Below, piece after piece: positions 1 through 52,014 of a stretch of DNA of 52,014 nucleotides (its first letter is position 1; each line of letters opens with the position of its first letter). The notes beneath the pieces were generated by a model. It worked only from the letters and a program-made list of their open reading frames with translations. It was not told the origin of the DNA and did not search any database. The stretch comes from Bacteroidales bacterium. Its GTDB lineage: Bacteria > Bacteroidota > Bacteroidia > Bacteroidales > F082. The stretch covers positions 1 to 52,014 of the forward strand of contig JAFXLL010000006.1 of the NCBI GenBank assembly GCA_017531225.1. The letters are read 5' to 3'. The position numbers and the translations under genes were made by a program.

Positions 1-10
1 AAAGAGACAA

Positions 11-120
<110 letters not shown>

Positions 121-128
121 CCATAACG

Positions 129-157
129 AAAAAGCCTGAGAAACTCTCAGGCTTTTT
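129..157. terminator. Strong, symmetrical (bidirectional) terminator
   Basis: A 13-bp perfect stem (129-141 with 145-157) closes a 3-nt loop and has A-run and T-run flanks on both sides, so it can end transcription from both directions. On the plus strand it ends the rRNA operon. On the minus strand it lies downstream of the SpoU methyltransferase gene. Confidence 0.9.
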
Positions 158-164
158 CTGTTTT

Positions 165-254
165 AGATAAGAGATAAAAGATAAGAGTTAATAGTTTGTC
201 AAACCACTTAACTTTTATCTTTTATCTCTTATCTTTTATCTTTTATCTTTTATC
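165..254. repeat. Heptad tandem repeat forming a 27-bp inverted repeat
   Basis: Positions 213-254 are six consecutive 7-bp units of TTTTATC (the third reads TCTTATC). Positions 166-186 hold the same unit in reverse orientation (GATAAGA/GATAAAA). As a result 165-191 and 208-234 are complementary over 27 bp with one mismatch, around a 16-nt centre that itself has a gtttg/caaac stem. The last heptads run over the stop codon (250-252) of the methyltransferase gene on the minus strand. Confidence 0.85.
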
Positions 255-1017
255 TATTTCTTATTTCTGCCATAATGATTCCTGCAGCCATCGAGGCGTT
301 CAGCGATTCAGTAACACTGCCCTCTGCACGTGGAATCGTAATAGGATGCGTGATATAATGTAAAACCTCGCTCCTGATGCCATGTGACTCGCTGCCGATG
401 ACAATGACACCGTCATCCCAACGCTCCTTACTGAAGATGTTTTCTCCGTCCAACAACGCTCCATAAACGGCTTTGCCTGACTTCTTCGCCTCATCAAGAT
501 AGGATGCTAAATTCACACTGGTTACATTCATCCTGAAAATGGAACCCATCGTGGCCTGAATCACCTTAGGGTTCCAAAGCTCAACGCAATCCTCGCTGCA
601 AACAATTTGGTTCATTCCAAACCACTCTGCCGTCCGGATGATGGTTCCCATGTTACCAGGATTGGCAATGCCGTCTAAAGCCAAAATCATGCCTTCTTCC
701 TTAATGGCTCTTGGCTGTGGAACCTCTACAACGGCGAGAATGCCTGGAGGTGTATCCTGACCGCTCATCTGCTCCATTTGGATGTCAGTAGCGATCTCCA
801 ATCGATCATCATTGATCTCATAATCACGCAGAAAACGCTCTGTTGCATATAAACAGAGCGTTTTCATGTTGGATTGAAGCAACTCTTCCACCATTTTACG
901 GCCTTCTACTACGAAGAGTCCGTGTTCCTTGCGGAATTTCTGCTGCTTCAGCGATTGTATCAGTTTGACGGTGCTTTTATTCAGCGACCACTTCAAATTC
1001 GACTTCGGCTTGGACAT
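250..1017 (-). CDS. SpoU/TrmH-family RNA 2'-O-ribose methyltransferase
   Basis: A 255-residue protein of the SPOUT superfamily that transfers methyl from S-adenosylmethionine to a ribose 2'-OH of rRNA or tRNA. Visible features are an N-terminal substrate-binding segment (FRKEHGLFVVEGRKMVEEL), then the knotted domain motifs GIANPGNMGTIIRTAEWFG, VIVIGSESHGIRSEV and the C-terminal SVTESLNASMAAGI. The order is that of the SpoU family; whether it acts on 23S rRNA or tRNA cannot be told. It is the last gene of the rpsF-rpsR-rplI operon. Its first 41 bases (977-1017) overlap the end of rplI, an unusually long overlap, so a non-ATG start inside the first dozen codons is possible. The stop codon lies within the heptad repeat. 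Confidence 0.9.
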   Translation of the reverse strand: MSKPKSNLKWSLNKSTVKLIQSLKQQKFRKEHGLFVVEGRKMVEELLQSNMKTLCLYATERFLRDYEINDDRLEIATDIQMEQMSGQDTPPGILAVVEVPQPRAIKEEGMILALDGIANPGNMGTIIRTAEWFGMNQIVCSEDCVELWNPKVIQATMGSIFRMNVTSVNLASYLDEAKKSGKAVYGALLDGENIFSKERWDDGVIVIGSESHGIRSEVLHYITHPITIPRAEGSVTESLNASMAAGIIMAEIRNR

Positions 1018-1426
1018 CCTTGTGGAGTTTGATCTTGGCTTTGTAGTTGCCGAGTTCCTTCACAGCCTCTTCGTTCATCACAATCTGCTTGCGGTCAACT
1101 TCGATGTTGCAGGCTTCCTTGATGGCGTTGGCAATCTGGATGGAGTTGACGGAACCGAAGATCTTGCCAGTGGCAGCAGCCTTGGCGCCGATGGTGAGCT
1201 TCAAGCCTTCGAGAGCCTTGGCTTTGTCCATAGCCTCGTTCTTGATCTTCTCTTCCTTATGGGCCTGCTGACGGATCTCTTCAGCCAACATCTTGCGGTT
1301 TCTTTCCGTTGCCAAGATAGCCATCTTGTTAGGAATCAAATAGTTGCGTGCATAACCGTCTTTCACTGTGACGATTTCGTTCTTGTAGCCTAAGTTGGCG
1401 ATGTCTTGTTTCAGAATAATTTCCAT
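977..1426 (-). CDS. rplI: 50S ribosomal protein L9
   Basis: A 149-residue protein with the typical N-domain of L9 (MEIILKQDIANLGYKNEIVTV, KDGYARNYLIP), a long lysine/glutamate-rich connecting helix and a C-domain (GKIFGSVNSIQIANAI). L9 is a structural protein of the large subunit near the L1 stalk. Third gene of the rpsF-rpsR-rplI operon, 14 nt after rpsR. The start is supported by an AGGAGG seven bases upstream. Confidence 0.97.
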   Translation of the reverse strand: MEIILKQDIANLGYKNEIVTVKDGYARNYLIPNKMAILATERNRKMLAEEIRQQAHKEEKIKNEAMDKAKALEGLKLTIGAKAAATGKIFGSVNSIQIANAIKEACNIEVDRKQIVMNEEAVKELGNYKAKIKLHKDVQAEVEFEVVAE

Positions 1427-1433
1427 TTCAAAT

Positions 1434-1439
1434 CCTCCT
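1434..1439 (-). promoter_or_regulatory. Shine-Dalgarno sequence of rplI
   Basis: A perfect AGGAGG on the minus strand lies seven bases before the rplI ATG (1424-1426) in the 14-nt gap after rpsR. Bacteroidota genes usually lack a Shine-Dalgarno sequence, and no neighbour here shows one this good. Confidence 0.75.
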
Positions 1440-1440
1440 A

Positions 1441-1713
1441 TTATTTCAACATGTCAGCAACAAACGGCATGAGGGCAAGGTGCCGAGCTCTCTTGATAGC
1501 CTGTGCAACTTTCTTTTGATACTTGGTTGAGGTACCGGTGATGCGGCGAGGCAAAATCTTACCTTGCTCGTTCACAAACTTCAGCAAGAAGTCGGCATCT
1601 TTGTAGTCGATGTACTTGATGCGGTTCTTCTTGAAGCGGCAGTATTTCTTTCTCTTGGTATCGACTGCGATAGGAGTCAAATATTTGATGTCGTTATTGT
1701 TTTGTTGTGCCAT
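1441..1713 (-). CDS. rpsR: 30S ribosomal protein S18
   Basis: A 90-residue S18 with the conserved blocks [31 protein letters not shown] and the basic [20 protein letters not shown] that contacts 16S rRNA and S6. Length is slightly above the usual 75-85 because of an N-terminal extension common in Bacteroidota. Middle gene of the rpsF-rpsR-rplI operon. Confidence 0.97.
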
Positions 1714-1739
1714 TTCTCTGAATTTTTAAATGTTAAACA

Positions 1740-2090
1740 TTAGGCTTGAGCTTCAGCTTGTTCCTGAGCTTTCTTGCGTTTCTTCTCGTTGTAGGCAACA
1801 GCGTGCTTGTCAAGCTTCACGGTCAAGAAACGGAGCACGCGCTCGTCACGCTTCAGCTCGGTCTCGACATTGGCAATAACGTCTCCCTCGGCCTTGTACT
1901 CTATCAACTGATAGAAGCCAGTGGATTTCTTTTGGATTGGGTATGCAAGTTTGCGCATGCCCCAGTGCTCTTCATGAACGATCTCTGCGCCAGCTTTGGC
2001 CAGATAATCTTCATACTTCTTTACCGCTTCCTTCATCTGATCGTCAGACAAAACGGGAGTTAAAATGAAAACGGTTTCGTACTGATTCAT
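1740..2090 (-). CDS. rpsF: 30S ribosomal protein S6
   Basis: A 116-residue S6 ([38 protein letters not shown]) with an alanine/lysine-rich tail after the ferredoxin-like fold. The frame is open 30 codons further upstream, but that part lacks S6 similarity and would run through the -7 promoter element at 2151-2158, so the ATG at 2088-2090 is the start. S6 binds S18 in the 30S platform. First gene of the operon that continues with rpsR, rplI and the SpoU methyltransferase. Confidence 0.95.
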
Positions 2091-2150
2091 AGTTAAATTA
2101 CTGATAATTAATGATTTAATAGTTTTATTACTTGCTTCGAAAAGCGAGTG

Positions 2151-2158
2151 CAAAGATA
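2151..2158 (-). promoter_or_regulatory. -7 promoter element of the rpsF operon
   Basis: TATCTTTG on the minus strand matches the Bacteroidota -7 consensus TAnnTTTG and has a TTG-containing -33-like stretch about 20 nt upstream. It lies about 60 nt before the rpsF ATG. Confidence 0.75.
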
Positions 2159-2195
2159 AATCTTTTTCTCTAATAAACAAGCAGTTGCGTGAAAA

Positions 2196-3125
2196 TTATT
2201 TTTTGTAGAGCTGAAATACGGTCATGTTAGTCCATTCAGTAGGCTGTAAAACCTCATCGGTCATGGTGGCATCGAGGTTGCTCACTCGTCCTGAAAGGCA
2301 CTGGTTGACAAAGGCGCAGAAAAGGTCGACAGAACCAGGGAACCATGATGCCACTTCGTGTCCGATACCCTCGAAACGAATGAACCAGTGAGGGATGTCC
2401 AAACTTTTCATCTTTCTGTCGATGGCTTTTGAACCGAAAAGTTTGGGATGGAAAGGAATCCCTAATTCATTGTAGGCAACGATTTTGTCCTTCGTGCCAT
2501 GCATTAGCAGGGTAGGGGCGGGATCGGTCTCATATTTCAGGTCTGCCGTCTTGCACATCACACCACCGGCGTATGGAATCACCGCGGCAGGTTTCCAACC
2601 TTCGGGCAATGCCGATGCTTGAGGCCATCCGTTAGCTCTGCAGAAATCAAGCTGAAGCACAGTGATGGCGCCTGCTGAACTACCGGTCAGAGCAATCTTT
2701 GCGGGGTCAATGTCGATTTCATTAGCATGTTCAACAACCCACTTGACCGCTGCCGCACAGTCTTCGGTAGCGATGTCGATACAGTATTGGAATAGTTTAT
2801 CCAAATCTGTCAGACGAGTATGGTTGGCTACCCTTACGCTATCTTTCAACCCCAAACGATAATCGATGTTGATCACGGTGAAACCACGTTCGGTCAGCGA
2901 GTCAGCCAGCCTCGATTGATAGTCGTTGTCGCGTGCTCCTAGGATGAAGCCGCCACCGAACACAGAAATCACAGCGGCTTTGTCGGCTCGTGCCACAGCA
3001 GGCCGGTGAACATCTAAATATAATGTTGAGTCACGCTCAACGAAAGGATAGGTGGTTTTGGATTGTCCCATTGCTGAGAGGATACCAAAAAGACATAACG
3101 TAGTAAGTATCAGAAGCTTTTTCAT
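2196..3125 (-). CDS. Secreted alpha/beta hydrolase (esterase/lipase-like)
   Basis: A 309-residue protein with an N-terminal signal peptide (hydrophobic residues 4-19, ending ...SAMGQ). The core has a glycine-rich oxyanion-hole segment (VISVFGGGFILGA), the nucleophile elbow GSSAG with Ser150, an acidic-residue loop (LLMHGTKDKIVAY) and a late histidine (FEGIGHEV), so the Ser-Asp-His triad is complete. This arrangement is that of carboxylesterases related to the hormone-sensitive-lipase/BD-FAE group; the substrate is unknown. It has its own promoter and is a single-gene unit, divergent from the efflux operon and downstream-adjacent to the ribosomal operon. Confidence 0.85.
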   Translation of the reverse strand: MKKLLILTTLCLFGILSAMGQSKTTYPFVERDSTLYLDVHRPAVARADKAAVISVFGGGFILGARDNDYQSRLADSLTERGFTVINIDYRLGLKDSVRVANHTRLTDLDKLFQYCIDIATEDCAAAVKWVVEHANEIDIDPAKIALTGSSAGAITVLQLDFCRANGWPQASALPEGWKPAAVIPYAGGVMCKTADLKYETDPAPTLLMHGTKDKIVAYNELGIPFHPKLFGSKAIDRKMKSLDIPHWFIRFEGIGHEVASWFPGSVDLFCAFVNQCLSGRVSNLDATMTDEVLQPTEWTNMTVFQLYKK

Positions 3126-3152
3126 GTTTTAAATGAGGCTTAATATTGATTG

Positions 3153-3160
3153 CAAAGATA
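3153..3160 (-). promoter_or_regulatory. -7 promoter element of the hydrolase gene
   Basis: TATCTTTG (TAnnTTTG) on the minus strand, 27 nt before the hydrolase ATG. It is one half of a divergent promoter region with the efflux operon. Confidence 0.7.
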
Positions 3161-3218
3161 CAAAATATATTAGAAGTCACCTTTTGTCACTTTTTTTTAC
3201 TATGTGAAGACATATTCG

Positions 3219-3226
3219 TATTTTTG
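3219..3226 (+). promoter_or_regulatory. -7 promoter element of the RND efflux operon
   Basis: TATTTTTG matches TAnnTTTG, 31 nt before the adaptor ATG at 3258. It rules out translation from an in-frame start at 3204. Confidence 0.7.
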
Positions 3227-3257
3227 CATCTTTAAACTAAACACTGAAGCAAATAAC

Positions 3258-4283
3258 ATGAGTAAAACACACTATCTCGTCATCCTGATGCTGGCAACAG
3301 TATTTTGGGTAGGTTGTGACAACAAAAAGAAACAACAGCCTATCACCCGCGTTATTCCTGTAGAAATCGAAGTAGTTGACAACGCCGACGGCAACAACTA
3401 TCGTAACTATGTCGGTACCGTTCAAAGCGAGATGAAGATCTCTCTATCGTTCCCCTTTGGAGGCACAGTGTCCGGCGTCTTCGTCCATAACGGCCAACAG
3501 GTGAAGAAAGGCACGCTGATCGCCAAGGTCGACGATGCTACTGCCAGAAGCCTTTATGATGTGGCTTTGGCTACGCTTAACCAAGCCGAAGATGGCTACC
3601 GTCGTATGAAAATGGTGTACGAAGAGGGTGGCATCAGCGAAGTGCGTTGGGTTCAGATGGAGACAGACCTTGAGAAGGCGCGCCAAACGGAATTGAGCGC
3701 AAGGAAACACCTTGAGGAATGTTCGCTCTATGCGCCACAGGATGGCTACATCAGCATGGGCGACCATGTCATCGGCGAACAGATCGGACCCGCCGTCCCA
3801 TTCTGCAATTTGGTTGATATGAATAAACTGGTGGTGGAGTTCTCTGTACCCGAAAAGGAGATAGGATTGATTAATATAGGAGATCCAGCCATCGCTACCA
3901 TCCCCGCTTTGAACGATGCCGAGAAGCCTGTCGTTATTTGCGATAAAGCTATCCTTTCCAATCCGCTGGGTCATTCCTACACCATGAAAGCGAGTATTTC
4001 GCCCAAAGAGAAAGAAGTGCTCCCCGGTATGGTGACGAAGATTCGTCTGTCTTTACACGGCAATGGGCATACAGGCATCGTGGTGCCTTCATCGTGCGTG
4101 CGTACCATGCCCGATGGCATTGCCGTTTGGGTGATCCGCAATGGCAAAGCACACCGTCAATCCATCAAGGTAACCGAGTTTATCAAAAATGGTGTGTTGG
4201 TGAGTGAGGGGCTGAACCATGGCGACACCATTGTCACGGCTGGTTACCAGAAGTTGTATAACGGTGCCGAAGTCTCATTCTAA
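3258..4283 (+). CDS. RND efflux periplasmic adaptor (membrane fusion) lipoprotein
   Basis: A 341-residue protein starting MSKTHYLVILML with a lipoprotein signal (lipobox FWVGC, then DNKKK). A biotinyl-lipoyl half (FPFGGTVSGVFVHNGQQVKKGTLIAKVD), a helical hairpin around residues 85-140, the second lipoyl half (LYAPQDGYISM) and beta-barrel and membrane-proximal domains follow, as in AcrA/MexA-type adaptors. It links the inner-membrane pump to the outer-membrane channel. First gene of a three-gene operon, 12 nt before the pump gene. The frame opens at 3204, but that start overlaps the promoter, so ATG 3258 is chosen because it gives a proper lipoprotein signal. Confidence 0.92.
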   Translation: MSKTHYLVILMLATVFWVGCDNKKKQQPITRVIPVEIEVVDNADGNNYRNYVGTVQSEMKISLSFPFGGTVSGVFVHNGQQVKKGTLIAKVDDATARSLYDVALATLNQAEDGYRRMKMVYEEGGISEVRWVQMETDLEKARQTELSARKHLEECSLYAPQDGYISMGDHVIGEQIGPAVPFCNLVDMNKLVVEFSVPEKEIGLINIGDPAIATIPALNDAEKPVVICDKAILSNPLGHSYTMKASISPKEKEVLPGMVTKIRLSLHGNGHTGIVVPSSCVRTMPDGIAVWVIRNGKAHRQSIKVTEFIKNGVLVSEGLNHGDTIVTAGYQKLYNGAEVSF

Positions 4284-4295
4284 CCACTGAGTGTT

Positions 4296-7200
4296 ATGGC
4301 CACGAAAAGAAATATCGTAGAATCGGCGATGAGGAACAACAATCTGGTGTTCTTCTTCATGATGGTCATCGTCGTATTTGGCTTCATTGCACTGCCCAGG
4401 CTCAAAAAGAATGAGTTCCCTGATGTAACCATCAGGCAAGGCGTGGTAGCGGTGGTTTATCCAGGTGCCACTGCCGAGGAAATCGAGCAGCGTGTTGCCA
4501 AGCCCACTGAACAGTATCTGTTCACGTTCACTGATGTGGACAAGAAAAAGACCTATTCTTATTCCAAAGATGGTATGATGGTGGTCTTCGTGTCGTTGGT
4601 GCCTACGGCTAAGGACGCCCCGATGACATGGTCGCGCATCCGTCAGGGATTGGTGTTGTTCCGTCAAACTAACCTGCCTCAGGGGGTGTTGGCCACTGCG
4701 GTCATCGATGACTTTGGAAACGCTTCTTCACTGCTGTTGGCTATCGAGAGCGACCAGCGCCCATCACGGGAATTGCGTGAGTTTGCCGACCAGTTGGCTG
4801 ACCGCCTTCGCACCATCAAAACCATGGGTAATATCAAGATCATTGGGGAGGAGAAAGAGGAAATCGCCATTTATATGGATCCTACCCGGATGACGCAATA
4901 CGCCGTGACGCCTTCCATGATCACGGCTGAACTGGCAGCACACAGCTTGCGCACCGTCACTGGTAAGGCTGATAACGCCGATGGCAACGCGGTCATTCAC
5001 GTGAATGTGCCCTATAAAGACCTTTATGAAATTGCGGAATTGATTGTTTTCGCTGATCCCGTCACGGGTCAGGTGATCAAGCTACGTGACGTGGCTCGCC
5101 TTGAGCGCCGTTATCAGGAGACTTCACAATACATACAATATTCCGATGCTAACGCTAATAACAACAGCTGCCTGATGTTCTCCATGGAGATGCGTTCTGG
5201 CAACAACATTGTGGAGTTTGGCGAACAAGTCAACAAGGTGATCGACGCTTTCTTGGCTACCGCTCCTCCCGACATCAATGTGCATCGCATCACCGACCAG
5301 CCTGACGTGGTCAATAAGTCGGTACGTTCTTTCTTGAAAGACTTGATCGAGGCCATCATCATTGTCATTTTGGTGATGCTGTTTTTGTTCCCGCTGCGTA
5401 CGGCTTTGGTATCTTCGACTTCAGTGCCCGTGTGCATTGCGGCAACATGGGCGATTATGTATCTGATGGGTGTGGAGTTGAATACAGTGACATTAGCCGC
5501 CTTGATCGTCGTTCTCGGTATGATTGTTGACGACTCGGTAGTGGTGATTGACGGCTATTCCGATATGTTGGCTACAGGCCATTCGCGATGGTATTGCGCT
5601 TCTGTCTCTACACGCAGCCTGATGACATCCATGCTTATTGCCACATGCTCGGTGTCGTTCATGTTTTTCCCCATGCTTTCGCTGTTGCATGGCACTGTTA
5701 TGGGTGATTTCGTGACACTCTTCCCATGGGTGATCTTCATTGCGCTCTCGTGCAGTTTCCTCTATGCCATTTGGGTGATTCCTTTCCTGTCGGCAAAGAT
5801 CATCAAACGCACCAGCCACAAGAAGATGTCGGTGATTGAGAAGATCCAGACCAAGTTCTTCAATGCAATGCAGAAGTCCTATAAGCGACTTCTTGACTTG
5901 TGTTTCCGTCATAAGTGGGGTACGATTGCCGTAGCTTTGGCTACCGTTGTGTTTGGCGTTTATCTTGGCACAAAGGTAGACATTCAGATGCTCCCCAAAG
6001 CCGAGCGCGACAGCTTTGCGGTAGAGATACACCTGGCTACAGGCAGCTCTATCGAGGAGACTGCTGCGGTAGCCGATTCGCTGACTAAGATTTTGAAGGC
6101 TGATTCTCGCGTGAAGTCAATAACCGCCTTCCTTGGCATGGCTTCACCGCGATTCCATATCACCTATGCTCCTGAAGCCGTTCCCACCAGTGCTTATGCC
6201 CAGTTTATCGTGAACACGGTGTCGGAAAAGGCTACCAAGGAAATGATCAATGAGTATTCCTTGAAATATGAGAATGCTTTCCCAATAGCTCAGATTCGTT
6301 TCAAGCAGATGGACTATCAGATAGTGAATGCGCCGGTGGAGTATTACATCTCGGGCGACGACTACAAGACGATCAGTCCCTTTGCAGATTCGCTGCTGTC
6401 TTTCATGCATCAGGATCCCAATCTGTTTTATGTCCATTCCGACTACGATGGCATCGAGGAGATTGTGGAAGTTGACTTGGATATCGACGAAGCTAACCGA
6501 CTGGGGGTGACTCAGGCGGTGCTATCGGTGTATCTGGCAGGCGCTTTGTCAGGCAACAATCTGGTTTCGATGTGGGAGGAAGGCTACAACCTGCCTACCA
6601 AGATCTATACGGAAGGTGTTCACGACATCGACTACGAGGCCTTGGGTGATTTGTTGGTTCCTGCTTTGGGGTCAGGAGTATGGGTGCCGCTGCGTCAGGT
6701 GGCTACACTGCGTCCCTCATTCGCGCACGACAATCTTACCCACCGCAATGGCCGCCGATGCATCACGGTGATGGCTGATGTTGCTCCAGGCAAGGCGCAA
6801 TTGGCGGAGTTCAAGAAAATCGGCGAATATATCGAGACGTTTGACCTTCCTGAGAATGTGGAGATCGAAGAGGGTGGTTCCATGGCGCTTACCAGAGATA
6901 CCATGCCATCGCTTGTTATGGCTATCATTGCAGCCATTATAGTGATGTTCATCGTGCTAATTGTTCACTACAAGATGATAGGCATCTCAATCCTCTCGCT
7001 CTCACTTTCGGTGCTTTGTGTCTTCGGAGCGACATTTGGCCTATGGCTCTTTGGGCTTGATATTTCCCTGACTGCCATGCTGGGCTTGATCTCGCTGATC
7101 GGTATCATTGTTCGCAATGCCATCATCATGTATGACTATGTGGCCGAGTTGCGCGAGAAGGAGAAGATCTCGGTGCACGAAGCCGCTTACGAGGCAGGAT

Positions 7201-7496
7201 TACGCCGTATGAGGCCTATCTTCCTCACCTCGGCTACCACCGCTTTGGGCGTCATCCCAATGATTGCCGCTAAGACACTGCTTTGGGAGCCGATGGGCGT
7301 GGTAATCTGCTTCGGTACCATCATCACCTTCCCCTTGGTAGTGACCGTGTTGCCGGTGGCTTACTGCTTGGCTTTCGATGCAGGCGAACGTGACCTGAAA
7401 CGACGCAATAAGATTAACAAACGGTTTATCCAGCGGCTGGAAGATCGTGATGCCCGCAATGAGGAACGCAATAATAAAAACGAAAAAAACGATTGA
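4296..7496 (+). CDS. RND-family efflux pump, inner-membrane subunit
   Basis: A 1066-residue resistance-nodulation-division transporter, full length for the AcrB/HAE1 type. Topology is the usual duplicated one: TM1 near residues 14-33, a large periplasmic loop, TM2-6 from about 350, a second periplasmic loop from about 560, and TM8-12 from about 870. The proton-relay pair Asp412-Asp413 (GMIVDDSVVVIDG) is present. Substrate is unknown; the paired adaptor and TolC-like genes indicate a tripartite drug or toxic-compound exporter. The stop codon overlaps the start of the next gene (TGATG), suggesting translational coupling. Confidence 0.95.
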   Translation: MATKRNIVESAMRNNNLVFFFMMVIVVFGFIALPRLKKNEFPDVTIRQGVVAVVYPGATAEEIEQRVAKPTEQYLFTFTDVDKKKTYSYSKDGMMVVFVSLVPTAKDAPMTWSRIRQGLVLFRQTNLPQGVLATAVIDDFGNASSLLLAIESDQRPSRELREFADQLADRLRTIKTMGNIKIIGEEKEEIAIYMDPTRMTQYAVTPSMITAELAAHSLRTVTGKADNADGNAVIHVNVPYKDLYEIAELIVFADPVTGQVIKLRDVARLERRYQETSQYIQYSDANANNNSCLMFSMEMRSGNNIVEFGEQVNKVIDAFLATAPPDINVHRITDQPDVVNKSVRSFLKDLIEAIIIVILVMLFLFPLRTALVSSTSVPVCIAATWAIMYLMGVELNTVTLAALIVVLGMIVDDSVVVIDGYSDMLATGHSRWYCASVSTRSLMTSMLIATCSVSFMFFPMLSLLHGTVMGDFVTLFPWVIFIALSCSFLYAIWVIPFLSAKIIKRTSHKKMSVIEKIQTKFFNAMQKSYKRLLDLCFRHKWGTIAVALATVVFGVYLGTKVDIQMLPKAERDSFAVEIHLATGSSIEETAAVADSLTKILKADSRVKSITAFLGMASPRFHITYAPEAVPTSAYAQFIVNTVSEKATKEMINEYSLKYENAFPIAQIRFKQMDYQIVNAPVEYYISGDDYKTISPFADSLLSFMHQDPNLFYVHSDYDGIEEIVEVDLDIDEANRLGVTQAVLSVYLAGALSGNNLVSMWEEGYNLPTKIYTEGVHDIDYEALGDLLVPALGSGVWVPLRQVATLRPSFAHDNLTHRNGRRCITVMADVAPGKAQLAEFKKIGEYIETFDLPENVEIEEGGSMALTRDTMPSLVMAIIAAIIVMFIVLIVHYKMIGISILSLSLSVLCVFGATFGLWLFGLDISLTAMLGLISLIGIIVRNAIIMYDYVAELREKEKISVHEAAYEAGLRRMRPIFLTSATTALGVIPMIAAKTLLWEPMGVVICFGTIITFPLVVTVLPVAYCLAFDAGERDLKRRNKINKRFIQRLEDRDARNEERNNKNEKND

Positions 7497-8833
7497 TGAT
7501 GAAAAGGATATTTTTGGCTGTTGCAGTGGTGTTCATGGCTTTAGGCCTTAAAGCGCAAAGCGTAGCGCTCACACTCGACTCGTGTTTTGCATTGGCTAAG
7601 GCCAATAATGCCAAACTCAAGACCAATGAGTTGGAGATTCAGAAGGCGAGAGAGGTGAAAGCCCAGGTGTTTACCAAATATTTCCCCCAAGTATCGTTAG
7701 GATTCATGTCCTACTACGCCGTCAACCCAATTATTGAATACAGTGTGGATGACATCAATCAGGAAACCAGTTTTGGAGCGTTTGTCGCCACGACCATCCA
7801 AGCTTTGCTTGACGCTGGTTTTGATATTCCAACGAAGGTCTCCATGATGAAACAAGGTCTTGGCGGGAATGCGGTGGCTGTTATGCCGGTGTATGCCGGC
7901 GGCCGTATCGCCAATGGCAACAGATTGGCCAGTCTTGGCATCGAAGCGGCACAACTGAAGTCGGAGGTGAGTGAGCGCGACCTGATGGAAGAGATTGAGA
8001 CCTCTTATTATCTGGTGTTAGGACTGCAAGAGAAGGTGCAGACCTTAAACTCTGCATTGGCCCTTATCGACTCGCTTGACCATACCGTCGAGACGGCTTT
8101 GAAAGCAGGTTTGATCACCAATAGCGACAAGCTCCGGGTGGCATTGAAACGCAATGAATTTCAAGCGCTTCAGCTCCAGTTGAACAACGGCATCGTGTTA
8201 GCTTCCATATTGCTCTGTCATCAGATTGGCATTGAGTATCCTGAAGAAGGACTCGTGTTGGAGAATAATTTGGATCAGGTAGGGTTACCTGTTAACTCAA
8301 ACAAAGTTTTCTCCCGCCCTGAACGCCGGTTGTTGCAGCTGCAAATCGAAGCGGAGACGTTTTACAAGAAGCTGACCATTGGCGAAGCGCTACCTCAGGT
8401 GGGCATTGGATCGTTAGCATCCTATGGAAACCTCACTGGTAAGACTAAGTTCAACGCGATTATGTTTGCCTCGGCCTCGGTACCGTTGACCCAATGGTGG
8501 GAGACCTCACATAAGATCAAGGAGCATGATCTGAAAATCCGTGAAGCTGAGTTGATGCAAGAAGACTTGAACGGGATGATGGATTTGCAGGAAAAGCAGG
8601 CGTATAACCAGATGATTGAAGCAGAATCCTTGCTACAGTCTGACTATGCTGCCCTTGCTATGGCCCAAGAAAACAGTAGACTTGCCAATTTAAATTATCG
8701 TGCCGGTATGAATACCATTACTGACGTGCTGGAAGCCAATACCTTGTTGCTCCAAGCGCAGAATGCCATCACCGATAGACGGATCACTTACGCCTCGGCA
8801 CGACGCAAATACCACGACCTCACAGGGAAGTGA
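7496..8833 (+). CDS. TolC-family outer-membrane efflux channel
   Basis: A 445-residue outer-membrane protein with a signal peptide (MMKRIFLAVAVVFMALGLKAQ) and two outer-membrane-efflux repeats (about 27-225 and 250-440) rich in alpha-helical heptads, ending in the typical ANTLLLQAQNAITDRRITYA region. It forms the outer-membrane exit duct for the upstream RND pump. The start used is ATG 7496, overlapping the pump stop codon by one base; a TTG at 7493 and ATG at 7499 are also in frame. Its 3' end overlaps the convergent wecB by 14 nt. Confidence 0.93.
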   Translation: MMKRIFLAVAVVFMALGLKAQSVALTLDSCFALAKANNAKLKTNELEIQKAREVKAQVFTKYFPQVSLGFMSYYAVNPIIEYSVDDINQETSFGAFVATTIQALLDAGFDIPTKVSMMKQGLGGNAVAVMPVYAGGRIANGNRLASLGIEAAQLKSEVSERDLMEEIETSYYLVLGLQEKVQTLNSALALIDSLDHTVETALKAGLITNSDKLRVALKRNEFQALQLQLNNGIVLASILLCHQIGIEYPEEGLVLENNLDQVGLPVNSNKVFSRPERRLLQLQIEAETFYKKLTIGEALPQVGIGSLASYGNLTGKTKFNAIMFASASVPLTQWWETSHKIKEHDLKIREAELMQEDLNGMMDLQEKQAYNQMIEAESLLQSDYAALAMAQENSRLANLNYRAGMNTITDVLEANTLLLQAQNAITDRRITYASARRKYHDLTGK

Positions 8834-9926
8834 GCATCTTTTCCAGCATGAATTCGGCCGCATGGCCGTCGCCGAACACTTCCGGGAAGTTGATGGGCGG
8901 CTGTTGCAGATAGTGATGGCTGGCTTCAAGAATCTTTTCTTTGTCGGCATCGGCCAAAGTGGCGGCGCCGGTTTCCACGATTTCCACCCATTCGGTCTCT
9001 GGACGCAAAATCACACAGGGCTTCTTGAAGAAATAGGACTCTTTTTGTACTCCGCCTGAGTCGGTGAGCACCAATTGGGCATGCTTTTCCATCTGAATCA
9101 TTTCGAGGAAGGATACTGGCTCCGTGACGATGATGTTGTCGGCATGGAAACCAGTCGCCTTTTTGCGTGTCCTTGGGTGCATGGGCAGCACTACAGTGAT
9201 TTCTTTCGAGAGCTCTTTGAAGGCATCCAAAATGGCGTTGAGCCGCTCGGGTGAATCGGTGTTGCTATCTCGGTGCAGCGTGGCCAGCACGTATGGCTTT
9301 CCTTCTAATCCTAACTGTTTCAGCAGTGAAACTTTTTGGTCGGCGATGCTTGAAAAATGAAGGCTGTTGTCATACATGATGTCGCCACAGTGATAGACTT
9401 TGGGATTATCGATGTCGTATGGTCCGACGTTGTCGATGCTGAAGCCTTCACGGGCGAGATTCTCGAATCCAGCGCGTGTAGGAGTGAAGAGTAGGGCGGA
9501 GCAGTGGTCGCACACGATGCGGTTGATTTCCTCGGGCATGCTTTTGTTGAACGAACGTAGGCCTGCTTCGATGTGGACGACGGGCACGTGGATTTTGGAG
9601 GCGGCCACGGCACCGGCAAGGGTGGAGTTGGTGTCGCCGTAAAGCACCATGCAGTCGGGCTTCTCATCCATGAGGATCTGCTCGATGCCTTCGATCATTT
9701 TGGCAGTTTGAACGCCATGCGAGGCGGAACCCACATGAAGGTTATAGTCGGGGTGGGGGATGCCCAATTCGTCAAAAAACACCTGCGACATGTTATCGTC
9801 GTAATGCTGACCGGTATGTACGATGACCTCTTGGATGCGGTCGGCATAATGATCCTTAATGGCGCGACTCAATGCTGCTGCCTTGATGATCTGTGGGCGT
9901 GCCCCGATGATGGTAACTATCTTCAT
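8820..9926 (-). CDS. wecB: UDP-N-acetylglucosamine 2-epimerase (non-hydrolysing)
   Basis: A 368-residue GT-B-fold epimerase that interconverts UDP-GlcNAc and UDP-ManNAc in the cytoplasm for surface polysaccharide synthesis. Landmarks are MKIVTIIGARPQIIKAAALS, VHTGQHYDDNMSQVFFDELG, LYGDTNSTLAGA, HIEAGLRSF, and the C-terminal LTDSGGVQKESYFFKKPCV (nucleotide binding). Length matches the family. It follows radC by 3 nt, so the two are probably co-transcribed from the promoter upstream of radC. Confidence 0.95.
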   Translation of the reverse strand: MKIVTIIGARPQIIKAAALSRAIKDHYADRIQEVIVHTGQHYDDNMSQVFFDELGIPHPDYNLHVGSASHGVQTAKMIEGIEQILMDEKPDCMVLYGDTNSTLAGAVAASKIHVPVVHIEAGLRSFNKSMPEEINRIVCDHCSALLFTPTRAGFENLAREGFSIDNVGPYDIDNPKVYHCGDIMYDNSLHFSSIADQKVSLLKQLGLEGKPYVLATLHRDSNTDSPERLNAILDAFKELSKEITVVLPMHPRTRKKATGFHADNIIVTEPVSFLEMIQMEKHAQLVLTDSGGVQKESYFFKKPCVILRPETEWVEIVETGAATLADADKEKILEASHHYLQQPPINFPEVFGDGHAAEFMLEKMLTSL

Positions 9927-9929
9927 TTT

Positions 9930-10628
9930 TTAAAACATCAAGCCATGTTCGGCGAAGCTAAAATACGAATTTTCTCCGATAATGAGATGATCAAGTACGT
10001 TGATGTCGAAAATTTTCCCGGCGGCGATTAGATTTTGGGTCAAGTTCTTGTCTTCAGCGCTGGGACGAGGTACTCCGGAAGGATGATTATGGCAAACCAT
10101 GAGGGCTGTGGCTTCTTTCAGTAGTGCGTTCTTGAAGATAACCTTGGGATCGGCCGAGGTCCCGGAGAGGCCTCCAGTGCTGATGCGTTCCACCTTAATT
10201 ACTTTGTTGCCACGGTTAAGGTAGGCCACCATGAAATGCTCCTTAGTTGGGTCGTCGATGAGGGCGAGGAAACTCTCGTAGGCTTCTTGGCTGTTGCTGA
10301 TGGATTTGCGTTGTTCGGGCGAGGTGACGCTCCACCGTCGGCCCAGCTCAAGGGCGGCTGCGATGCTTACGGCTTTGGCTTCGCCGATGCCTTTGTGCTG
10401 CTGCAACTCGTCGATGCTGAGTTTGGAGAGGTCGTAGAGGTTGTCACCCACGGCGTTCAGCACTTCTCTTGCCAATTCCACGGCTGAAAGCTCGCCATTA
10501 CCCGATCCAATCAGGATGGCGATGAGCTCGGCGTTGCTTAAGGTGCCCTTGCCTTTGCTGATCATCTTCTCTCGGGGACGGTCATCGGCAGCCCATGTCT
10601 TTATGCTTTTGCGATCCGTATTAATCAT
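9930..10628 (-). CDS. radC: RadC family protein (JAB/MPN domain)
   Basis: A 232-residue protein with an N-terminal helix-hairpin-helix region (about 25-95, KGIGEAKAVSIAAALELGRR) and a C-terminal JAMM metalloprotease-like domain holding the metal motif CHNHPSGVPRPSAEDK. Historically named a DNA repair protein, but its biochemical role is still unsettled. Full length (family about 220-230). First gene of a radC-wecB unit. Confidence 0.93.
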   Translation of the reverse strand: MINTDRKSIKTWAADDRPREKMISKGKGTLSNAELIAILIGSGNGELSAVELAREVLNAVGDNLYDLSKLSIDELQQHKGIGEAKAVSIAAALELGRRWSVTSPEQRKSISNSQEAYESFLALIDDPTKEHFMVAYLNRGNKVIKVERISTGGLSGTSADPKVIFKNALLKEATALMVCHNHPSGVPRPSAEDKNLTQNLIAAGKIFDINVLDHLIIGENSYFSFAEHGLMF

Positions 10629-10656
10629 TGTCTATAATCATGTTTTAATATGGTCG

Positions 10657-10664
10657 CAAATTTA
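10657..10664 (-). promoter_or_regulatory. -7 promoter element of radC-wecB
   Basis: TAAATTTG on the minus strand matches TAnnTTTG and lies 28 nt before the radC ATG. Confidence 0.6.
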
Positions 10665-10685
10665 ATAGAAATTTTTCTACTAACC

Positions 10686-10717
10686 AAAAAAACCTCCCCT
10701 AAAAGATAGAGGAGGTT
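10686..10717 (-). terminator. Rho-independent terminator of rpsT
   Basis: Read on the minus strand, AACCTCC (10717-10711) pairs with GGAGGTT (10697-10691), with a G-T pair and two more base pairs inside and a 7-nt loop. A run of seven T follows (10692-10686). It sits 25 nt beyond the rpsT stop. Confidence 0.85.
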
Positions 10718-10742
10718 AACATTATGATGAAAAAACTCTTAT

Positions 10743-10997
10743 TTAAGCCAACTTGGCAGTGTATCTTGAGAGCTTTGATTTCAGATTACCGGCCTTGTTC
10801 TTGTGGATGATACCGCGCTTGGCAACCTTGTCGATGATGGAGTACATCTTCGGCAGCTGGTTCTCAGCTTCTGACTTGTCGGTAAGGGTTCTGAATTTTC
10901 TGACTTCGTTACGCATGGATTTAGCATAGTAACGGTTGTGCAGACGTCTCTTTTCGGTTTGACGAATTCTCTTGAGTGAAGATTTGTGATTTGCCAT
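10743..10997 (-). CDS. rpsT: 30S ribosomal protein S20
   Basis: An 84-residue, strongly basic protein ([21 protein letters not shown], then [35 protein letters not shown]) typical of S20, a three-helix protein binding the 16S 5' domain and helix 44. Stand-alone transcription unit with its own -7 box and terminator. An in-frame upstream extension exists but would overlap the promoter. Confidence 0.96.
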
Positions 10998-11041
10998 TTT
11001 CTAATATCTCTTTTTTGTTTCTTCTTTTTATTTTCGGGCTG

Positions 11042-11049
11042 CAAAAATA
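11042..11049 (-). promoter_or_regulatory. -7 promoter element of rpsT
   Basis: TATTTTTG on the minus strand (TAnnTTTG), 44 nt before the rpsT ATG and just past the mtaB stop codon. Confidence 0.7.
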
Positions 11050-11055
11050 CAACTT

Positions 11056-12378
11056 TTATTGATACGCACAATTATTTTGAGAATATTTTTTTGGAATTGA
11101 TGCTTCAAAAGTCATTTTTTCTTCATTGTTTTGGTTCAATATCTCGTTGAGATTCACTTCAATAAAGCTATTCCTTTCAAGGTTTTCACCAGTAAGTTGG
11201 ATGGGAATGTAATTTTCCCCGTAACCTCTGGCCATCCCCTTGGAGTCGATCCTCTCAATCAGCAATCGTTGGGTGCGACCTTTCATTTGATTGAAGTATT
11301 TGAGCTTGTTTTCCAAAGAAATCGTTCTCATCACCTCGCTGCGTCGGCTCTTCTCGCTTTCGGGCACCTGGTCGGGCATTGCGGCGGCTTTAGTGCCGGT
11401 GCGTTTCGAATATTTAAAGGTGTGGATGTGGCTGAATCCAATCTCGCGAGCGAAGTCGCAACTCTCCTTGAAGGTTTGTTCCGTCTCTCCAGGAAATCCC
11501 ACAATGATGTCGGTAGTGAGGTTGAAGTCGGGACGGAAATCTTTGATGCGTTGGCACATCTCTTTGAACTGAGCCGCCGTATAGAAACGGTGCATCCGTT
11601 TTAAGGTGTCTTCGGATCCGCTTTGGAGGCAGATGTGCATGTGAGGAGCCAACTTCTCATGTTGGAAAAGCTGCAGGAAACGGTCGCTGAACTGGTCGGG
11701 TTCGATGGAGGAGACCCGCACGCGGAAATCGCCATCCATATTAATAATGTGTTCCACCAAAGTCTCGAAGTTGGTCTCACCGTCACGGTATCGTCCCATG
11801 TTGACGCCAGTCAGGACAATCTCCTTGAAGCCGTGGTCGATCACCTCGCGGATGTTACGGAAGATGTCCTCGGCTGGCCTGCTGGTGGATCTTCCCCTGA
11901 CCATGGGGATGATGCAGTAGGAGCAGAAATTGTTGCATCCGTCGTGGATCTTGATGAGGCTGCGGGTGTGGAAGGTGTCGAAGGCGGGTTGGTAGCTGAA
12001 CAGGTCGCGGTCATAGCCTTCGGGGTCGCTGGAGCCTTTCTTGAAGTGCTCGTCAACGATGTCGAAGATGGCGGATTTGCGTTCATTGTCGATGGCATAG
12101 TCGGCGATGCCTTCCTGGATCAATTCCTCCTTACGGTGGTTCACCATGCAGCCGGTGACGACCATCAAGGCGTTGGGATTCTTCCTGCGGATTTGGTGAA
12201 TAGCCTGACGGCATTTCTGGTCGCTTGTATTAGTGACGGTACAGGTGTTCACCACGAAGATGTCGGCCTCTCCCGAGTCCACCACTTCGTAGCCGCCTGC
12301 CTTGAAACGCGACGCCAAGGCATCGGTCTCAAACAGGTTTACCCTGCAACCTAAGGTCTTAAAAGCGATCCTTCTCAT
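11056..12378 (-). CDS. mtaB: tRNA (t6A37) methylthiotransferase MtaB
   Basis: A 440-residue radical-SAM methylthiotransferase that adds a methylthio group to N6-threonylcarbamoyladenosine at position 37 of ANN-decoding tRNAs. The N-terminal UPF0004 domain has the auxiliary-cluster cysteines (TLGCRVNLFETD, VNTCTVTN, VTGCMVNH). The radical-SAM motif CNNFCSYCIIPMVRGRSTS follows near residue 150, then a C-terminal TRAM region. The RVNLFE signature separates MtaB from MiaB/RimO. Last gene of an operon; its start overlaps the tricorn stop by 4 nt (ATGA). Confidence 0.93.
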   Translation of the reverse strand: MRRIAFKTLGCRVNLFETDALASRFKAGGYEVVDSGEADIFVVNTCTVTNTSDQKCRQAIHQIRRKNPNALMVVTGCMVNHRKEELIQEGIADYAIDNERKSAIFDIVDEHFKKGSSDPEGYDRDLFSYQPAFDTFHTRSLIKIHDGCNNFCSYCIIPMVRGRSTSRPAEDIFRNIREVIDHGFKEIVLTGVNMGRYRDGETNFETLVEHIINMDGDFRVRVSSIEPDQFSDRFLQLFQHEKLAPHMHICLQSGSEDTLKRMHRFYTAAQFKEMCQRIKDFRPDFNLTTDIIVGFPGETEQTFKESCDFAREIGFSHIHTFKYSKRTGTKAAAMPDQVPESEKSRRSEVMRTISLENKLKYFNQMKGRTQRLLIERIDSKGMARGYGENYIPIQLTGENLERNSFIEVNLNEILNQNNEEKMTFEASIPKKYSQNNCAYQ

Positions 12379-15300
12379 TTTCCCCAGTACTTGAACGCTT
12401 TCACTTCCTTTTGAAGTTCTTTCACTGCGGTCTCGAGTTGCTCGTCAACGCCGGAAGCCATCTTTTCAGGAGTGTTGCGAACTTTCACGTCGGGTTCCAG
12501 TTGGGTGTTTTCCAACCAGTTGCCTTGCTCGGTGCGGTAGCCTACCACGGGCAGACCGAAATACAACGATGGGTCTTGCAGCGTCTCCCAGGTCACGCTT
12601 GACATGGTGCCGGGCACCGGCATGCCAATCAAGGTGCCCATCTTCTTGTGCTTGTAAACCCAAGGCGTGCCATGGGCGTTGCTATAGTTGGCCTCGCCGA
12701 TGATCATTACCGATGGCTTGTTGTAGCGCCGTGACGGCATCACGCAGGCCACGCTGTCGTTGATCACCTGCTCAAGATATTTCTCGCCGCTGAACAGGAT
12801 CTCGATGTCTTCGTGCAGACGGCCGCCGCCGTTGAAACGGGTGTCGATCACCACACCGTCGCAAAGGTTGTATTTGCCTAAAATCTGTGAATAGACGTCG
12901 CGGTAGCTGGCATCGCCCATACTGCGGATGTGGACGTAGCCTAACTTGCCTTTGGAAAGCTTGGCAACCGTGGCTTCATTATGCTTTATCCAGCGGTTGT
13001 AAAGCAATTCGTTCATGGCGCTGTGGCTGATGGGCTTCACAGTTTCGTCCCACGAGTTCTTGCCTTCTGAAACTGTTACCAGCACGGTCTTGCCGGCCTT
13101 GTTGTTGAGCAGGGGATAATAGTCCATGCCTTTCTTGATTTCTACGCCGTCGATCTTCTCGATGACACAGCCAGCCTTGACTTTTGACTTCCCTTTGTCG
13201 AAAGGTCCGCCTTCCACCACTTCGGCGATCTTCAGTCCGTCGCCTTTATAGTTGAGGTCGAGCAAAACGCCAAACTCAGCGGTGGCATCGCCTCCACGAC
13301 TTGAGCTGCGGTAGCCTGAGCCGGTGTGCGACACGTTGAGCTCGCCGAGAATCTCGCTCAGCATCTCGGAGAAGTCATAGTTGTTGTTGATATGCGAGAG
13401 GAAAGGCCTGTAGGCATCTTTCATCATTTCGAGGTCAACGCCATGATGGTCTTTCATGAAGAAGCGTTTCTCTGTCTGCAAGAACACATGGTTGAACATG
13501 TATTCACGCTCGGCAGCATGGTCGAGTTCCATGGAAGCGTCGTACTTGATGGAAGTGGACTTGCCGCTTTTATCGACCTTTTGCAGGTTGCCACCCGAAA
13601 GCAGGAAAATGTTGTCGCCCTGCATCCTCAGCTGTGCACCGCCTTGTCCCATCTTCTTCAAGATCTTCATCGACTTCTCACGCACGTCGAGTTCCCAGAG
13701 GTCATAGCCTTTTTCGAACGAGGTCATGAAATAGAGCTTGTCGCCGTCTTTCGACATTGCCATGCCACTCAGGTTCGATGACATCGGAGTCAGGCGAATG
13801 ATGCGGTCCTGCAGGTGATTTAGGTCGACTTCAATCGTCTTGGTTTCAGCAGGTTTTTCGTCTTTCTTGTCGTCTTTTTTCTTGTCGTTCTTTTCGTCCT
13901 TTTTCGCCTCATCCTTCTTGTCATCCTTTTTGCCTTTTTCGGTTTCCTTCAGCAAGGCATATTCTTCCTTGCTCAAGCGGAACTTGTCGTAGGCATCTTG
14001 GTTTAAGAAAGCGATGAAAGCATCCCTTTGGCTGCCCCACGAGGCATGGGAACGCATGCCATATCTATCTGAATTGTAAATGATTGCATTACCATCCAAC
14101 ACCCACTGCGGGTCATCGTCGAAGTAGGCACTTTCGGTGATGTTATACATTATTTGATCTCCGTTGGCCGATACGATAGCGACATCGGAATAAGGATCTC
14201 TCATGTGGGTAATCAGCGTCACGGCGAACCATTTGCCATCGGGCGACCATTCGTAACCTATGCTGCCATAATGCTGTGTGCCATCAGTAATCTGGCGCAC
14301 TTCTTTTGAATCTATATTGTAGACTTTCAGAATGTTACGGTTTTCGATGAAAGCAATTTCCTTGCCGTCAGGCGAATAGTCAGGATTACTGCGCTCGATG
14401 CCGTCGTTCGGGAACAGCGGCTTCTCATCAATCAATGTGGCGTAGGCGAAGTTGAAGTCTTCTTTGCGCACAATGGTGGCTTGGTAGAGGTTCCAGTACC
14501 CGTCGCGCTCAGATGCATAGACCATAGTGCGTCCGTCTTTTGAGAATGAGGGGCTGCGTTCGGGTTGCGGCGTATGGGTGATCTGCTTGGTGGTGGCATA
14601 TTCGTCTGTACCAGTCACAAACACTTCGCCACGAGAAGTGAAGGTCACCAGCTTGCCATCCCGACTCAGGCCGAAGTCGCCCACACCCTTGAAGTCCTTC
14701 TTTTCGATTTGCTCCGTAGGTTGGTCGTTGACAATTTCCACATGTACTTTCTTGGGCTTTTCACCTACATGATGAGCATAAATCTCACCCATGTAGCCAT
14801 AGCAAATCACGCCGTTGTTGGCAACGCTCAGGAAACGCACGGGGTGGGTCTTGTAGCGTGTCACAGCCTCGACTTTCTCAAGGTTGTCGATGGGGGCTTT
14901 GTACACGTTGAAGCTACCGCCGTTACGCTCACTCAGGAACACCACTTCCTGATTGCCAGGCAAGTATCGTGGATCACGGTCTTCGCCAACGTTGGTGGTC
15001 AGGATGGTGTGAGTGCCTTTCTTGGCGTCGTAATACACCACGTCGCGGGCTACTGAGGAGACATGATGCTTGCGCCAGATGTTTTCGCTGCCTTTGCGAT
15101 CATAGTAAAGGAACGATTTGCCGTCTTTGTCGAACGAGAGGCTGCACACAGGCACTGCCACCACTTGCTCGGGGCGACCGCCTTTAACGCTTATCTTGTA
15201 TAGTTCAGTAATCCAGCCTGCAGGAAATTGTATGTTTTCAGCTGGTTTCTGGATCTGTGCCGAGAAGTAGATCTCCTTGCCATCGGGTGAGAAGGCCAAC

Positions 15301-15626
15301 GGCGTTTCGTATGCTGAGTTGGTGGTGATGCGCTGGGCCACGCCGCCTTCGACTGAGACACTGTAGATGTCATAGTTGCCGTTGCGGTCAGAAGCGAAGG
15401 CGATGGTCTTGCCATCGGGTGACCAGATAGGCTGGGTTTCGTGCGATGACGAAGTGGTCAGCTGAAGGGCTTTGCCACCTCCGGTAGGGACCACGTACAC
15501 GTCGCCTTTGTAGCAGAAGGCAATCTTGTCACCCTGAGGTGAAATCACATTATAGCGCATCCACAGCGGCTGCGCAGCTACTTGTAATCCAATGAAGCAT
15601 AGAGCAATTAAAAACAGTTTTTTCAT
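12375..15626 (-). CDS. Tricorn-protease-like S41 peptidase (periplasmic)
   Basis: A 1083-residue exported protease with a signal peptide (MKKLFLIALCFIGLQVAAQ). Two beta-propeller blocks of PD40/WD40-like repeats (SPDGKTIAFASDRNGNYDIY and similar) cover about residues 25-570 and 640-700. A PDZ domain lies near 780-850 and a C-terminal S41 peptidase domain with the likely nucleophile Ser982 (ANYSNAHG). Between the propeller halves (about 558-590) is a very lysine/aspartate-rich low-complexity linker. Related proteins degrade peptides in the periplasm. In tricorn-type enzymes the serine is usually followed by Asp-Gly; here it is followed by Asn-Ala. Third gene of the exonuclease-FAH-tricorn-mtaB operon. 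Confidence 0.9.
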   Translation of the reverse strand: MKKLFLIALCFIGLQVAAQPLWMRYNVISPQGDKIAFCYKGDVYVVPTGGGKALQLTTSSSHETQPIWSPDGKTIAFASDRNGNYDIYSVSVEGGVAQRITTNSAYETPLAFSPDGKEIYFSAQIQKPAENIQFPAGWITELYKISVKGGRPEQVVAVPVCSLSFDKDGKSFLYYDRKGSENIWRKHHVSSVARDVVYYDAKKGTHTILTTNVGEDRDPRYLPGNQEVVFLSERNGGSFNVYKAPIDNLEKVEAVTRYKTHPVRFLSVANNGVICYGYMGEIYAHHVGEKPKKVHVEIVNDQPTEQIEKKDFKGVGDFGLSRDGKLVTFTSRGEVFVTGTDEYATTKQITHTPQPERSPSFSKDGRTMVYASERDGYWNLYQATIVRKEDFNFAYATLIDEKPLFPNDGIERSNPDYSPDGKEIAFIENRNILKVYNIDSKEVRQITDGTQHYGSIGYEWSPDGKWFAVTLITHMRDPYSDVAIVSANGDQIMYNITESAYFDDDPQWVLDGNAIIYNSDRYGMRSHASWGSQRDAFIAFLNQDAYDKFRLSKEEYALLKETEKGKKDDKKDEAKKDEKNDKKKDDKKDEKPAETKTIEVDLNHLQDRIIRLTPMSSNLSGMAMSKDGDKLYFMTSFEKGYDLWELDVREKSMKILKKMGQGGAQLRMQGDNIFLLSGGNLQKVDKSGKSTSIKYDASMELDHAAEREYMFNHVFLQTEKRFFMKDHHGVDLEMMKDAYRPFLSHINNNYDFSEMLSEILGELNVSHTGSGYRSSSRGGDATAEFGVLLDLNYKGDGLKIAEVVEGGPFDKGKSKVKAGCVIEKIDGVEIKKGMDYYPLLNNKAGKTVLVTVSEGKNSWDETVKPISHSAMNELLYNRWIKHNEATVAKLSKGKLGYVHIRSMGDASYRDVYSQILGKYNLCDGVVIDTRFNGGGRLHEDIEILFSGEKYLEQVINDSVACVMPSRRYNKPSVMIIGEANYSNAHGTPWVYKHKKMGTLIGMPVPGTMSSVTWETLQDPSLYFGLPVVGYRTEQGNWLENTQLEPDVKVRNTPEKMASGVDEQLETAVKELQKEVKAFKYWGK

Positions 15627-15635
15627 AGTATATAT

Positions 15636-16247
15636 TTATTTCACTTTAAACCAAAATACAAGTTCGTCTTCCAAAAACAGTTCAAGCTTGTCGCCAACGT
15701 GAACCTCTCCGACCCCCTGTGGCGTACCTGTAAAGATATAATCGCCTTCTTTCAATGTCACGAAACGCGATACGTATGACACGATCCGGTCGAAGTTGAA
15801 AATCATGTCGGTGCTATGTCCCTGCTGGGCCCATTCGCCGTTCAGTTTCATGCCGAAGCTGATGTTTTGAGGGTCTTTCAACGTGCTGATTGGCTTGAAT
15901 TCTCCGATGGGTGCTGAGCTGTCGAAGGCTTTGGCAATCTCCCAAGGCTGTCCCTTTTCAATGCAACGCCGTTGCAGGTCTCGGGCGGTGAAGTCGATGC
16001 CCACGGTGATGGCGTCGTAATACTTATGGGCAAACTTTTCTTCGATGGAACGTCCTGGCTTACAAATTCTAATAACCAGCTCCGTCTCATAATGGATTTC
16101 ATGCGAAAAGTCAGGATAAAAGAAGGGGTTGTGCGGCAGCAGCAGTGCCGAAGCTGGCTTCATGAAGAAGAGCGGCTCGGCGGGCAGTTCCCGGTCCAAC
16201 TCGGCGATATGCGCCAGGTAGTTTCTTCCTATGCAGATGATTTTCAT
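15636..16247 (-). CDS. Fumarylacetoacetate hydrolase (FAH) family protein
   Basis: A 203-residue single-domain FAH-family enzyme (MKIICIGRNYLAHIAELD, MKPASALLLPHNPFFYPD, HYETELVIRI, GVDFTARDLQR, DYIFTGTPQGVGEVHVGD), metal-dependent, probably acting on a 2-oxo or acylpyruvate-type substrate; the exact one is not predictable. The frame is open eight codons upstream, but that would overlap the exonuclease stop codon; ATG 16245-16247 begins one base after that stop and gives the family's usual N-terminus. Co-transcribed with the exonuclease and tricorn genes. Confidence 0.88.
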   Translation of the reverse strand: MKIICIGRNYLAHIAELDRELPAEPLFFMKPASALLLPHNPFFYPDFSHEIHYETELVIRICKPGRSIEEKFAHKYYDAITVGIDFTARDLQRRCIEKGQPWEIAKAFDSSAPIGEFKPISTLKDPQNISFGMKLNGEWAQQGHSTDMIFNFDRIVSYVSRFVTLKEGDYIFTGTPQGVGEVHVGDKLELFLEDELVFWFKVK

Positions 16248-16248
16248 G

Positions 16249-17067
16249 TTAATAACGTGCGGTTTTGCCACCCATTCTGAGCTTGATGGCGGTGATGAGT
16301 TTCTTTGTGTAAAGCGGGAAGTCGCTGTTCATCATCCAGGAATAGTATGACGGCTCCATGCGGAACACGTCTTCCACCCGCTTGCCTTTGTGCTTGCCAA
16401 ATTGAAACACCTCTTGGCCCTCAGCGTCATAGATGATCTGCCCCGAAAGGTCGGCGTTCTGATGATGTGCTGAGAATTGCGACAGCTCCTTCATGTCGTT
16501 GACGGGTCCTTGCGATTTCATACCTTTGGAGTCCTCATAATCAACGCCTTGGTATTTGTCGAGCATGGCCTTCAGCACCTCGTAGGTGGCTTTGGTGTCG
16601 GCTCCAGCGCCGTGTGCTCCTTCGAGTTCCTCGTGGCAGAAGAAACGGTAGGCGCCTTTCAACGTACGAGGTTCCATCTTCATGAAGATGTTCATCACAT
16701 CAATGAAATTGCGATCTTTCAGGTCAAATTCACAGTCAACGCGGAGAAACTCCTCCATGAGCATCGGGAGGTCGAACTTCAAGATGTTATAGCCCGCCAA
16801 GTCGGCATTGCCGATGAATTGGGCGATCTCTTTGGCCTTTTCACGGAAAGTCGGCTGGTTGGCTACCATGAGGTCGGTGTAACCGTGTACCGAAGAGGCT
16901 TCCTCAGAGATGTGCATCTCGGGGTTGAGCAGCCATGTGCGTTGCTCTTCAGTGCCGTCGACGTTCACTCGTAAAATGCTGATTTCAACGATTCGGTCGT
17001 GTGTGGTATTGAGTCCTGTAGTCTCCAAATCGAAAAAGGCTACGGGTCGTTTTAAGTTCAATTCCAT
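16249..17067 (-). CDS. 3'-5' exonuclease, DnaQ/epsilon type, with C-terminal DUF3820-like domain
   Basis: A 272-residue protein with a DEDDh exonuclease domain: ExoI FFDLETTGL, ExoII GYNILKFDLPML, ExoIII HGAGADTKATYEV. The C-terminal part (about 220-265, VFQFGKHKGKRVEDV... PSYYSWMMNSDFP) resembles the short DUF3820 module found after such exonucleases. It probably trims or proofreads DNA. A much longer open frame extends upstream, but that part is low-complexity and runs through the -7 promoter, so ATG 17065-17067 (MELNLKRPVAFFD) is the start. First gene of the operon. Confidence 0.9.
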   Translation of the reverse strand: MELNLKRPVAFFDLETTGLNTTHDRIVEISILRVNVDGTEEQRTWLLNPEMHISEEASSVHGYTDLMVANQPTFREKAKEIAQFIGNADLAGYNILKFDLPMLMEEFLRVDCEFDLKDRNFIDVMNIFMKMEPRTLKGAYRFFCHEELEGAHGAGADTKATYEVLKAMLDKYQGVDYEDSKGMKSQGPVNDMKELSQFSAHHQNADLSGQIIYDAEGQEVFQFGKHKGKRVEDVFRMEPSYYSWMMNSDFPLYTKKLITAIKLRMGGKTARY

Positions 17068-17093
17068 GAATTTAAAATTTTTTTTCTTTTTTG

Positions 17094-17101
17094 CAAAGAT
17101 A
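17094..17101 (-). promoter_or_regulatory. -7 promoter element of the exonuclease operon
   Basis: TATCTTTG on the minus strand, 26 nt before the exonuclease ATG. It lies back-to-back with the PUR gene promoter, only 13 nt away. Confidence 0.75.
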
Positions 17102-17114
17102 GTAGAAATTGTTT

Positions 17115-17122
17115 TACCTTTG
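17115..17122 (+). promoter_or_regulatory. -7 promoter element of the PUR-family gene
   Basis: TACCTTTG (TAnnTTTG), 32 nt before the ATG. A possible GTG start at 17122 overlaps this box and can be dismissed. Confidence 0.75.
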
Positions 17123-17154
17123 TGCGATTTTTCAAACTTATAAAAAGAAAAGAT

Positions 17155-17505
17155 ATGATGGAAGAAAATGAAATGATGAATGAGAAGGAAGATTTGTTCT
17201 CGAAAGCAGTCAGAGCAGGGAAAAGAACCTATTTCTTCGATGTGAAAACCACCAAGAACGATGAGAAATACCTCACCATAACAGAAAGCAAGCGCCGTTT
17301 CGATAATGAACAAAATCGCTTCTTCTTTGAAAAGCACAAGATTTTCCTCTACAAGGAAGATTTTGAGAAGGTTTCAAAGGCTTTGGGTGATGCCATCAAT
17401 TTCATTGAGACCGGTGTTTATCCGGAGGACTACAACGAGGAACCCGCTACCAACAACGAGGATGGCCTCGACAAGTGGTTCGACGATTTGGACAAGAACA
17501 ACTGA
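17155..17505 (+). CDS. PUR-family (DUF3276) DNA/RNA-binding protein
   Basis: A 116-residue protein homologous to bacterial Pur-alpha-like proteins: TYFFDVKTTKNDEKYLTITE, SKRR, FFFEKHKIFLYKEDFEKVSK, followed by an acidic tail (EDGLDKWFDDLDKNN). The single PUR repeat forms a beta-beta-beta-beta-alpha whirly-like fold that binds single-stranded nucleic acid as a dimer. Monocistronic, with its own promoter and a strong terminator. ATG at 17155 or 17158 are both possible starts. Confidence 0.9.
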   Translation: MMEENEMMNEKEDLFSKAVRAGKRTYFFDVKTTKNDEKYLTITESKRRFDNEQNRFFFEKHKIFLYKEDFEKVSKALGDAINFIETGVYPEDYNEEPATNNEDGLDKWFDDLDKNN

Positions 17506-17527
17506 TCTCGTTCTGAGAAAGACATCA

Positions 17528-17560
17528 GGGGCTGCATCGAAAGATGCGGCCCCTTTTTTT
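17528..17560 (+). terminator. Rho-independent terminator of the PUR gene
   Basis: GGGGC-T-GCATC, a GAAA tetraloop, then GATGC-G-GCCCC (17528-17553) and seven T. The single T-G pair inside the stem is a wobble. The stem ends 48 nt after the stop codon. Confidence 0.93.
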
Positions 17561-17587
17561 ATCAACAATAGTTTTCGTTGTTGATAA
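17559..17587. repeat. Perfect 10-bp inverted repeat upstream of parA
   Basis: TTATCAACAA (17559-17568) and TTGTTGATAA (17578-17587) face each other across 9 nt. Each arm contains TTATCAACA, one base from the DnaA-box consensus TTATNCACA. It overlaps the end of the preceding T-run and lies 40 nt upstream of the parA -7 box. Confidence 0.6.
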
Positions 17588-17626
17588 CTTTCATTTCTCG
17601 AAAACAACAAAAACGGTCAAAAAACG

Positions 17627-17634
17627 TACTTTTG
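17627..17634 (+). promoter_or_regulatory. -7 promoter element of parA
   Basis: TACTTTTG (TAnnTTTG), 26 nt before the parA ATG; no clear -33 element. Confidence 0.65.
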
Positions 17635-17660
17635 CCAACGGTAAAATCAGACAATAATCC

Positions 17661-18431
17661 ATGGGAAAAATCATAGCTATCGCAAACCAAAAAGGCGGAG
17701 TAGGGAAGACCACCACAGCCATCAATCTGGCTGCCAGCCTTGCCGTCCTCGACCATAAGACGTTGCTCATCGACGCCGACCCGCAGGCCAACGCTACTTC
17801 AGGCGTGGGCTTCAACCCCAAAGAGATCGGCACCAGTGTGTACGAGTGCATCATCGACGGCACCAACCCACACGAGGTCATCGTGGAAACCGAGACCCCC
17901 AACCTCTTCCTGCTGCCCGCCCATATCGACCTTGTTGGCGCTGAGATCGAAATGATCAACCTGCCCGACAGGGAACACATGATGAAAAAGACCCTCGACA
18001 AGATCAAGGGCGAATATGAATTCATCATCATCGACTGCTCACCGTCATTGGGACTGGTCACCGTCAACGCTCTCACCGCTTCTGATTCTGTCATCATCCC
18101 CGTGCAGTGCGAGTACTTTGCTCTCGAAGGCTTGGGCAAACTCTTGAATACCATCAAGATTGTGCAGACCCGCCTGAATCCTAACCTGGATATTGAAGGC
18201 ATCCTGCTCACGATGTTCGACACCCGTCTGCGCCTCTCTAAACAGGTGGTGGAAGAAGTCAAGATGCATTTCCAGGACATGGTGTTCGACACTATCATCA
18301 ACCGCAACACTCGACTTGGCGAAGCACCCAGCTTTGGCAAGACCATCATCATGCACGACGCAGGCTCCATCGGTGCTATCAACTACCTGAACCTGGCGAG
18401 AGAAATTTTGGAAAAGAATCAAATTAATTAG
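17661..18431 (+). CDS. parA: Chromosome-partitioning ATPase ParA (Soj)
   Basis: A 256-residue P-loop ATPase with the deviant Walker A KGGVGKTT near residue 10, the Walker A' region LLIDADPQANAT, Walker B FIIIDCSPSLG and the RTRLNPNLDIEGILLTMFD segment of chromosomal ParA proteins. It binds DNA non-specifically as an ATP dimer and segregates ParB-parS complexes. The start ATG follows its own promoter; parB begins 8 nt after the stop, and the pair is conserved in nearly all Bacteroidota. Confidence 0.97.
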   Translation: MGKIIAIANQKGGVGKTTTAINLAASLAVLDHKTLLIDADPQANATSGVGFNPKEIGTSVYECIIDGTNPHEVIVETETPNLFLLPAHIDLVGAEIEMINLPDREHMMKKTLDKIKGEYEFIIIDCSPSLGLVTVNALTASDSVIIPVQCEYFALEGLGKLLNTIKIVQTRLNPNLDIEGILLTMFDTRLRLSKQVVEEVKMHFQDMVFDTIINRNTRLGEAPSFGKTIIMHDAGSIGAINYLNLAREILEKNQIN

Positions 18432-18439
18432 AATTGACA

Positions 18440-19339
18440 ATGCCTGAAAATAAAAAAAGAGGACTGGGTCGCGGATTGGACGCCATCCTTCAAAGTCCTG
18501 AGACCGACATCACCAGCCGTGACATCAGTGGCGATTACGTGGCTGGTGCCGTGGCTGAAATCGACATCAACCTCATTGAGGCCAACCCCTTCCAGCCCCG
18601 TACTGAATTTGACGAAGTGGCTTTGGTTGAACTCGCCCAATCCATCAAGGAACAGGGCATCATCCAGCCTGTCACCGTGCGCAAACTAGGCTACAACCGC
18701 TATCAGCTGATCTCAGGCGAACGCCGTCTCAGAGCATCCAAGCTCGCTGGTCTGGCCAAGATTCCGGCTTTCATCCGTATCGCCAACGACGAGCAGATGC
18801 TGGAACTTGCTTTGATCGAGAACATCCACCGTGAGAACCTCAACGCCATCGAGGTGGCCATCTCTTACCAGCGCCTCATCGACGAGTGCAACCTCACTCA
18901 GGAACAGCTGAGCGAAAAGCTCGGCAAGAGCCGCTCTGCTATTGCCAACTTCCTTCGTCTGTTGAAGCTGCCGGCCGAGATCCAGATCGCCCTCCGCGAC
19001 GGTCATATCAGCATGGCTCATGCCCGTGCCCTCATCAACATCGAGGACAAGGAAGCCCAACTGAAGCTCCTCCAGCAGATCGTCGAAGATGACCTCAACG
19101 TCCGCCAAACCGAGGAACTTGCCAATAAAGCCAAGTCTAACGCTGAGGAAAACAAAGAGCAGCGCAAGCAAACGAACTACCTCCCTGACCACTTTAAGGC
19201 TCAAATCAAGACCCTTTCACAGGCACTTAACACCAAGGTGAAGGTCAAACGCAACCTCAAGGGACAGGGTAGTGTGGTCATCGATTTCAAGAACCAAGAG
19301 GAATTCGACCGTATCATCGCACTCTTCAACAAGCAATAA
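18440..19339 (+). CDS. parB: Chromosome-partitioning protein ParB (Spo0J)
   Basis: A 299-residue CTPase/DNA-binding protein. The N-terminal nuclease-like CTP fold contains EANPFQPRTEFDE and SGERRLRASKLAGL, the central helix-turn-helix is at about 140-190 (ENIHRENLNAIEVAISYQRL, LGKSRSAIANFLRL), and a C-terminal dimerisation domain lies at about 240-299. The N-terminus KRGLGRGLDAIL is the ParA-stimulating peptide. ATG 18440 is used; a TTG at 18434 would add two residues. Overlaps the next gene by one base (TAATG). Confidence 0.97.
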   Translation: MPENKKRGLGRGLDAILQSPETDITSRDISGDYVAGAVAEIDINLIEANPFQPRTEFDEVALVELAQSIKEQGIIQPVTVRKLGYNRYQLISGERRLRASKLAGLAKIPAFIRIANDEQMLELALIENIHRENLNAIEVAISYQRLIDECNLTQEQLSEKLGKSRSAIANFLRLLKLPAEIQIALRDGHISMAHARALINIEDKEAQLKLLQQIVEDDLNVRQTEELANKAKSNAEENKEQRKQTNYLPDHFKAQIKTLSQALNTKVKVKRNLKGQGSVVIDFKNQEEFDRIIALFNKQ

Positions 19340-19914
19340 TGGCACGTTCCTGTTCACACCTTATCCTGATTTTGGGATTTGCTCTGTTGTTTTCTTCAAC
19401 GGCGCATGCCCAAGGCGTGAAAAAAAAGGAACATAGCCCTCAAAAAGCTACCATCATGTCTGCCTGTCTGCCAGGATTGGGGCAGATTTACAACGGCAAA
19501 TGGTGGAAGGTACCCATCGTCTATGCTGGTTTTGGCGGCTTTGGCTATTTGGCATACACCAATTACAGGGATTACAGGACTTATCTCAACGCCTACAAAA
19601 TCAAGACGGGCGATCTTGACGAAGGCGTGACACCGACTGAGAAAGAACTGTATCTTGCCAGTATTTACCAGGAAGGCCAATTGCAGACCTACAAGGAATC
19701 GTACCGCCACGATTTTGAGCTGTTTTGCATTATCCTTGTAGCTTGGTATGGGCTTAACGTCGTTGACGCTACCGTCGACGGTCATTTGTACTCCTACGAT
19801 ATCAGTGACGACCTCAGTCTTGCGGTCGATCCTGCTTTTTCGCTTCCCTCGGCTCCGAATCTCGCTTTCGCAGGAAGTAGGCAAACGGGACTTACCCTCT
19901 CATTCAAATTCTGA
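19339..19914 (+). CDS. DUF5683 membrane-associated protein
   Basis: A 191-residue exported protein with a signal peptide (residues 1-24, ending STAHAQ), the signature HSPQKATIMSACLPGLGQIYN near residue 40, one clear hydrophobic segment (about 57-75, PIVYAGFGGFGYLAY) and another near 128-140. This gene regularly follows parB in Bacteroidota; function unknown. Stop and start codons of parB and this gene overlap, so expression is tied to parAB. Confidence 0.88.
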   Translation: MARSCSHLILILGFALLFSSTAHAQGVKKKEHSPQKATIMSACLPGLGQIYNGKWWKVPIVYAGFGGFGYLAYTNYRDYRTYLNAYKIKTGDLDEGVTPTEKELYLASIYQEGQLQTYKESYRHDFELFCIILVAWYGLNVVDATVDGHLYSYDISDDLSLAVDPAFSLPSAPNLAFAGSRQTGLTLSFKF

Positions 19915-19915
19915 T

Positions 19916-20626
19916 ATGAAAATAGCACTTTTAGGATATGGAAAAATGGGTCATGAGGTGGAGAAAAACGCCCTCGCCCTTGGTCATGAGATTGTTGTTA
20001 CCATCGACAACGAGCAGGAATGGAACGAACGCCTTGAGTTCCTGAAAAAGGCCGATGTAGCTATCGAGTTCAGCCAGCCTGATCAGGCATTCGCCAATAT
20101 CAACCGCTGTTTTGACCTGCACTTACCCATTGTGGTGGGCACCACCGCTTGGTACGACCGACTTGACGAAGTCAAAAAACGCTGCTTAAGCGAGGGTCAA
20201 AGCTTGTTTTACGCCCCCAATTTTAGCATTGGGATGAACATGGTGTTTATGATGAACAAACAGTTGGCCCGTTTTGCTGAGCAATATGGCTATTCACTGA
20301 AGGTGGCTGAAACACATCATATCCATAAGCTTGACAAGCCCAGTGGCACTGCGGCCAAACTCGCCAACGACATCATTGCAGAAAACAGCCATTACCAGCG
20401 CTGGAGCATCGAAGAACCCTGTTCTGACAGCGTCCTTCCTATCGAAGTCACCAGAGAAGGTGAAGTCTTCGGCATCCACAGCATCACCGCCCAATCTTCC
20501 GCTGACCGTATCACCCTTACCCATGAGGCCTTTAGCCGCGAAGGTTTGGCCCAAGGCGCTTTGGCTGCCGCTTTGTTTTTAGTAGGTAAGACAGGATGCT
20601 TCACAATGAATGATCTGTTAGGATAA
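19916..20626 (+). CDS. dapB: 4-hydroxy-tetrahydrodipicolinate reductase
   Basis: A 236-residue NAD(P)H-dependent reductase of lysine and diaminopimelate synthesis, so also needed for peptidoglycan. The dinucleotide motif LLGYGKMG is at the N-terminus and the catalytic/substrate block ETHHIHKLDKPSGTAAKLA near residue 130 has the paired histidines and lysine. Start ATG 19916 lies one base after the DUF5683 stop; an upstream in-frame extension is only overlap with that gene. Length is at the short end for the family, as usual in Bacteroidota. Probably the last gene of the parA-parB-DUF5683-dapB transcript. Confidence 0.95.
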   Translation: MKIALLGYGKMGHEVEKNALALGHEIVVTIDNEQEWNERLEFLKKADVAIEFSQPDQAFANINRCFDLHLPIVVGTTAWYDRLDEVKKRCLSEGQSLFYAPNFSIGMNMVFMMNKQLARFAEQYGYSLKVAETHHIHKLDKPSGTAAKLANDIIAENSHYQRWSIEEPCSDSVLPIEVTREGEVFGIHSITAQSSADRITLTHEAFSREGLAQGALAAALFLVGKTGCFTMNDLLG

Positions 20627-20629
20627 AAT

Positions 20630-20742
20630 AATAGCCGACAAGAACAGGGTTCTGACGGCTTATGATGAGAAAGCAGTAGATGGCGGAAGTGCTATAACCA
20701 CCAGCAATTAAGGCGAAGCTGCACGTACCACTGACATTTCCG
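20630..20742 (-). ncRNA. Candidate small RNA on the minus strand
   Basis: A minus-strand -7 box (20746-20753) fires into a 110-nt gene-free stretch. Complementary blocks form a rod: 20683-20688 with 20738-20743, 20688-20691 with 20729-20732, and 20702-20705 with 20718-20721. At the 3' end AGCCG/CGGCT and AGAAC/GTTCT (20633-20660) stack into a hairpin followed by a T-rich stretch on the minus strand, a plausible terminator. No family is recognised; it lacks the SRP RNA tetraloop core. The terminal hairpin could instead serve as the dapB transcript end on the plus strand, although no T-run follows there. Confidence 0.5.
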
Positions 20743-20745
20743 CTG

Positions 20746-20753
20746 CAAAGATA
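20746..20753 (-). promoter_or_regulatory. -7 promoter element of the minus-strand small RNA
   Basis: TATCTTTG on the minus strand, in a gene-free region and pointing at the folded segment 20630-20742. No coding frame begins downstream, which suggests an RNA product. Confidence 0.6.
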
Positions 20754-20824
20754 ACATTGTTTTTCTTTTTGGAATATAAAAAGACATAAAAACTTCTAAA
20801 ACCTAATAGTTTTGATAATTTTTG

Positions 20825-20832
20825 TATATTTG
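20825..20832 (+). promoter_or_regulatory. -7 promoter element of the long structured RNA
   Basis: TATATTTG (TAnnTTTG) in an AT-rich stretch; the expected transcript start is near 20838, right at the base of the first hairpin. Confidence 0.65.
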
Positions 20833-20837
20833 CCCTT

Positions 20838-21117
20838 GATTGTTCGGGGAGAAATCCGAACAGTTGAAGGCAATTAGTGCTTGTATCTTGATAAGCGAAA
20901 TCTGGAACATTAAGTAGATCGGATACGGGACAGTAGTTGGCCAGCCTTTATTGTATTCTCAGCGTTTCTGATAATACGTACAGGCTAGGTAAACGGTGTC
21001 TATTTTGATCTACGAGGTTTTCCAGAGCCTGCTTATCAGAAATGGGTGCAATAAGTTTCCTAGCCTTCTTTTGTAATACGCCGAATATGGGAAACTATAG
21101 GCAAAAGAGTTGCGCCC
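20838..21117 (+). ncRNA. Long structured RNA, 6S-like rod (candidate)
   Basis: Gene-free but heavily self-complementary. A 5' hairpin pairs 20841-20847 with 20856-20862. A long interrupted rod follows: 20889-20896 with 21031-21038, 20901-20907 with 21020-21026, 20914-20920 with 21007-21013, 20929-20932 with 20997-21000, then 20943-20947 with 20982-20986, 20953-20957 with 20973-20977 and 20959-20962 with 20968-20971. A closing stem, a large two-sided internal loop (20921-20942 and 20987-21006) and a terminal arm is the plan of 6S RNA. A 3' element (21044-21051 with 21110-21117) follows. No clear terminator is seen, so it could instead be a structured leader of the gene at 21140. RNase P and tmRNA signatures are absent. 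The 3' end is uncertain. Confidence 0.6.
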
Positions 21118-21139
21118 GACACGAAAAAGGGATTATTCA

Positions 21140-22183
21140 ATGAAATTAATGAATGTATTATTCGTAATGATTGCTTTTCTATTCCATAATATAGTTGAAG
21201 CTCAGATAACAGTAAGGAATAAACAAAACGAAAATCCTTATCCGGAAAAAATGTTAGTTTACGATAGCCTGAATAACTTTGGCTTTGATAAATTCGGCAT
21301 AATATATGAGCCGTTCAATGCTGCTAAAGAAAAGTTTGATTCGAAAGAAAAAGGTATAGGTGTATTGGGTAACCTGTATAATCAATTCATTGGACAAAGA
21401 ATAATGATACTACCGAAGCCAGAACAATCAAAGACTAAAATGGCAAGCAATGATGAGTATGCCGATTTAAGAGGGAAATACTTTACAATAGTTGATGTTA
21501 GTTTTCAAGATAATATGTTTAATACGATGGACAGAGTCTATGAATTACAGGATGATGATGGAGATAGGACTGAATGGATTATTCCTTCATACAAGAGAGA
21601 AGAAGCCATTTTGTTGGGGTTTTATGAGAAGCTAAGATCGTTGTATGTGGATAGCGTTTTTGTATATACCGGGAAAGCAATAGGTGGTGGAAGCCAATTC
21701 CTTACTCCTAAGCTAACACATAGTGCAATCGATTCACGAACAAATGATATTGTTTCACTAAATGTAGGAGACAAATGGACTTGTTCTGACTTCCAAATAG
21801 TTGATGATGATGTTACAGTACAATTATACGCGGTGTTCTATAACAAAAAAGGGAACGAGATTTTAGTTAGGCTAAAAAACATGTTTAAAACAAAAGGAGA
21901 ATTGGACATTACATTCTTTTCGTGTTTTGTAAAAGAGTCGGAATTTGAAGCAAGAAAAAAGATGCTTACTGAAAAATATGGAGAAGAAAATGCAAACTTG
22001 ATTAGCCTTCAACAAGTAGCTATTGGAATGACAAAAGAGATGTGTCATGAAGCTTGGGATACACCTGACAACGTCAATAAAACAGTTGTTGATGGCATTG
22101 TAACAGAACAATGGATTTATCCTAAAGGATCATACTTGTATTTTACTGATGGAATTTTGACTGAAGCTCACAAAGAATATTGA
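21140..22183 (+). CDS. Secreted protein of unknown function with BamE/SmpA-like C-terminus
   Basis: A 347-residue protein with a signal peptide (MKLMNVLFVMIAFLFHNIVEAQ). No domain is recognised in the first 280 residues. The last 60 (IGMTKEMCHEAWDTPDNVNK, EQWIYP, YLYFTDGILTEA) resemble the short SmpA/OmlA-type module seen in many secreted Bacteroidota proteins. Base composition is clearly more AT-rich than dapB or lepB, with codons such as aaa, ata and tta dominating, suggesting separate origin. It lies between dapB and lepB, directly downstream of the structured RNA. An in-frame ATG at 21110 overlaps the folded element; ATG 21140 gives the signal peptide. Confidence 0.75.
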   Translation: MKLMNVLFVMIAFLFHNIVEAQITVRNKQNENPYPEKMLVYDSLNNFGFDKFGIIYEPFNAAKEKFDSKEKGIGVLGNLYNQFIGQRIMILPKPEQSKTKMASNDEYADLRGKYFTIVDVSFQDNMFNTMDRVYELQDDDGDRTEWIIPSYKREEAILLGFYEKLRSLYVDSVFVYTGKAIGGGSQFLTPKLTHSAIDSRTNDIVSLNVGDKWTCSDFQIVDDDVTVQLYAVFYNKKGNEILVRLKNMFKTKGELDITFFSCFVKESEFEARKKMLTEKYGEENANLISLQQVAIGMTKEMCHEAWDTPDNVNKTVVDGIVTEQWIYPKGSYLYFTDGILTEAHKEY

Positions 22184-22286
22184 ATTATCGAAATAACTCA
22201 ATAAAGGGTTGCAAGGAACGAAAAAAGTTGATGCATGTCTGACAGGGAGCATTCAACCCACCCAGCGATCAGCTTTTTCATCCCTT

Positions 22287-22319
22287 AAAGCCATCTTCTT
22301 TTCTGGAGGTGGCTTTTTT
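22287..22319 (+). terminator. Terminator between the AT-rich gene and lepB
   Basis: AAAGCCATC (22287-22295) pairs with GGTGGCTTT (22308-22316), one T-G pair, 12-nt loop, in a run of six T. A flanking complement (CCCTTAAA at 22282 and TTTAAGGG from 22323) can extend the stem. Just upstream, 22229-22257 forms a weaker imperfect hairpin (GTTGATGC with GCATTCAAC) without a T-run. Nothing else is seen between 22184 and 22390. Confidence 0.75.
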
Positions 22320-22391
22320 GGTTTTAAGGGAAAGCCTTTTTTGTTGAAAACTTCTCTCCGCCAAAATCTTTCTTTTGACGGCGATTTTTGT

Positions 22392-22399
22392 TACCTTTG
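22392..22399 (+). promoter_or_regulatory. -7 promoter element of lepB
   Basis: TACCTTTG (TAnnTTTG), 54 nt before the lepB ATG and downstream of the terminator, so lepB starts a new unit. Confidence 0.7.
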
Positions 22400-22453
22400 C
22401 AAAATAATAAATAAGAGCGGTGTGCGTTCTTAGTGAAATCGTATTAATCAACC

Positions 22454-23968
22454 ATGTCACTGATACTTTTCATCATCCTCATTCCTGCCCTGTTCACCGT
22501 GCCATTCGCCTTCTGCTGGAAGCAGTTTGAGGCCGCTGGTCAAAAGGGCTACTATTCCATCATCCCTTATTTCAACATTTACGTGATGCTTAAAATCATC
22601 CGTAAACACAAGAAATTCTGGTGGTGGTTCTTCATCGTCTTCCCATATGTCAACATCTTCATGCTCCTGTTGATGCTCGTTGAGCTTGGCAAATGCTTCG
22701 GACGATTCAAGGTGTGGGAGGAGTTTATGGCGGCCATCCTGCCGTTCATTTTCTTCCCGTTTATCGTGAAGGACGACAAGTATCAGGATCCTGACAAGAC
22801 CACAAGACCTAAGAAATCGGCTGCCCGCGAGTGGTTCGATGCCATTGTGTTTGCAGTGGTGGCGGCCTTGATCATCCGCACTTACGTGTTTGAGGCTTTC
22901 ACCATCCCAACCTCCAGCATGGAGAAGTCGCTCTGCGTTGGTGACTACCTCATCGTCAGCAAGATACACTACGGTCCCAAGCGTCCCAATACGCCGCTCT
23001 CATTCCCGTTTGTGCACAATACCCTGCCTTTCAGCACCACCAAGAAGTCGTATGTGGAGTGGATCAAGTTGCCGTATCATCGCTATCCCGGCACCTCCAC
23101 CATCAAGCGTAACGATCCCATCGTGTTCAACTATCCTGCCGGTGACACCGTGTGCGATAAGTTCCAGAGCAGCGTGAGCTACTATGACCTTATCCGTGAG
23201 TATGGTCGCGAAAGGGTGTGGAACGATCATGAGACCTTCGGCAAAGTCATTGCCCATCCGGTTGATAAGCGTGAGAACTATGTGAAACGCCTCATCGGCA
23301 TGCCTGGCGATAAACTTCAGATCATCGATGGCGTGGTGTATATCAACGGCGAGCAAGGCTTCCAACCCGAGAACATGCAGTTCAACTACACCGTCACCAC
23401 CACTGGCAACGGCATCAACAAGCGCATCCTTGACAAATACAATATCACCGAGGCTTACCGTGGCTCAAATCCCAACGAGGCCATCCTGAACATCAGCGAG
23501 AAAGTGGCTGAGGAACTGCGCCAGCTCTCGTTTATCACCTCGGCGGAACGCAACATCACTCCTGCCGGTGAAGGCATCAACTACGAGATCTTCCCGCACC
23601 GCCCCGACCTCTATCCGTGGAATGTCGATAACTACGGTCCCATCGTGTTGCCCAAGAAAGGCGAGACCATACAGCTTACCCTTGAAAACCTGCCGCTTTA
23701 CGAACGCATCATCCATGCCTACGAGTTGCACGACCTGCAAGTGAAAGGCGACCAGATTTACATTGACGGTCAACCCGCTGATAGCTACACCTTTGCGATG
23801 GATTACTATTGGATGATGGGCGACAACCGCCATAACTCGGCTGACTCGCGCTACTGGGGCTTTGTGCCTGAAAATCATATTGTTGGCAAGGCTGTCTTCG
23901 TGTGGCTGTCGGTCGATAAAGTGAACGGCGGCATCCGCTGGAGACGTATGTTTAGAATCCCGAAATAA
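22454..23968 (+). CDS. lepB: Signal peptidase I
   Basis: A 504-residue membrane peptidase that removes signal peptides from exported proteins. Two to three N-terminal membrane helices (about 4-22, 50-80, 93-105) precede the anchor helix IVFAVVAALIIRTYVFEAF and the catalytic block. The serine is Ser155 (IPTSSMEKSL) and the lysine Lys278 (NYVKRLIGMPGD); box E is YWMMGDNRHNSADSRYWGFV. The long insert between the Ser and Lys boxes and the extra N-terminal membrane domain are usual for Bacteroidota LepB. Followed by ftsK after 9 nt. Confidence 0.95.
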   Translation: MSLILFIILIPALFTVPFAFCWKQFEAAGQKGYYSIIPYFNIYVMLKIIRKHKKFWWWFFIVFPYVNIFMLLLMLVELGKCFGRFKVWEEFMAAILPFIFFPFIVKDDKYQDPDKTTRPKKSAAREWFDAIVFAVVAALIIRTYVFEAFTIPTSSMEKSLCVGDYLIVSKIHYGPKRPNTPLSFPFVHNTLPFSTTKKSYVEWIKLPYHRYPGTSTIKRNDPIVFNYPAGDTVCDKFQSSVSYYDLIREYGRERVWNDHETFGKVIAHPVDKRENYVKRLIGMPGDKLQIIDGVVYINGEQGFQPENMQFNYTVTTTGNGINKRILDKYNITEAYRGSNPNEAILNISEKVAEELRQLSFITSAERNITPAGEGINYEIFPHRPDLYPWNVDNYGPIVLPKKGETIQLTLENLPLYERIIHAYELHDLQVKGDQIYIDGQPADSYTFAMDYYWMMGDNRHNSADSRYWGFVPENHIVGKAVFVWLSVDKVNGGIRWRRMFRIPK

Positions 23969-23977
23969 GCATAGACT

Positions 23978-26605
23978 ATGGCAGAGAATAAGAGAAAAGA
24001 AAATACCTTCAAGCCCAAACCTCAACCTCCTTTAGAAGTTGAGACTCCAGCCATTCTTGACGAAGTGGATCCCCAACCCAAGAAAAAGGTTGACGAGCCC
24101 AAGGAGAAACCTAAAAAAGCTGAGAAGCCTAAGAAAGAGAAGAAAGAAAAGAAGGAGAGACAGCCTCGCACCCCTGACCCACGCATCAAGTATGTCGCGG
24201 GTTTTCTGGTCTTGTGCCTTGCCCTGTTCCTTGCCATCTCGATACTTTCGTTTTTCGTAAGTTATTTCAGCGGCTCCTATCACGAAACGGGAACCACGCT
24301 CTTTGGTAAAGCCATCCAATTCGATAGCATCACTGGATCGCTGGGTGCTTTTCTGGCTCAAGTTCTCATCAAGGAGTCATTCGGAATCGGGTCCTTGTAT
24401 TTTGTTTATCTGCTGACAACCATTGGGTTGTATTACACGATTGGCACCAAGATCAGGATGTGGAACCTTTGGAAACTCGGCATCATGTCATTGGCATGGG
24501 TGCCGCTGCTTTTCGGTTTCATCAACTTTGTGGCACCTAACATGGTTTGTGAGATCTTCGGCGGCGCTGTGGGTAAGTTCCTCAACGCCAGTATCTATGG
24601 ATTTATGGGCAAGTCAGGCGTTGTGCTTACCATTGTCTTTGTCTTCCTGCTGTATCTCCTCTTTGAGTTTAACCTCAATATGGATGCCATCAGGGAGTGG
24701 CGTGAACGCAGGGCTGAGCGGAAGGCCTTGAAACTGCAACAGCAAGTCAATGAAAATGATATAGAGTCTATTGAAAATCCTGAGAATCAGGATGCTGAGA
24801 ACCTCTGCGAGAATCCTGAAGACAATCAAGAGGAAGAACTTGATGAATTTGAAGATTTTGAGGATGACGATTTGCCTCCAATCACGGTGATCCACAGGCC
24901 TGCGGAAAACACTGTTAAAGAGGACGTTAAAGAAGATGTTAAAGAGGAACCAAAAGAGACTCCTGCCAACGACATGCCTTTGGAAATCGTCAATCCTGCT
25001 GATGAGATAGAACTTGTCATTGAGGACACGCCTAAGGAGAAGACGGTTGAGGAGGGAATGGAGCATCATACTGTTGACACGCCTTTCGATCCACATTATG
25101 AGCTGAGCGACTATCAGTTCCCCACACTCGATTTGCTGAATGAATATGGCGACAAACGTGCTGAGGTGAGCAACGAGGAGTTGGAAGCCAACAAGACCAA
25201 AATCGTTGAAACCTTGGGTAACTATGGTATCCAGATTGACAAGATTAAAGCCACCATTGGTCCCACTGTGACGTTGTATGAGATTGTTCCTGCAGCCGGT
25301 GTACGTATTTCCAAGATCAAGAATCTGGAGGATGATATCGCCTTGAGTCTGGCCGCCCTGGGCATCCGCATTATCGCCCCTATCCCTGGCAAGGGAACCA
25401 TCGGTATCGAAGTGCCTAACAAGAAGCCTGAGACCGTCTCCATGAAGAGCGTGCTTGCTTCCGAGAAGTTCCAGAACAACAAATACGCCCTGCCTTGTGC
25501 GATCGGCAAGACCATCTCCAACGAGACCTACGTGTTTGACCTGGCCAAGATGCCGCACATCCTGATGGCCGGTGCCACTGGACAAGGTAAGTCAGTCGGC
25601 TTGAACGCCATCATCGCCTCGCTGCTCTACAGCAAGCATCCTGCGGACTTGAAGTTTGTGATGGTCGATCCTAAAAAGGTGGAGCTTACCCTTTACAACC
25701 GCATCGAACGCCATTACCTCGCCAAGTTGCCGGATTCAGAAGATGCCATCATCACTGACGTGAAGCAGGTAGTGCGTACCCTCAACTCGCTTTGCATCGA
25801 GATGGATCAGCGCTACGATCTGCTGAAAGCCGCCCAGTGCCGCAATATCGTGGAATACAACGAGAAGTTCAAGAGCCGTAGGTTGCTTCCCACCGAGGGA
25901 CACCGTTACCTGCCATACATCGTGCTGGTCGTCGACGAGTTTGCCGACCTTATCATGACGGCGGGTCGTGAAGTGGAAGCGCCTATTGCCCGTCTGGCTC
26001 AGTTGGCCCGTGCCATTGGTATCCACTTGATCATCGCAACGCAACGCCCTTCCGTGAACATCATCACAGGTTCCATCAAGGCAAACTTCCCAGCCCGTAT
26101 CGCTTTCCGTGTCATCTCACAGGTCGACTCTAAGACCATTCTCGACCAAAGCGGTGCCAACCAGCTCATCGGTCGTGGTGACATGTTGCTCTCTACTGGC
26201 AACGACTTGGTGCGTCTGCAATGTGCTTTTATCGATACACCAGAAGTGGAGGAGATCACCAGCTTCATCGGCGAGCAACGCGGCTTTGTTGAACCGTTCC
26301 GTCTGCCCGAAGTGCCCGACGAAGAGAGTGGTGAAGGCGCTGACTTTGAGGACGGCGACGAACGTGATCCTTTGTTTGAAGAAGCCGCACGTATTGTGGT
26401 GCAGACCCAGCAGGGTTCCACTTCTATGATCCAACGTAAACTCAAGCTTGGCTACAACCGTGCAGGCCGTATCATCGACCAACTGGAGGCCGCTGGCATC
26501 GTCGGATCCTTCTCCGGAAGTAAATCTCGTGAAGTAAAAGTGGCCAACGAATTCGCTTTGGAACAGATTTTGAAGGATATCGAGTTAAAAGATCAAGGTA
26601 TATGA
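23978..26605 (+). CDS. ftsK: DNA translocase FtsK/SpoIIIE
   Basis: An 875-residue septal DNA pump. The N-terminus is highly charged (lysine/proline/glutamate, residues 1-65), then four membrane helices (about 70-230), an acidic linker (about 255-370), and a RecA-like motor with Walker A GATGQGKS near 532 and Walker B IVLVVDEFADL near 650. A C-terminal winged-helix gamma domain (KLKLGYNRAGRIIDQLE, about 820-860) reads KOPS-like sites. It helps resolve chromosome dimers at dif and coordinates segregation with division. The stop overlaps the next start (ATGA). Confidence 0.96.
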   Translation: MAENKRKENTFKPKPQPPLEVETPAILDEVDPQPKKKVDEPKEKPKKAEKPKKEKKEKKERQPRTPDPRIKYVAGFLVLCLALFLAISILSFFVSYFSGSYHETGTTLFGKAIQFDSITGSLGAFLAQVLIKESFGIGSLYFVYLLTTIGLYYTIGTKIRMWNLWKLGIMSLAWVPLLFGFINFVAPNMVCEIFGGAVGKFLNASIYGFMGKSGVVLTIVFVFLLYLLFEFNLNMDAIREWRERRAERKALKLQQQVNENDIESIENPENQDAENLCENPEDNQEEELDEFEDFEDDDLPPITVIHRPAENTVKEDVKEDVKEEPKETPANDMPLEIVNPADEIELVIEDTPKEKTVEEGMEHHTVDTPFDPHYELSDYQFPTLDLLNEYGDKRAEVSNEELEANKTKIVETLGNYGIQIDKIKATIGPTVTLYEIVPAAGVRISKIKNLEDDIALSLAALGIRIIAPIPGKGTIGIEVPNKKPETVSMKSVLASEKFQNNKYALPCAIGKTISNETYVFDLAKMPHILMAGATGQGKSVGLNAIIASLLYSKHPADLKFVMVDPKKVELTLYNRIERHYLAKLPDSEDAIITDVKQVVRTLNSLCIEMDQRYDLLKAAQCRNIVEYNEKFKSRRLLPTEGHRYLPYIVLVVDEFADLIMTAGREVEAPIARLAQLARAIGIHLIIATQRPSVNIITGSIKANFPARIAFRVISQVDSKTILDQSGANQLIGRGDMLLSTGNDLVRLQCAFIDTPEVEEITSFIGEQRGFVEPFRLPEVPDEESGEGADFEDGDERDPLFEEAARIVVQTQQGSTSMIQRKLKLGYNRAGRIIDQLEAAGIVGSFSGSKSREVKVANEFALEQILKDIELKDQGI

Positions 26606-27213
26606 AAAAGCAACTCACTATCACCGCAATAATTCTTTTCGTGTTTTCGGCTAGCATGGCTTTCGCACAAGGCGATGCCAGTGGCGTGGTCAAAAAAATC
26701 ACCAAGTCGTTTCGCGATAAGAAAAATGCCGAAATCATCTTCGATTACCATTACGTGATGGATTCCATAACCAAAACCGAGGTTCAGGAAGGCACAGCAT
26801 ACCTTCAAGGCGAGTCATATAAAATCTTACAGAAGGAACAGCAAACCGTTTGTGATGGCTCCACCATCTGGACTTACCTGATTGAGGAGGAAGAGGTGGT
26901 GATCAGCAGCACCTCGTTTGGTGATGACAACACTCCCTTGAAGATGCTCACCTCACTCGATAAGTACTATACGGCTACATTCATCAATAGCTCCACCATC
27001 GTCCTGGCCAATCCCGAAGGTCAGTTCAAGCTACTGTTTCTGACCATCGACCCTAAGAAAAACACGTTGAAAGGTATAGATTATGTGGCTAGCGATGGCA
27101 GCAAGATGATTATTGAAATTAAGGAGCTCAAGTTTGAGCAAGACCTCAAAGACGATTTCTTCACTTTCGACGAGAAAGCCTATCCCGAAGTTGACGTTAT
27201 TGACATGCGATGA
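26602..27213 (+). CDS. LolA-like outer-membrane lipoprotein carrier protein
   Basis: A 203-residue periplasmic protein with a signal peptide (residues 1-23, ending SMAFAQ) and the LolA-type half-barrel pattern (FRDKKNAEIIFDYHY, GTAYLQGESYKIL, DGSTIWTYLIEEEEVVI, LKFEQDLKDDFFTFD). LolA family members ferry lipoproteins from the inner to the outer membrane. Weakly conserved at sequence level, so the symbol is not assigned. Overlaps ftsK and the next glycosyltransferase by 4 nt each, indicating one transcript. Confidence 0.82.
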   Translation: MKKQLTITAIILFVFSASMAFAQGDASGVVKKITKSFRDKKNAEIIFDYHYVMDSITKTEVQEGTAYLQGESYKILQKEQQTVCDGSTIWTYLIEEEEVVISSTSFGDDNTPLKMLTSLDKYYTATFINSSTIVLANPEGQFKLLFLTIDPKKNTLKGIDYVASDGSKMIIEIKELKFEQDLKDDFFTFDEKAYPEVDVIDMR

Positions 27214-28319
27214 AGGTTGTTTTCCTGGCACGATGGTATCCTCACAAATACGACCCGATGTTCGGGTTGTTTGTGCAACGTCATGCCGAAGCCGCTGCAC
27301 TCTATAATGATGTTACAGTGGTTTACGTCCACCCCGACGAGAACGCTCAAAGCAAATACGATGTTGAACGCGCCAACGAAAACGGTGTCGATACCATCCG
27401 AATTTATTACAAGAAACAGGGTAAAATCAGTTCGGTTTGGCGTTATTTCCAAGCATGTCGGAAGGGCTTGAAGCTTACGGGGAAGCCTGATCTAATTCAT
27501 GTTCACGTGCTGACGCGGATGGGCCTTGTGGCCTATTTGCAGAAAAAGCTGCATGGCACACCTTACCTGATCACCGAGCATTGGTCGCGCTACCTGCCTG
27601 GCAACGATTTCAGTGGCGCTTTACGTAAGATGGTAACTCGCAGGGTCGTTAGAAATGCAAAGTTGGTCACTACGGTGACTGAGAACCTCGCCAAAGCCAT
27701 GCAGGCGCATCAGTTACACAACCCGCGTTACGTAGTGCTCCCCAATGTGGTCGACACCAATCTTTTCAAGCCTTGTCCGCACCATAATGAGATCCCGAAA
27801 ATCATCCATATCAGCTGTTTTGAAGATAAGTCGAAAAACATCAGTGGACTTTTGGAATCGTTGAAGCTGTTGAAAGAGAAGGGAGTTCCCTATCAAGCTG
27901 TTTTGATAGGCGAGGGAATGGATTGGGAGGCTATGAAACAGCGGGCCGTCTCTATGGCGCTGACTGACCGAGTACAATTCACTGGCTTGTTACAAGGCCA
28001 GGCTTTGGTCGACGAACTTGCCCAAGGTGATTTCTTGGTGCTTTCAAGCCATTATGAGAACATGCCTGTGGTGATTTTGGAAGCCATGTCCTGTGGAATG
28101 CCTGTGGTAGCCACCAATGTGGGCGGCATCTCGGAGATGGTCAATGAAAGCAACGGCATTTTGGTTCCTGCTGGAGACGCAAATGCTTTAGCAGTGGCCA
28201 TGGAACAATGCTGCCACACCTATAATAATTACGTTGCTGAGGAATTAAGAAAACAGATCGTGGAACGATATAGTAAAGAAAGTGTTGGCGACTTTATTCA
28301 CCAACTGTATTCTTCATGA
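27210..28319 (+). CDS. Glycosyltransferase, family 4 (GT-B fold)
   Basis: A 369-residue cytoplasmic GT-B transferase: N-domain MKVVFLARWYPHKYDPMFGLF, HVHVLTRMGLVAYL, LITEHWSRYLPG; C-domain with PNVVDTNLFKP, and the nucleotide-sugar EX7E motif ENMPVVILEAMSCG plus VVATNVGGISEMV. It probably adds a sugar to LPS or capsule; donor and acceptor are unknown. Co-translated with the LolA-like gene; its 3' end overlaps the convergent lpxA by 26 nt. Confidence 0.9.
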   Translation: MKVVFLARWYPHKYDPMFGLFVQRHAEAAALYNDVTVVYVHPDENAQSKYDVERANENGVDTIRIYYKKQGKISSVWRYFQACRKGLKLTGKPDLIHVHVLTRMGLVAYLQKKLHGTPYLITEHWSRYLPGNDFSGALRKMVTRRVVRNAKLVTTVTENLAKAMQAHQLHNPRYVVLPNVVDTNLFKPCPHHNEIPKIIHISCFEDKSKNISGLLESLKLLKEKGVPYQAVLIGEGMDWEAMKQRAVSMALTDRVQFTGLLQGQALVDELAQGDFLVLSSHYENMPVVILEAMSCGMPVVATNVGGISEMVNESNGILVPAGDANALAVAMEQCCHTYNNYVAEELRKQIVERYSKESVGDFIHQLYSS

Positions 28320-29079
28320 TTCCGATCTTGGAGTTCTCAATGAAATCAATAATCAGTTCGCGGTCTTCTGATTCAGGCAGATTGGCCTTAATGTATTGAA
28401 CAGCTTGAGTGACGTTCATGCCGCCGCTGTAGATCACGCGATAAATGTCTTGGATGGCATTGATGCGTTCCTTGGTAAAGCCTCTACGTGACAATCCTAC
28501 AAAATTCACTCCTGCGTAGGAGACAGGGTAGCCGGTGCCAGTCTTGACAAACGGAGGGATGTCCTTGTTGATCATGGCGCCGCCTGAGATCATCACATGG
28601 GCGCCGATGCGGCAGAACTGGCTCACTGCAGCCAAACCGCCTAGAATAGCCCAGTCTTCAACCACGATATGTCCTGCCAGCGATGCTACATTCGACATGA
28701 TGACATGGTCACCGAGAAAGCAGTCGTGAGCCACATGGGTGAAGGCCATCAGCAGGCAATCCTTGCCAACCACGGTCTTTCCTGAAGCCAATGTGCCTTT
28801 GTTGACTGTTGCCGATTCGCGAACCGTGGTGCCGTCGCCAATATAGCAATAAGTCGTTTCACCTTTATACTTCAAATCTTGCGGCACGGCAGAGATCACC
28901 GCTCCTGGGAAGATCTTGCAGTTCTTGCCGATGCGGGCGCCGTCCATAATGGTGGCATTGGGCCCGATCCAAGTGCCGGAGCCGATTTCAACATCCTCTC
29001 CAATCCATGCGAACGGTTCGATTTTGACATCTTCGGCGATGCGTGCATTGGGGTGGATGTAAGCTAAAGGTTGGTTCAT
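28294..29079 (-). CDS. lpxA: UDP-N-acetylglucosamine acyltransferase
   Basis: A 261-residue left-handed beta-helix enzyme that catalyses the first step of lipid A synthesis, transferring a 3-hydroxyacyl chain from ACP to UDP-GlcNAc. Hexapeptide repeats run from residue 8 to about 185 (YIHPNARIAEDVKIEPFAWI, IGPNATIMDGARIGKNCKI). The catalytic region is LMAFTHVAHDCFLGDHV and the C-terminal helical part follows GLSRRGFTKERINAIQ. Length matches the family. Last gene of the minus-strand lpx cluster, 12 nt after lpxC. Confidence 0.96.
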   Translation of the reverse strand: MNQPLAYIHPNARIAEDVKIEPFAWIGEDVEIGSGTWIGPNATIMDGARIGKNCKIFPGAVISAVPQDLKYKGETTYCYIGDGTTVRESATVNKGTLASGKTVVGKDCLLMAFTHVAHDCFLGDHVIMSNVASLAGHIVVEDWAILGGLAAVSQFCRIGAHVMISGGAMINKDIPPFVKTGTGYPVSYAGVNFVGLSRRGFTKERINAIQDIYRVIYSGGMNVTQAVQYIKANLPESEDRELIIDFIENSKIGIMKNTVGE

Positions 29080-29091
29080 GACAATCTCTGT

Positions 29092-30012
29092 TTATTCCTG
29101 CTGAAGCATAGCTTGTTTGATGGCTCTTGCGAAAGCAGTATTGGAAAAATGGCCTGGCTTATAGGCTTTTACATGTCCTTTGATAGGCTTGCCGATTAAG
29201 GTCAAGTCGCCGATGACGTCCAGCAGCTTATGACGGGCGGGTTCGTTTTCGAAATACAGGTCAACATTGTTCAAGGTGCCGCCTTCTCTGACTTCGACTT
29301 TCGGCTTTTTGAAGAATTGGGCGATGTGGTCCAGCTCTTCGGGAGAGACGTTTTTGTTGACAAACACGATGGCGTTGGTCAAGTCGCCGCCCTTGATGAG
29401 GTTACGGCTGAGGAGGGTCTCCAGCTCGTGGAGGAACACAAAGGTGCGGCAAGGCGCGATCTCGCTCTCGAAATCCTTCAGGTCGTGCAAGGAGGCACTT
29501 TGTTTGTCCAGCACACGGGTGTTGTATTTCACGGTGACGTCGACTTGGAAGGTGTCGCAGGGCTCAACGGATAGCTCGATGCCCAACACTTCATTACGGT
29601 AGGTGATGGGCTCTTTGATCACGTAATAGTTGCGAGGCGCATTCTGCTCTACGATACCGGCTTCCTTGATGGCTTTTACGAATTCCTTTCCGCTGCCATC
29701 CATGATGGGCATTTCTTCCACATCGATGTCGATCAGGACGTTGTCGACGCCCATGCCCCGCAAGGAGGCAAGCACGTGTTCAACTGTATATAGTTTTACG
29801 CCGCCTTTTCCCAGGGTAGTGCCTCTGGCCGTGTCGATGACGTTATCGACATCAGCCTCAATGATAGGCCGATTCTCCAGGTCGATGCGACGGAAACGAA
29901 TGCCAGTGTTGACAGGAGCCGGATTGAAAGTCAGGGTGCCGCATTGGCGCGTGTGTAACCCTGCTCCGGTAACACTAACTTTTCGTTGTATAGTACATTG
30001 CTTTTCTTCCAT
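29092..30012 (-). CDS. lpxC: UDP-3-O-acyl-N-acetylglucosamine deacetylase (stand-alone LpxC)
   Basis: A 306-residue zinc deacetylase, the committed step of lipid A synthesis. Zinc ligands are visible in YTVEHVLASLRG (near residue 78) and RHKLLDVIGDLTLIG (near 240), with a late histidine in GHVKAYKPGH. The start is ATG 30010-30012 (MEEKQCTIQRKVSVTGAGLH); the frame is open further upstream but covers the promoter. In most Bacteroidota this enzyme is fused to FabZ (about 460 residues); here a true stop codon follows the LpxC domain and only 12 nt separate it from lpxA, so the fusion is missing. Confidence 0.94.
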   Translation of the reverse strand: MEEKQCTIQRKVSVTGAGLHTRQCGTLTFNPAPVNTGIRFRRIDLENRPIIEADVDNVIDTARGTTLGKGGVKLYTVEHVLASLRGMGVDNVLIDIDVEEMPIMDGSGKEFVKAIKEAGIVEQNAPRNYYVIKEPITYRNEVLGIELSVEPCDTFQVDVTVKYNTRVLDKQSASLHDLKDFESEIAPCRTFVFLHELETLLSRNLIKGGDLTNAIVFVNKNVSPEELDHIAQFFKKPKVEVREGGTLNNVDLYFENEPARHKLLDVIGDLTLIGKPIKGHVKAYKPGHFSNTAFARAIKQAMLQQE

Positions 30013-30053
30013 AAAAATCTTGCTTGAGTTAAGGCATCTCAAGAAAAAACGTG

Positions 30054-30061
30054 CAAAATTA
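30054..30061 (-). promoter_or_regulatory. -7 promoter element of lpxC-lpxA
   Basis: TAATTTTG on the minus strand (TAnnTTTG), 41 nt before the lpxC ATG in the 81-nt gap after lpxD. Confidence 0.65.
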
Positions 30062-30093
30062 GAAAAAATATCCTTACGAACCAAAAAAATCGC

Positions 30094-31134
30094 TTAGAGA
30101 GAGGACTTGAGTTGTGCCAGTTCTTTCTCTAAAGCGTCGATTTTGCGCGCCATCTCGTCGATGTGACGGAACCTTGCGTTGGAGACCAGATACTGTTTCA
30201 AAGGCTGTATCGGAGTGCCCATAAACTCTTGGTTTTGCTCCTTGATGCTGCCCATGACGCCGCATTGTCCGCCGAACTTCGACCCGTCAGCGATATGCAG
30301 ATGGCCGACAAAGCCGGTCTGTCCGCCAACCACGCAGTTTTTGCCAAGGTGGGTCGATCCGCTGACGCCAACCTGAGCAGCCAGCGCCGAGTTTTCGCCT
30401 ACTTCGACATTATGGGCCAGATGGACAAGGTTGTCGAGTTTGACGCCTTTGTGGACATGTGTGGAACCCATTGTGGAACGGTCGATGGTGGTGTTGGCAC
30501 CGATCTCCACATCGTCATCGATCATCACGTTGCCCACTTGTGGGATCTTCTCGTAATGGCCATCCTCTTGCGGAGCGAAGCCAAACCCGTCGGCACCGAT
30601 CACTGCACCGGCATGGATGATGCAACGTTTGCCGACCACCGTATTGCGGTACAAACGCACACCTGGATACAAGGTCGTATTGTCGCCGATGACTGATCCG
30701 TCGCCGATATAGACTTGGGGATAGACCTTCACGTTGTTGCCGATAGTGACATTCTCGCCAATGAAGGCGAACTCACCGAGATAGAGGTTCTCGCCGCATT
30801 TGGCGCTCGATGAGACGAATGCCAATGAAGAGACTCCTTTCTTATCCTGCGACATCTGGTCGTAGAACGCAAGCAACTTGGCGAACGAAGCATAGGCGTC
30901 GTCCACACGGATCAAGGTAGCGGTGATGGGTTTGTCAGCCACGAAGTCCTTGTTGACAATGACGATGGATGACCTGGTCTCGTAAATGTAAGGGATGTAT
31001 TTCGGGTTGGCTAAAAAGCTCAACATGCCGGGTGCACCTTCCTCAATTTTGGCGACATTCCACACTTCCTCGTTGGGATTGCCTTCCACTATGCCATTGA
31101 GTAAGGCTGCAATTTGTGATGCTAAAAACTTCAT
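30094..31134 (-). CDS. lpxD: UDP-3-O-acylglucosamine N-acyltransferase
   Basis: A 346-residue lipid A enzyme that adds the second, amide-linked acyl chain. The N-terminal UDP-binding domain ([38 protein letters not shown]) is followed by a hexapeptide beta-helix (about 100-310) with the catalytic histidine stretch [12 protein letters not shown], and a C-terminal helix ([18 protein letters not shown]). Full length. It precedes lpxC and lpxA in the order usual for Bacteroidota. Confidence 0.96.
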
Positions 31135-31144
31135 TACAAATGGT

Positions 31145-31603
31145 TTATATCTCGTTAAACTCCTTTTTCAACATGAGGATGGCCTGCTCGATAAATGGAT
31201 TGGGCAAGGCCACCAAAGCTTGGGCGATCAGTGCAACATCTGTGCCATCTTCGGTTTTGTCGAAAGTGGTGTTGATTTGATTCACCAGTTCCTCCTTGGC
31301 GCGCTGCACCGCCATCCACGTGTCGTTGCCGACATAGAGCTGTTGAGCCAGGTTGTGCTCAAACTCTTCCTCGATGCTATGAAGTAGGGAGATGTGGAAC
31401 ATTTCCTTCGCCATTCCAGGAGCGTAGACTCTTTTGACCAGCACGGGCAACTGCGAGCGTTCCAGAAAAAGTAGGAACCGTTCGTAGGCCTGGATCTTGA
31501 GCGGGGTAACCATCTTAGCGGTCGCGATACGCATCTCTGCCTTGGCTTTCATCCGCATTTCAAACTCCTTAAGCTTTAGTTTTCTGTTGAAAAAGTAGCC
31601 CAT
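31145..31603 (-). CDS. Conserved uncharacterised protein upstream of lpxD
   Basis: A 152-residue soluble protein, mostly helical. The pattern [18 protein letters not shown], then [20 protein letters not shown] and [12 protein letters not shown] resembles a small Bacteroidota-specific family of unknown function. No signal peptide or membrane segment. It has its own promoter and ends 10 nt before lpxD, so it is probably co-transcribed with lpxD; a link to envelope synthesis is only inferred from position. Confidence 0.75.
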
Positions 31604-31620
31604 CTTGATTAGATTTTGCG

Positions 31621-31628
31621 CAAAAATA
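31621..31628 (-). promoter_or_regulatory. -7 promoter element of the hypothetical gene-lpxD unit
   Basis: TATTTTTG on the minus strand, 17 nt before the ATG (31601-31603); part of a divergent region with the aminotransferase promoter. Confidence 0.7.
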
Positions 31629-31670
31629 AGAAAAGAATCAAGAAGTAGGAAGAAAGAAGCGAGAATTTCG

Positions 31671-31678
31671 TATTTTTG
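31671..31678 (+). promoter_or_regulatory. -7 promoter element of the aminotransferase operon
   Basis: TATTTTTG (TAnnTTTG), 44 nt before the aminotransferase ATG. Confidence 0.7.
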
Positions 31679-31722
31679 CAGACTTAAATAATAGGAATCT
31701 ATAAATTTTTAAAAAATAAATC

Positions 31723-32931
31723 ATGAGCGAAATCATCCTTTCCAACAGAGTACTGAACATGGCTGAGTCAGCCACTTTGGCTATGACCAACAAGAGCCGC
31801 GAGCTGAAAGCACAGGGCGTTGACGTTATCAGCCTGAGCATTGGCGAACCCGATTTTAACACTCCAGAATCGGCTAAGCAAGCTGGTATTGACGCCATCA
31901 CCGGCAACGACACACACTATCCGCCCGTACCTGGCACACCTGCCTTGCGCAAGGCTATTGCCAACAAGCTGAAACGCGACAACGGTCTGGATTACAAGGA
32001 TACTGACATCCTCGTTTCCAACGGCGCCAAGCAGGCTATCAACAATGTGCTTCTGGCCATTTTGAACGACGGCGACGAGGTCATCATCCCCGCTCCGTTC
32101 TGGGTTTCTTATCCCGAAATGGTGAAGTTGAGCGGTGGCGTGCCCGTCATCGTCAAGAGCGACATGGCTCACGACTTCAAGATCACTGCCGAGCAGCTTG
32201 AAAAGGCCATCACTCCCAAGACCAAGGCTTTCCTCATCAACACTCCTTGCAACCCCAGCGGATCAGTGTTCACCAAGGCTGAACTTACCGCCATCGCAGA
32301 GGTGCTGAGAAAATACCCCAACATCATCATCATTTCCGATGAGATCTACGAGTTCATCCAATATGAACACAAGCACGAGAGCATGGGTCAGTTTGAGTTC
32401 TTGAAGGACCGTCTCGTCATCGTCAACGGCGTGGCCAAAGGTTATGCCATGACAGGCTGGCGTATCGGTTACATCGCTGCTCCTCAGGCTATTGTGAAGG
32501 CTACCAACAAGATTCAGGGTCAGATCACCTCTGGTATCTGCACTATTGCTCAGGCTGCTGCCGCTAAGGCTATGGATCTCTGCCCCGAGAACTCGAAGGA
32601 GATTCAGGACATGCTGAAGGCTTTCCGTGAGCGCCGCGATACCCTTGTGAAGCTGATGAACGAGATCCCTGGCGTGAAGTGCAATACTCCCGCGGGCGCT
32701 TTCTACGTGTTCCCAGAAGTGAATTCATACTATGGCAAGACTGACGGTCAGACGGTCATCAAAGGTAGTGACGACCTCTGCATGTGGCTGCTCTACAATG
32801 CCCATGTGGCTTGCGTGGCTGGTAATTCATTCGGCAACGACGACTGCATCCGCCTTTCCTATGCCACCTCTTTGGATAAGCTCATCGAGGCTGCAAGAAG
32901 AATCAAGGAAGCTTTGACGAAACTTCATTAA
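31723..32931 (+). CDS. Pyridoxal-phosphate aminotransferase (aspartate aminotransferase type)
   Basis: A 402-residue class I aminotransferase. Landmarks are SLSIGEPDFNTPESAK, the substrate-proximal NTPCNPSGSVF, SDEIYEFIQY, and the PLP-binding Lys239 in NGVAKGYAMTGWRIGY, with a late arginine region IRLSYATS. This pattern is that of bacterial subgroup I-gamma aspartate aminotransferases (aspartate plus 2-oxoglutarate to oxaloacetate plus glutamate), though substrate range can be broader. Its stop overlaps the kinase start (TAATG). Confidence 0.92.
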   Translation: MSEIILSNRVLNMAESATLAMTNKSRELKAQGVDVISLSIGEPDFNTPESAKQAGIDAITGNDTHYPPVPGTPALRKAIANKLKRDNGLDYKDTDILVSNGAKQAINNVLLAILNDGDEVIIPAPFWVSYPEMVKLSGGVPVIVKSDMAHDFKITAEQLEKAITPKTKAFLINTPCNPSGSVFTKAELTAIAEVLRKYPNIIIISDEIYEFIQYEHKHESMGQFEFLKDRLVIVNGVAKGYAMTGWRIGYIAAPQAIVKATNKIQGQITSGICTIAQAAAAKAMDLCPENSKEIQDMLKAFRERRDTLVKLMNEIPGVKCNTPAGAFYVFPEVNSYYGKTDGQTVIKGSDDLCMWLLYNAHVACVAGNSFGNDDCIRLSYATSLDKLIEAARRIKEALTKLH

Positions 32932-33905
32932 TGGATTTGCTAGACCGTTTCAACGGATTGAGAGCCCTTGTAGTGGGCGACGTGATGATCGATGCCTACA
33001 CGAAAGGTGTGGTCGAGCGGATGTCGCCTGAGGCTCCCGTGCCCATTGTCAACGTGAAGTCAAGCTTCGATCGCTTGGGTGGAGCGGCCAACGTGGTGCT
33101 CAATCTGAAGTCATTAGGAGCGGTCCCTTACGTGTGCTCAGTGATTGGTGACGATCCGTATGGCGAAAAGCTGTGCCAACTTTTGTTGGAACACGGCGTG
33201 GATGTTGGTTGCTTGGTTAAGAGCAGACAACGGCGCACGACGGTCAAACACCGTGTGTTCAATGGCGATAAGCAGGTGCTGCGCATCGATGAGGAAGATA
33301 TTTTTGATCTGACTGATGATGAGCATCAAGCACTCTGGGAAGTCATTGCAAAAAGGCTTGACAGCGAACCTTTCGATGTCATCATCCTGCAGGATTACAA
33401 CAAGGGAGTCCTTACGGAAAAGATGATTCAGGCGATTGTTGGTTTGGCACGGCAGAAAAACATTCCCGTTGCGGTCGATCCCAAAAAGAAGAACTTCTTC
33501 GCCTATCAAGGCGTGACGCTCTTCAAGCCCAATGGCAAAGAGCTTCGCGATGGTCTCGGCGTTCACGCCGAGACCATCGACGAACTTCGTCAGTCTGCCG
33601 TCGTGCTGCAACATCGGCTAAACTGCCAATACCTGATGGTCACCCTCTCTGAACAAGGTGTGATGATATTACATGACGGATCCTCCCACCATATCCCTGC
33701 CCATCCCAGAAACATCGTTGACGTTTCAGGAGCGGGTGACACGGTGCTTAGCGTAGCAGCATTATGTCTGGCTCTGAAGGAAGATGCGGAGACCATCGCC
33801 GCTGTCGCTAACCTCGCTGGTGGACTGGTTTGTGAGGAAGTAGGAGTGGTGTCAATCGACAAGGAAAGACTACGCCAAGAGGTCAAACGTATCCGTCATG
33901 AGTGA
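32931..33905 (+). CDS. rfaE1: D-glycero-beta-D-manno-heptose-7-phosphate kinase (RfaE domain I)
   Basis: A 324-residue PfkB-family sugar kinase: VVGDVMIDAYTKGVVERMSP, the first signature GGAANVVLNLKSLGA, and the C-terminal ATP/catalytic signature DVSGAGDTVLS. The EAPVPIV and RVFNGDKQVLRIDEED blocks mark it as the HldE/RfaE kinase that makes heptose 1,7-bisphosphate for LPS core. The adenylyltransferase half present in enterobacterial HldE is absent; it must be encoded elsewhere. Overlaps ubiE by 8 nt. Confidence 0.9.
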   Translation: MDLLDRFNGLRALVVGDVMIDAYTKGVVERMSPEAPVPIVNVKSSFDRLGGAANVVLNLKSLGAVPYVCSVIGDDPYGEKLCQLLLEHGVDVGCLVKSRQRRTTVKHRVFNGDKQVLRIDEEDIFDLTDDEHQALWEVIAKRLDSEPFDVIILQDYNKGVLTEKMIQAIVGLARQKNIPVAVDPKKKNFFAYQGVTLFKPNGKELRDGLGVHAETIDELRQSAVVLQHRLNCQYLMVTLSEQGVMILHDGSSHHIPAHPRNIVDVSGAGDTVLSVAALCLALKEDAETIAAVANLAGGLVCEEVGVVSIDKERLRQEVKRIRHE

Positions 33906-34617
33906 TCAAAAGGTCGTTACCGAGATGTTTGACGACATCTCGTCACATTACGATTTCCTAAACCATTTGCTTTCGTTTCAGATCGACAAGATTTGGAGAC
34001 GCAAGACCTCACGGATTGTCGCTTCGCACCAGCCCACGGCCATCCTCGACGTGGCTACCGGCACGGCCGACCTCGCCATCCGCATGGCCAAGGACATTCC
34101 TGTGGCAAGCATTGTCGGCGTGGATCTTTCGGAAAAGATGCTTGAAATCGGGAGACAAAAGGTCAAGCAAGAACAATTGGAACAGCGCATTAAGCTGATG
34201 ACGGCCGATGCCAAGGCGCTTCCATTCGAAGATAACCACTTTGCTGCCGTCACCGTGGCCTTTGGCGTGCGCAATTTTGAGCATCTTGAAGCAGGAATTC
34301 AAGAAATGATCAGGGTGTCGAAAAACAACGGCTTAATGGCTATATTAGAGTTTTCTCATCCCAAAAATGGAATCGTCAAAGGACCTTACCGATGCTATTC
34401 CAAACACATCTTGCCTAAGGTGGGACGGGCGTTTTCAAAGCATTCAGAAGCCTATTCTTATCTGCCTTCATCCATCGAAGCGTTCCCTGAAAGTGGCGAT
34501 TTCGTCCAACTGCTGAATCGGCTTGGCGTAGATGAGGTCAAAGAAGAGAGGTTTTGTGGCGGGATTGCTACCTTATATCATGGGGCCGTCCAAAAAAAGC
34601 CTGCTAATCCACAATAA
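33898..34617 (+). CDS. ubiE: Demethylmenaquinone methyltransferase (UbiE/MenG)
   Basis: A 239-residue SAM-dependent methyltransferase: MFDDISSHYDFLNHLLSFQID, SAM motif I ILDVATGTADLAIRMA, DLSEKMLEIGRQK, AVTVAFGVRNFEH and SYLPSSIEAFPES, all typical of UbiE/MenG. It methylates demethylmenaquinone in the last step of menaquinone synthesis, the main respiratory quinone of Bacteroidota. Overlaps the heptose kinase gene and lies 40 nt before the PorT-like gene, a common arrangement in the phylum. Confidence 0.95.
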   Translation: MSDQKVVTEMFDDISSHYDFLNHLLSFQIDKIWRRKTSRIVASHQPTAILDVATGTADLAIRMAKDIPVASIVGVDLSEKMLEIGRQKVKQEQLEQRIKLMTADAKALPFEDNHFAAVTVAFGVRNFEHLEAGIQEMIRVSKNNGLMAILEFSHPKNGIVKGPYRCYSKHILPKVGRAFSKHSEAYSYLPSSIEAFPESGDFVQLLNRLGVDEVKEERFCGGIATLYHGAVQKKPANPQ

Positions 34618-34657
34618 ACAATTATATTCCCACGTTATACCGACTAAAATCTGAATC

Positions 34658-35467
34658 GTGAAAAAAGTTCTCACCATAGTACTTATACTTATCCTTTCGC
34701 TGGTTGGCGTTTCAAACATGCAGGCCCAAACCAGAAAGATAATCTACTTGCAGAATTATGACAATGCGCCGTACCACTTCGGCTTTCTGTTGGGCGTGAA
34801 CTATATGACCTACAATGTGACCCTTCAGGATAACTATCAGAGCATTGACCGTCCAGCGACCCAACTCCCGCAGAACTATCGTCCCAGCAATCCTTTGGAT
34901 CACACCTATCGGATCGTTGGCATTGAGCCTCTCAGTAACTGGCGCAATATGGGTTTTTCTGTTGGTGTCATTGGTGATAAAAGGCTTGGCGATTACTTCA
35001 ACCTGCGTTTAATACCCACCCTGTCCATCGGTCCTCACCGTAACATCGTTTACCGCTATTACCTTGACGATAACGATAAGGACATTAAAACCGTTGAGTC
35101 AGAGGATATAAATTCCAATTTTGTCGAGTTCCCGATTCAGGTCAAGTACCGTTCCAAGAGGTATAATAATATCGCGGCGTACCTTATTGCTGGTGTCAAT
35201 CCACGTTTTTACCTGAGCCGCAAGAAGCACCAGATGAATAACGATGAGCCTGCTTTGTTGCAAACCAATAGGGGAGACCTTGCATTGGATCTTGGCGCAG
35301 GCTTCGACATTTACAACCAATGGTTCAAGATGGGCATCGAGATTAAGATGAGTTTTGGCTTGTTTAACGTCCTGAAAACCGACGAGGTCTCGATGAGCAG
35401 TTTATATAATGCACCATTTAAAGAGGTGAAAAACAAGCAGATACAAGTTTCTTTGACTTTTGAATAA
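34658..35467 (+). CDS. porT: PorT-like outer-membrane beta-barrel protein (T9SS component)
   Basis: A 269-residue outer-membrane protein with a signal peptide (residues 1-23, ending SNMQAQ) and an eight-stranded-barrel pattern (FGFLLGVNYMTYNV, GFSVGVIGDKRLGDYFNLRL, TLSIGPHRN, LALDLGAGFDIY, ending IQVSLTFE). These features and the position after ubiE match PorT, a protein required for type IX secretion in Bacteroidota. The start codon is GTG at 34658. Its presence fits the T9SS-tagged proteins at 44290 and 45786. Sequence conservation in this family is low, so assignment is by motif and context. Confidence 0.82.
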   Translation: MKKVLTIVLILILSLVGVSNMQAQTRKIIYLQNYDNAPYHFGFLLGVNYMTYNVTLQDNYQSIDRPATQLPQNYRPSNPLDHTYRIVGIEPLSNWRNMGFSVGVIGDKRLGDYFNLRLIPTLSIGPHRNIVYRYYLDDNDKDIKTVESEDINSNFVEFPIQVKYRSKRYNNIAAYLIAGVNPRFYLSRKKHQMNNDEPALLQTNRGDLALDLGAGFDIYNQWFKMGIEIKMSFGLFNVLKTDEVSMSSLYNAPFKEVKNKQIQVSLTFE

Positions 35468-35487
35468 AATTTTTTTGACGTGTTTTG

Positions 35488-35517
35488 TTGTAGGTATGAA
35501 AAAAATATCTAATTTTG
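35488..35517 (+). promoter_or_regulatory. Promoter of tRNA-Glu
   Basis: TTG at 35488-35490 and TAATTTTG at 35510-35517 are separated by 19 nt, matching the Bacteroidota -33/-7 layout. The tRNA begins 38 nt after the -7 box. Confidence 0.75.
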
Positions 35518-35555
35518 CAGCGTCAAAACGAAACCTCTAAGGCAAGTTAGACCGT

Positions 35556-35629
35556 GGTCTCTTCGTCTAGTCTGGTCAGGACGTCAGGTTTTCATCCTGG
35601 TAACTCGGGTTCAAATCCCGGAGAGACTA
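35556..35629 (+). tRNA. tRNA-Glu (anticodon TTC)
   Basis: A complete cloverleaf: acceptor GGTCTCT (35556-35562) with AGAGACT (35622-35628, ending in a G-U pair at the first position), discriminator A, D-arm GTC/GAC, anticodon stem TCAGG/CCTGG with loop TTTTCAT and anticodon TTC at 35591-35593, and a T-arm TCGGG-TTCAAAT-CCCGG. CCA is not encoded. It has its own promoter and a terminator directly after it. Confidence 0.96.
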
Positions 35630-35630
35630 C

Positions 35631-35657
35631 AAAGCCCGCCAACAGCGGGCTTTTTTT
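35631..35657 (+). terminator. Terminator of tRNA-Glu
   Basis: GCCCGC (35634-35639) pairs with GCGGGC (35645-35650), flanked by AAA and a run of seven T. Confidence 0.93.
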
Positions 35658-35658
35658 A

Positions 35659-35666
35659 TATCTTTG
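35659..35666 (+). promoter_or_regulatory. -7 promoter element of lplA, giving a leaderless transcript
   Basis: TATCTTTG (TAnnTTTG) immediately follows the tRNA terminator and ends only four bases before the lplA ATG at 35671. The predicted transcript start falls at or within a few bases of the start codon. Confidence 0.65.
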
Positions 35667-35670
35667 CAGC

Positions 35671-36636
35671 ATGAAAAAACTACAAGTCATCGTCAGCAAC
35701 CAATACGATCCTTTCCTCAATAGGGCTGTGGAACAGTATCTCACCGAGCATCAAGAGGAAGGCGTAGTTACCATGTATCTGTGGAAGAACCAGCAGACGG
35801 TCGTTATCGGCTACAACCAGAATCCTTATTCGGAGTGTAATGTACAGCTGTTGCTGGACGAGGGCGGTCATCTGATGCGTCGCGGTACAGGTGGTGGTGC
35901 TGTCTATCACGACTTGGGTAACATCAACTTCTCGTTTGTTGCCGACAAAAAGCTGTATGACGTTAGGAAGCAACTCTCCGTCATTCAGGAGGCTTTGCGT
36001 AGCTATGGCCTGCAAACCGAGATTTCTGGTCGTAACGACCTTACCTGTGAAGGGCGTAAATTCAGTGGCAATGCCTTTGCCAAAGGTCAGCGAAACGACC
36101 TTCATCATGGTACCATCCTTATTAAGACTGATGGCGCTATGATGATGCGTTATCTTACCGTCGACAAAGCTAAACTGCAGAAACACGGCGTGAAGAGCGT
36201 GGCCAGTCGTGTGGTCAACCTCAGCGAACTTGTACCTGAATTGACTTCGGAGAATATCAAACAACCGCTTGTCGCATCGTTTGAAAAGGTCTACGATGGT
36301 AAAGCCATCACGCTTGATTTTGACACCTTGGCTAATACTAAAGAGGTACAGGCTATCCGAGAGCATATTGCTTCGTATGACTTCCTTTTCGGCCGATGGA
36401 GACAATTCAAAACCACGAAAAAGGCCCAGTTCCCTTGGGGTAACGTCGACATTGCCCTTCATGTTGACGAGGCTAAAGCACTCATCACTGAAGTGCAGAT
36501 TGCTTCGGATTGCCTTGACACAGATATCGTCGACCAAGCTGAAAACATGCTGAAGGGGTGTAGTACCAAGCAGATTCCTGCTTTTGACGAAAGCAATGAA
36601 ATCCTTCGCGATATTGTCAACTTGATTTATTGTTGA
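35671..36636 (+). CDS. lplA: Lipoate-protein ligase
   Basis: A 321-residue ligase that activates lipoate with ATP and attaches it to lipoyl domains of 2-oxoacid dehydrogenases and the glycine cleavage system. Family landmarks are LNRAVEQYLTEHQ, the lipoyl-binding RRGTGGGAVYHDLGNINFSF, GRNDLTCEGRKFSGNAF and HHGTILI, followed by a C-terminal accessory domain from about 245. ATG 35671 is the start; the frame is open further upstream only because it crosses the tRNA gene. miaB follows after 20 nt. Confidence 0.92.
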   Translation: MKKLQVIVSNQYDPFLNRAVEQYLTEHQEEGVVTMYLWKNQQTVVIGYNQNPYSECNVQLLLDEGGHLMRRGTGGGAVYHDLGNINFSFVADKKLYDVRKQLSVIQEALRSYGLQTEISGRNDLTCEGRKFSGNAFAKGQRNDLHHGTILIKTDGAMMMRYLTVDKAKLQKHGVKSVASRVVNLSELVPELTSENIKQPLVASFEKVYDGKAITLDFDTLANTKEVQAIREHIASYDFLFGRWRQFKTTKKAQFPWGNVDIALHVDEAKALITEVQIASDCLDTDIVDQAENMLKGCSTKQIPAFDESNEILRDIVNLIYC

Positions 36637-36656
36637 ACCTACTTTTCTCAAGATCA

Positions 36657-37973
36657 ATGAAATACTATCTCTTGCCTTTCGGATGCCAGATGAACCTTAG
36701 CGACACGGAACGCGTGCGCACAGTGTTGCAGAAGATGGGCTACACTCCAACTGACAAAGAAGAGGAAGCCGATATCATGGGCATCATCGCCTGTTCGGTG
36801 CGACAGAAAGGCATCGACAAGGTATATGGCCGCATCGAGAAGTGGAATGCCATGAAGAACCGCAAGAGTGTCATTACTTTCGTGTCGGGATGTATCCTGC
36901 CTGCCGATAGAGTGCGTTTCCTCAAGCTGTTCGATTTGGTGTTCACCATGAACGAACTGCCTCAGTTGCCTGAGATGATTCGTCAGTACGGTATCGTCAC
37001 GCCGGCAGCATTGAAAGATGTGAATCCATCGGCCAATATGGATCCTTTCTGGGAGATTTGTCCCATGCGTGCTTCTAGCTTTGAGGCTTATATCCCGATT
37101 CAGAACGGTTGCAACAACTTCTGCACCTATTGTGCTGTGCCATACACACGAGGAAGAGAGGTGTCGAGGCCTTCGGAGGATATTCTGAACGAAGTGAAGG
37201 AATTGGTGGAGAAAGACTACAAGAGCATCACGCTGCTGGGACAGAATGTCAATTCATATGGCTTGGACAAGAAAGGGGAGGAGATCAATTTCGCTGAATT
37301 GCTGCACCGCATTGGTGAGTACGGAAAGGCTTCTGGCAAGGAGTTCTGGGTGTATTACACCGCACCACATCCCCGCGACATGGAAGATGAGATCATCGAG
37401 GTGATGGCGCAATACGACTGCTTGGCCAAACAAATCCATATCCCGATCCAATCAGGTGACGACGTGATGCTTCAGCGCATGAACCGCCACCACGATCTGG
37501 AGCGTTACCGCCATATCATCCAAACCATTCGTCGTGTGCTGCCCACGGCAACTATCTTTACGGACATCATTGTGGGCTTTACCCATGAAAGCGAGGAGGA
37601 GTTTGAGAACACCCGCAAGGCTATGGAGGAGTTCAAGTACAACATGGCTTTCATTGCTCAATACAGCGTACGTGAAGGAGCTGTGGCTTCCAAGTGGGAG
37701 GATGACGTACCCAAGGAGGTGAAACGTCAGCGTTACCATCGCCTTACCGAGGAGTTGATGAAGCATTCGTTGGTCTACAATCAGGCTCTGGTAGGCACTA
37801 CAGTGAAGATGTTGGTAGAGGATTATGACCGCAAGAGCGGTTACCTCACCGGTCATACCGAAGGCAAGATTGTGATTCGTATACCATCGCGCGATGAGAG
37901 CTATATCGGGCAGATCATCGAGGTGAAGGTTGTTTCAGCAACAGCCTTGTCCATCGAAGGCTGCCCGATATAG
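36657..37973 (+). CDS. miaB: MiaB-family tRNA methylthiotransferase
   Basis: A 438-residue radical-SAM enzyme, probably the one that methylthiolates i6A37 in UNN-decoding tRNAs. Auxiliary-cluster cysteines are Cys10 (PFGCQMN), Cys46 (IIACSVRQKG) and Cys79 (VSGCILP); the radical-SAM motif is CNNFCTYCAVPYTRGREVSRP near residue 155, and a C-terminal TRAM domain covers about 375-438. The QMN motif points to MiaB rather than MtaB or RimO. The usual NTC before the second cluster cysteine reads IAC and the following region is divergent, so a MiaB paralogue with another substrate is possible. Convergent with the RHS gene, only 11 nt apart. Confidence 0.8.
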   Translation: MKYYLLPFGCQMNLSDTERVRTVLQKMGYTPTDKEEEADIMGIIACSVRQKGIDKVYGRIEKWNAMKNRKSVITFVSGCILPADRVRFLKLFDLVFTMNELPQLPEMIRQYGIVTPAALKDVNPSANMDPFWEICPMRASSFEAYIPIQNGCNNFCTYCAVPYTRGREVSRPSEDILNEVKELVEKDYKSITLLGQNVNSYGLDKKGEEINFAELLHRIGEYGKASGKEFWVYYTAPHPRDMEDEIIEVMAQYDCLAKQIHIPIQSGDDVMLQRMNRHHDLERYRHIIQTIRRVLPTATIFTDIIVGFTHESEEEFENTRKAMEEFKYNMAFIAQYSVREGAVASKWEDDVPKEVKRQRYHRLTEELMKHSLVYNQALVGTTVKMLVEDYDRKSGYLTGHTEGKIVIRIPSRDESYIGQIIEVKVVSATALSIEGCPI

Positions 37974-37984
37974 GCGCAGTCTCA

Positions 37985-40900
37985 TTACCAGAGCGTATTT
38001 CCGGTTCTAGATCCAAAGTGGAAATAGGATTGTCCCTGTCTGTCAAGCACTTTAAAGTAAGGTGAGTCACCTTTGCATAGGAAGTCGTGGGCAAACTGGT
38101 TCTGGAAGACGTTCCTGATTTGCTCGTTGTTGGCTCCTACAGCTAAAGGCCCATATCCGACATAGAAGACTCCTGCTCTGTACTGATTGGGATCCTCACC
38201 GTTGGCTCCAATGGTATAGGTCTCTCTACCTCCAGCACTTTCGTCATAGTAAGGACTGTCTACCGTGGGGTCGAAGATGGTGCGTCGATACTTGTGGTTA
38301 ACGCCAGGATTTCCAGTGAATAGATTGACTCCGACTTCGAATAGCCCGACCCTTATTCTGGCGGCTGCCGTGCGATACCGATCGCCTCCATCGGCGGCAA
38401 AACCCATTAGCAAGTGGTCGCCAAGGTGGAACATGTAGTCGTTTTCATAAGTGATACTCCAAGAAGGAGTCCCGAGGATAATGGCGTTGGTGGTTTGCTT
38501 TGTTTCACCTTGATAGAAAGATGTTCCTGAAATACCGAGGAATCCCAAGAAACACCACTCCATACCGGTTCTATATTCCATGCCGCTATAGCTGTTATCA
38601 AAGTATTGTCCATAATAGGTGATTCCGCCATGAAAACGTGCAGATACGGGAAAACATTTTGGCACGCCAAAGGAACAGTCGAAGCCAATACCTAATTGAC
38701 TATCAGACAAGTGTAGATCCATGTGGATTGCGATTGGAGAGATGTATTTTTGGAATTCGTATCCGGCATCTGTGAAATAAATATAATAAAACAACTTCAG
38801 TACGCTTTCTGTAATTGTGTTTCCATCAGGATCAGTGTAGGTTAGCGGATTGTTAAAACAATACGCGTATCGGTTGAGGTTTTGCGTGAATTCGGGCGAC
38901 TGTATGTTGTTGTCAGGGCTGAGCATGGAGGAAGTGATGGGATCGTAAAGCCTTCCATTCATGTTGATAAGCCCCATGCCTTTGATGTGCTCGTGTCCTG
39001 TGAATCCTCTGTCGAACATCAGATTGTCGGGGTCATCACATTGTCCCCATACATCAAAACGGGTCTCTTGCTCGATGTTTCCTTGACTGTCGGAGATGGT
39101 TGTCCAACTTCCCAAATGGTCCTTGTGGACATAGTGCAAGGTCGTCGTTCCGTTGACGGATTCCGCAACAGCAAACACACCGTTGGGTCCTGATAGTAAG
39201 GTCCTGATTGTTGAACCGCCATCTGGTGTAGTGATAAACTCGCAGTTACCAACATAGGTCTTGTTCCGGGTCTTTCCGTTGATGTTTTCCACTGTCTTGA
39301 TGCGTTGATGACCGTAGCCGTACTCAAATGAGACATGGTTGGTACCTTCGGTAATGTGAGCCACTTTGTCAAAAGCATTGAAGGTAAGATCCATTCGCTG
39401 TTGCGGAAAAATGCCATTCGGAGCTTGAACGGATTTGACGGCGTGTGGACGACTGCCGGAATAGTCGGCATTAGAGAAGACCATTCCATCGGCGTTGTAC
39501 TTCTCGGTCATACGACCTAATTCATCATAAACGAAATGACTTGATCCCTTATTGTCGGTCACTCCAGTCAGGCGATTTAGATTATCGTATGAGAAACTTT
39601 CCGAAAACGAGGTTTTGACATCACTACGGCAGGTCATATTGGAATACCTGTCATACTGGTATTCGTAATCCTGGATGGTTTGTCCATCATAAATTGTTTG
39701 GATGGATGTCAGGCGATTGGACTTGCTGTCATAGCCGTAATGGGTGATATAGCCATTCCCCGTGATACTTAGGGTGGGTTGCATCATGGCGTTGGTTTCA
39801 CTAATTTTCCATAAGTCGCTTGATTGGGAGTCCATAATGCTTCTCAAATAGCCATCAGAGGTATAGCAATAGTTGACTTCGAAATTGGATGGATGGATGA
39901 TTCTGGCAATTCTTGAAGCGTTATCGTAATAATAGTTGGTTTGGTAGTTTGTTCCAAATAGATTCTCAGTCATTTTGCTTGGTCTGAGCAACTCATCGTA
40001 TTCGTAATTAATGGTTTGATTTGGATAAGTAATGCCCATTAGCAATCCGTACTGGCCTTTCTCTTGTCCGTAATGCCATTCGGTCGTGCTGGCTGAATTT
40101 GTTGTGGCATCAGTCTCCACTCGCCTGATGGCTCTTCCGAGCTTGTCGTAGGAGTAAGTGGTCTCGTCATGTTTAGGGGAAATGCTTTTAGTCAATTCGT
40201 TGAAAGCGTTGTACTCGCAAGTGGTTATTCCGTAGTTGGGGTCACTAAGGGAAATTCGGTTGCCCAATGCATCATAGACCATTTCAATTTTGGTTTCGTT
40301 TCGCCCTTCTATTTGGAACCATTGGGTCCTACCAGCTGCATCGTAGTCATAGATAACGCTATTGCCATCCGCATCAGTGCTTTGCATGAGTTTACCGATG
40401 ATATTATAGGTTTTGGATTCAGTTCGTTCAGGATAGCCGGGGACCTTAAAGGAAGTGCTTCGGATATATCCGTTATATTGAATGGTTTCATAGGCACCGT
40501 CAGCATGAGTGATACGGTTTATCCGATTGTGGTTGTCATATTCATATTGGATAGAAGATGGCGTTTCATTGATTCTATGAGGGTATGACTTTTCATTGAT
40601 TCTTCCCAGCGCATTGTATTGGTAATCCGTTAATAATAGTCCGCCGTCCATGTCGTAACTTCTCGCTTGGACGATTTCGCCAGTCATGTCGTAGTAGGTT
40701 ACTTTTGTGGGTCGTCCCGTTTTTTTCTCCCATCGATAGTATTTGTTGTCTCCCCATCGCATGGCTTCACATGATACCGTGCCGTCAGGATGATAGGTCT
40801 TTTTCGTGATGCCAAACGGGTCTTGCTCATGCCTGGTTTCCAAGTTGTTATAGTCGGTTTCTGATATACAGTAACTATAGACGGGGTGGTATTGATATCG

Positions 40901-43900
40901 AGTAACTTGATTCAAAGCGTCGGTTTGCCGTGTTAATAGGCGTTTGCCGTATGTCAGGCTATACTCATAAGAGACGTTTCTTGGAGCCAGAGTGTCGTTA
41001 GGAGTACTGATGGTCTTTGATATAATATTACCAGTGCCATCATACTGGAAAGATGTCATAGTTGTCAATCGATCTTCAGGATGGATTCCGTCGTTGGGAA
41101 TACTGAGGATGGATTGGATGCGGTGTGGCTTATTACTGAAGTAGGAAAACACCTGCTGGCGACTGATGTCAGCATAATTACCATTTCGATGAAGGGTCTC
41201 TGTAACTGTTGATGGCTTGTTAATGAGCCAATGCGTAAGGTCGTTCGGTTCATAGTCCGTTTGGACGATTTGTTGGTATTCGCAAAGACTTGCGGAATGG
41301 ATTTCCGGATTTCCCGTGATGCCTTTGATTTGGTTGGTAACACATATCACGTTGTCGTATTGCAGGATATATGAACAATTGGTGTTTACAGCAACTTCTT
41401 GGATTTCTCTTTTGGTGAGATTTCCAGGATGGTCGACATCGTATTCGTCTTTGGTGATTTTTGAGATGGGGAAGAATACTTTTGTGTTTCCGAGATGTAG
41501 GTACAGTGTGTTAGTGTAAGTGGATTTTGCCACTAAATGTTCACTGCCGTCATAAACGGATTCCATGGATGCCATCATGTGAAGCGTTTGGTCTTCAAGT
41601 ATAACATCGAATTGTCGAATGGTGTTTTGTTGCAATTGGTTGTTGCAATAGTCTGCTTGACGTGTTTTGCTGAATCCAAGAACTCCCTTCCCTTGGGTGT
41701 TGATCAGGGCGCCCTCATAAAAGCATCTTGTTTCGATAGGCTTGTTTTTAATGTTGTATTTCGTGACCTTGCGAAGCGCTCTGAGGGGAATGCCGACGCA
41801 ATGGGTATGAAGGCTGAGGTTTGATGAAGGGCTGTAAAGTCGATAAAAATCGTTATTGCTTGGGTTGGTGAGATTGGGCATCAGGTAGTCGTATGTGAAT
41901 TCCGTAAAGCGTCCGAATCCATCGGTTATTCTTTGAACTTCATGGCGCCGAGTCATGGGTGGCAAGAATGAGATGGTGTTGTTACCTAGATAGGATATCC
42001 CTTCTTTCCCAAGGAAATTTCCAAGACAAGTAGCCATGTTATCGTATAGATTGAAGAGCTGCGTACTGACGCGTTGGTTGTTGGCAAAAGGAGCGCTGTC
42101 ACCGTTTGCTCTTAAAGGCCCGTAAAAAACATAGAAAACATTGTCATGGAATAAGCCAAGGTCTGAACAGCCATTTCCATCAAAGTCAGCTACTTTTATA
42201 AATTGGCTCGTGTGATTTGGCTGATCCAATGAAAACAGGTAGTCACCGGGAGAGCTATAAGGGAAAGTATCTGGGAGTGAAAATGTCACTCCGCTGATTC
42301 CCAGTTGGTTGGATAGGTATATCGTCCATGGACTAGAATTGCTTGAGTTGTAGAACAATGCATCGATGAGTCCATCTCCATTGTAATCGCCAGGGAAACA
42401 ATCGCTCCAATTTGTAGGAGCGCCGCTATAGGTATCGACAAAGCAGTATGAGCCGCTGTTTGTAGTCCGTACTTGTGCTATCCCTGTGGAGCCATCCTCT
42501 TTTTGGTATAGGATCTCGGTAATACCATCACCATTGTAATCGGCTGGATAGAAACGATTACCAGAAAGACTCTCAACGAAGGCTCTTAGTTTGAATTTGT
42601 CACTGGACGCATCATAGGTCAAGAGTTTTGAATTATAGGTTTGGTCGTTAGTTATTGCCTGGATTAGGATAGAACACTTTCCTTCGCCGAAGTAGTCACC
42701 TACCAGATGCGTGTCGATTAAGCTATGTGGAATTTGGAAGGCAGGTGTCTGGTAGGCTTTGAATGTTAGTACTCCAGTGGATCCGAATTGGCTTAAATAG
42801 ATTGTTGACGAGAGTATGTCAGGATTGCCCAAGATACGCCGGTCTCTGTTTGATAACAGGATGTCGTCATAACCATCTCCGTTGAAGTCGGCAACGTAGA
42901 TCCAGCTGATATCCTCGCTTAAAGGTAGGACTGAGTTGAGACTGAAGGTGGCATTGCCGTTCACGCCCCTGTTGACGAATATATAGGCGTTGGTGTATGA
43001 GCCATCGCTGTTGGGTTGGGTGACAACCACGTCGGAATAGCCGTCGCCATTGAAATCACCGCAGAATTTTACAGCGTTGATAAATGCGTCGCTGATGCCG
43101 TTTGTGGTGACGTTTACCTTGACATCGGCACCTGATACAATGTGATAATTGTTGCTCCCCCATTTAATCTTGGTTGAGTTGAGGTGTTTGTCACCAGCAG
43201 ATAATCTAACCTCAGAAAGAAGATGGTAGGGATAACCATTAGTTGGGGCAGGTGATTTATATGTAAACTGATAAGAATACATGGGGTTGTCCCCGTTCTT
43301 TATGATTATACCGGTTAGAATCTTTTCTTGGCGGAAAAGGCGATTTCCATAATATGCAAGCTCGATGTCGCTACGGTCGTTGTATTGGAATTCGACTGTA
43401 AAAACAGGCGAGATGCTATTATTGGCATTACCAGAGTAGGTGATGCTTGAAAGTCTATAGGTGTTCGGTTCATTGCAGTAATGATATTCTATGTAATTCC
43501 CATCACGGTCCACGACCTTCTTCAAAAGCCAAGTGGTTATGTAATTTTGGCTGTTCATCAACCCTCTTGAATCACTTGTAGTGCCATAGTACAGGGTTTT
43601 ACCGTCAGCAGTCCAGACTTTAAAGAAGGCTGTACCTGCGATTCCAGCTTCTTGATAAGAGGTGATTTTGGTCAGTTGGTCTTGCTCGGTACGATATGAA
43701 ACGCCGCTGGCGCCATAATCGCCATCGCTGGTCTTCATAAGACGTTGACCGTCGAGACAAAAACGGTCATGGATGTAGTCGACGCTATAAGTGTATCCGT
43801 CATGGTATCTGGTGCATCCTGTCCTGGTGATGGATGAAATACCTTTAAGCGTCCATGCCCAACCGAGTAATCCATTATGACTTTGATTGTTATATAATAT

Positions 43901-44269
43901 GCATAAATCGGGCTTCATTTCTCCCAAACCAGAGGGAAGGTCAATGGGAATGGAATAGACAGCACCGCCTAAAAGGCTGACGTCAACAATTCCACCTAAC
44001 GATCCAACAACGCCGTTGCCGTTGTTGATGTCGGATCCCCCAGTGATGCCACTCTCAGGAGGGAAGACACCATAGCTATCGATTTCAAGTGTGACCTCGT
44101 GCCCGTCACTGGGTTCTGACTGAAACCCAGTGATCAGGGCAATGTAACTATTGGCTATATAATGATGATCTTGGTTACTGTTGAGTGTGTTGAACAGGGT
44201 GTGGTTTTGTCCTGCTTGTACTACAAAGCAGGATAAAACAATGATTATGGATAAAAACGTGCGTTTCAT
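37985..44269 (-). CDS. SpvB/FG-GAP/RHS-repeat protein with C-terminal toxin-like domain
   Basis: A 2094-residue exported protein (signal peptide MKRTFLSIIIVLSCFVVQAG). In order it has a SpvB-like N-domain (about 90-190, YSIPIDLPSGLGEMKPDL), at least five FG-GAP/VCBS repeats (about 395-695, e.g. DFNGDGYSDVVVTQ, DYNGDGLIDALFY), a long series of RHS/YD repeats (about 1000-1740), an RHS-core motif (about 1743-1815, GFTGHEHIKGMGLINMNGRLYDP and NNPLTYTDPDGN), then a unique 280-residue C-terminus. That tail (ADGGDRYRTAAARIRVG, VFQNQFAHDF) resembles the polymorphic toxin type 23 domain of Bacteroidota. This is the RHS layout, in which the core cage encloses a toxic tip. No immunity gene lies downstream. 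The start used is ATG 44267-44269; an upstream in-frame ATG would add 14 residues ahead of the signal peptide. Confidence 0.9.
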   Translation of the reverse strand: MKRTFLSIIIVLSCFVVQAGQNHTLFNTLNSNQDHHYIANSYIALITGFQSEPSDGHEVTLEIDSYGVFPPESGITGGSDINNGNGVVGSLGGIVDVSLLGGAVYSIPIDLPSGLGEMKPDLCILYNNQSHNGLLGWAWTLKGISSITRTGCTRYHDGYTYSVDYIHDRFCLDGQRLMKTSDGDYGASGVSYRTEQDQLTKITSYQEAGIAGTAFFKVWTADGKTLYYGTTSDSRGLMNSQNYITTWLLKKVVDRDGNYIEYHYCNEPNTYRLSSITYSGNANNSISPVFTVEFQYNDRSDIELAYYGNRLFRQEKILTGIIIKNGDNPMYSYQFTYKSPAPTNGYPYHLLSEVRLSAGDKHLNSTKIKWGSNNYHIVSGADVKVNVTTNGISDAFINAVKFCGDFNGDGYSDVVVTQPNSDGSYTNAYIFVNRGVNGNATFSLNSVLPLSEDISWIYVADFNGDGYDDILLSNRDRRILGNPDILSSTIYLSQFGSTGVLTFKAYQTPAFQIPHSLIDTHLVGDYFGEGKCSILIQAITNDQTYNSKLLTYDASSDKFKLRAFVESLSGNRFYPADYNGDGITEILYQKEDGSTGIAQVRTTNSGSYCFVDTYSGAPTNWSDCFPGDYNGDGLIDALFYNSSNSSPWTIYLSNQLGISGVTFSLPDTFPYSSPGDYLFSLDQPNHTSQFIKVADFDGNGCSDLGLFHDNVFYVFYGPLRANGDSAPFANNQRVSTQLFNLYDNMATCLGNFLGKEGISYLGNNTISFLPPMTRRHEVQRITDGFGRFTEFTYDYLMPNLTNPSNNDFYRLYSPSSNLSLHTHCVGIPLRALRKVTKYNIKNKPIETRCFYEGALINTQGKGVLGFSKTRQADYCNNQLQQNTIRQFDVILEDQTLHMMASMESVYDGSEHLVAKSTYTNTLYLHLGNTKVFFPISKITKDEYDVDHPGNLTKREIQEVAVNTNCSYILQYDNVICVTNQIKGITGNPEIHSASLCEYQQIVQTDYEPNDLTHWLINKPSTVTETLHRNGNYADISRQQVFSYFSNKPHRIQSILSIPNDGIHPEDRLTTMTSFQYDGTGNIISKTISTPNDTLAPRNVSYEYSLTYGKRLLTRQTDALNQVTRYQYHPVYSYCISETDYNNLETRHEQDPFGITKKTYHPDGTVSCEAMRWGDNKYYRWEKKTGRPTKVTYYDMTGEIVQARSYDMDGGLLLTDYQYNALGRINEKSYPHRINETPSSIQYEYDNHNRINRITHADGAYETIQYNGYIRSTSFKVPGYPERTESKTYNIIGKLMQSTDADGNSVIYDYDAAGRTQWFQIEGRNETKIEMVYDALGNRISLSDPNYGITTCEYNAFNELTKSISPKHDETTYSYDKLGRAIRRVETDATTNSASTTEWHYGQEKGQYGLLMGITYPNQTINYEYDELLRPSKMTENLFGTNYQTNYYYDNASRIARIIHPSNFEVNYCYTSDGYLRSIMDSQSSDLWKISETNAMMQPTLSITGNGYITHYGYDSKSNRLTSIQTIYDGQTIQDYEYQYDRYSNMTCRSDVKTSFSESFSYDNLNRLTGVTDNKGSSHFVYDELGRMTEKYNADGMVFSNADYSGSRPHAVKSVQAPNGIFPQQRMDLTFNAFDKVAHITEGTNHVSFEYGYGHQRIKTVENINGKTRNKTYVGNCEFITTPDGGSTIRTLLSGPNGVFAVAESVNGTTTLHYVHKDHLGSWTTISDSQGNIEQETRFDVWGQCDDPDNLMFDRGFTGHEHIKGMGLINMNGRLYDPITSSMLSPDNNIQSPEFTQNLNRYAYCFNNPLTYTDPDGNTITESVLKLFYYIYFTDAGYEFQKYISPIAIHMDLHLSDSQLGIGFDCSFGVPKCFPVSARFHGGITYYGQYFDNSYSGMEYRTGMEWCFLGFLGISGTSFYQGETKQTTNAIILGTPSWSITYENDYMFHLGDHLLMGFAADGGDRYRTAAARIRVGLFEVGVNLFTGNPGVNHKYRRTIFDPTVDSPYYDESAGGRETYTIGANGEDPNQYRAGVFYVGYGPLAVGANNEQIRNVFQNQFAHDFLCKGDSPYFKVLDRQGQSYFHFGSRTGNTLW

Positions 44270-44289
44270 GGCAGTTTCCTTTCTCAAAG

Positions 44290-45654
44290 TTATTGTTTGA
44301 CTACTTTCCATGTTTGATGGCCTTCGGGGCTGTCGACCTCAAGAAAATAAATGCCGTTGGGTTTTCCGGATAGGTCGAAAGTGGCGGCATTGTTACGGAC
44401 TTCTTTCGTCTCAAGGATTACACCCGTTGTGGTGATGAGCGTGGCATGGATGGACGATCCTTCAGCTTGCTCACTTAGAACGATAGAGAACTGGTCGTAG
44501 GTTGGGTTGGGAAATAGGTTGTAAGAAACCTCTGAAATAGTTTCCAGATCTTGTTCAGGGTTGATGATTCTTTTAAATGTCAGGCTCCTGGAGATTCTAT
44601 TTCCGTTGGCGTCGTAATTGAAACGGATAGAGTCAATCTGACCTTGCAGCAACAAGATGTAACGAGTCATTTCTTCAATTTTTTCCAGCATGACGTATTG
44701 CATTTCGTGGATATCATAACCGTTTTCCAACACTTCTTTTTCGGAGGGTACACCTGGGAGATGCTTGTTGTTTTCAAGATAACTCTTCAATTCGTCTAAT
44801 TCCAATAACTGGTAGTTGTCGGAAAACACATGGTCTGGCCATTGCTTTACTTCTTTGATGTGTACCTTGGTTGAGATGATACCACCGTCAACGGCAAGCA
44901 TGAAATCTGGTGTGTTGTTGAGCGTATTGATACCAATTTTCCCGTTAGGGGAGATGGTCAGCGCGTTGGCGCCGAAACAATAAGAGTTTCCGCGGAAGGA
45001 TAAAGGACCGTTTCCAGCGTTGAATACCATGGCGGCCGTATTGTCAACGGTGATGGTGTGGTCGTTGTCGAAAAGCTTGATAGAGGCTTTCCAATCGGTT
45101 TTGTTGGAGGGTTCAAGGAAGACGCTGGCATCCTCGTTGTTGTCTGATTTGATGTGGAGTTTTGCTTGGGGTGTTGTGACTTGACCGATGGCCACTTTTC
45201 CTGTATAGTTGTTATTCAGCGATTTGGTGATGAGCATCGTCGGTTTGTTGCTGTTGGTGCCAAAGGCGATGCTGTTGGCCGTGGTGTTAGTTAACGGGTA
45301 ACTGGCGGTAGTACCAGAGCCAAAGACAAAAGCGTTTTGCGCCGTCGCCTTGACATAGTTGCCAATGGCCATACTCCCAACTCCAGAGGCTGTGGCGGTG
45401 TTGCCTAAGGCGGCACTGGTTGATTGCGTAGCTTTGCTATTGTAACCGAAAGCGAAACTATTGCTTCCCGAGGCTTGGGTGTTGTATCCTCCAGCAAAGG
45501 AGTTGTTTCCTGAGGCTGAATTGCTTTTCCCGATAGCCGAAGAGTAGGTGCCAGTAGTGCTGCATCCGTTGTATTGAACTTGGGCGTTGATGTTCAAGGT
45601 GAGACCAACCAAAAGGAGGCTGGAAAGTGATATTTTTTTAATAATTGATTTCAT
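44290..45654 (-). CDS. T9SS-exported protein with YadA-head repeats and endosialidase-chaperone-like region
   Basis: A 454-residue secreted protein with a signal peptide (residues 1-24). Residues about 35-135 are YadA-head/left-handed-roll repeats (SAIGKSNSASGNNSFAGGY, SMAIGNYVKATAQNAFVFG). Residues about 245-325 have a pattern common to phage-tail-fibre-like Bacteroidota proteins (YQLLELDELKSYLENNKHLP, GVPSEKEVLENGYD, IHEMQYVMLEKIEEM) that resembles the intramolecular chaperone region of S74-type fibres. The last 80 residues are a T9SS type A sorting domain (YNLFPNPTYDQFSI, FDLSGKPNGIYFLEV, KVVKQ). It lies 20 nt upstream of the RHS gene, so the two are probably co-transcribed. Confidence 0.88.
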   Translation of the reverse strand: MKSIIKKISLSSLLLVGLTLNINAQVQYNGCSTTGTYSSAIGKSNSASGNNSFAGGYNTQASGSNSFAFGYNSKATQSTSAALGNTATASGVGSMAIGNYVKATAQNAFVFGSGTTASYPLTNTTANSIAFGTNSNKPTMLITKSLNNNYTGKVAIGQVTTPQAKLHIKSDNNEDASVFLEPSNKTDWKASIKLFDNDHTITVDNTAAMVFNAGNGPLSFRGNSYCFGANALTISPNGKIGINTLNNTPDFMLAVDGGIISTKVHIKEVKQWPDHVFSDNYQLLELDELKSYLENNKHLPGVPSEKEVLENGYDIHEMQYVMLEKIEEMTRYILLLQGQIDSIRFNYDANGNRISRSLTFKRIINPEQDLETISEVSYNLFPNPTYDQFSIVLSEQAEGSSIHATLITTTGVILETKEVRNNAATFDLSGKPNGIYFLEVDSPEGHQTWKVVKQ

Positions 45655-45705
45655 AATTAATTGATAATTAAATAGTTGTTAATAAATTTTGGATATAGTG
45701 AGAGC

Positions 45706-45752
45706 GTGTTCCGGCTAGGAACCAGTCCTATGCTATTTATGGCATGGACTGG
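45706..45752. repeat. Two tandem hairpins between T9SS genes
   Basis: GTTCC (45708-45712) pairs with GGAAC (45717-45721), and CCAGTCC (45722-45728) plus ATGC (45730-45733) pairs with GCAT (45742-45745) plus GGACTGG (45746-45752) with one bulged base. No T-run follows on either strand. It sits in the 131-nt gap where transcripts of the gene at 45786 would end. No TAnnTTTG box was found for the gene at 44290. Confidence 0.6.
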
Positions 45753-45785
45753 CTCAAGCCGTCGTAAAAATGGATAAATAGCGTT

Positions 45786-47291
45786 TTACTTTTTAATAAA
45801 CTTCTCTGTAAGGAGCGTTCCTTTGTCCGTATAGATACGGTAATGGTAGACACCGGTTCTCAATCTTGACACGTCGAGTCTCAACATGCTGCCGTGCTGA
45901 ACTAATCGGTCGATGACGATATGTCCAAAGTGGTCATACACTTGACATCGGATGTTGGGATGACTATCGTTTGGAACGGGTATGTGTATTATTTCGTTGC
46001 AAGGATTGGGATAGGCTTCTCCTGTGGTCGAATGAGGTCGCTCGTCATGGGAGATAGATAGGGGTATGGTCTCAAAATCCTCGATTCTAAGCTTCTTGAT
46101 GATGGGTCGTGTTTTTGACGTGAAACTATAGTAATTGCAGGAGTCATTAACTGTGATGCATCCCCCGTCGGCAGAGGCAAGAACGAGGTGAGAACGGTAA
46201 CAATCGAGCTCGTCATCCACGTATCTGCCAATGATTTCCTGATGGTCGTTCAGCATATAGACGCAAGCAGTTCCCGGGTAATAGCTCCAGGTGTGGTAAT
46301 AGAAACTGAAATAAAAGATGCTGTCGTTAGCAGCGGCCATGCATCGTGTATGAGCGGCATCATCGATGGTGTCGGTTCGCTCGTTGAGCCGGATGAAATC
46401 CAGAATCTCACCCTGAGTATTGACTCGTGAAACCCTTAGCTTGTTATGGTCGGCATCACCACGGCTGCTGAAAAACAGAGCCTCCTCTTCAGAATACCAA
46501 TAATCGGTGTAACAATCCCTATATAGCGTATGGTCTGATTTGTCAATATCATCCTGCCAAATCTCATGTTCTTCGATGTAATTGAATGCTGAATCAAAAG
46601 TGATGAAGGAAAGCATGTTCCCATAACCGGGGGCAAGGCAGAGTAGCGTTTCGCTATCAGGCTTGTACCACATTTGTCGTAACCGGAAATCAAAAAGGAA
46701 GTACACGGGATTGGGGTAATCCTCAAAGAGGTAGCGGCAGCTGATCATGTCGCCATGAAGATCGAACTTATAAAACATGCCTCGGTAGTCGAAGCCTTGA
46801 TAGGCGTTTTCTTGTATGACATAGGTCGAGATGATGACGTGCTGATGACTGTCGAGAGTGGCTTTGCATAACCCAAAAGAATCGCCTTCCACTTCTTTCG
46901 CATAATGCTTTTCTTCAAGCAAGTTCAATTGCTTGTCGAGAATGAATACGATGAGGAAATCATCAGTCTCACCGTAAAGGTTTCCTGCGGCAAACAGTTT
47001 GTGGTCTGGCATTTCAATGATGCAGGTGGCTCTTGAATGGAATCCAGGTTTTGTGTATTTGAATTCCGAATGGCTGCCGTCTGGCTCAATGCGCATGAAG
47101 AGGGCTTCGGGCGTGTCCGTGTCGGGGCCTTCTTGACCAGCAAGGAATGTGACACCATCCTCGTTAATGAATCCGTCGTGAAAATGGGTGCGTCCCTCAG
47201 GATATTCTCCTGAATAGTGGATGTCCCAATCCTGAGCTGGAATAATGAAATATATAAAGCTGAATAGGAGTGCAAAAATGAGTTTTTTCAT
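45786..47291 (-). CDS. T9SS type A sorting-domain protein of unknown function
   Basis: A 501-residue secreted protein with a signal peptide (MKKLIFALLFSFIYFIIPAQ; a Met just before it at 47294 is equally possible). Residues about 25-400 have beta-propeller-like features (repeated FLAGQEG, KLFAAGNLYGETDDF and similar patterns) but no catalytic motif is recognised. The C-terminal 80 residues (AYPNPCNEIIHIPV, QVYDHFGHIVIDRLV, RLRTGVYHYRIYTDKGTLL, EKFIKK) form a T9SS type A sorting domain, so it is expected on the cell surface. It follows the lipoprotein gene by 45 nt on the same strand. Confidence 0.82.
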   Translation of the reverse strand: MKKLIFALLFSFIYFIIPAQDWDIHYSGEYPEGRTHFHDGFINEDGVTFLAGQEGPDTDTPEALFMRIEPDGSHSEFKYTKPGFHSRATCIIEMPDHKLFAAGNLYGETDDFLIVFILDKQLNLLEEKHYAKEVEGDSFGLCKATLDSHQHVIISTYVIQENAYQGFDYRGMFYKFDLHGDMISCRYLFEDYPNPVYFLFDFRLRQMWYKPDSETLLCLAPGYGNMLSFITFDSAFNYIEEHEIWQDDIDKSDHTLYRDCYTDYWYSEEEALFFSSRGDADHNKLRVSRVNTQGEILDFIRLNERTDTIDDAAHTRCMAAANDSIFYFSFYYHTWSYYPGTACVYMLNDHQEIIGRYVDDELDCYRSHLVLASADGGCITVNDSCNYYSFTSKTRPIIKKLRIEDFETIPLSISHDERPHSTTGEAYPNPCNEIIHIPVPNDSHPNIRCQVYDHFGHIVIDRLVQHGSMLRLDVSRLRTGVYHYRIYTDKGTLLTEKFIKK

Positions 47292-47336
47292 CATAACGGT
47301 TGTTTTTAGAGGAGGTGTCACATTGTTTGATGGTTT

Positions 47337-48344
47337 TTATTCGGACATCAGGTCTTTGGTTTCGCCGAACTCGTCGGTGCTGACACGCAGACGTATGCCG
47401 TATTCGATTTCGTTTTTATGGGTGAGTGCACTTGGCTCTGTCAGTACGTTGCCCTTAATTTCAATGGAGATGGGGCTATAGCCTTCCAAATGGTATTGTT
47501 CTGGAATGGTGCGGCTAATGATTGTCTTTTCCGCATAGTAATAATCATTTAAATAGATGTGGTCGATGCACATGTCATCGGTTCCGGTGGCATAATAGAG
47601 ATTGGTATAATTGGTGCCATCGAATGTGAAATGCAATCGGTTGACGTAGATGTTTCTGTAACCAGAGCCAGCATCTGTGTAAGGCTCGATAAGTTCTGCA
47701 AAGAGATGCTCTTGAAGCTGTTCATCGGCGCCGGAGGGGATGTCGGGATCATCGCATTTCCCTAATGGCGCGGCAAACATCCAGTTGTCGTCGACACCGA
47801 AGGGACCATCGACATGGGCGATGGGAGGGTTGTAATTGCTACGCTCCCCTGTCTTGCCAGTGAAAGTGATGCGCATGCTGCCATTGTAATCTTCCACTTC
47901 CTTGATGGTAAGGGAAACGACCCCCTTCTCATCAAATGTGTCGGAAACAAGCGCCGCACGAGCCTGTGAGACAACTTCGGAGTAAAGGTTGACGGCGTCG
48001 TAAACCAACACTTCTTGGTTTTCAGCTACAGGAAGGGCAAGGGTAAATTCGTGATTGTTGATTTGACCATAATACTGCTCCGCGTCGGAATAGTTGAGGT
48101 TGAAGGTGTTTTCGATATCCCAAAGAGCCTCTGATAAGGTGATGGTCTCGCCGGTTCTCTCTTCGGGATGGGCTTTTACTGACTCGATCTGCCTTTTGAA
48201 GGTTCTGAGCTGCTCGATGGGATTTTTGGCTGGACTGCTACTACCTGCGTTCAGATTAGATCCAGTGGTTTTGTCCTTGCTGCAAGCGCCAAGGACGGCG
48301 ACGGATAAACAAAGTGTCGCGGCTTTAAACAAAGAGTTTTTCAT
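47337..48344 (-). CDS. Lipoprotein of unknown function
   Basis: A 335-residue lipoprotein (MKNSLFKAATLCLSVAVLGAC, lipobox LGAC, then SKDKTTGS, not an inner-membrane Asp+2 signal). Acidic, rich in Asp/Glu/Asn/Tyr. No domain is recognised; the middle part repeats short stretches such as HVDGPFGVDDNWMFAAP and the end is beta-rich. First gene of the minus-strand cluster of four secreted proteins, with its own promoter. Confidence 0.75.
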   Translation of the reverse strand: MKNSLFKAATLCLSVAVLGACSKDKTTGSNLNAGSSSPAKNPIEQLRTFKRQIESVKAHPEERTGETITLSEALWDIENTFNLNYSDAEQYYGQINNHEFTLALPVAENQEVLVYDAVNLYSEVVSQARAALVSDTFDEKGVVSLTIKEVEDYNGSMRITFTGKTGERSNYNPPIAHVDGPFGVDDNWMFAAPLGKCDDPDIPSGADEQLQEHLFAELIEPYTDAGSGYRNIYVNRLHFTFDGTNYTNLYYATGTDDMCIDHIYLNDYYYAEKTIISRTIPEQYHLEGYSPISIEIKGNVLTEPSALTHKNEIEYGIRLRVSTDEFGETKDLMSE

Positions 48345-48395
48345 AATGTTGATTTTTTAATTAATTTGTTAAACGATATAGGGTTTAATCGTGAG

Positions 48396-48426
48396 CAAAT
48401 ATACAACATGAAAACCCATTTGTCAA
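48396..48426 (-). promoter_or_regulatory. Promoter of the secreted-protein cluster
   Basis: Minus strand: TTGAC (48426-48422) and TATATTTG (48403-48396), with 20 nt between TTG and TA. It drives the lipoprotein gene (ATG at 48344) and possibly the three genes beyond it. The stretch 48404-48533 is AT-rich with no other feature visible. Confidence 0.7.
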
Positions 48427-48533
48427 GTATTTTTACTAGATTAATTAAAAAAATAACAACTTTAAATCTAATTTGTTGTAAATTAAATAGTTTAATAATT
48501 ATACATATACCTATTTAATTATTAATCCAAAGA

Positions 48534-49343
48534 TCACAAGCTAAGCTTCAATTGGATCTCTTCCACTTTTTTCTGAAGATCTTGTACTGCCTTAACGAGT
48601 TGTTCCTCGCGGAGTCGGTTTTCCTGCTGCTCGGGCATCTCGGAACTGATGTAGTGCACAAAGCGCCATACTTCCTTGATGTCGGTAGCGGCCAGATTAT
48701 AAGGCTTGTAAATCGGGTTGAGCGAGCTGAGGGTGAGCAAGCCTTCTTCTTCTATTTTATTCTCCACAATCTTAAAGACGATGCCGTCGTCGTTGGTGAG
48801 GATGATGTAAGGTTGGCCGGTGCGGATATAGGTCCAGTCGAGCACATATTCGCCGGTGATGTAAGAACCGTCAGGGATAGGCAGCATGGAATCGCCACTG
48901 ATCTGGAAGGTACGGTATTTACGTTCGCGCGAGAGGAAAGGCATGGAGAAAGTGGGCAAAACCTTGATGTACTCAGGGTCGGCAAAGCCAGTGGTGTAGC
49001 CGGCTTTGGCCTTCTCGGTGACAAGTTCTATATTCTCTATGTTGTCAGCATTGACGGTGGTGGTCAGTACGCGTAGGTTGCTGCCTTTCAGATAAGGATC
49101 TAAGCCTCGTTCCAACTGTGAGATTTGCCCTTCGCTTAGCGTGCTGAGGTCGACCTTCACCAAGGTGTCGATGGCGATGTTGAAATACTTCGAAAAGGCT
49201 ATTAAAGCCTCGATGTTGGGCTCGGCAACCTCGTTCTCATAGCCGCTCAGGGTGGAGCGCTTCATGTTGAGGGCAAAAGCCACATCGTCCTGTGTGCGAC
49301 TGCGGTGTTTCCTAAGGAATTTGATGTTGGAACTGAAATACAT
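48534..49343 (-). CDS. XRE-family repressor with S24 (LexA-like) peptidase domain
   Basis: A 269-residue regulator. Residues about 5-60 form a helix-turn-helix (NIKFLRKHRSRTQDDVAFAL, NMKRSTLSGYENEVAEPNIE). Residues about 130-230 are an S24-like domain with the Ser-Lys pair Ser152 (ISGDSMLPIPDGS) and Lys191 (GIVFKIVEN), preceded by an Ala-Gly (KAKAGYTTG), the dipeptide LexA/CI proteins cut. The last 25 residues form a coiled coil (LRVEEQ-type heptads, KKVEEIQLKLSL). An upstream ATG at 49376 would overlap the palindromic operator; ATG 49341-49343 is preferred. Probably autoregulated, see the operator. Confidence 0.87.
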   Translation of the reverse strand: MYFSSNIKFLRKHRSRTQDDVAFALNMKRSTLSGYENEVAEPNIEALIAFSKYFNIAIDTLVKVDLSTLSEGQISQLERGLDPYLKGSNLRVLTTTVNADNIENIELVTEKAKAGYTTGFADPEYIKVLPTFSMPFLSRERKYRTFQISGDSMLPIPDGSYITGEYVLDWTYIRTGQPYIILTNDDGIVFKIVENKIEEEGLLTLSSLNPIYKPYNLAATDIKEVWRFVHYISSEMPEQQENRLREEQLVKAVQDLQKKVEEIQLKLSL

Positions 49344-49360
49344 ATCTCGGCAATGATTAA

Positions 49361-49410
49361 AAATTCGACGTATCAATTGACTAAAAACTCGTCAAAGATA
49401 CGTCGAATTT
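49361..49410. promoter_or_regulatory. 14-bp perfect palindrome over the repressor promoter (probable operator)
   Basis: AAATTCGACGTATC (49361-49374) and GATACGTCGAATTT (49397-49410) are exact reverse complements separated by 22 nt. Inside them TTGAC (49377-49381) pairs with GTCAA (49391-49395). The repressor's own -7 box, TATCTTTG on the minus strand (49400-49393), overlaps the right arm. Binding by the XRE protein would block its own transcription. Confidence 0.75.
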
Positions 49411-49446
49411 CTGAATTGTCAAGAAAAACTTCTTATAATGTTCAGG

Positions 49447-49826
49447 CTATTTTATCAACCCGGCAATCAAGATGACTGCCACAGCCAAAGGAGCCAAATA
49501 ACGGATGATGAAGAAGATGACAATCAACAGGCCTCCCACGGGCAGCAAAATGTTGGCGGTGATGAAATCGAGGAAATCGTTAAACGCGAATCCATCGATC
49601 TTCAATGGCGTTTGACGCCGAACGTGAACGCGGCAGGGAAGATGACCAAGCCGGCAAGAACAGCCACAAGAGTATCGGATATCATCACCGAGAAGGCGGT
49701 ACTGGTCAAGTTGTCATCTTTCTTCACATACGAACCGTAGGTAATGGAGCGAATGGCAAGGACGACCAAAATTACCAGCAACATGGGCATCAGTATTTTG
49801 GAATACTTCTCAATGCCATTCTGCAC
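49447..49826 (-). pseudogene. Remnant of a sodium:neurotransmitter symporter (NSS/SNF) gene
   Basis: The minus strand holds three pieces of one NSS transporter, all in order. GIEKYSKILMPMLLVILVVLAIRS (middle of the protein) runs directly into ITYGSYVKKDDNLTS...LAGLVIFPAAFTFG, a segment that should lie some 50 residues further on. After a stop and frame change the C-terminus appears (KIDGFAFNDFLDFITANI, LLPVGGLLIVIFFIIRYLAP), ending in TAG at 49447. The N-terminal half is missing, with a stop codon just upstream of the GTG at 49826. Intact NSS proteins are about 450-500 residues, so more than half is gone. Confidence 0.82.
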
Positions 49827-49921
49827 CCCCTAGGATAGGGGAAAGAAAATTCAGTTTTTTGATGCAACTTATTATTAGGTCGTTTTTGAAAACAACTTCC
49901 ATTCGAAAAGAATTTTTTCTG

Positions 49922-49929
49922 TATTTTTG
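49922..49929 (+). promoter_or_regulatory. -7 promoter element of the small secreted protein operon
   Basis: TATTTTTG (TAnnTTTG), giving an untranslated leader of about 85 nt before the ATG at 50022. Between 49827 and 49921 only an A/T-rich stretch and a short CCCC/GGGG hairpin near 49827-49840 are seen. Confidence 0.65.
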
Positions 49930-50021
49930 CGCCCTTAAAAGGTATAAAAACAATGCTAAATTATTGTAAATCATAGATTTAAAATAATAATCTCGAATCT
50001 TTAAAACTCTAGAATAACAAA

Positions 50022-50321
50022 ATGAAAATTAAAAAAATGAATCTGAAAGCCATCGTACTTTCGCTCGGGCTGGTGGCCATGATGCTGCCGGCCAATGCAA
50101 TGGCACAGGAAACCGCCCAAAGACCTGGAGGATTGTTTGGCTTCAGTGACCAGTTCGTTGGAGAAGGCCTATTCCAAATCAGAGGTGAAGAAATGGGAAT
50201 GAATCTCAACGTTGAAATCCAACCTTTCCAAGACCCCGCTCCTTTGGGTAGCGGCATCGCCATTCTGATTGGCGCGGGCCTCGGCTATGTTGCACTGAAG
50301 AAAAAGGAGGACGAGCAATGA
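50022..50321 (+). CDS. Small secreted protein with sorting-signal-like C-terminus
   Basis: A 99-residue protein of unknown function. A signal peptide (residues about 6-30, ending ANAMAQ) is followed by a short mature part rich in Gly, Phe and Glu (GGLFGFSDQFVGEGLFQIRG). The tail has three parts: DPAPLGSG, a hydrophobic stretch (IAILIGAGLGYVAL), and a basic end (KKKEDEQ). This resembles in layout, not in sequence, the tripartite C-terminal sorting signals of LPXTG and PEP-CTERM proteins; an ordinary membrane anchor is also possible. Its stop overlaps the next start by 4 nt (ATGA), so the two products are translationally coupled. ATG 50037 is a second possible start. Confidence 0.72.
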   Translation: MKIKKMNLKAIVLSLGLVAMMLPANAMAQETAQRPGGLFGFSDQFVGEGLFQIRGEEMGMNLNVEIQPFQDPAPLGSGIAILIGAGLGYVALKKKEDEQ

Positions 50322-51829
50322 AAAAGTTGGCATTTTTCGTGGCAGCTTTGGTGCTGACCCTCGGCCTTGCCCAGTGCAAGAAGGAACAACTCGTCACGCC
50401 CCAAAACACAGAAGGCAACCTTGTTCACCTCACCGTGAAAGTGGGCAACGGCTCAAGAGCTAATGTTAACCCCTCAACCGGTGTTTTCTCTTTCAGTAAT
50501 GGCGACAAACTCTATGTCGGCTACGACAGTGCCTATGTTGGCACGCTGGAATATAGCGCCAGCACGAACAAATTCAGCGGCAACATCAGTCTTTCGCAAG
50601 ACGGCGACCAACCGCTGCATTTCTACTACTTGGGAGGAGATGTTACCCATGTTGGTGAAACGCAGCAATACATCGTTGACATCTACGAACAACAATTCAA
50701 TCCCTATCCCGTGATTTCCTACGGCACTTCAACGCCTAACTATTCCGAAAGCAGCAACGCTTACACCACCACATTGGAGAACCAATGCGCCTTGGTGGAG
50801 TTCACCACCAACAGGATTCTCAAGGAAACGAACTTTTATATACAGGGAATAAACAACCAGGTGGCTATTGACTTTGAAAACAACACCATTACCACGACCA
50901 ACACCACGGGCAACATCTCACTGTACCCCGAAACTCCCACCAGCCGCTGGGCCATCCTGCTTCCCAATGAAGACTCAGTGACCGTCACCGTTAATGCCGT
51001 AGGTTACAATGAAATAGATATTACCATTCCTCCTGTCCATAAAAATGATTTTCTGCATGGCGAGAATGCTGTCAGTTTTGAGTTGACGGCTATGGAGGCC
51101 GACGACCCGCTGACGATAGAGGCCGCACCTTTTACGAATGGCTACATCAGTGTGATCAATCCGCTGCAGGGAATGAAGTACTCGAAAAACAATGGCGAAA
51201 AGATACCCATAGAAAGCGACATCGAAATCCACCTTGAACAATTCGACGTGGTGCAGTTTTACGGCAACGGCACAGACTATAGCGGTACCAAGATTGTCAG
51301 CGGTATCAATATGTCATTGTATGGCAACATCATGAGTTTAGTGGACGAGGAAAACTTTGCGACGATCACCACAATGGAAGGTGCTTCTTTCGCAGGTCTT
51401 TTCGCTGGAAACACATGTGGCTTCGAGGCAAGCGGTCTGCTGCTGCCAGCCATGACGCTGAGCGAAAACTGCTATTCCGGCATGTTTGCCGGGTGCTCCC
51501 AAATGTCGGACACCCCCGTCGAGTTGCCCGCCTTAACATTGGCCCCTGGATGCTATTCTAACATGTTCGAGGGGTGCGGCATGATACCGGCTGCTCCCCA
51601 TCTGCCCGCCACGGAATTAGTCGATAGGTGCTATGCTTCTATGTTTTACCAATGCGGTACCCTCGAAAATGTGACCTGCTTAGCCACCACCATCAATGGC
51701 ACTGACTGCACCACAGACTGGCTCTACGAAGTGAACAATCCTGGCATATTCACCAAGGCCAAGGGTGCATCCTGTTGGACCACGGGTAACAACGGTATCC
51801 CATCTGGCTGGGATGTCTACGAATACTAA
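50318..51829 (+). CDS. Fimbrillin-like lipoprotein with Cys-rich MF-GC repeats
   Basis: A 503-residue lipoprotein (MKKLAFFVAALVLTLGLAQC, then KKEQ). The N-terminal half is a beta-rich domain that resembles fimbrillin-type adhesin folds (VHLTVKVGNGSRANVNPSTG, FSFSNGDKLYVGY). The C-terminal half contains tandem repeats of the type CYSxMFxGC...LPAxxL (CYSGMFAGCSQM, CYSNMFEGCGMI, CYASMFYQCGTL), a pattern typical of large Bacteroides/Prevotella surface proteins. The end (ASCWTTGNNGIPSGWDVYEY) has no T9SS sorting domain. Probably exposed on the outer membrane by its lipid anchor; translationally coupled to the small protein before it. Confidence 0.8.
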   Translation: MKKLAFFVAALVLTLGLAQCKKEQLVTPQNTEGNLVHLTVKVGNGSRANVNPSTGVFSFSNGDKLYVGYDSAYVGTLEYSASTNKFSGNISLSQDGDQPLHFYYLGGDVTHVGETQQYIVDIYEQQFNPYPVISYGTSTPNYSESSNAYTTTLENQCALVEFTTNRILKETNFYIQGINNQVAIDFENNTITTTNTTGNISLYPETPTSRWAILLPNEDSVTVTVNAVGYNEIDITIPPVHKNDFLHGENAVSFELTAMEADDPLTIEAAPFTNGYISVINPLQGMKYSKNNGEKIPIESDIEIHLEQFDVVQFYGNGTDYSGTKIVSGINMSLYGNIMSLVDEENFATITTMEGASFAGLFAGNTCGFEASGLLLPAMTLSENCYSGMFAGCSQMSDTPVELPALTLAPGCYSNMFEGCGMIPAAPHLPATELVDRCYASMFYQCGTLENVTCLATTINGTDCTTDWLYEVNNPGIFTKAKGASCWTTGNNGIPSGWDVYEY

Positions 51830-51880
51830 CCCTACAACAATCGTCTAACCTGAATATGAAAGGCAGCCTTCATTTTGATG

Positions 51881-52014
51881 TGACCCCCAGAAGTTGGACG
51901 GTTTAACATTAAATCAGGCCCCAGAGAAAAGAGCTCGGTACTGCGCCGGGCTCTTTCCATTTAGCCTCAGTTTGATTCTGTCGTTGTTGTAGTATTGGAT
52001 GTACCTTCTGAGCG
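51881..52014. mobile_element. End of an IS3-family insertion sequence (cut by window edge)
   Basis: TGACCCCCAGAAGTTGGACG at 51881 is the typical terminal inverted repeat of many IS3-family elements, and the orfB transposase C-terminus reads inward from the right. Only this one end is inside the window, so the other end, target duplication and completeness cannot be seen. The last gene before it stops at 51829, leaving 51 nt without a visible feature. Confidence 0.85.
51914..52014 (-). CDS. IS3-family transposase OrfB, C-terminal fragment (partial)
   Basis: Reading from the window edge, the frame gives LRRYIQYYNNDRIKLRLNG then KSPAQYRALFSGA and a TGA stop (plus tca at 51914-51916). YxxYYNxxRxxxxLxGxSPxQYR is the hallmark end of the IS3-family integrase (DDE) domain. 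The rest lies beyond the window. Confidence 0.9.
   Translation of the reverse strand, partial: LRRYIQYYNNDRIKLRLNGKSPAQYRALFSGA

Follow-up and report, generated by a model that had tools for sequence, protein, structure and literature searches.

A structured RNA between dapB and lepB

Between dapB and lepB, the window (the whole 52,014-nucleotide stretch of Bacteroidales DNA analysed here) carries a promoter box, a long structured RNA and a gene of 347 codons (Table 1). The -7 box read here by the initial annotation is borne out by the sequence, as is the gene-free stretch behind it: from the end of dapB (20626) to the gene at 21140, neither strand holds an open reading frame (ORF) of at least 60 amino acids, the sole exception being a TTG-start extension of the 21140 gene itself, back to 21110. 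The product of that gene has no match in Pfam or PADLOC.

The RNA from 20838 to 21125 folds with a minimum free energy of -104 kcal/mol, against -72.4 ± 4.6 kcal/mol for 200 dinucleotide shuffles, none of which reached as low a value (z = -6.87). The stem taken earlier for the outermost one of a rod (20889-20896/21031-21038) does exist as a helix but is an inner one, with two conserved helices outside it (20866-20871/21063-21068 and 20875-20884/21042-21051). A 5′ hairpin, P1, stands apart from the rod, and its apical part is common to other RNA classes. In the middle of the rod, where a large symmetric internal loop had been described, loops are small in the single-sequence fold and in a RIBOSUM-scored consensus; the default consensus leaves an internal loop of 16/14 nucleotides (columns 90-105/162-175), a region filled in the other two folds by short, less conserved helices (78-92% of pairs kept).

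Table 1 Features of the RNA locus in the window (double changes, both partners of a pair changed)
Feature	Position	Strand	Basis or remark
-7 promoter box TATATTTG	20825..20832	+	TAnnTTTG box
5′ hairpin P1 (GAUUGUUCGGG...CCGAACAGUU)	20838..20865	+	97.8% of cells paired; 9 of 11 pairs double-changed
P2, 5′ strand GAAGGC (partner 21063-21068)	20866..20871	+	98.2% of cells paired, 0 double changes
Switch strand s1 (CUUGUAUC)	20880..20887	+	Rod: with s4 region; alternative fold: with s2
Switch strand s2 (GAUACGGG)	20922..20929	+	Rod: with s3 region; alternative fold: with s1
Strand Y (GUUGGCCAGCCU)	20936..20947	+	Pairs with X in the rod; 92.4% of cells paired
Strand X (AGGCUAGGUAAAC)	20982..20994	+	Partner Y or X′
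Switch strand s3 (CUAUUU)	21000..21005	+	Rod: with s2 region; alternative fold: with s4
Switch strand s4 (AAAUGG)	21040..21045	+	Rod: with s1 region; alternative fold: with s3
Strand X′ (GUUUCCUAGCCU)	21055..21066	+	Pairs with X; 9 of 12 positions identical to Y
U-rich run UUCUUUUGU	21066..21074	+	Sequence
Whole conserved type A leader RNA	20838..21102	+	Fold, alignment, covariation
3′ motif GCC-N17-GGC, after the U-rich run	21080..21102	+	3 pairs, 99% of lettered cells paired
Tail motif GUUGCGCCCGACACG-N4-AGGG	21109..21131	+	Ends 8 nt before the start codon
Downstream gene, 347 amino acids	21140..22183	+	Signal-peptide-like start (by eye)
1,769 bp replacing 48 nt of the empty site L129	20560..22328		Last dapB codons, RNA and gene

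A family of leaders with many genes behind it

We refer to the RNA class of the window as type A. A DNA search covering 61 genomes returned 18 copies of nearly full length. The 14 genomes that carry them all belong to the window's genus; the 24 genomes from other genera had none. With R1, a covariance model of the copies, 44 full-length copies scoring above 200 bits were located in 35 of 100 congeneric genomes, among them the window's own, with up to three copies per genome; the window element scores 256.8 bits with this model, whose training includes it. An exact pattern matched 39 stretches in a collection of 84,980 species, labelled, where a source is given, mostly as Bacteroidales MAGs from the ruminant or horse gut (one short contig is labelled Bacillota and is probably mis-binned), and three RNA patterns run against viral contigs gave no match.

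The initial annotation proposed covariation of the stems in relatives as a check, and this is what the copies display. In 37 of the 39 distinct copies, the window's included (L013 and L198, whose 5′ hairpin is longer, were left out), 75 pairs are kept in 93.7% of cells, compared with 36.8-48.7% after sliding; 29 of these pairs are changed on both sides, and there are 154 double-change cells against 49.2 ± 7.8 in shuffled alignments.

The TAnnTTTG box lies directly 5′ of 37 of the 39 distinct copies (in the remaining two, L201 and L195, the stretch examined began inside the element), and in all 39 an ORF of at least 40 amino acids begins 13-215 nt 3′ of the element, with the start codon mostly 13-60 nt further on and often behind other motifs. 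The type A RNA is a 5′ leader, with box, RNA, U-rich run and gene in a fixed order. These positions support one fallback reading of the initial annotation, that of a structured leader of the 21140 gene; the other, an unnamed RNA of similar size, is supported too.

The ORFs behind the 39 copies form 26 sequence clusters, and many genes unrelated to one another therefore share a single class of leader. A Pfam search of 54 downstream proteins assigned 23 families, most of them seen in a single protein; the recurrent ones include DUF6140 (five proteins), EcoRI_methylase (four) and LRR (three). In one genome, two type A leaders 6 kb apart (G030:C6, 56359 and 62510) precede different genes; both leaders are themselves preceded by a POT-type transporter gene (by eye). 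A role in defence islands was considered and rejected, PADLOC having identified only Type II methyltransferases, in 4 of the 54 proteins. Among 80 EcoRI-type methylase loci of viral contigs, 48 were checked for the P1 core up to 450 nt upstream with one mismatch allowed: 47 lack it, and L236 has one weak match. A search for DUF6140 in plasmid records gave no match.

A pattern combining the box with the P1 core matched 85 times, in 45 of 100 congeneric genomes, compared with 12 matches of the reversed pattern, and exposed two further classes, B and C. In an order-wide sample of 295 genomes, a stricter pattern with no control matches was found in eight, two of them being the window's genome and a congener; among the other six, L208 and L215 are members by inspection, the RNA of L215 preceding an EcoRI-type methylase. 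R1 recognizes L208, L089, L107, L306, L096, L215 and L126 (E of 4.5e-4 or better) and fails to recognize L016, L027 and L303.

Weaker R1 matches contain another class, K, represented in the window's own genome by one RNA (G000:C11:37756-37890) before a P-loop-like gene (by reading). The 51 K loci studied were picked by hand, mostly from the upper part of the R1 listing, and are not a random sample. For the alignment, five without a recognized start or U-rich run were dropped (L398, L403, L408, L409 and L417), then exact duplicates (L371, L405 and L411), leaving 43, and near-duplicates (L369, L383, L400, L406 and L413), leaving 38. The K rod has 45 pairs, paired in 90.0% of cells, with 248 double-change cells against 87.9 in shuffles; its count of pair types shows no excess (77 against 77.1). 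A second model, R2, for which K RNAs were taken solely from the genus, recognizes L016, L027, L306 and L107. In the 52 kb of the window R2 has a single significant match, at 20871-21073 (50 bits, E = 7.9e-9), which is not independent because the K loci had been chosen with R1. Counting what either model recognizes, the superfamily comprises about eight classes.

Type B is also present in the window's genome, before a DUF6140 gene (L303). In 15 of 17 type B RNAs (a near-duplicate of L119, and L303, were left out) the consensus has 52 pairs, six of which are the X:X′ pairs defined below, and is 91.9% paired, with 47 double-change cells against 13.9 in shuffles; one helix has all seven pairs changed on both sides. 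The -33 region upstream of the type B promoter (GAGCATTAGTC) is complementary to GACTAATGCTC inside the RNA (L096, L097, L101, L119, L125 and others), and an A/G change there is mirrored in the RNA in most copies, L102 being an exception and L208 lacking the complementarity. This may reflect an operator, a guide-like contact or common descent.

At 19 of the best 30 dapB loci among the matches in 97 genomes, lepB lies no more than 450 nt away and the P1 core is absent; only the window and L149 show a P1 core within the stretch examined. The closest empty site, L129, whose DapB is 97% identical, has 48 nt where the window has a 1,769-bp segment (different last dapB codons, the RNA and the gene). 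In G021 and G106 a second, partial dapB lies beside the RNA. In a nuclease-like gene family, the RNA accompanies all seven close relatives, two of them as detected with R1, and is absent from two distant relatives of 39-40% identity. Among DUF6140 loci, the type B promoter of L300 has no RNA behind it, and in L301 the RNA sits between the same promoter and gene, at the transcription start; L300 may have lost the RNA or never had it. Together, the dapB, nuclease-like and L300/L301 patterns argue, from comparison of sequences, that the RNA is an attachable module. The 3′ end of dapB also receives other insertions, as indicated by a CRISPR-like repeat array at L132 (G036:C65). Tandem or nested leaders occur at L015 and upstream of L097, L122 and L125, in the form of remnants of a further RNA class lying directly upstream of a type B element or inside a type A element.

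Two mutually exclusive folds and their interpretation

Two arrangements of the same strands emerge. In the rod, s1 pairs with s4, s2 with s3 and Y with X; in the alternative, s1 pairs with s2, and X pairs with X′ in a helix that encloses s3:s4 and ends at the U-tract. The alternative helices were first suggested by forcing X:X′ in K RNAs during folding, upon which the 5′ arm takes the strand containing s2 and Y as its partner, and s3 pairs with s4. In the K alignment, 96.8% of s1:s2 cells are paired, and two of the pairs, whose positions stay unpaired in the rod, carry double changes in 11 and 8 of the 38 sequences. Helix I of class K has 40 double-change cells against 19.1 in shuffles and a score above the shuffles, and neither its double-changed pairs (6 against 5.9) nor its pair types exceed them; its GAGCUUU part is 79.5% paired, many rows being shifted by one in the alignment. 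The s3:s4 helix of class K is 97.4% paired, with nine double-change cells against 1.2.

The corresponding helices of type A were picked by eye from the K pattern before counting. Together, s1:s2 and s3:s4 are 94.4% paired, and 8 of their 14 pairs are double-changed against 1.5 in shuffles (94.6% of cells and 4 of 8 pairs for s1:s2; 94.1% and 4 of 6 for s3:s4). The X:X′ helix of type A, with 12 pairs, is 95.9% paired and invariant, with no double changes; the duplex of X with X′ is better than with shuffled X′ (P = 0.006), and covariation of Y:X within type A is not above shuffles. Because X′ was defined as the 13 nt before a located U-rich run, the run itself partly guided the selection behind the following counts. 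In representatives of nine classes, X, which lies in the apical part, is the best partner of X′ in 14 of 17, nine of them at P ≤ 0.05 against shuffled X′; five more are weak, and in three (C_L123, D and H) X′ favours another strand. Among 42 RNAs (38 of class K and four of the Bacteroides group), X is the best partner in all on reading and in 39 by the test of the script, 35 at P ≤ 0.05. These are two folds unable to coexist, each backed by covariation, and this is the main evidence for reading the RNA as a switch.

On balance we think that the window RNA is a 5′ leader with two stable states, acting most likely as an attenuator of transcription and belonging to a Bacteroidales superfamily, and that it probably decides whether transcription reaches the gene behind. 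In the rod, X′ would be unable to capture X, RNA polymerase would read through and the downstream gene would be made. In the alternative fold, the early strands s1 and s2 would pair with each other, which they can do first, and leave X free for X′; the resulting long hairpin, enclosing s3:s4 and followed directly by the U-rich run, would stop transcription and release an RNA of 170-240 nt. The predicted terminator would thus be X:X′ with the U-rich run, which in the window would form the end of a terminated RNA of about 237 nt. Single-strand folding favours the rod over the X:X′ fold in all nine RNAs folded, by 1.6 to 21.9 kcal/mol (19.6 kcal/mol for the window RNA), and the terminating fold would therefore need kinetic control or a binder. 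We hypothesize that a ligand, a protein or the speed of transcription regulates the choice.

Structured leaders and attenuators are already known. In attenuating riboswitches and T-box leaders, the antiterminator and the terminator share a strand, with a U-rich run and a gene behind; the window RNA resembles them as a 5′ leader with a shared strand, a U-rich run and a gene behind. Two features of attenuators are present in it, namely exclusive helices that share strands and one alternative hairpin followed by a U-rich run (a run that also served to locate X′). It differs in having no known ligand, four interchangeable switch strands and 26 clusters of genes. If our reading is right, Bacteroidales, human gut species included, use an undescribed kind of RNA switch in about eight classes, whose two folds, switch strands and attached genes are named and open to compensatory mutation. 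One leader RNA on many unrelated acquired genes raises the question of which common signal would suit so many.

Transcription might instead usually end at the U-rich run, yielding a stable non-coding RNA that acts in trans, with the gene expressed by leak only. Such a product would be compact and pseudoknotted, made of P1, P2, the rod and X:X′, and the very stable folds are in its favour, as is P2, which joins the strand after P1 to the start of the U-rich run in type A (98.2% of cells paired) and to the whole run in type B (93.3%). In type B, X:X′ is compatible with the rod, and the rod, P2 and X:X′ could coexist as a pseudoknot, which would be one stable RNA and not a switch. We nevertheless think a trans-acting product unlikely: each of the 39 type A copies has an ORF beginning 13-215 nt behind it, 26 gene clusters share one RNA class, and a single fold leaves unexplained the covariation of the mutually exclusive helices s1:s2 and s3:s4. 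Less probable still is a translational switch, in which the folds would mask or free the sequence ahead of the start codon and transcription would not be terminated. At the HTH-linked loci L371, L372 and L382 the U-rich run does lead straight into the start codon (GCCUUUUUUAUG), but the type A start codon lies mostly 13-60 nt further on, often past other motifs, and termination is the better fit for a G+C-rich arm with a U-rich run behind it.

Mobility of the gene cassette invites comparison with the bridge RNAs of IS110 elements, likewise structured RNAs at a mobile locus, and a guide-like or selfish RNA would account for the insertion at dapB, the different genes found with the same RNA at the dapB 3′ end, the presence and absence of the RNA behind one promoter (L301 and L300) and the complementarity of a type B segment to its own -33 region in most copies. 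We rejected this reading as very improbable. The IS110-type recombinase (PF02371) is rare, occurring in 11 of 100 genomes of the genus and not in the window's genome (G000); of two genomes with three copies of the RNA, G030 lacks it and G014 has one match. Type A has no consistent complementarity to upstream DNA, longer single matches being confined to L011 and L109, and variable positions covary as pairs instead of guiding.

The initial annotation had read the long rod with its internal loop as 6S RNA or an unnamed RNA of similar size. 6S RNA, also a long rod of similar length, has a large central bubble that mimics an open promoter; one consensus does leave the 16/14-nt internal loop, and loops are small in the other two folds. 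Neither 6S RNA nor Bacteroidales-1 RNA, the other family which that annotation named, matches the window in Rfam, at the gathering score or at E up to 10, and nothing else plausible appears there at E up to 10; the RNAs of the superfamily match no family of the Rfam release searched at the gathering score. The 6S family RF00013 is absent from the whole genome of the window and present in 5 of 14 control genomes; RF01685 also has no match, which is uninformative because it matched none of the controls. 6S RNA is a housekeeping gene expected throughout a genus. Full-length type A copies do not follow this pattern, occurring in 35 of 100 congeneric genomes with up to three in each, and 19 of 30 dapB loci lack the RNA. 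With no Rfam match and a multi-copy, patchy distribution, 6S RNA is unsupported and was rejected; we give it hardly any credence. A 6S RNA has been described in Bacteroides (PMC7366714).

The HTH-like gene and the tail motif

Class K is linked to a small gene. A profile made from six small helix-turn-helix (HTH)-like proteins of 75-86 amino acids (HIGxLI...WLA), for which Pfam scores fall below the cut-off in two of three proteins and are absent in the third, detects such a gene behind 26 of the 51 K RNAs, compared with none of 39 type A RNAs, none of 20 type B or C RNAs and 2 of 240 control places, one of which coincides with an R2 match (L042). Protein similarity yielded six relatives of the HTH gene in Bacteroidales and phage records: five filed as plasmids, from Phocaeicola massiliensis, Bacteroides finegoldii (three) and Parabacteroides distasonis, and one phage record. 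As an independent test, R2 finds the RNA at three of these six loci, in P. massiliensis (L419, 102.6 bits), B. finegoldii (L421, 56.6 bits) and P. distasonis (L423, 32.3 bits), and none at L420, L422 or the phage locus L424. Another gene that recurs after K RNAs codes for a small product of coiled-coil-like sequence (MDDKLIIQRLKELKAQIADLDKRM and similar; L369, L381, L383, L397, L399 and L408).

The HTH-linked form may be ancestral and may have been recruited to acquired genes. The HTH gene is a candidate for the protein partner of the switch, and a more speculative reading, which we consider improbable at present, makes its product a trans-acting factor that would bind the RNA fold, set its own level through its leader and control a scattered regulon of acquired genes with copies of the leader. 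If true, leader hopping would have built up a network of protein-RNA switches, some of them in gut Bacteroides.

An HTH-XRE RNA motif is also known; no Rfam family, this motif included if release 15 contains it, matched the RNAs at the gathering score. A human microbiome survey (2021) lists 15 candidates for structured RNAs ahead of HTH_XRE genes, in their potential 5′ UTRs (PMC8040213), and parts of the HTH-linked class may figure in that list. In the accessible text these candidates are described without such a family, a two-state fold or a spread to other genes. Our literature search, which drew partly on incomplete texts, recognized no description of this RNA family, with which an unnamed candidate of that survey may overlap.

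Two short motifs accompany the leaders at their 3′ side: the 3′ motif GCC-N17-GGC in most type A copies, and the tail GUUGCGCCCGACACG-N4-5-AGGG in some. DUF805b RNA (RF02914), of 35 nt and without a match in the window, is at most a neighbour of the rod; in L073 it matches at 1584-1616 and 5988-6019, directly before the tail motif and in the place held by the 3′ motif in type A. In the window's genome the tail 14-mer is not commoner than its reversed control (12 against 11 matches with up to two mismatches), and only its two exact matches seemed genuine. With at most one mismatch, the N5 form of the tail was present in 67 of 100 congeneric genomes, a count that does not take in the window's own N4 copy, and the reversed control in none. 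The two halves of the tail may resemble complements of a conserved 16S rRNA region. R2 places a rod just 5′ of the motif in L043, L045 and L047. As GTTGYGCCCGACACG-N4-5-AGGG, the tail lies 7-8 nt ahead of the start codon in many genes that are unrelated, genes without a rod included, and sometimes stands before each gene of a cluster, as in G076:C22, where nine lie within 8 kb.
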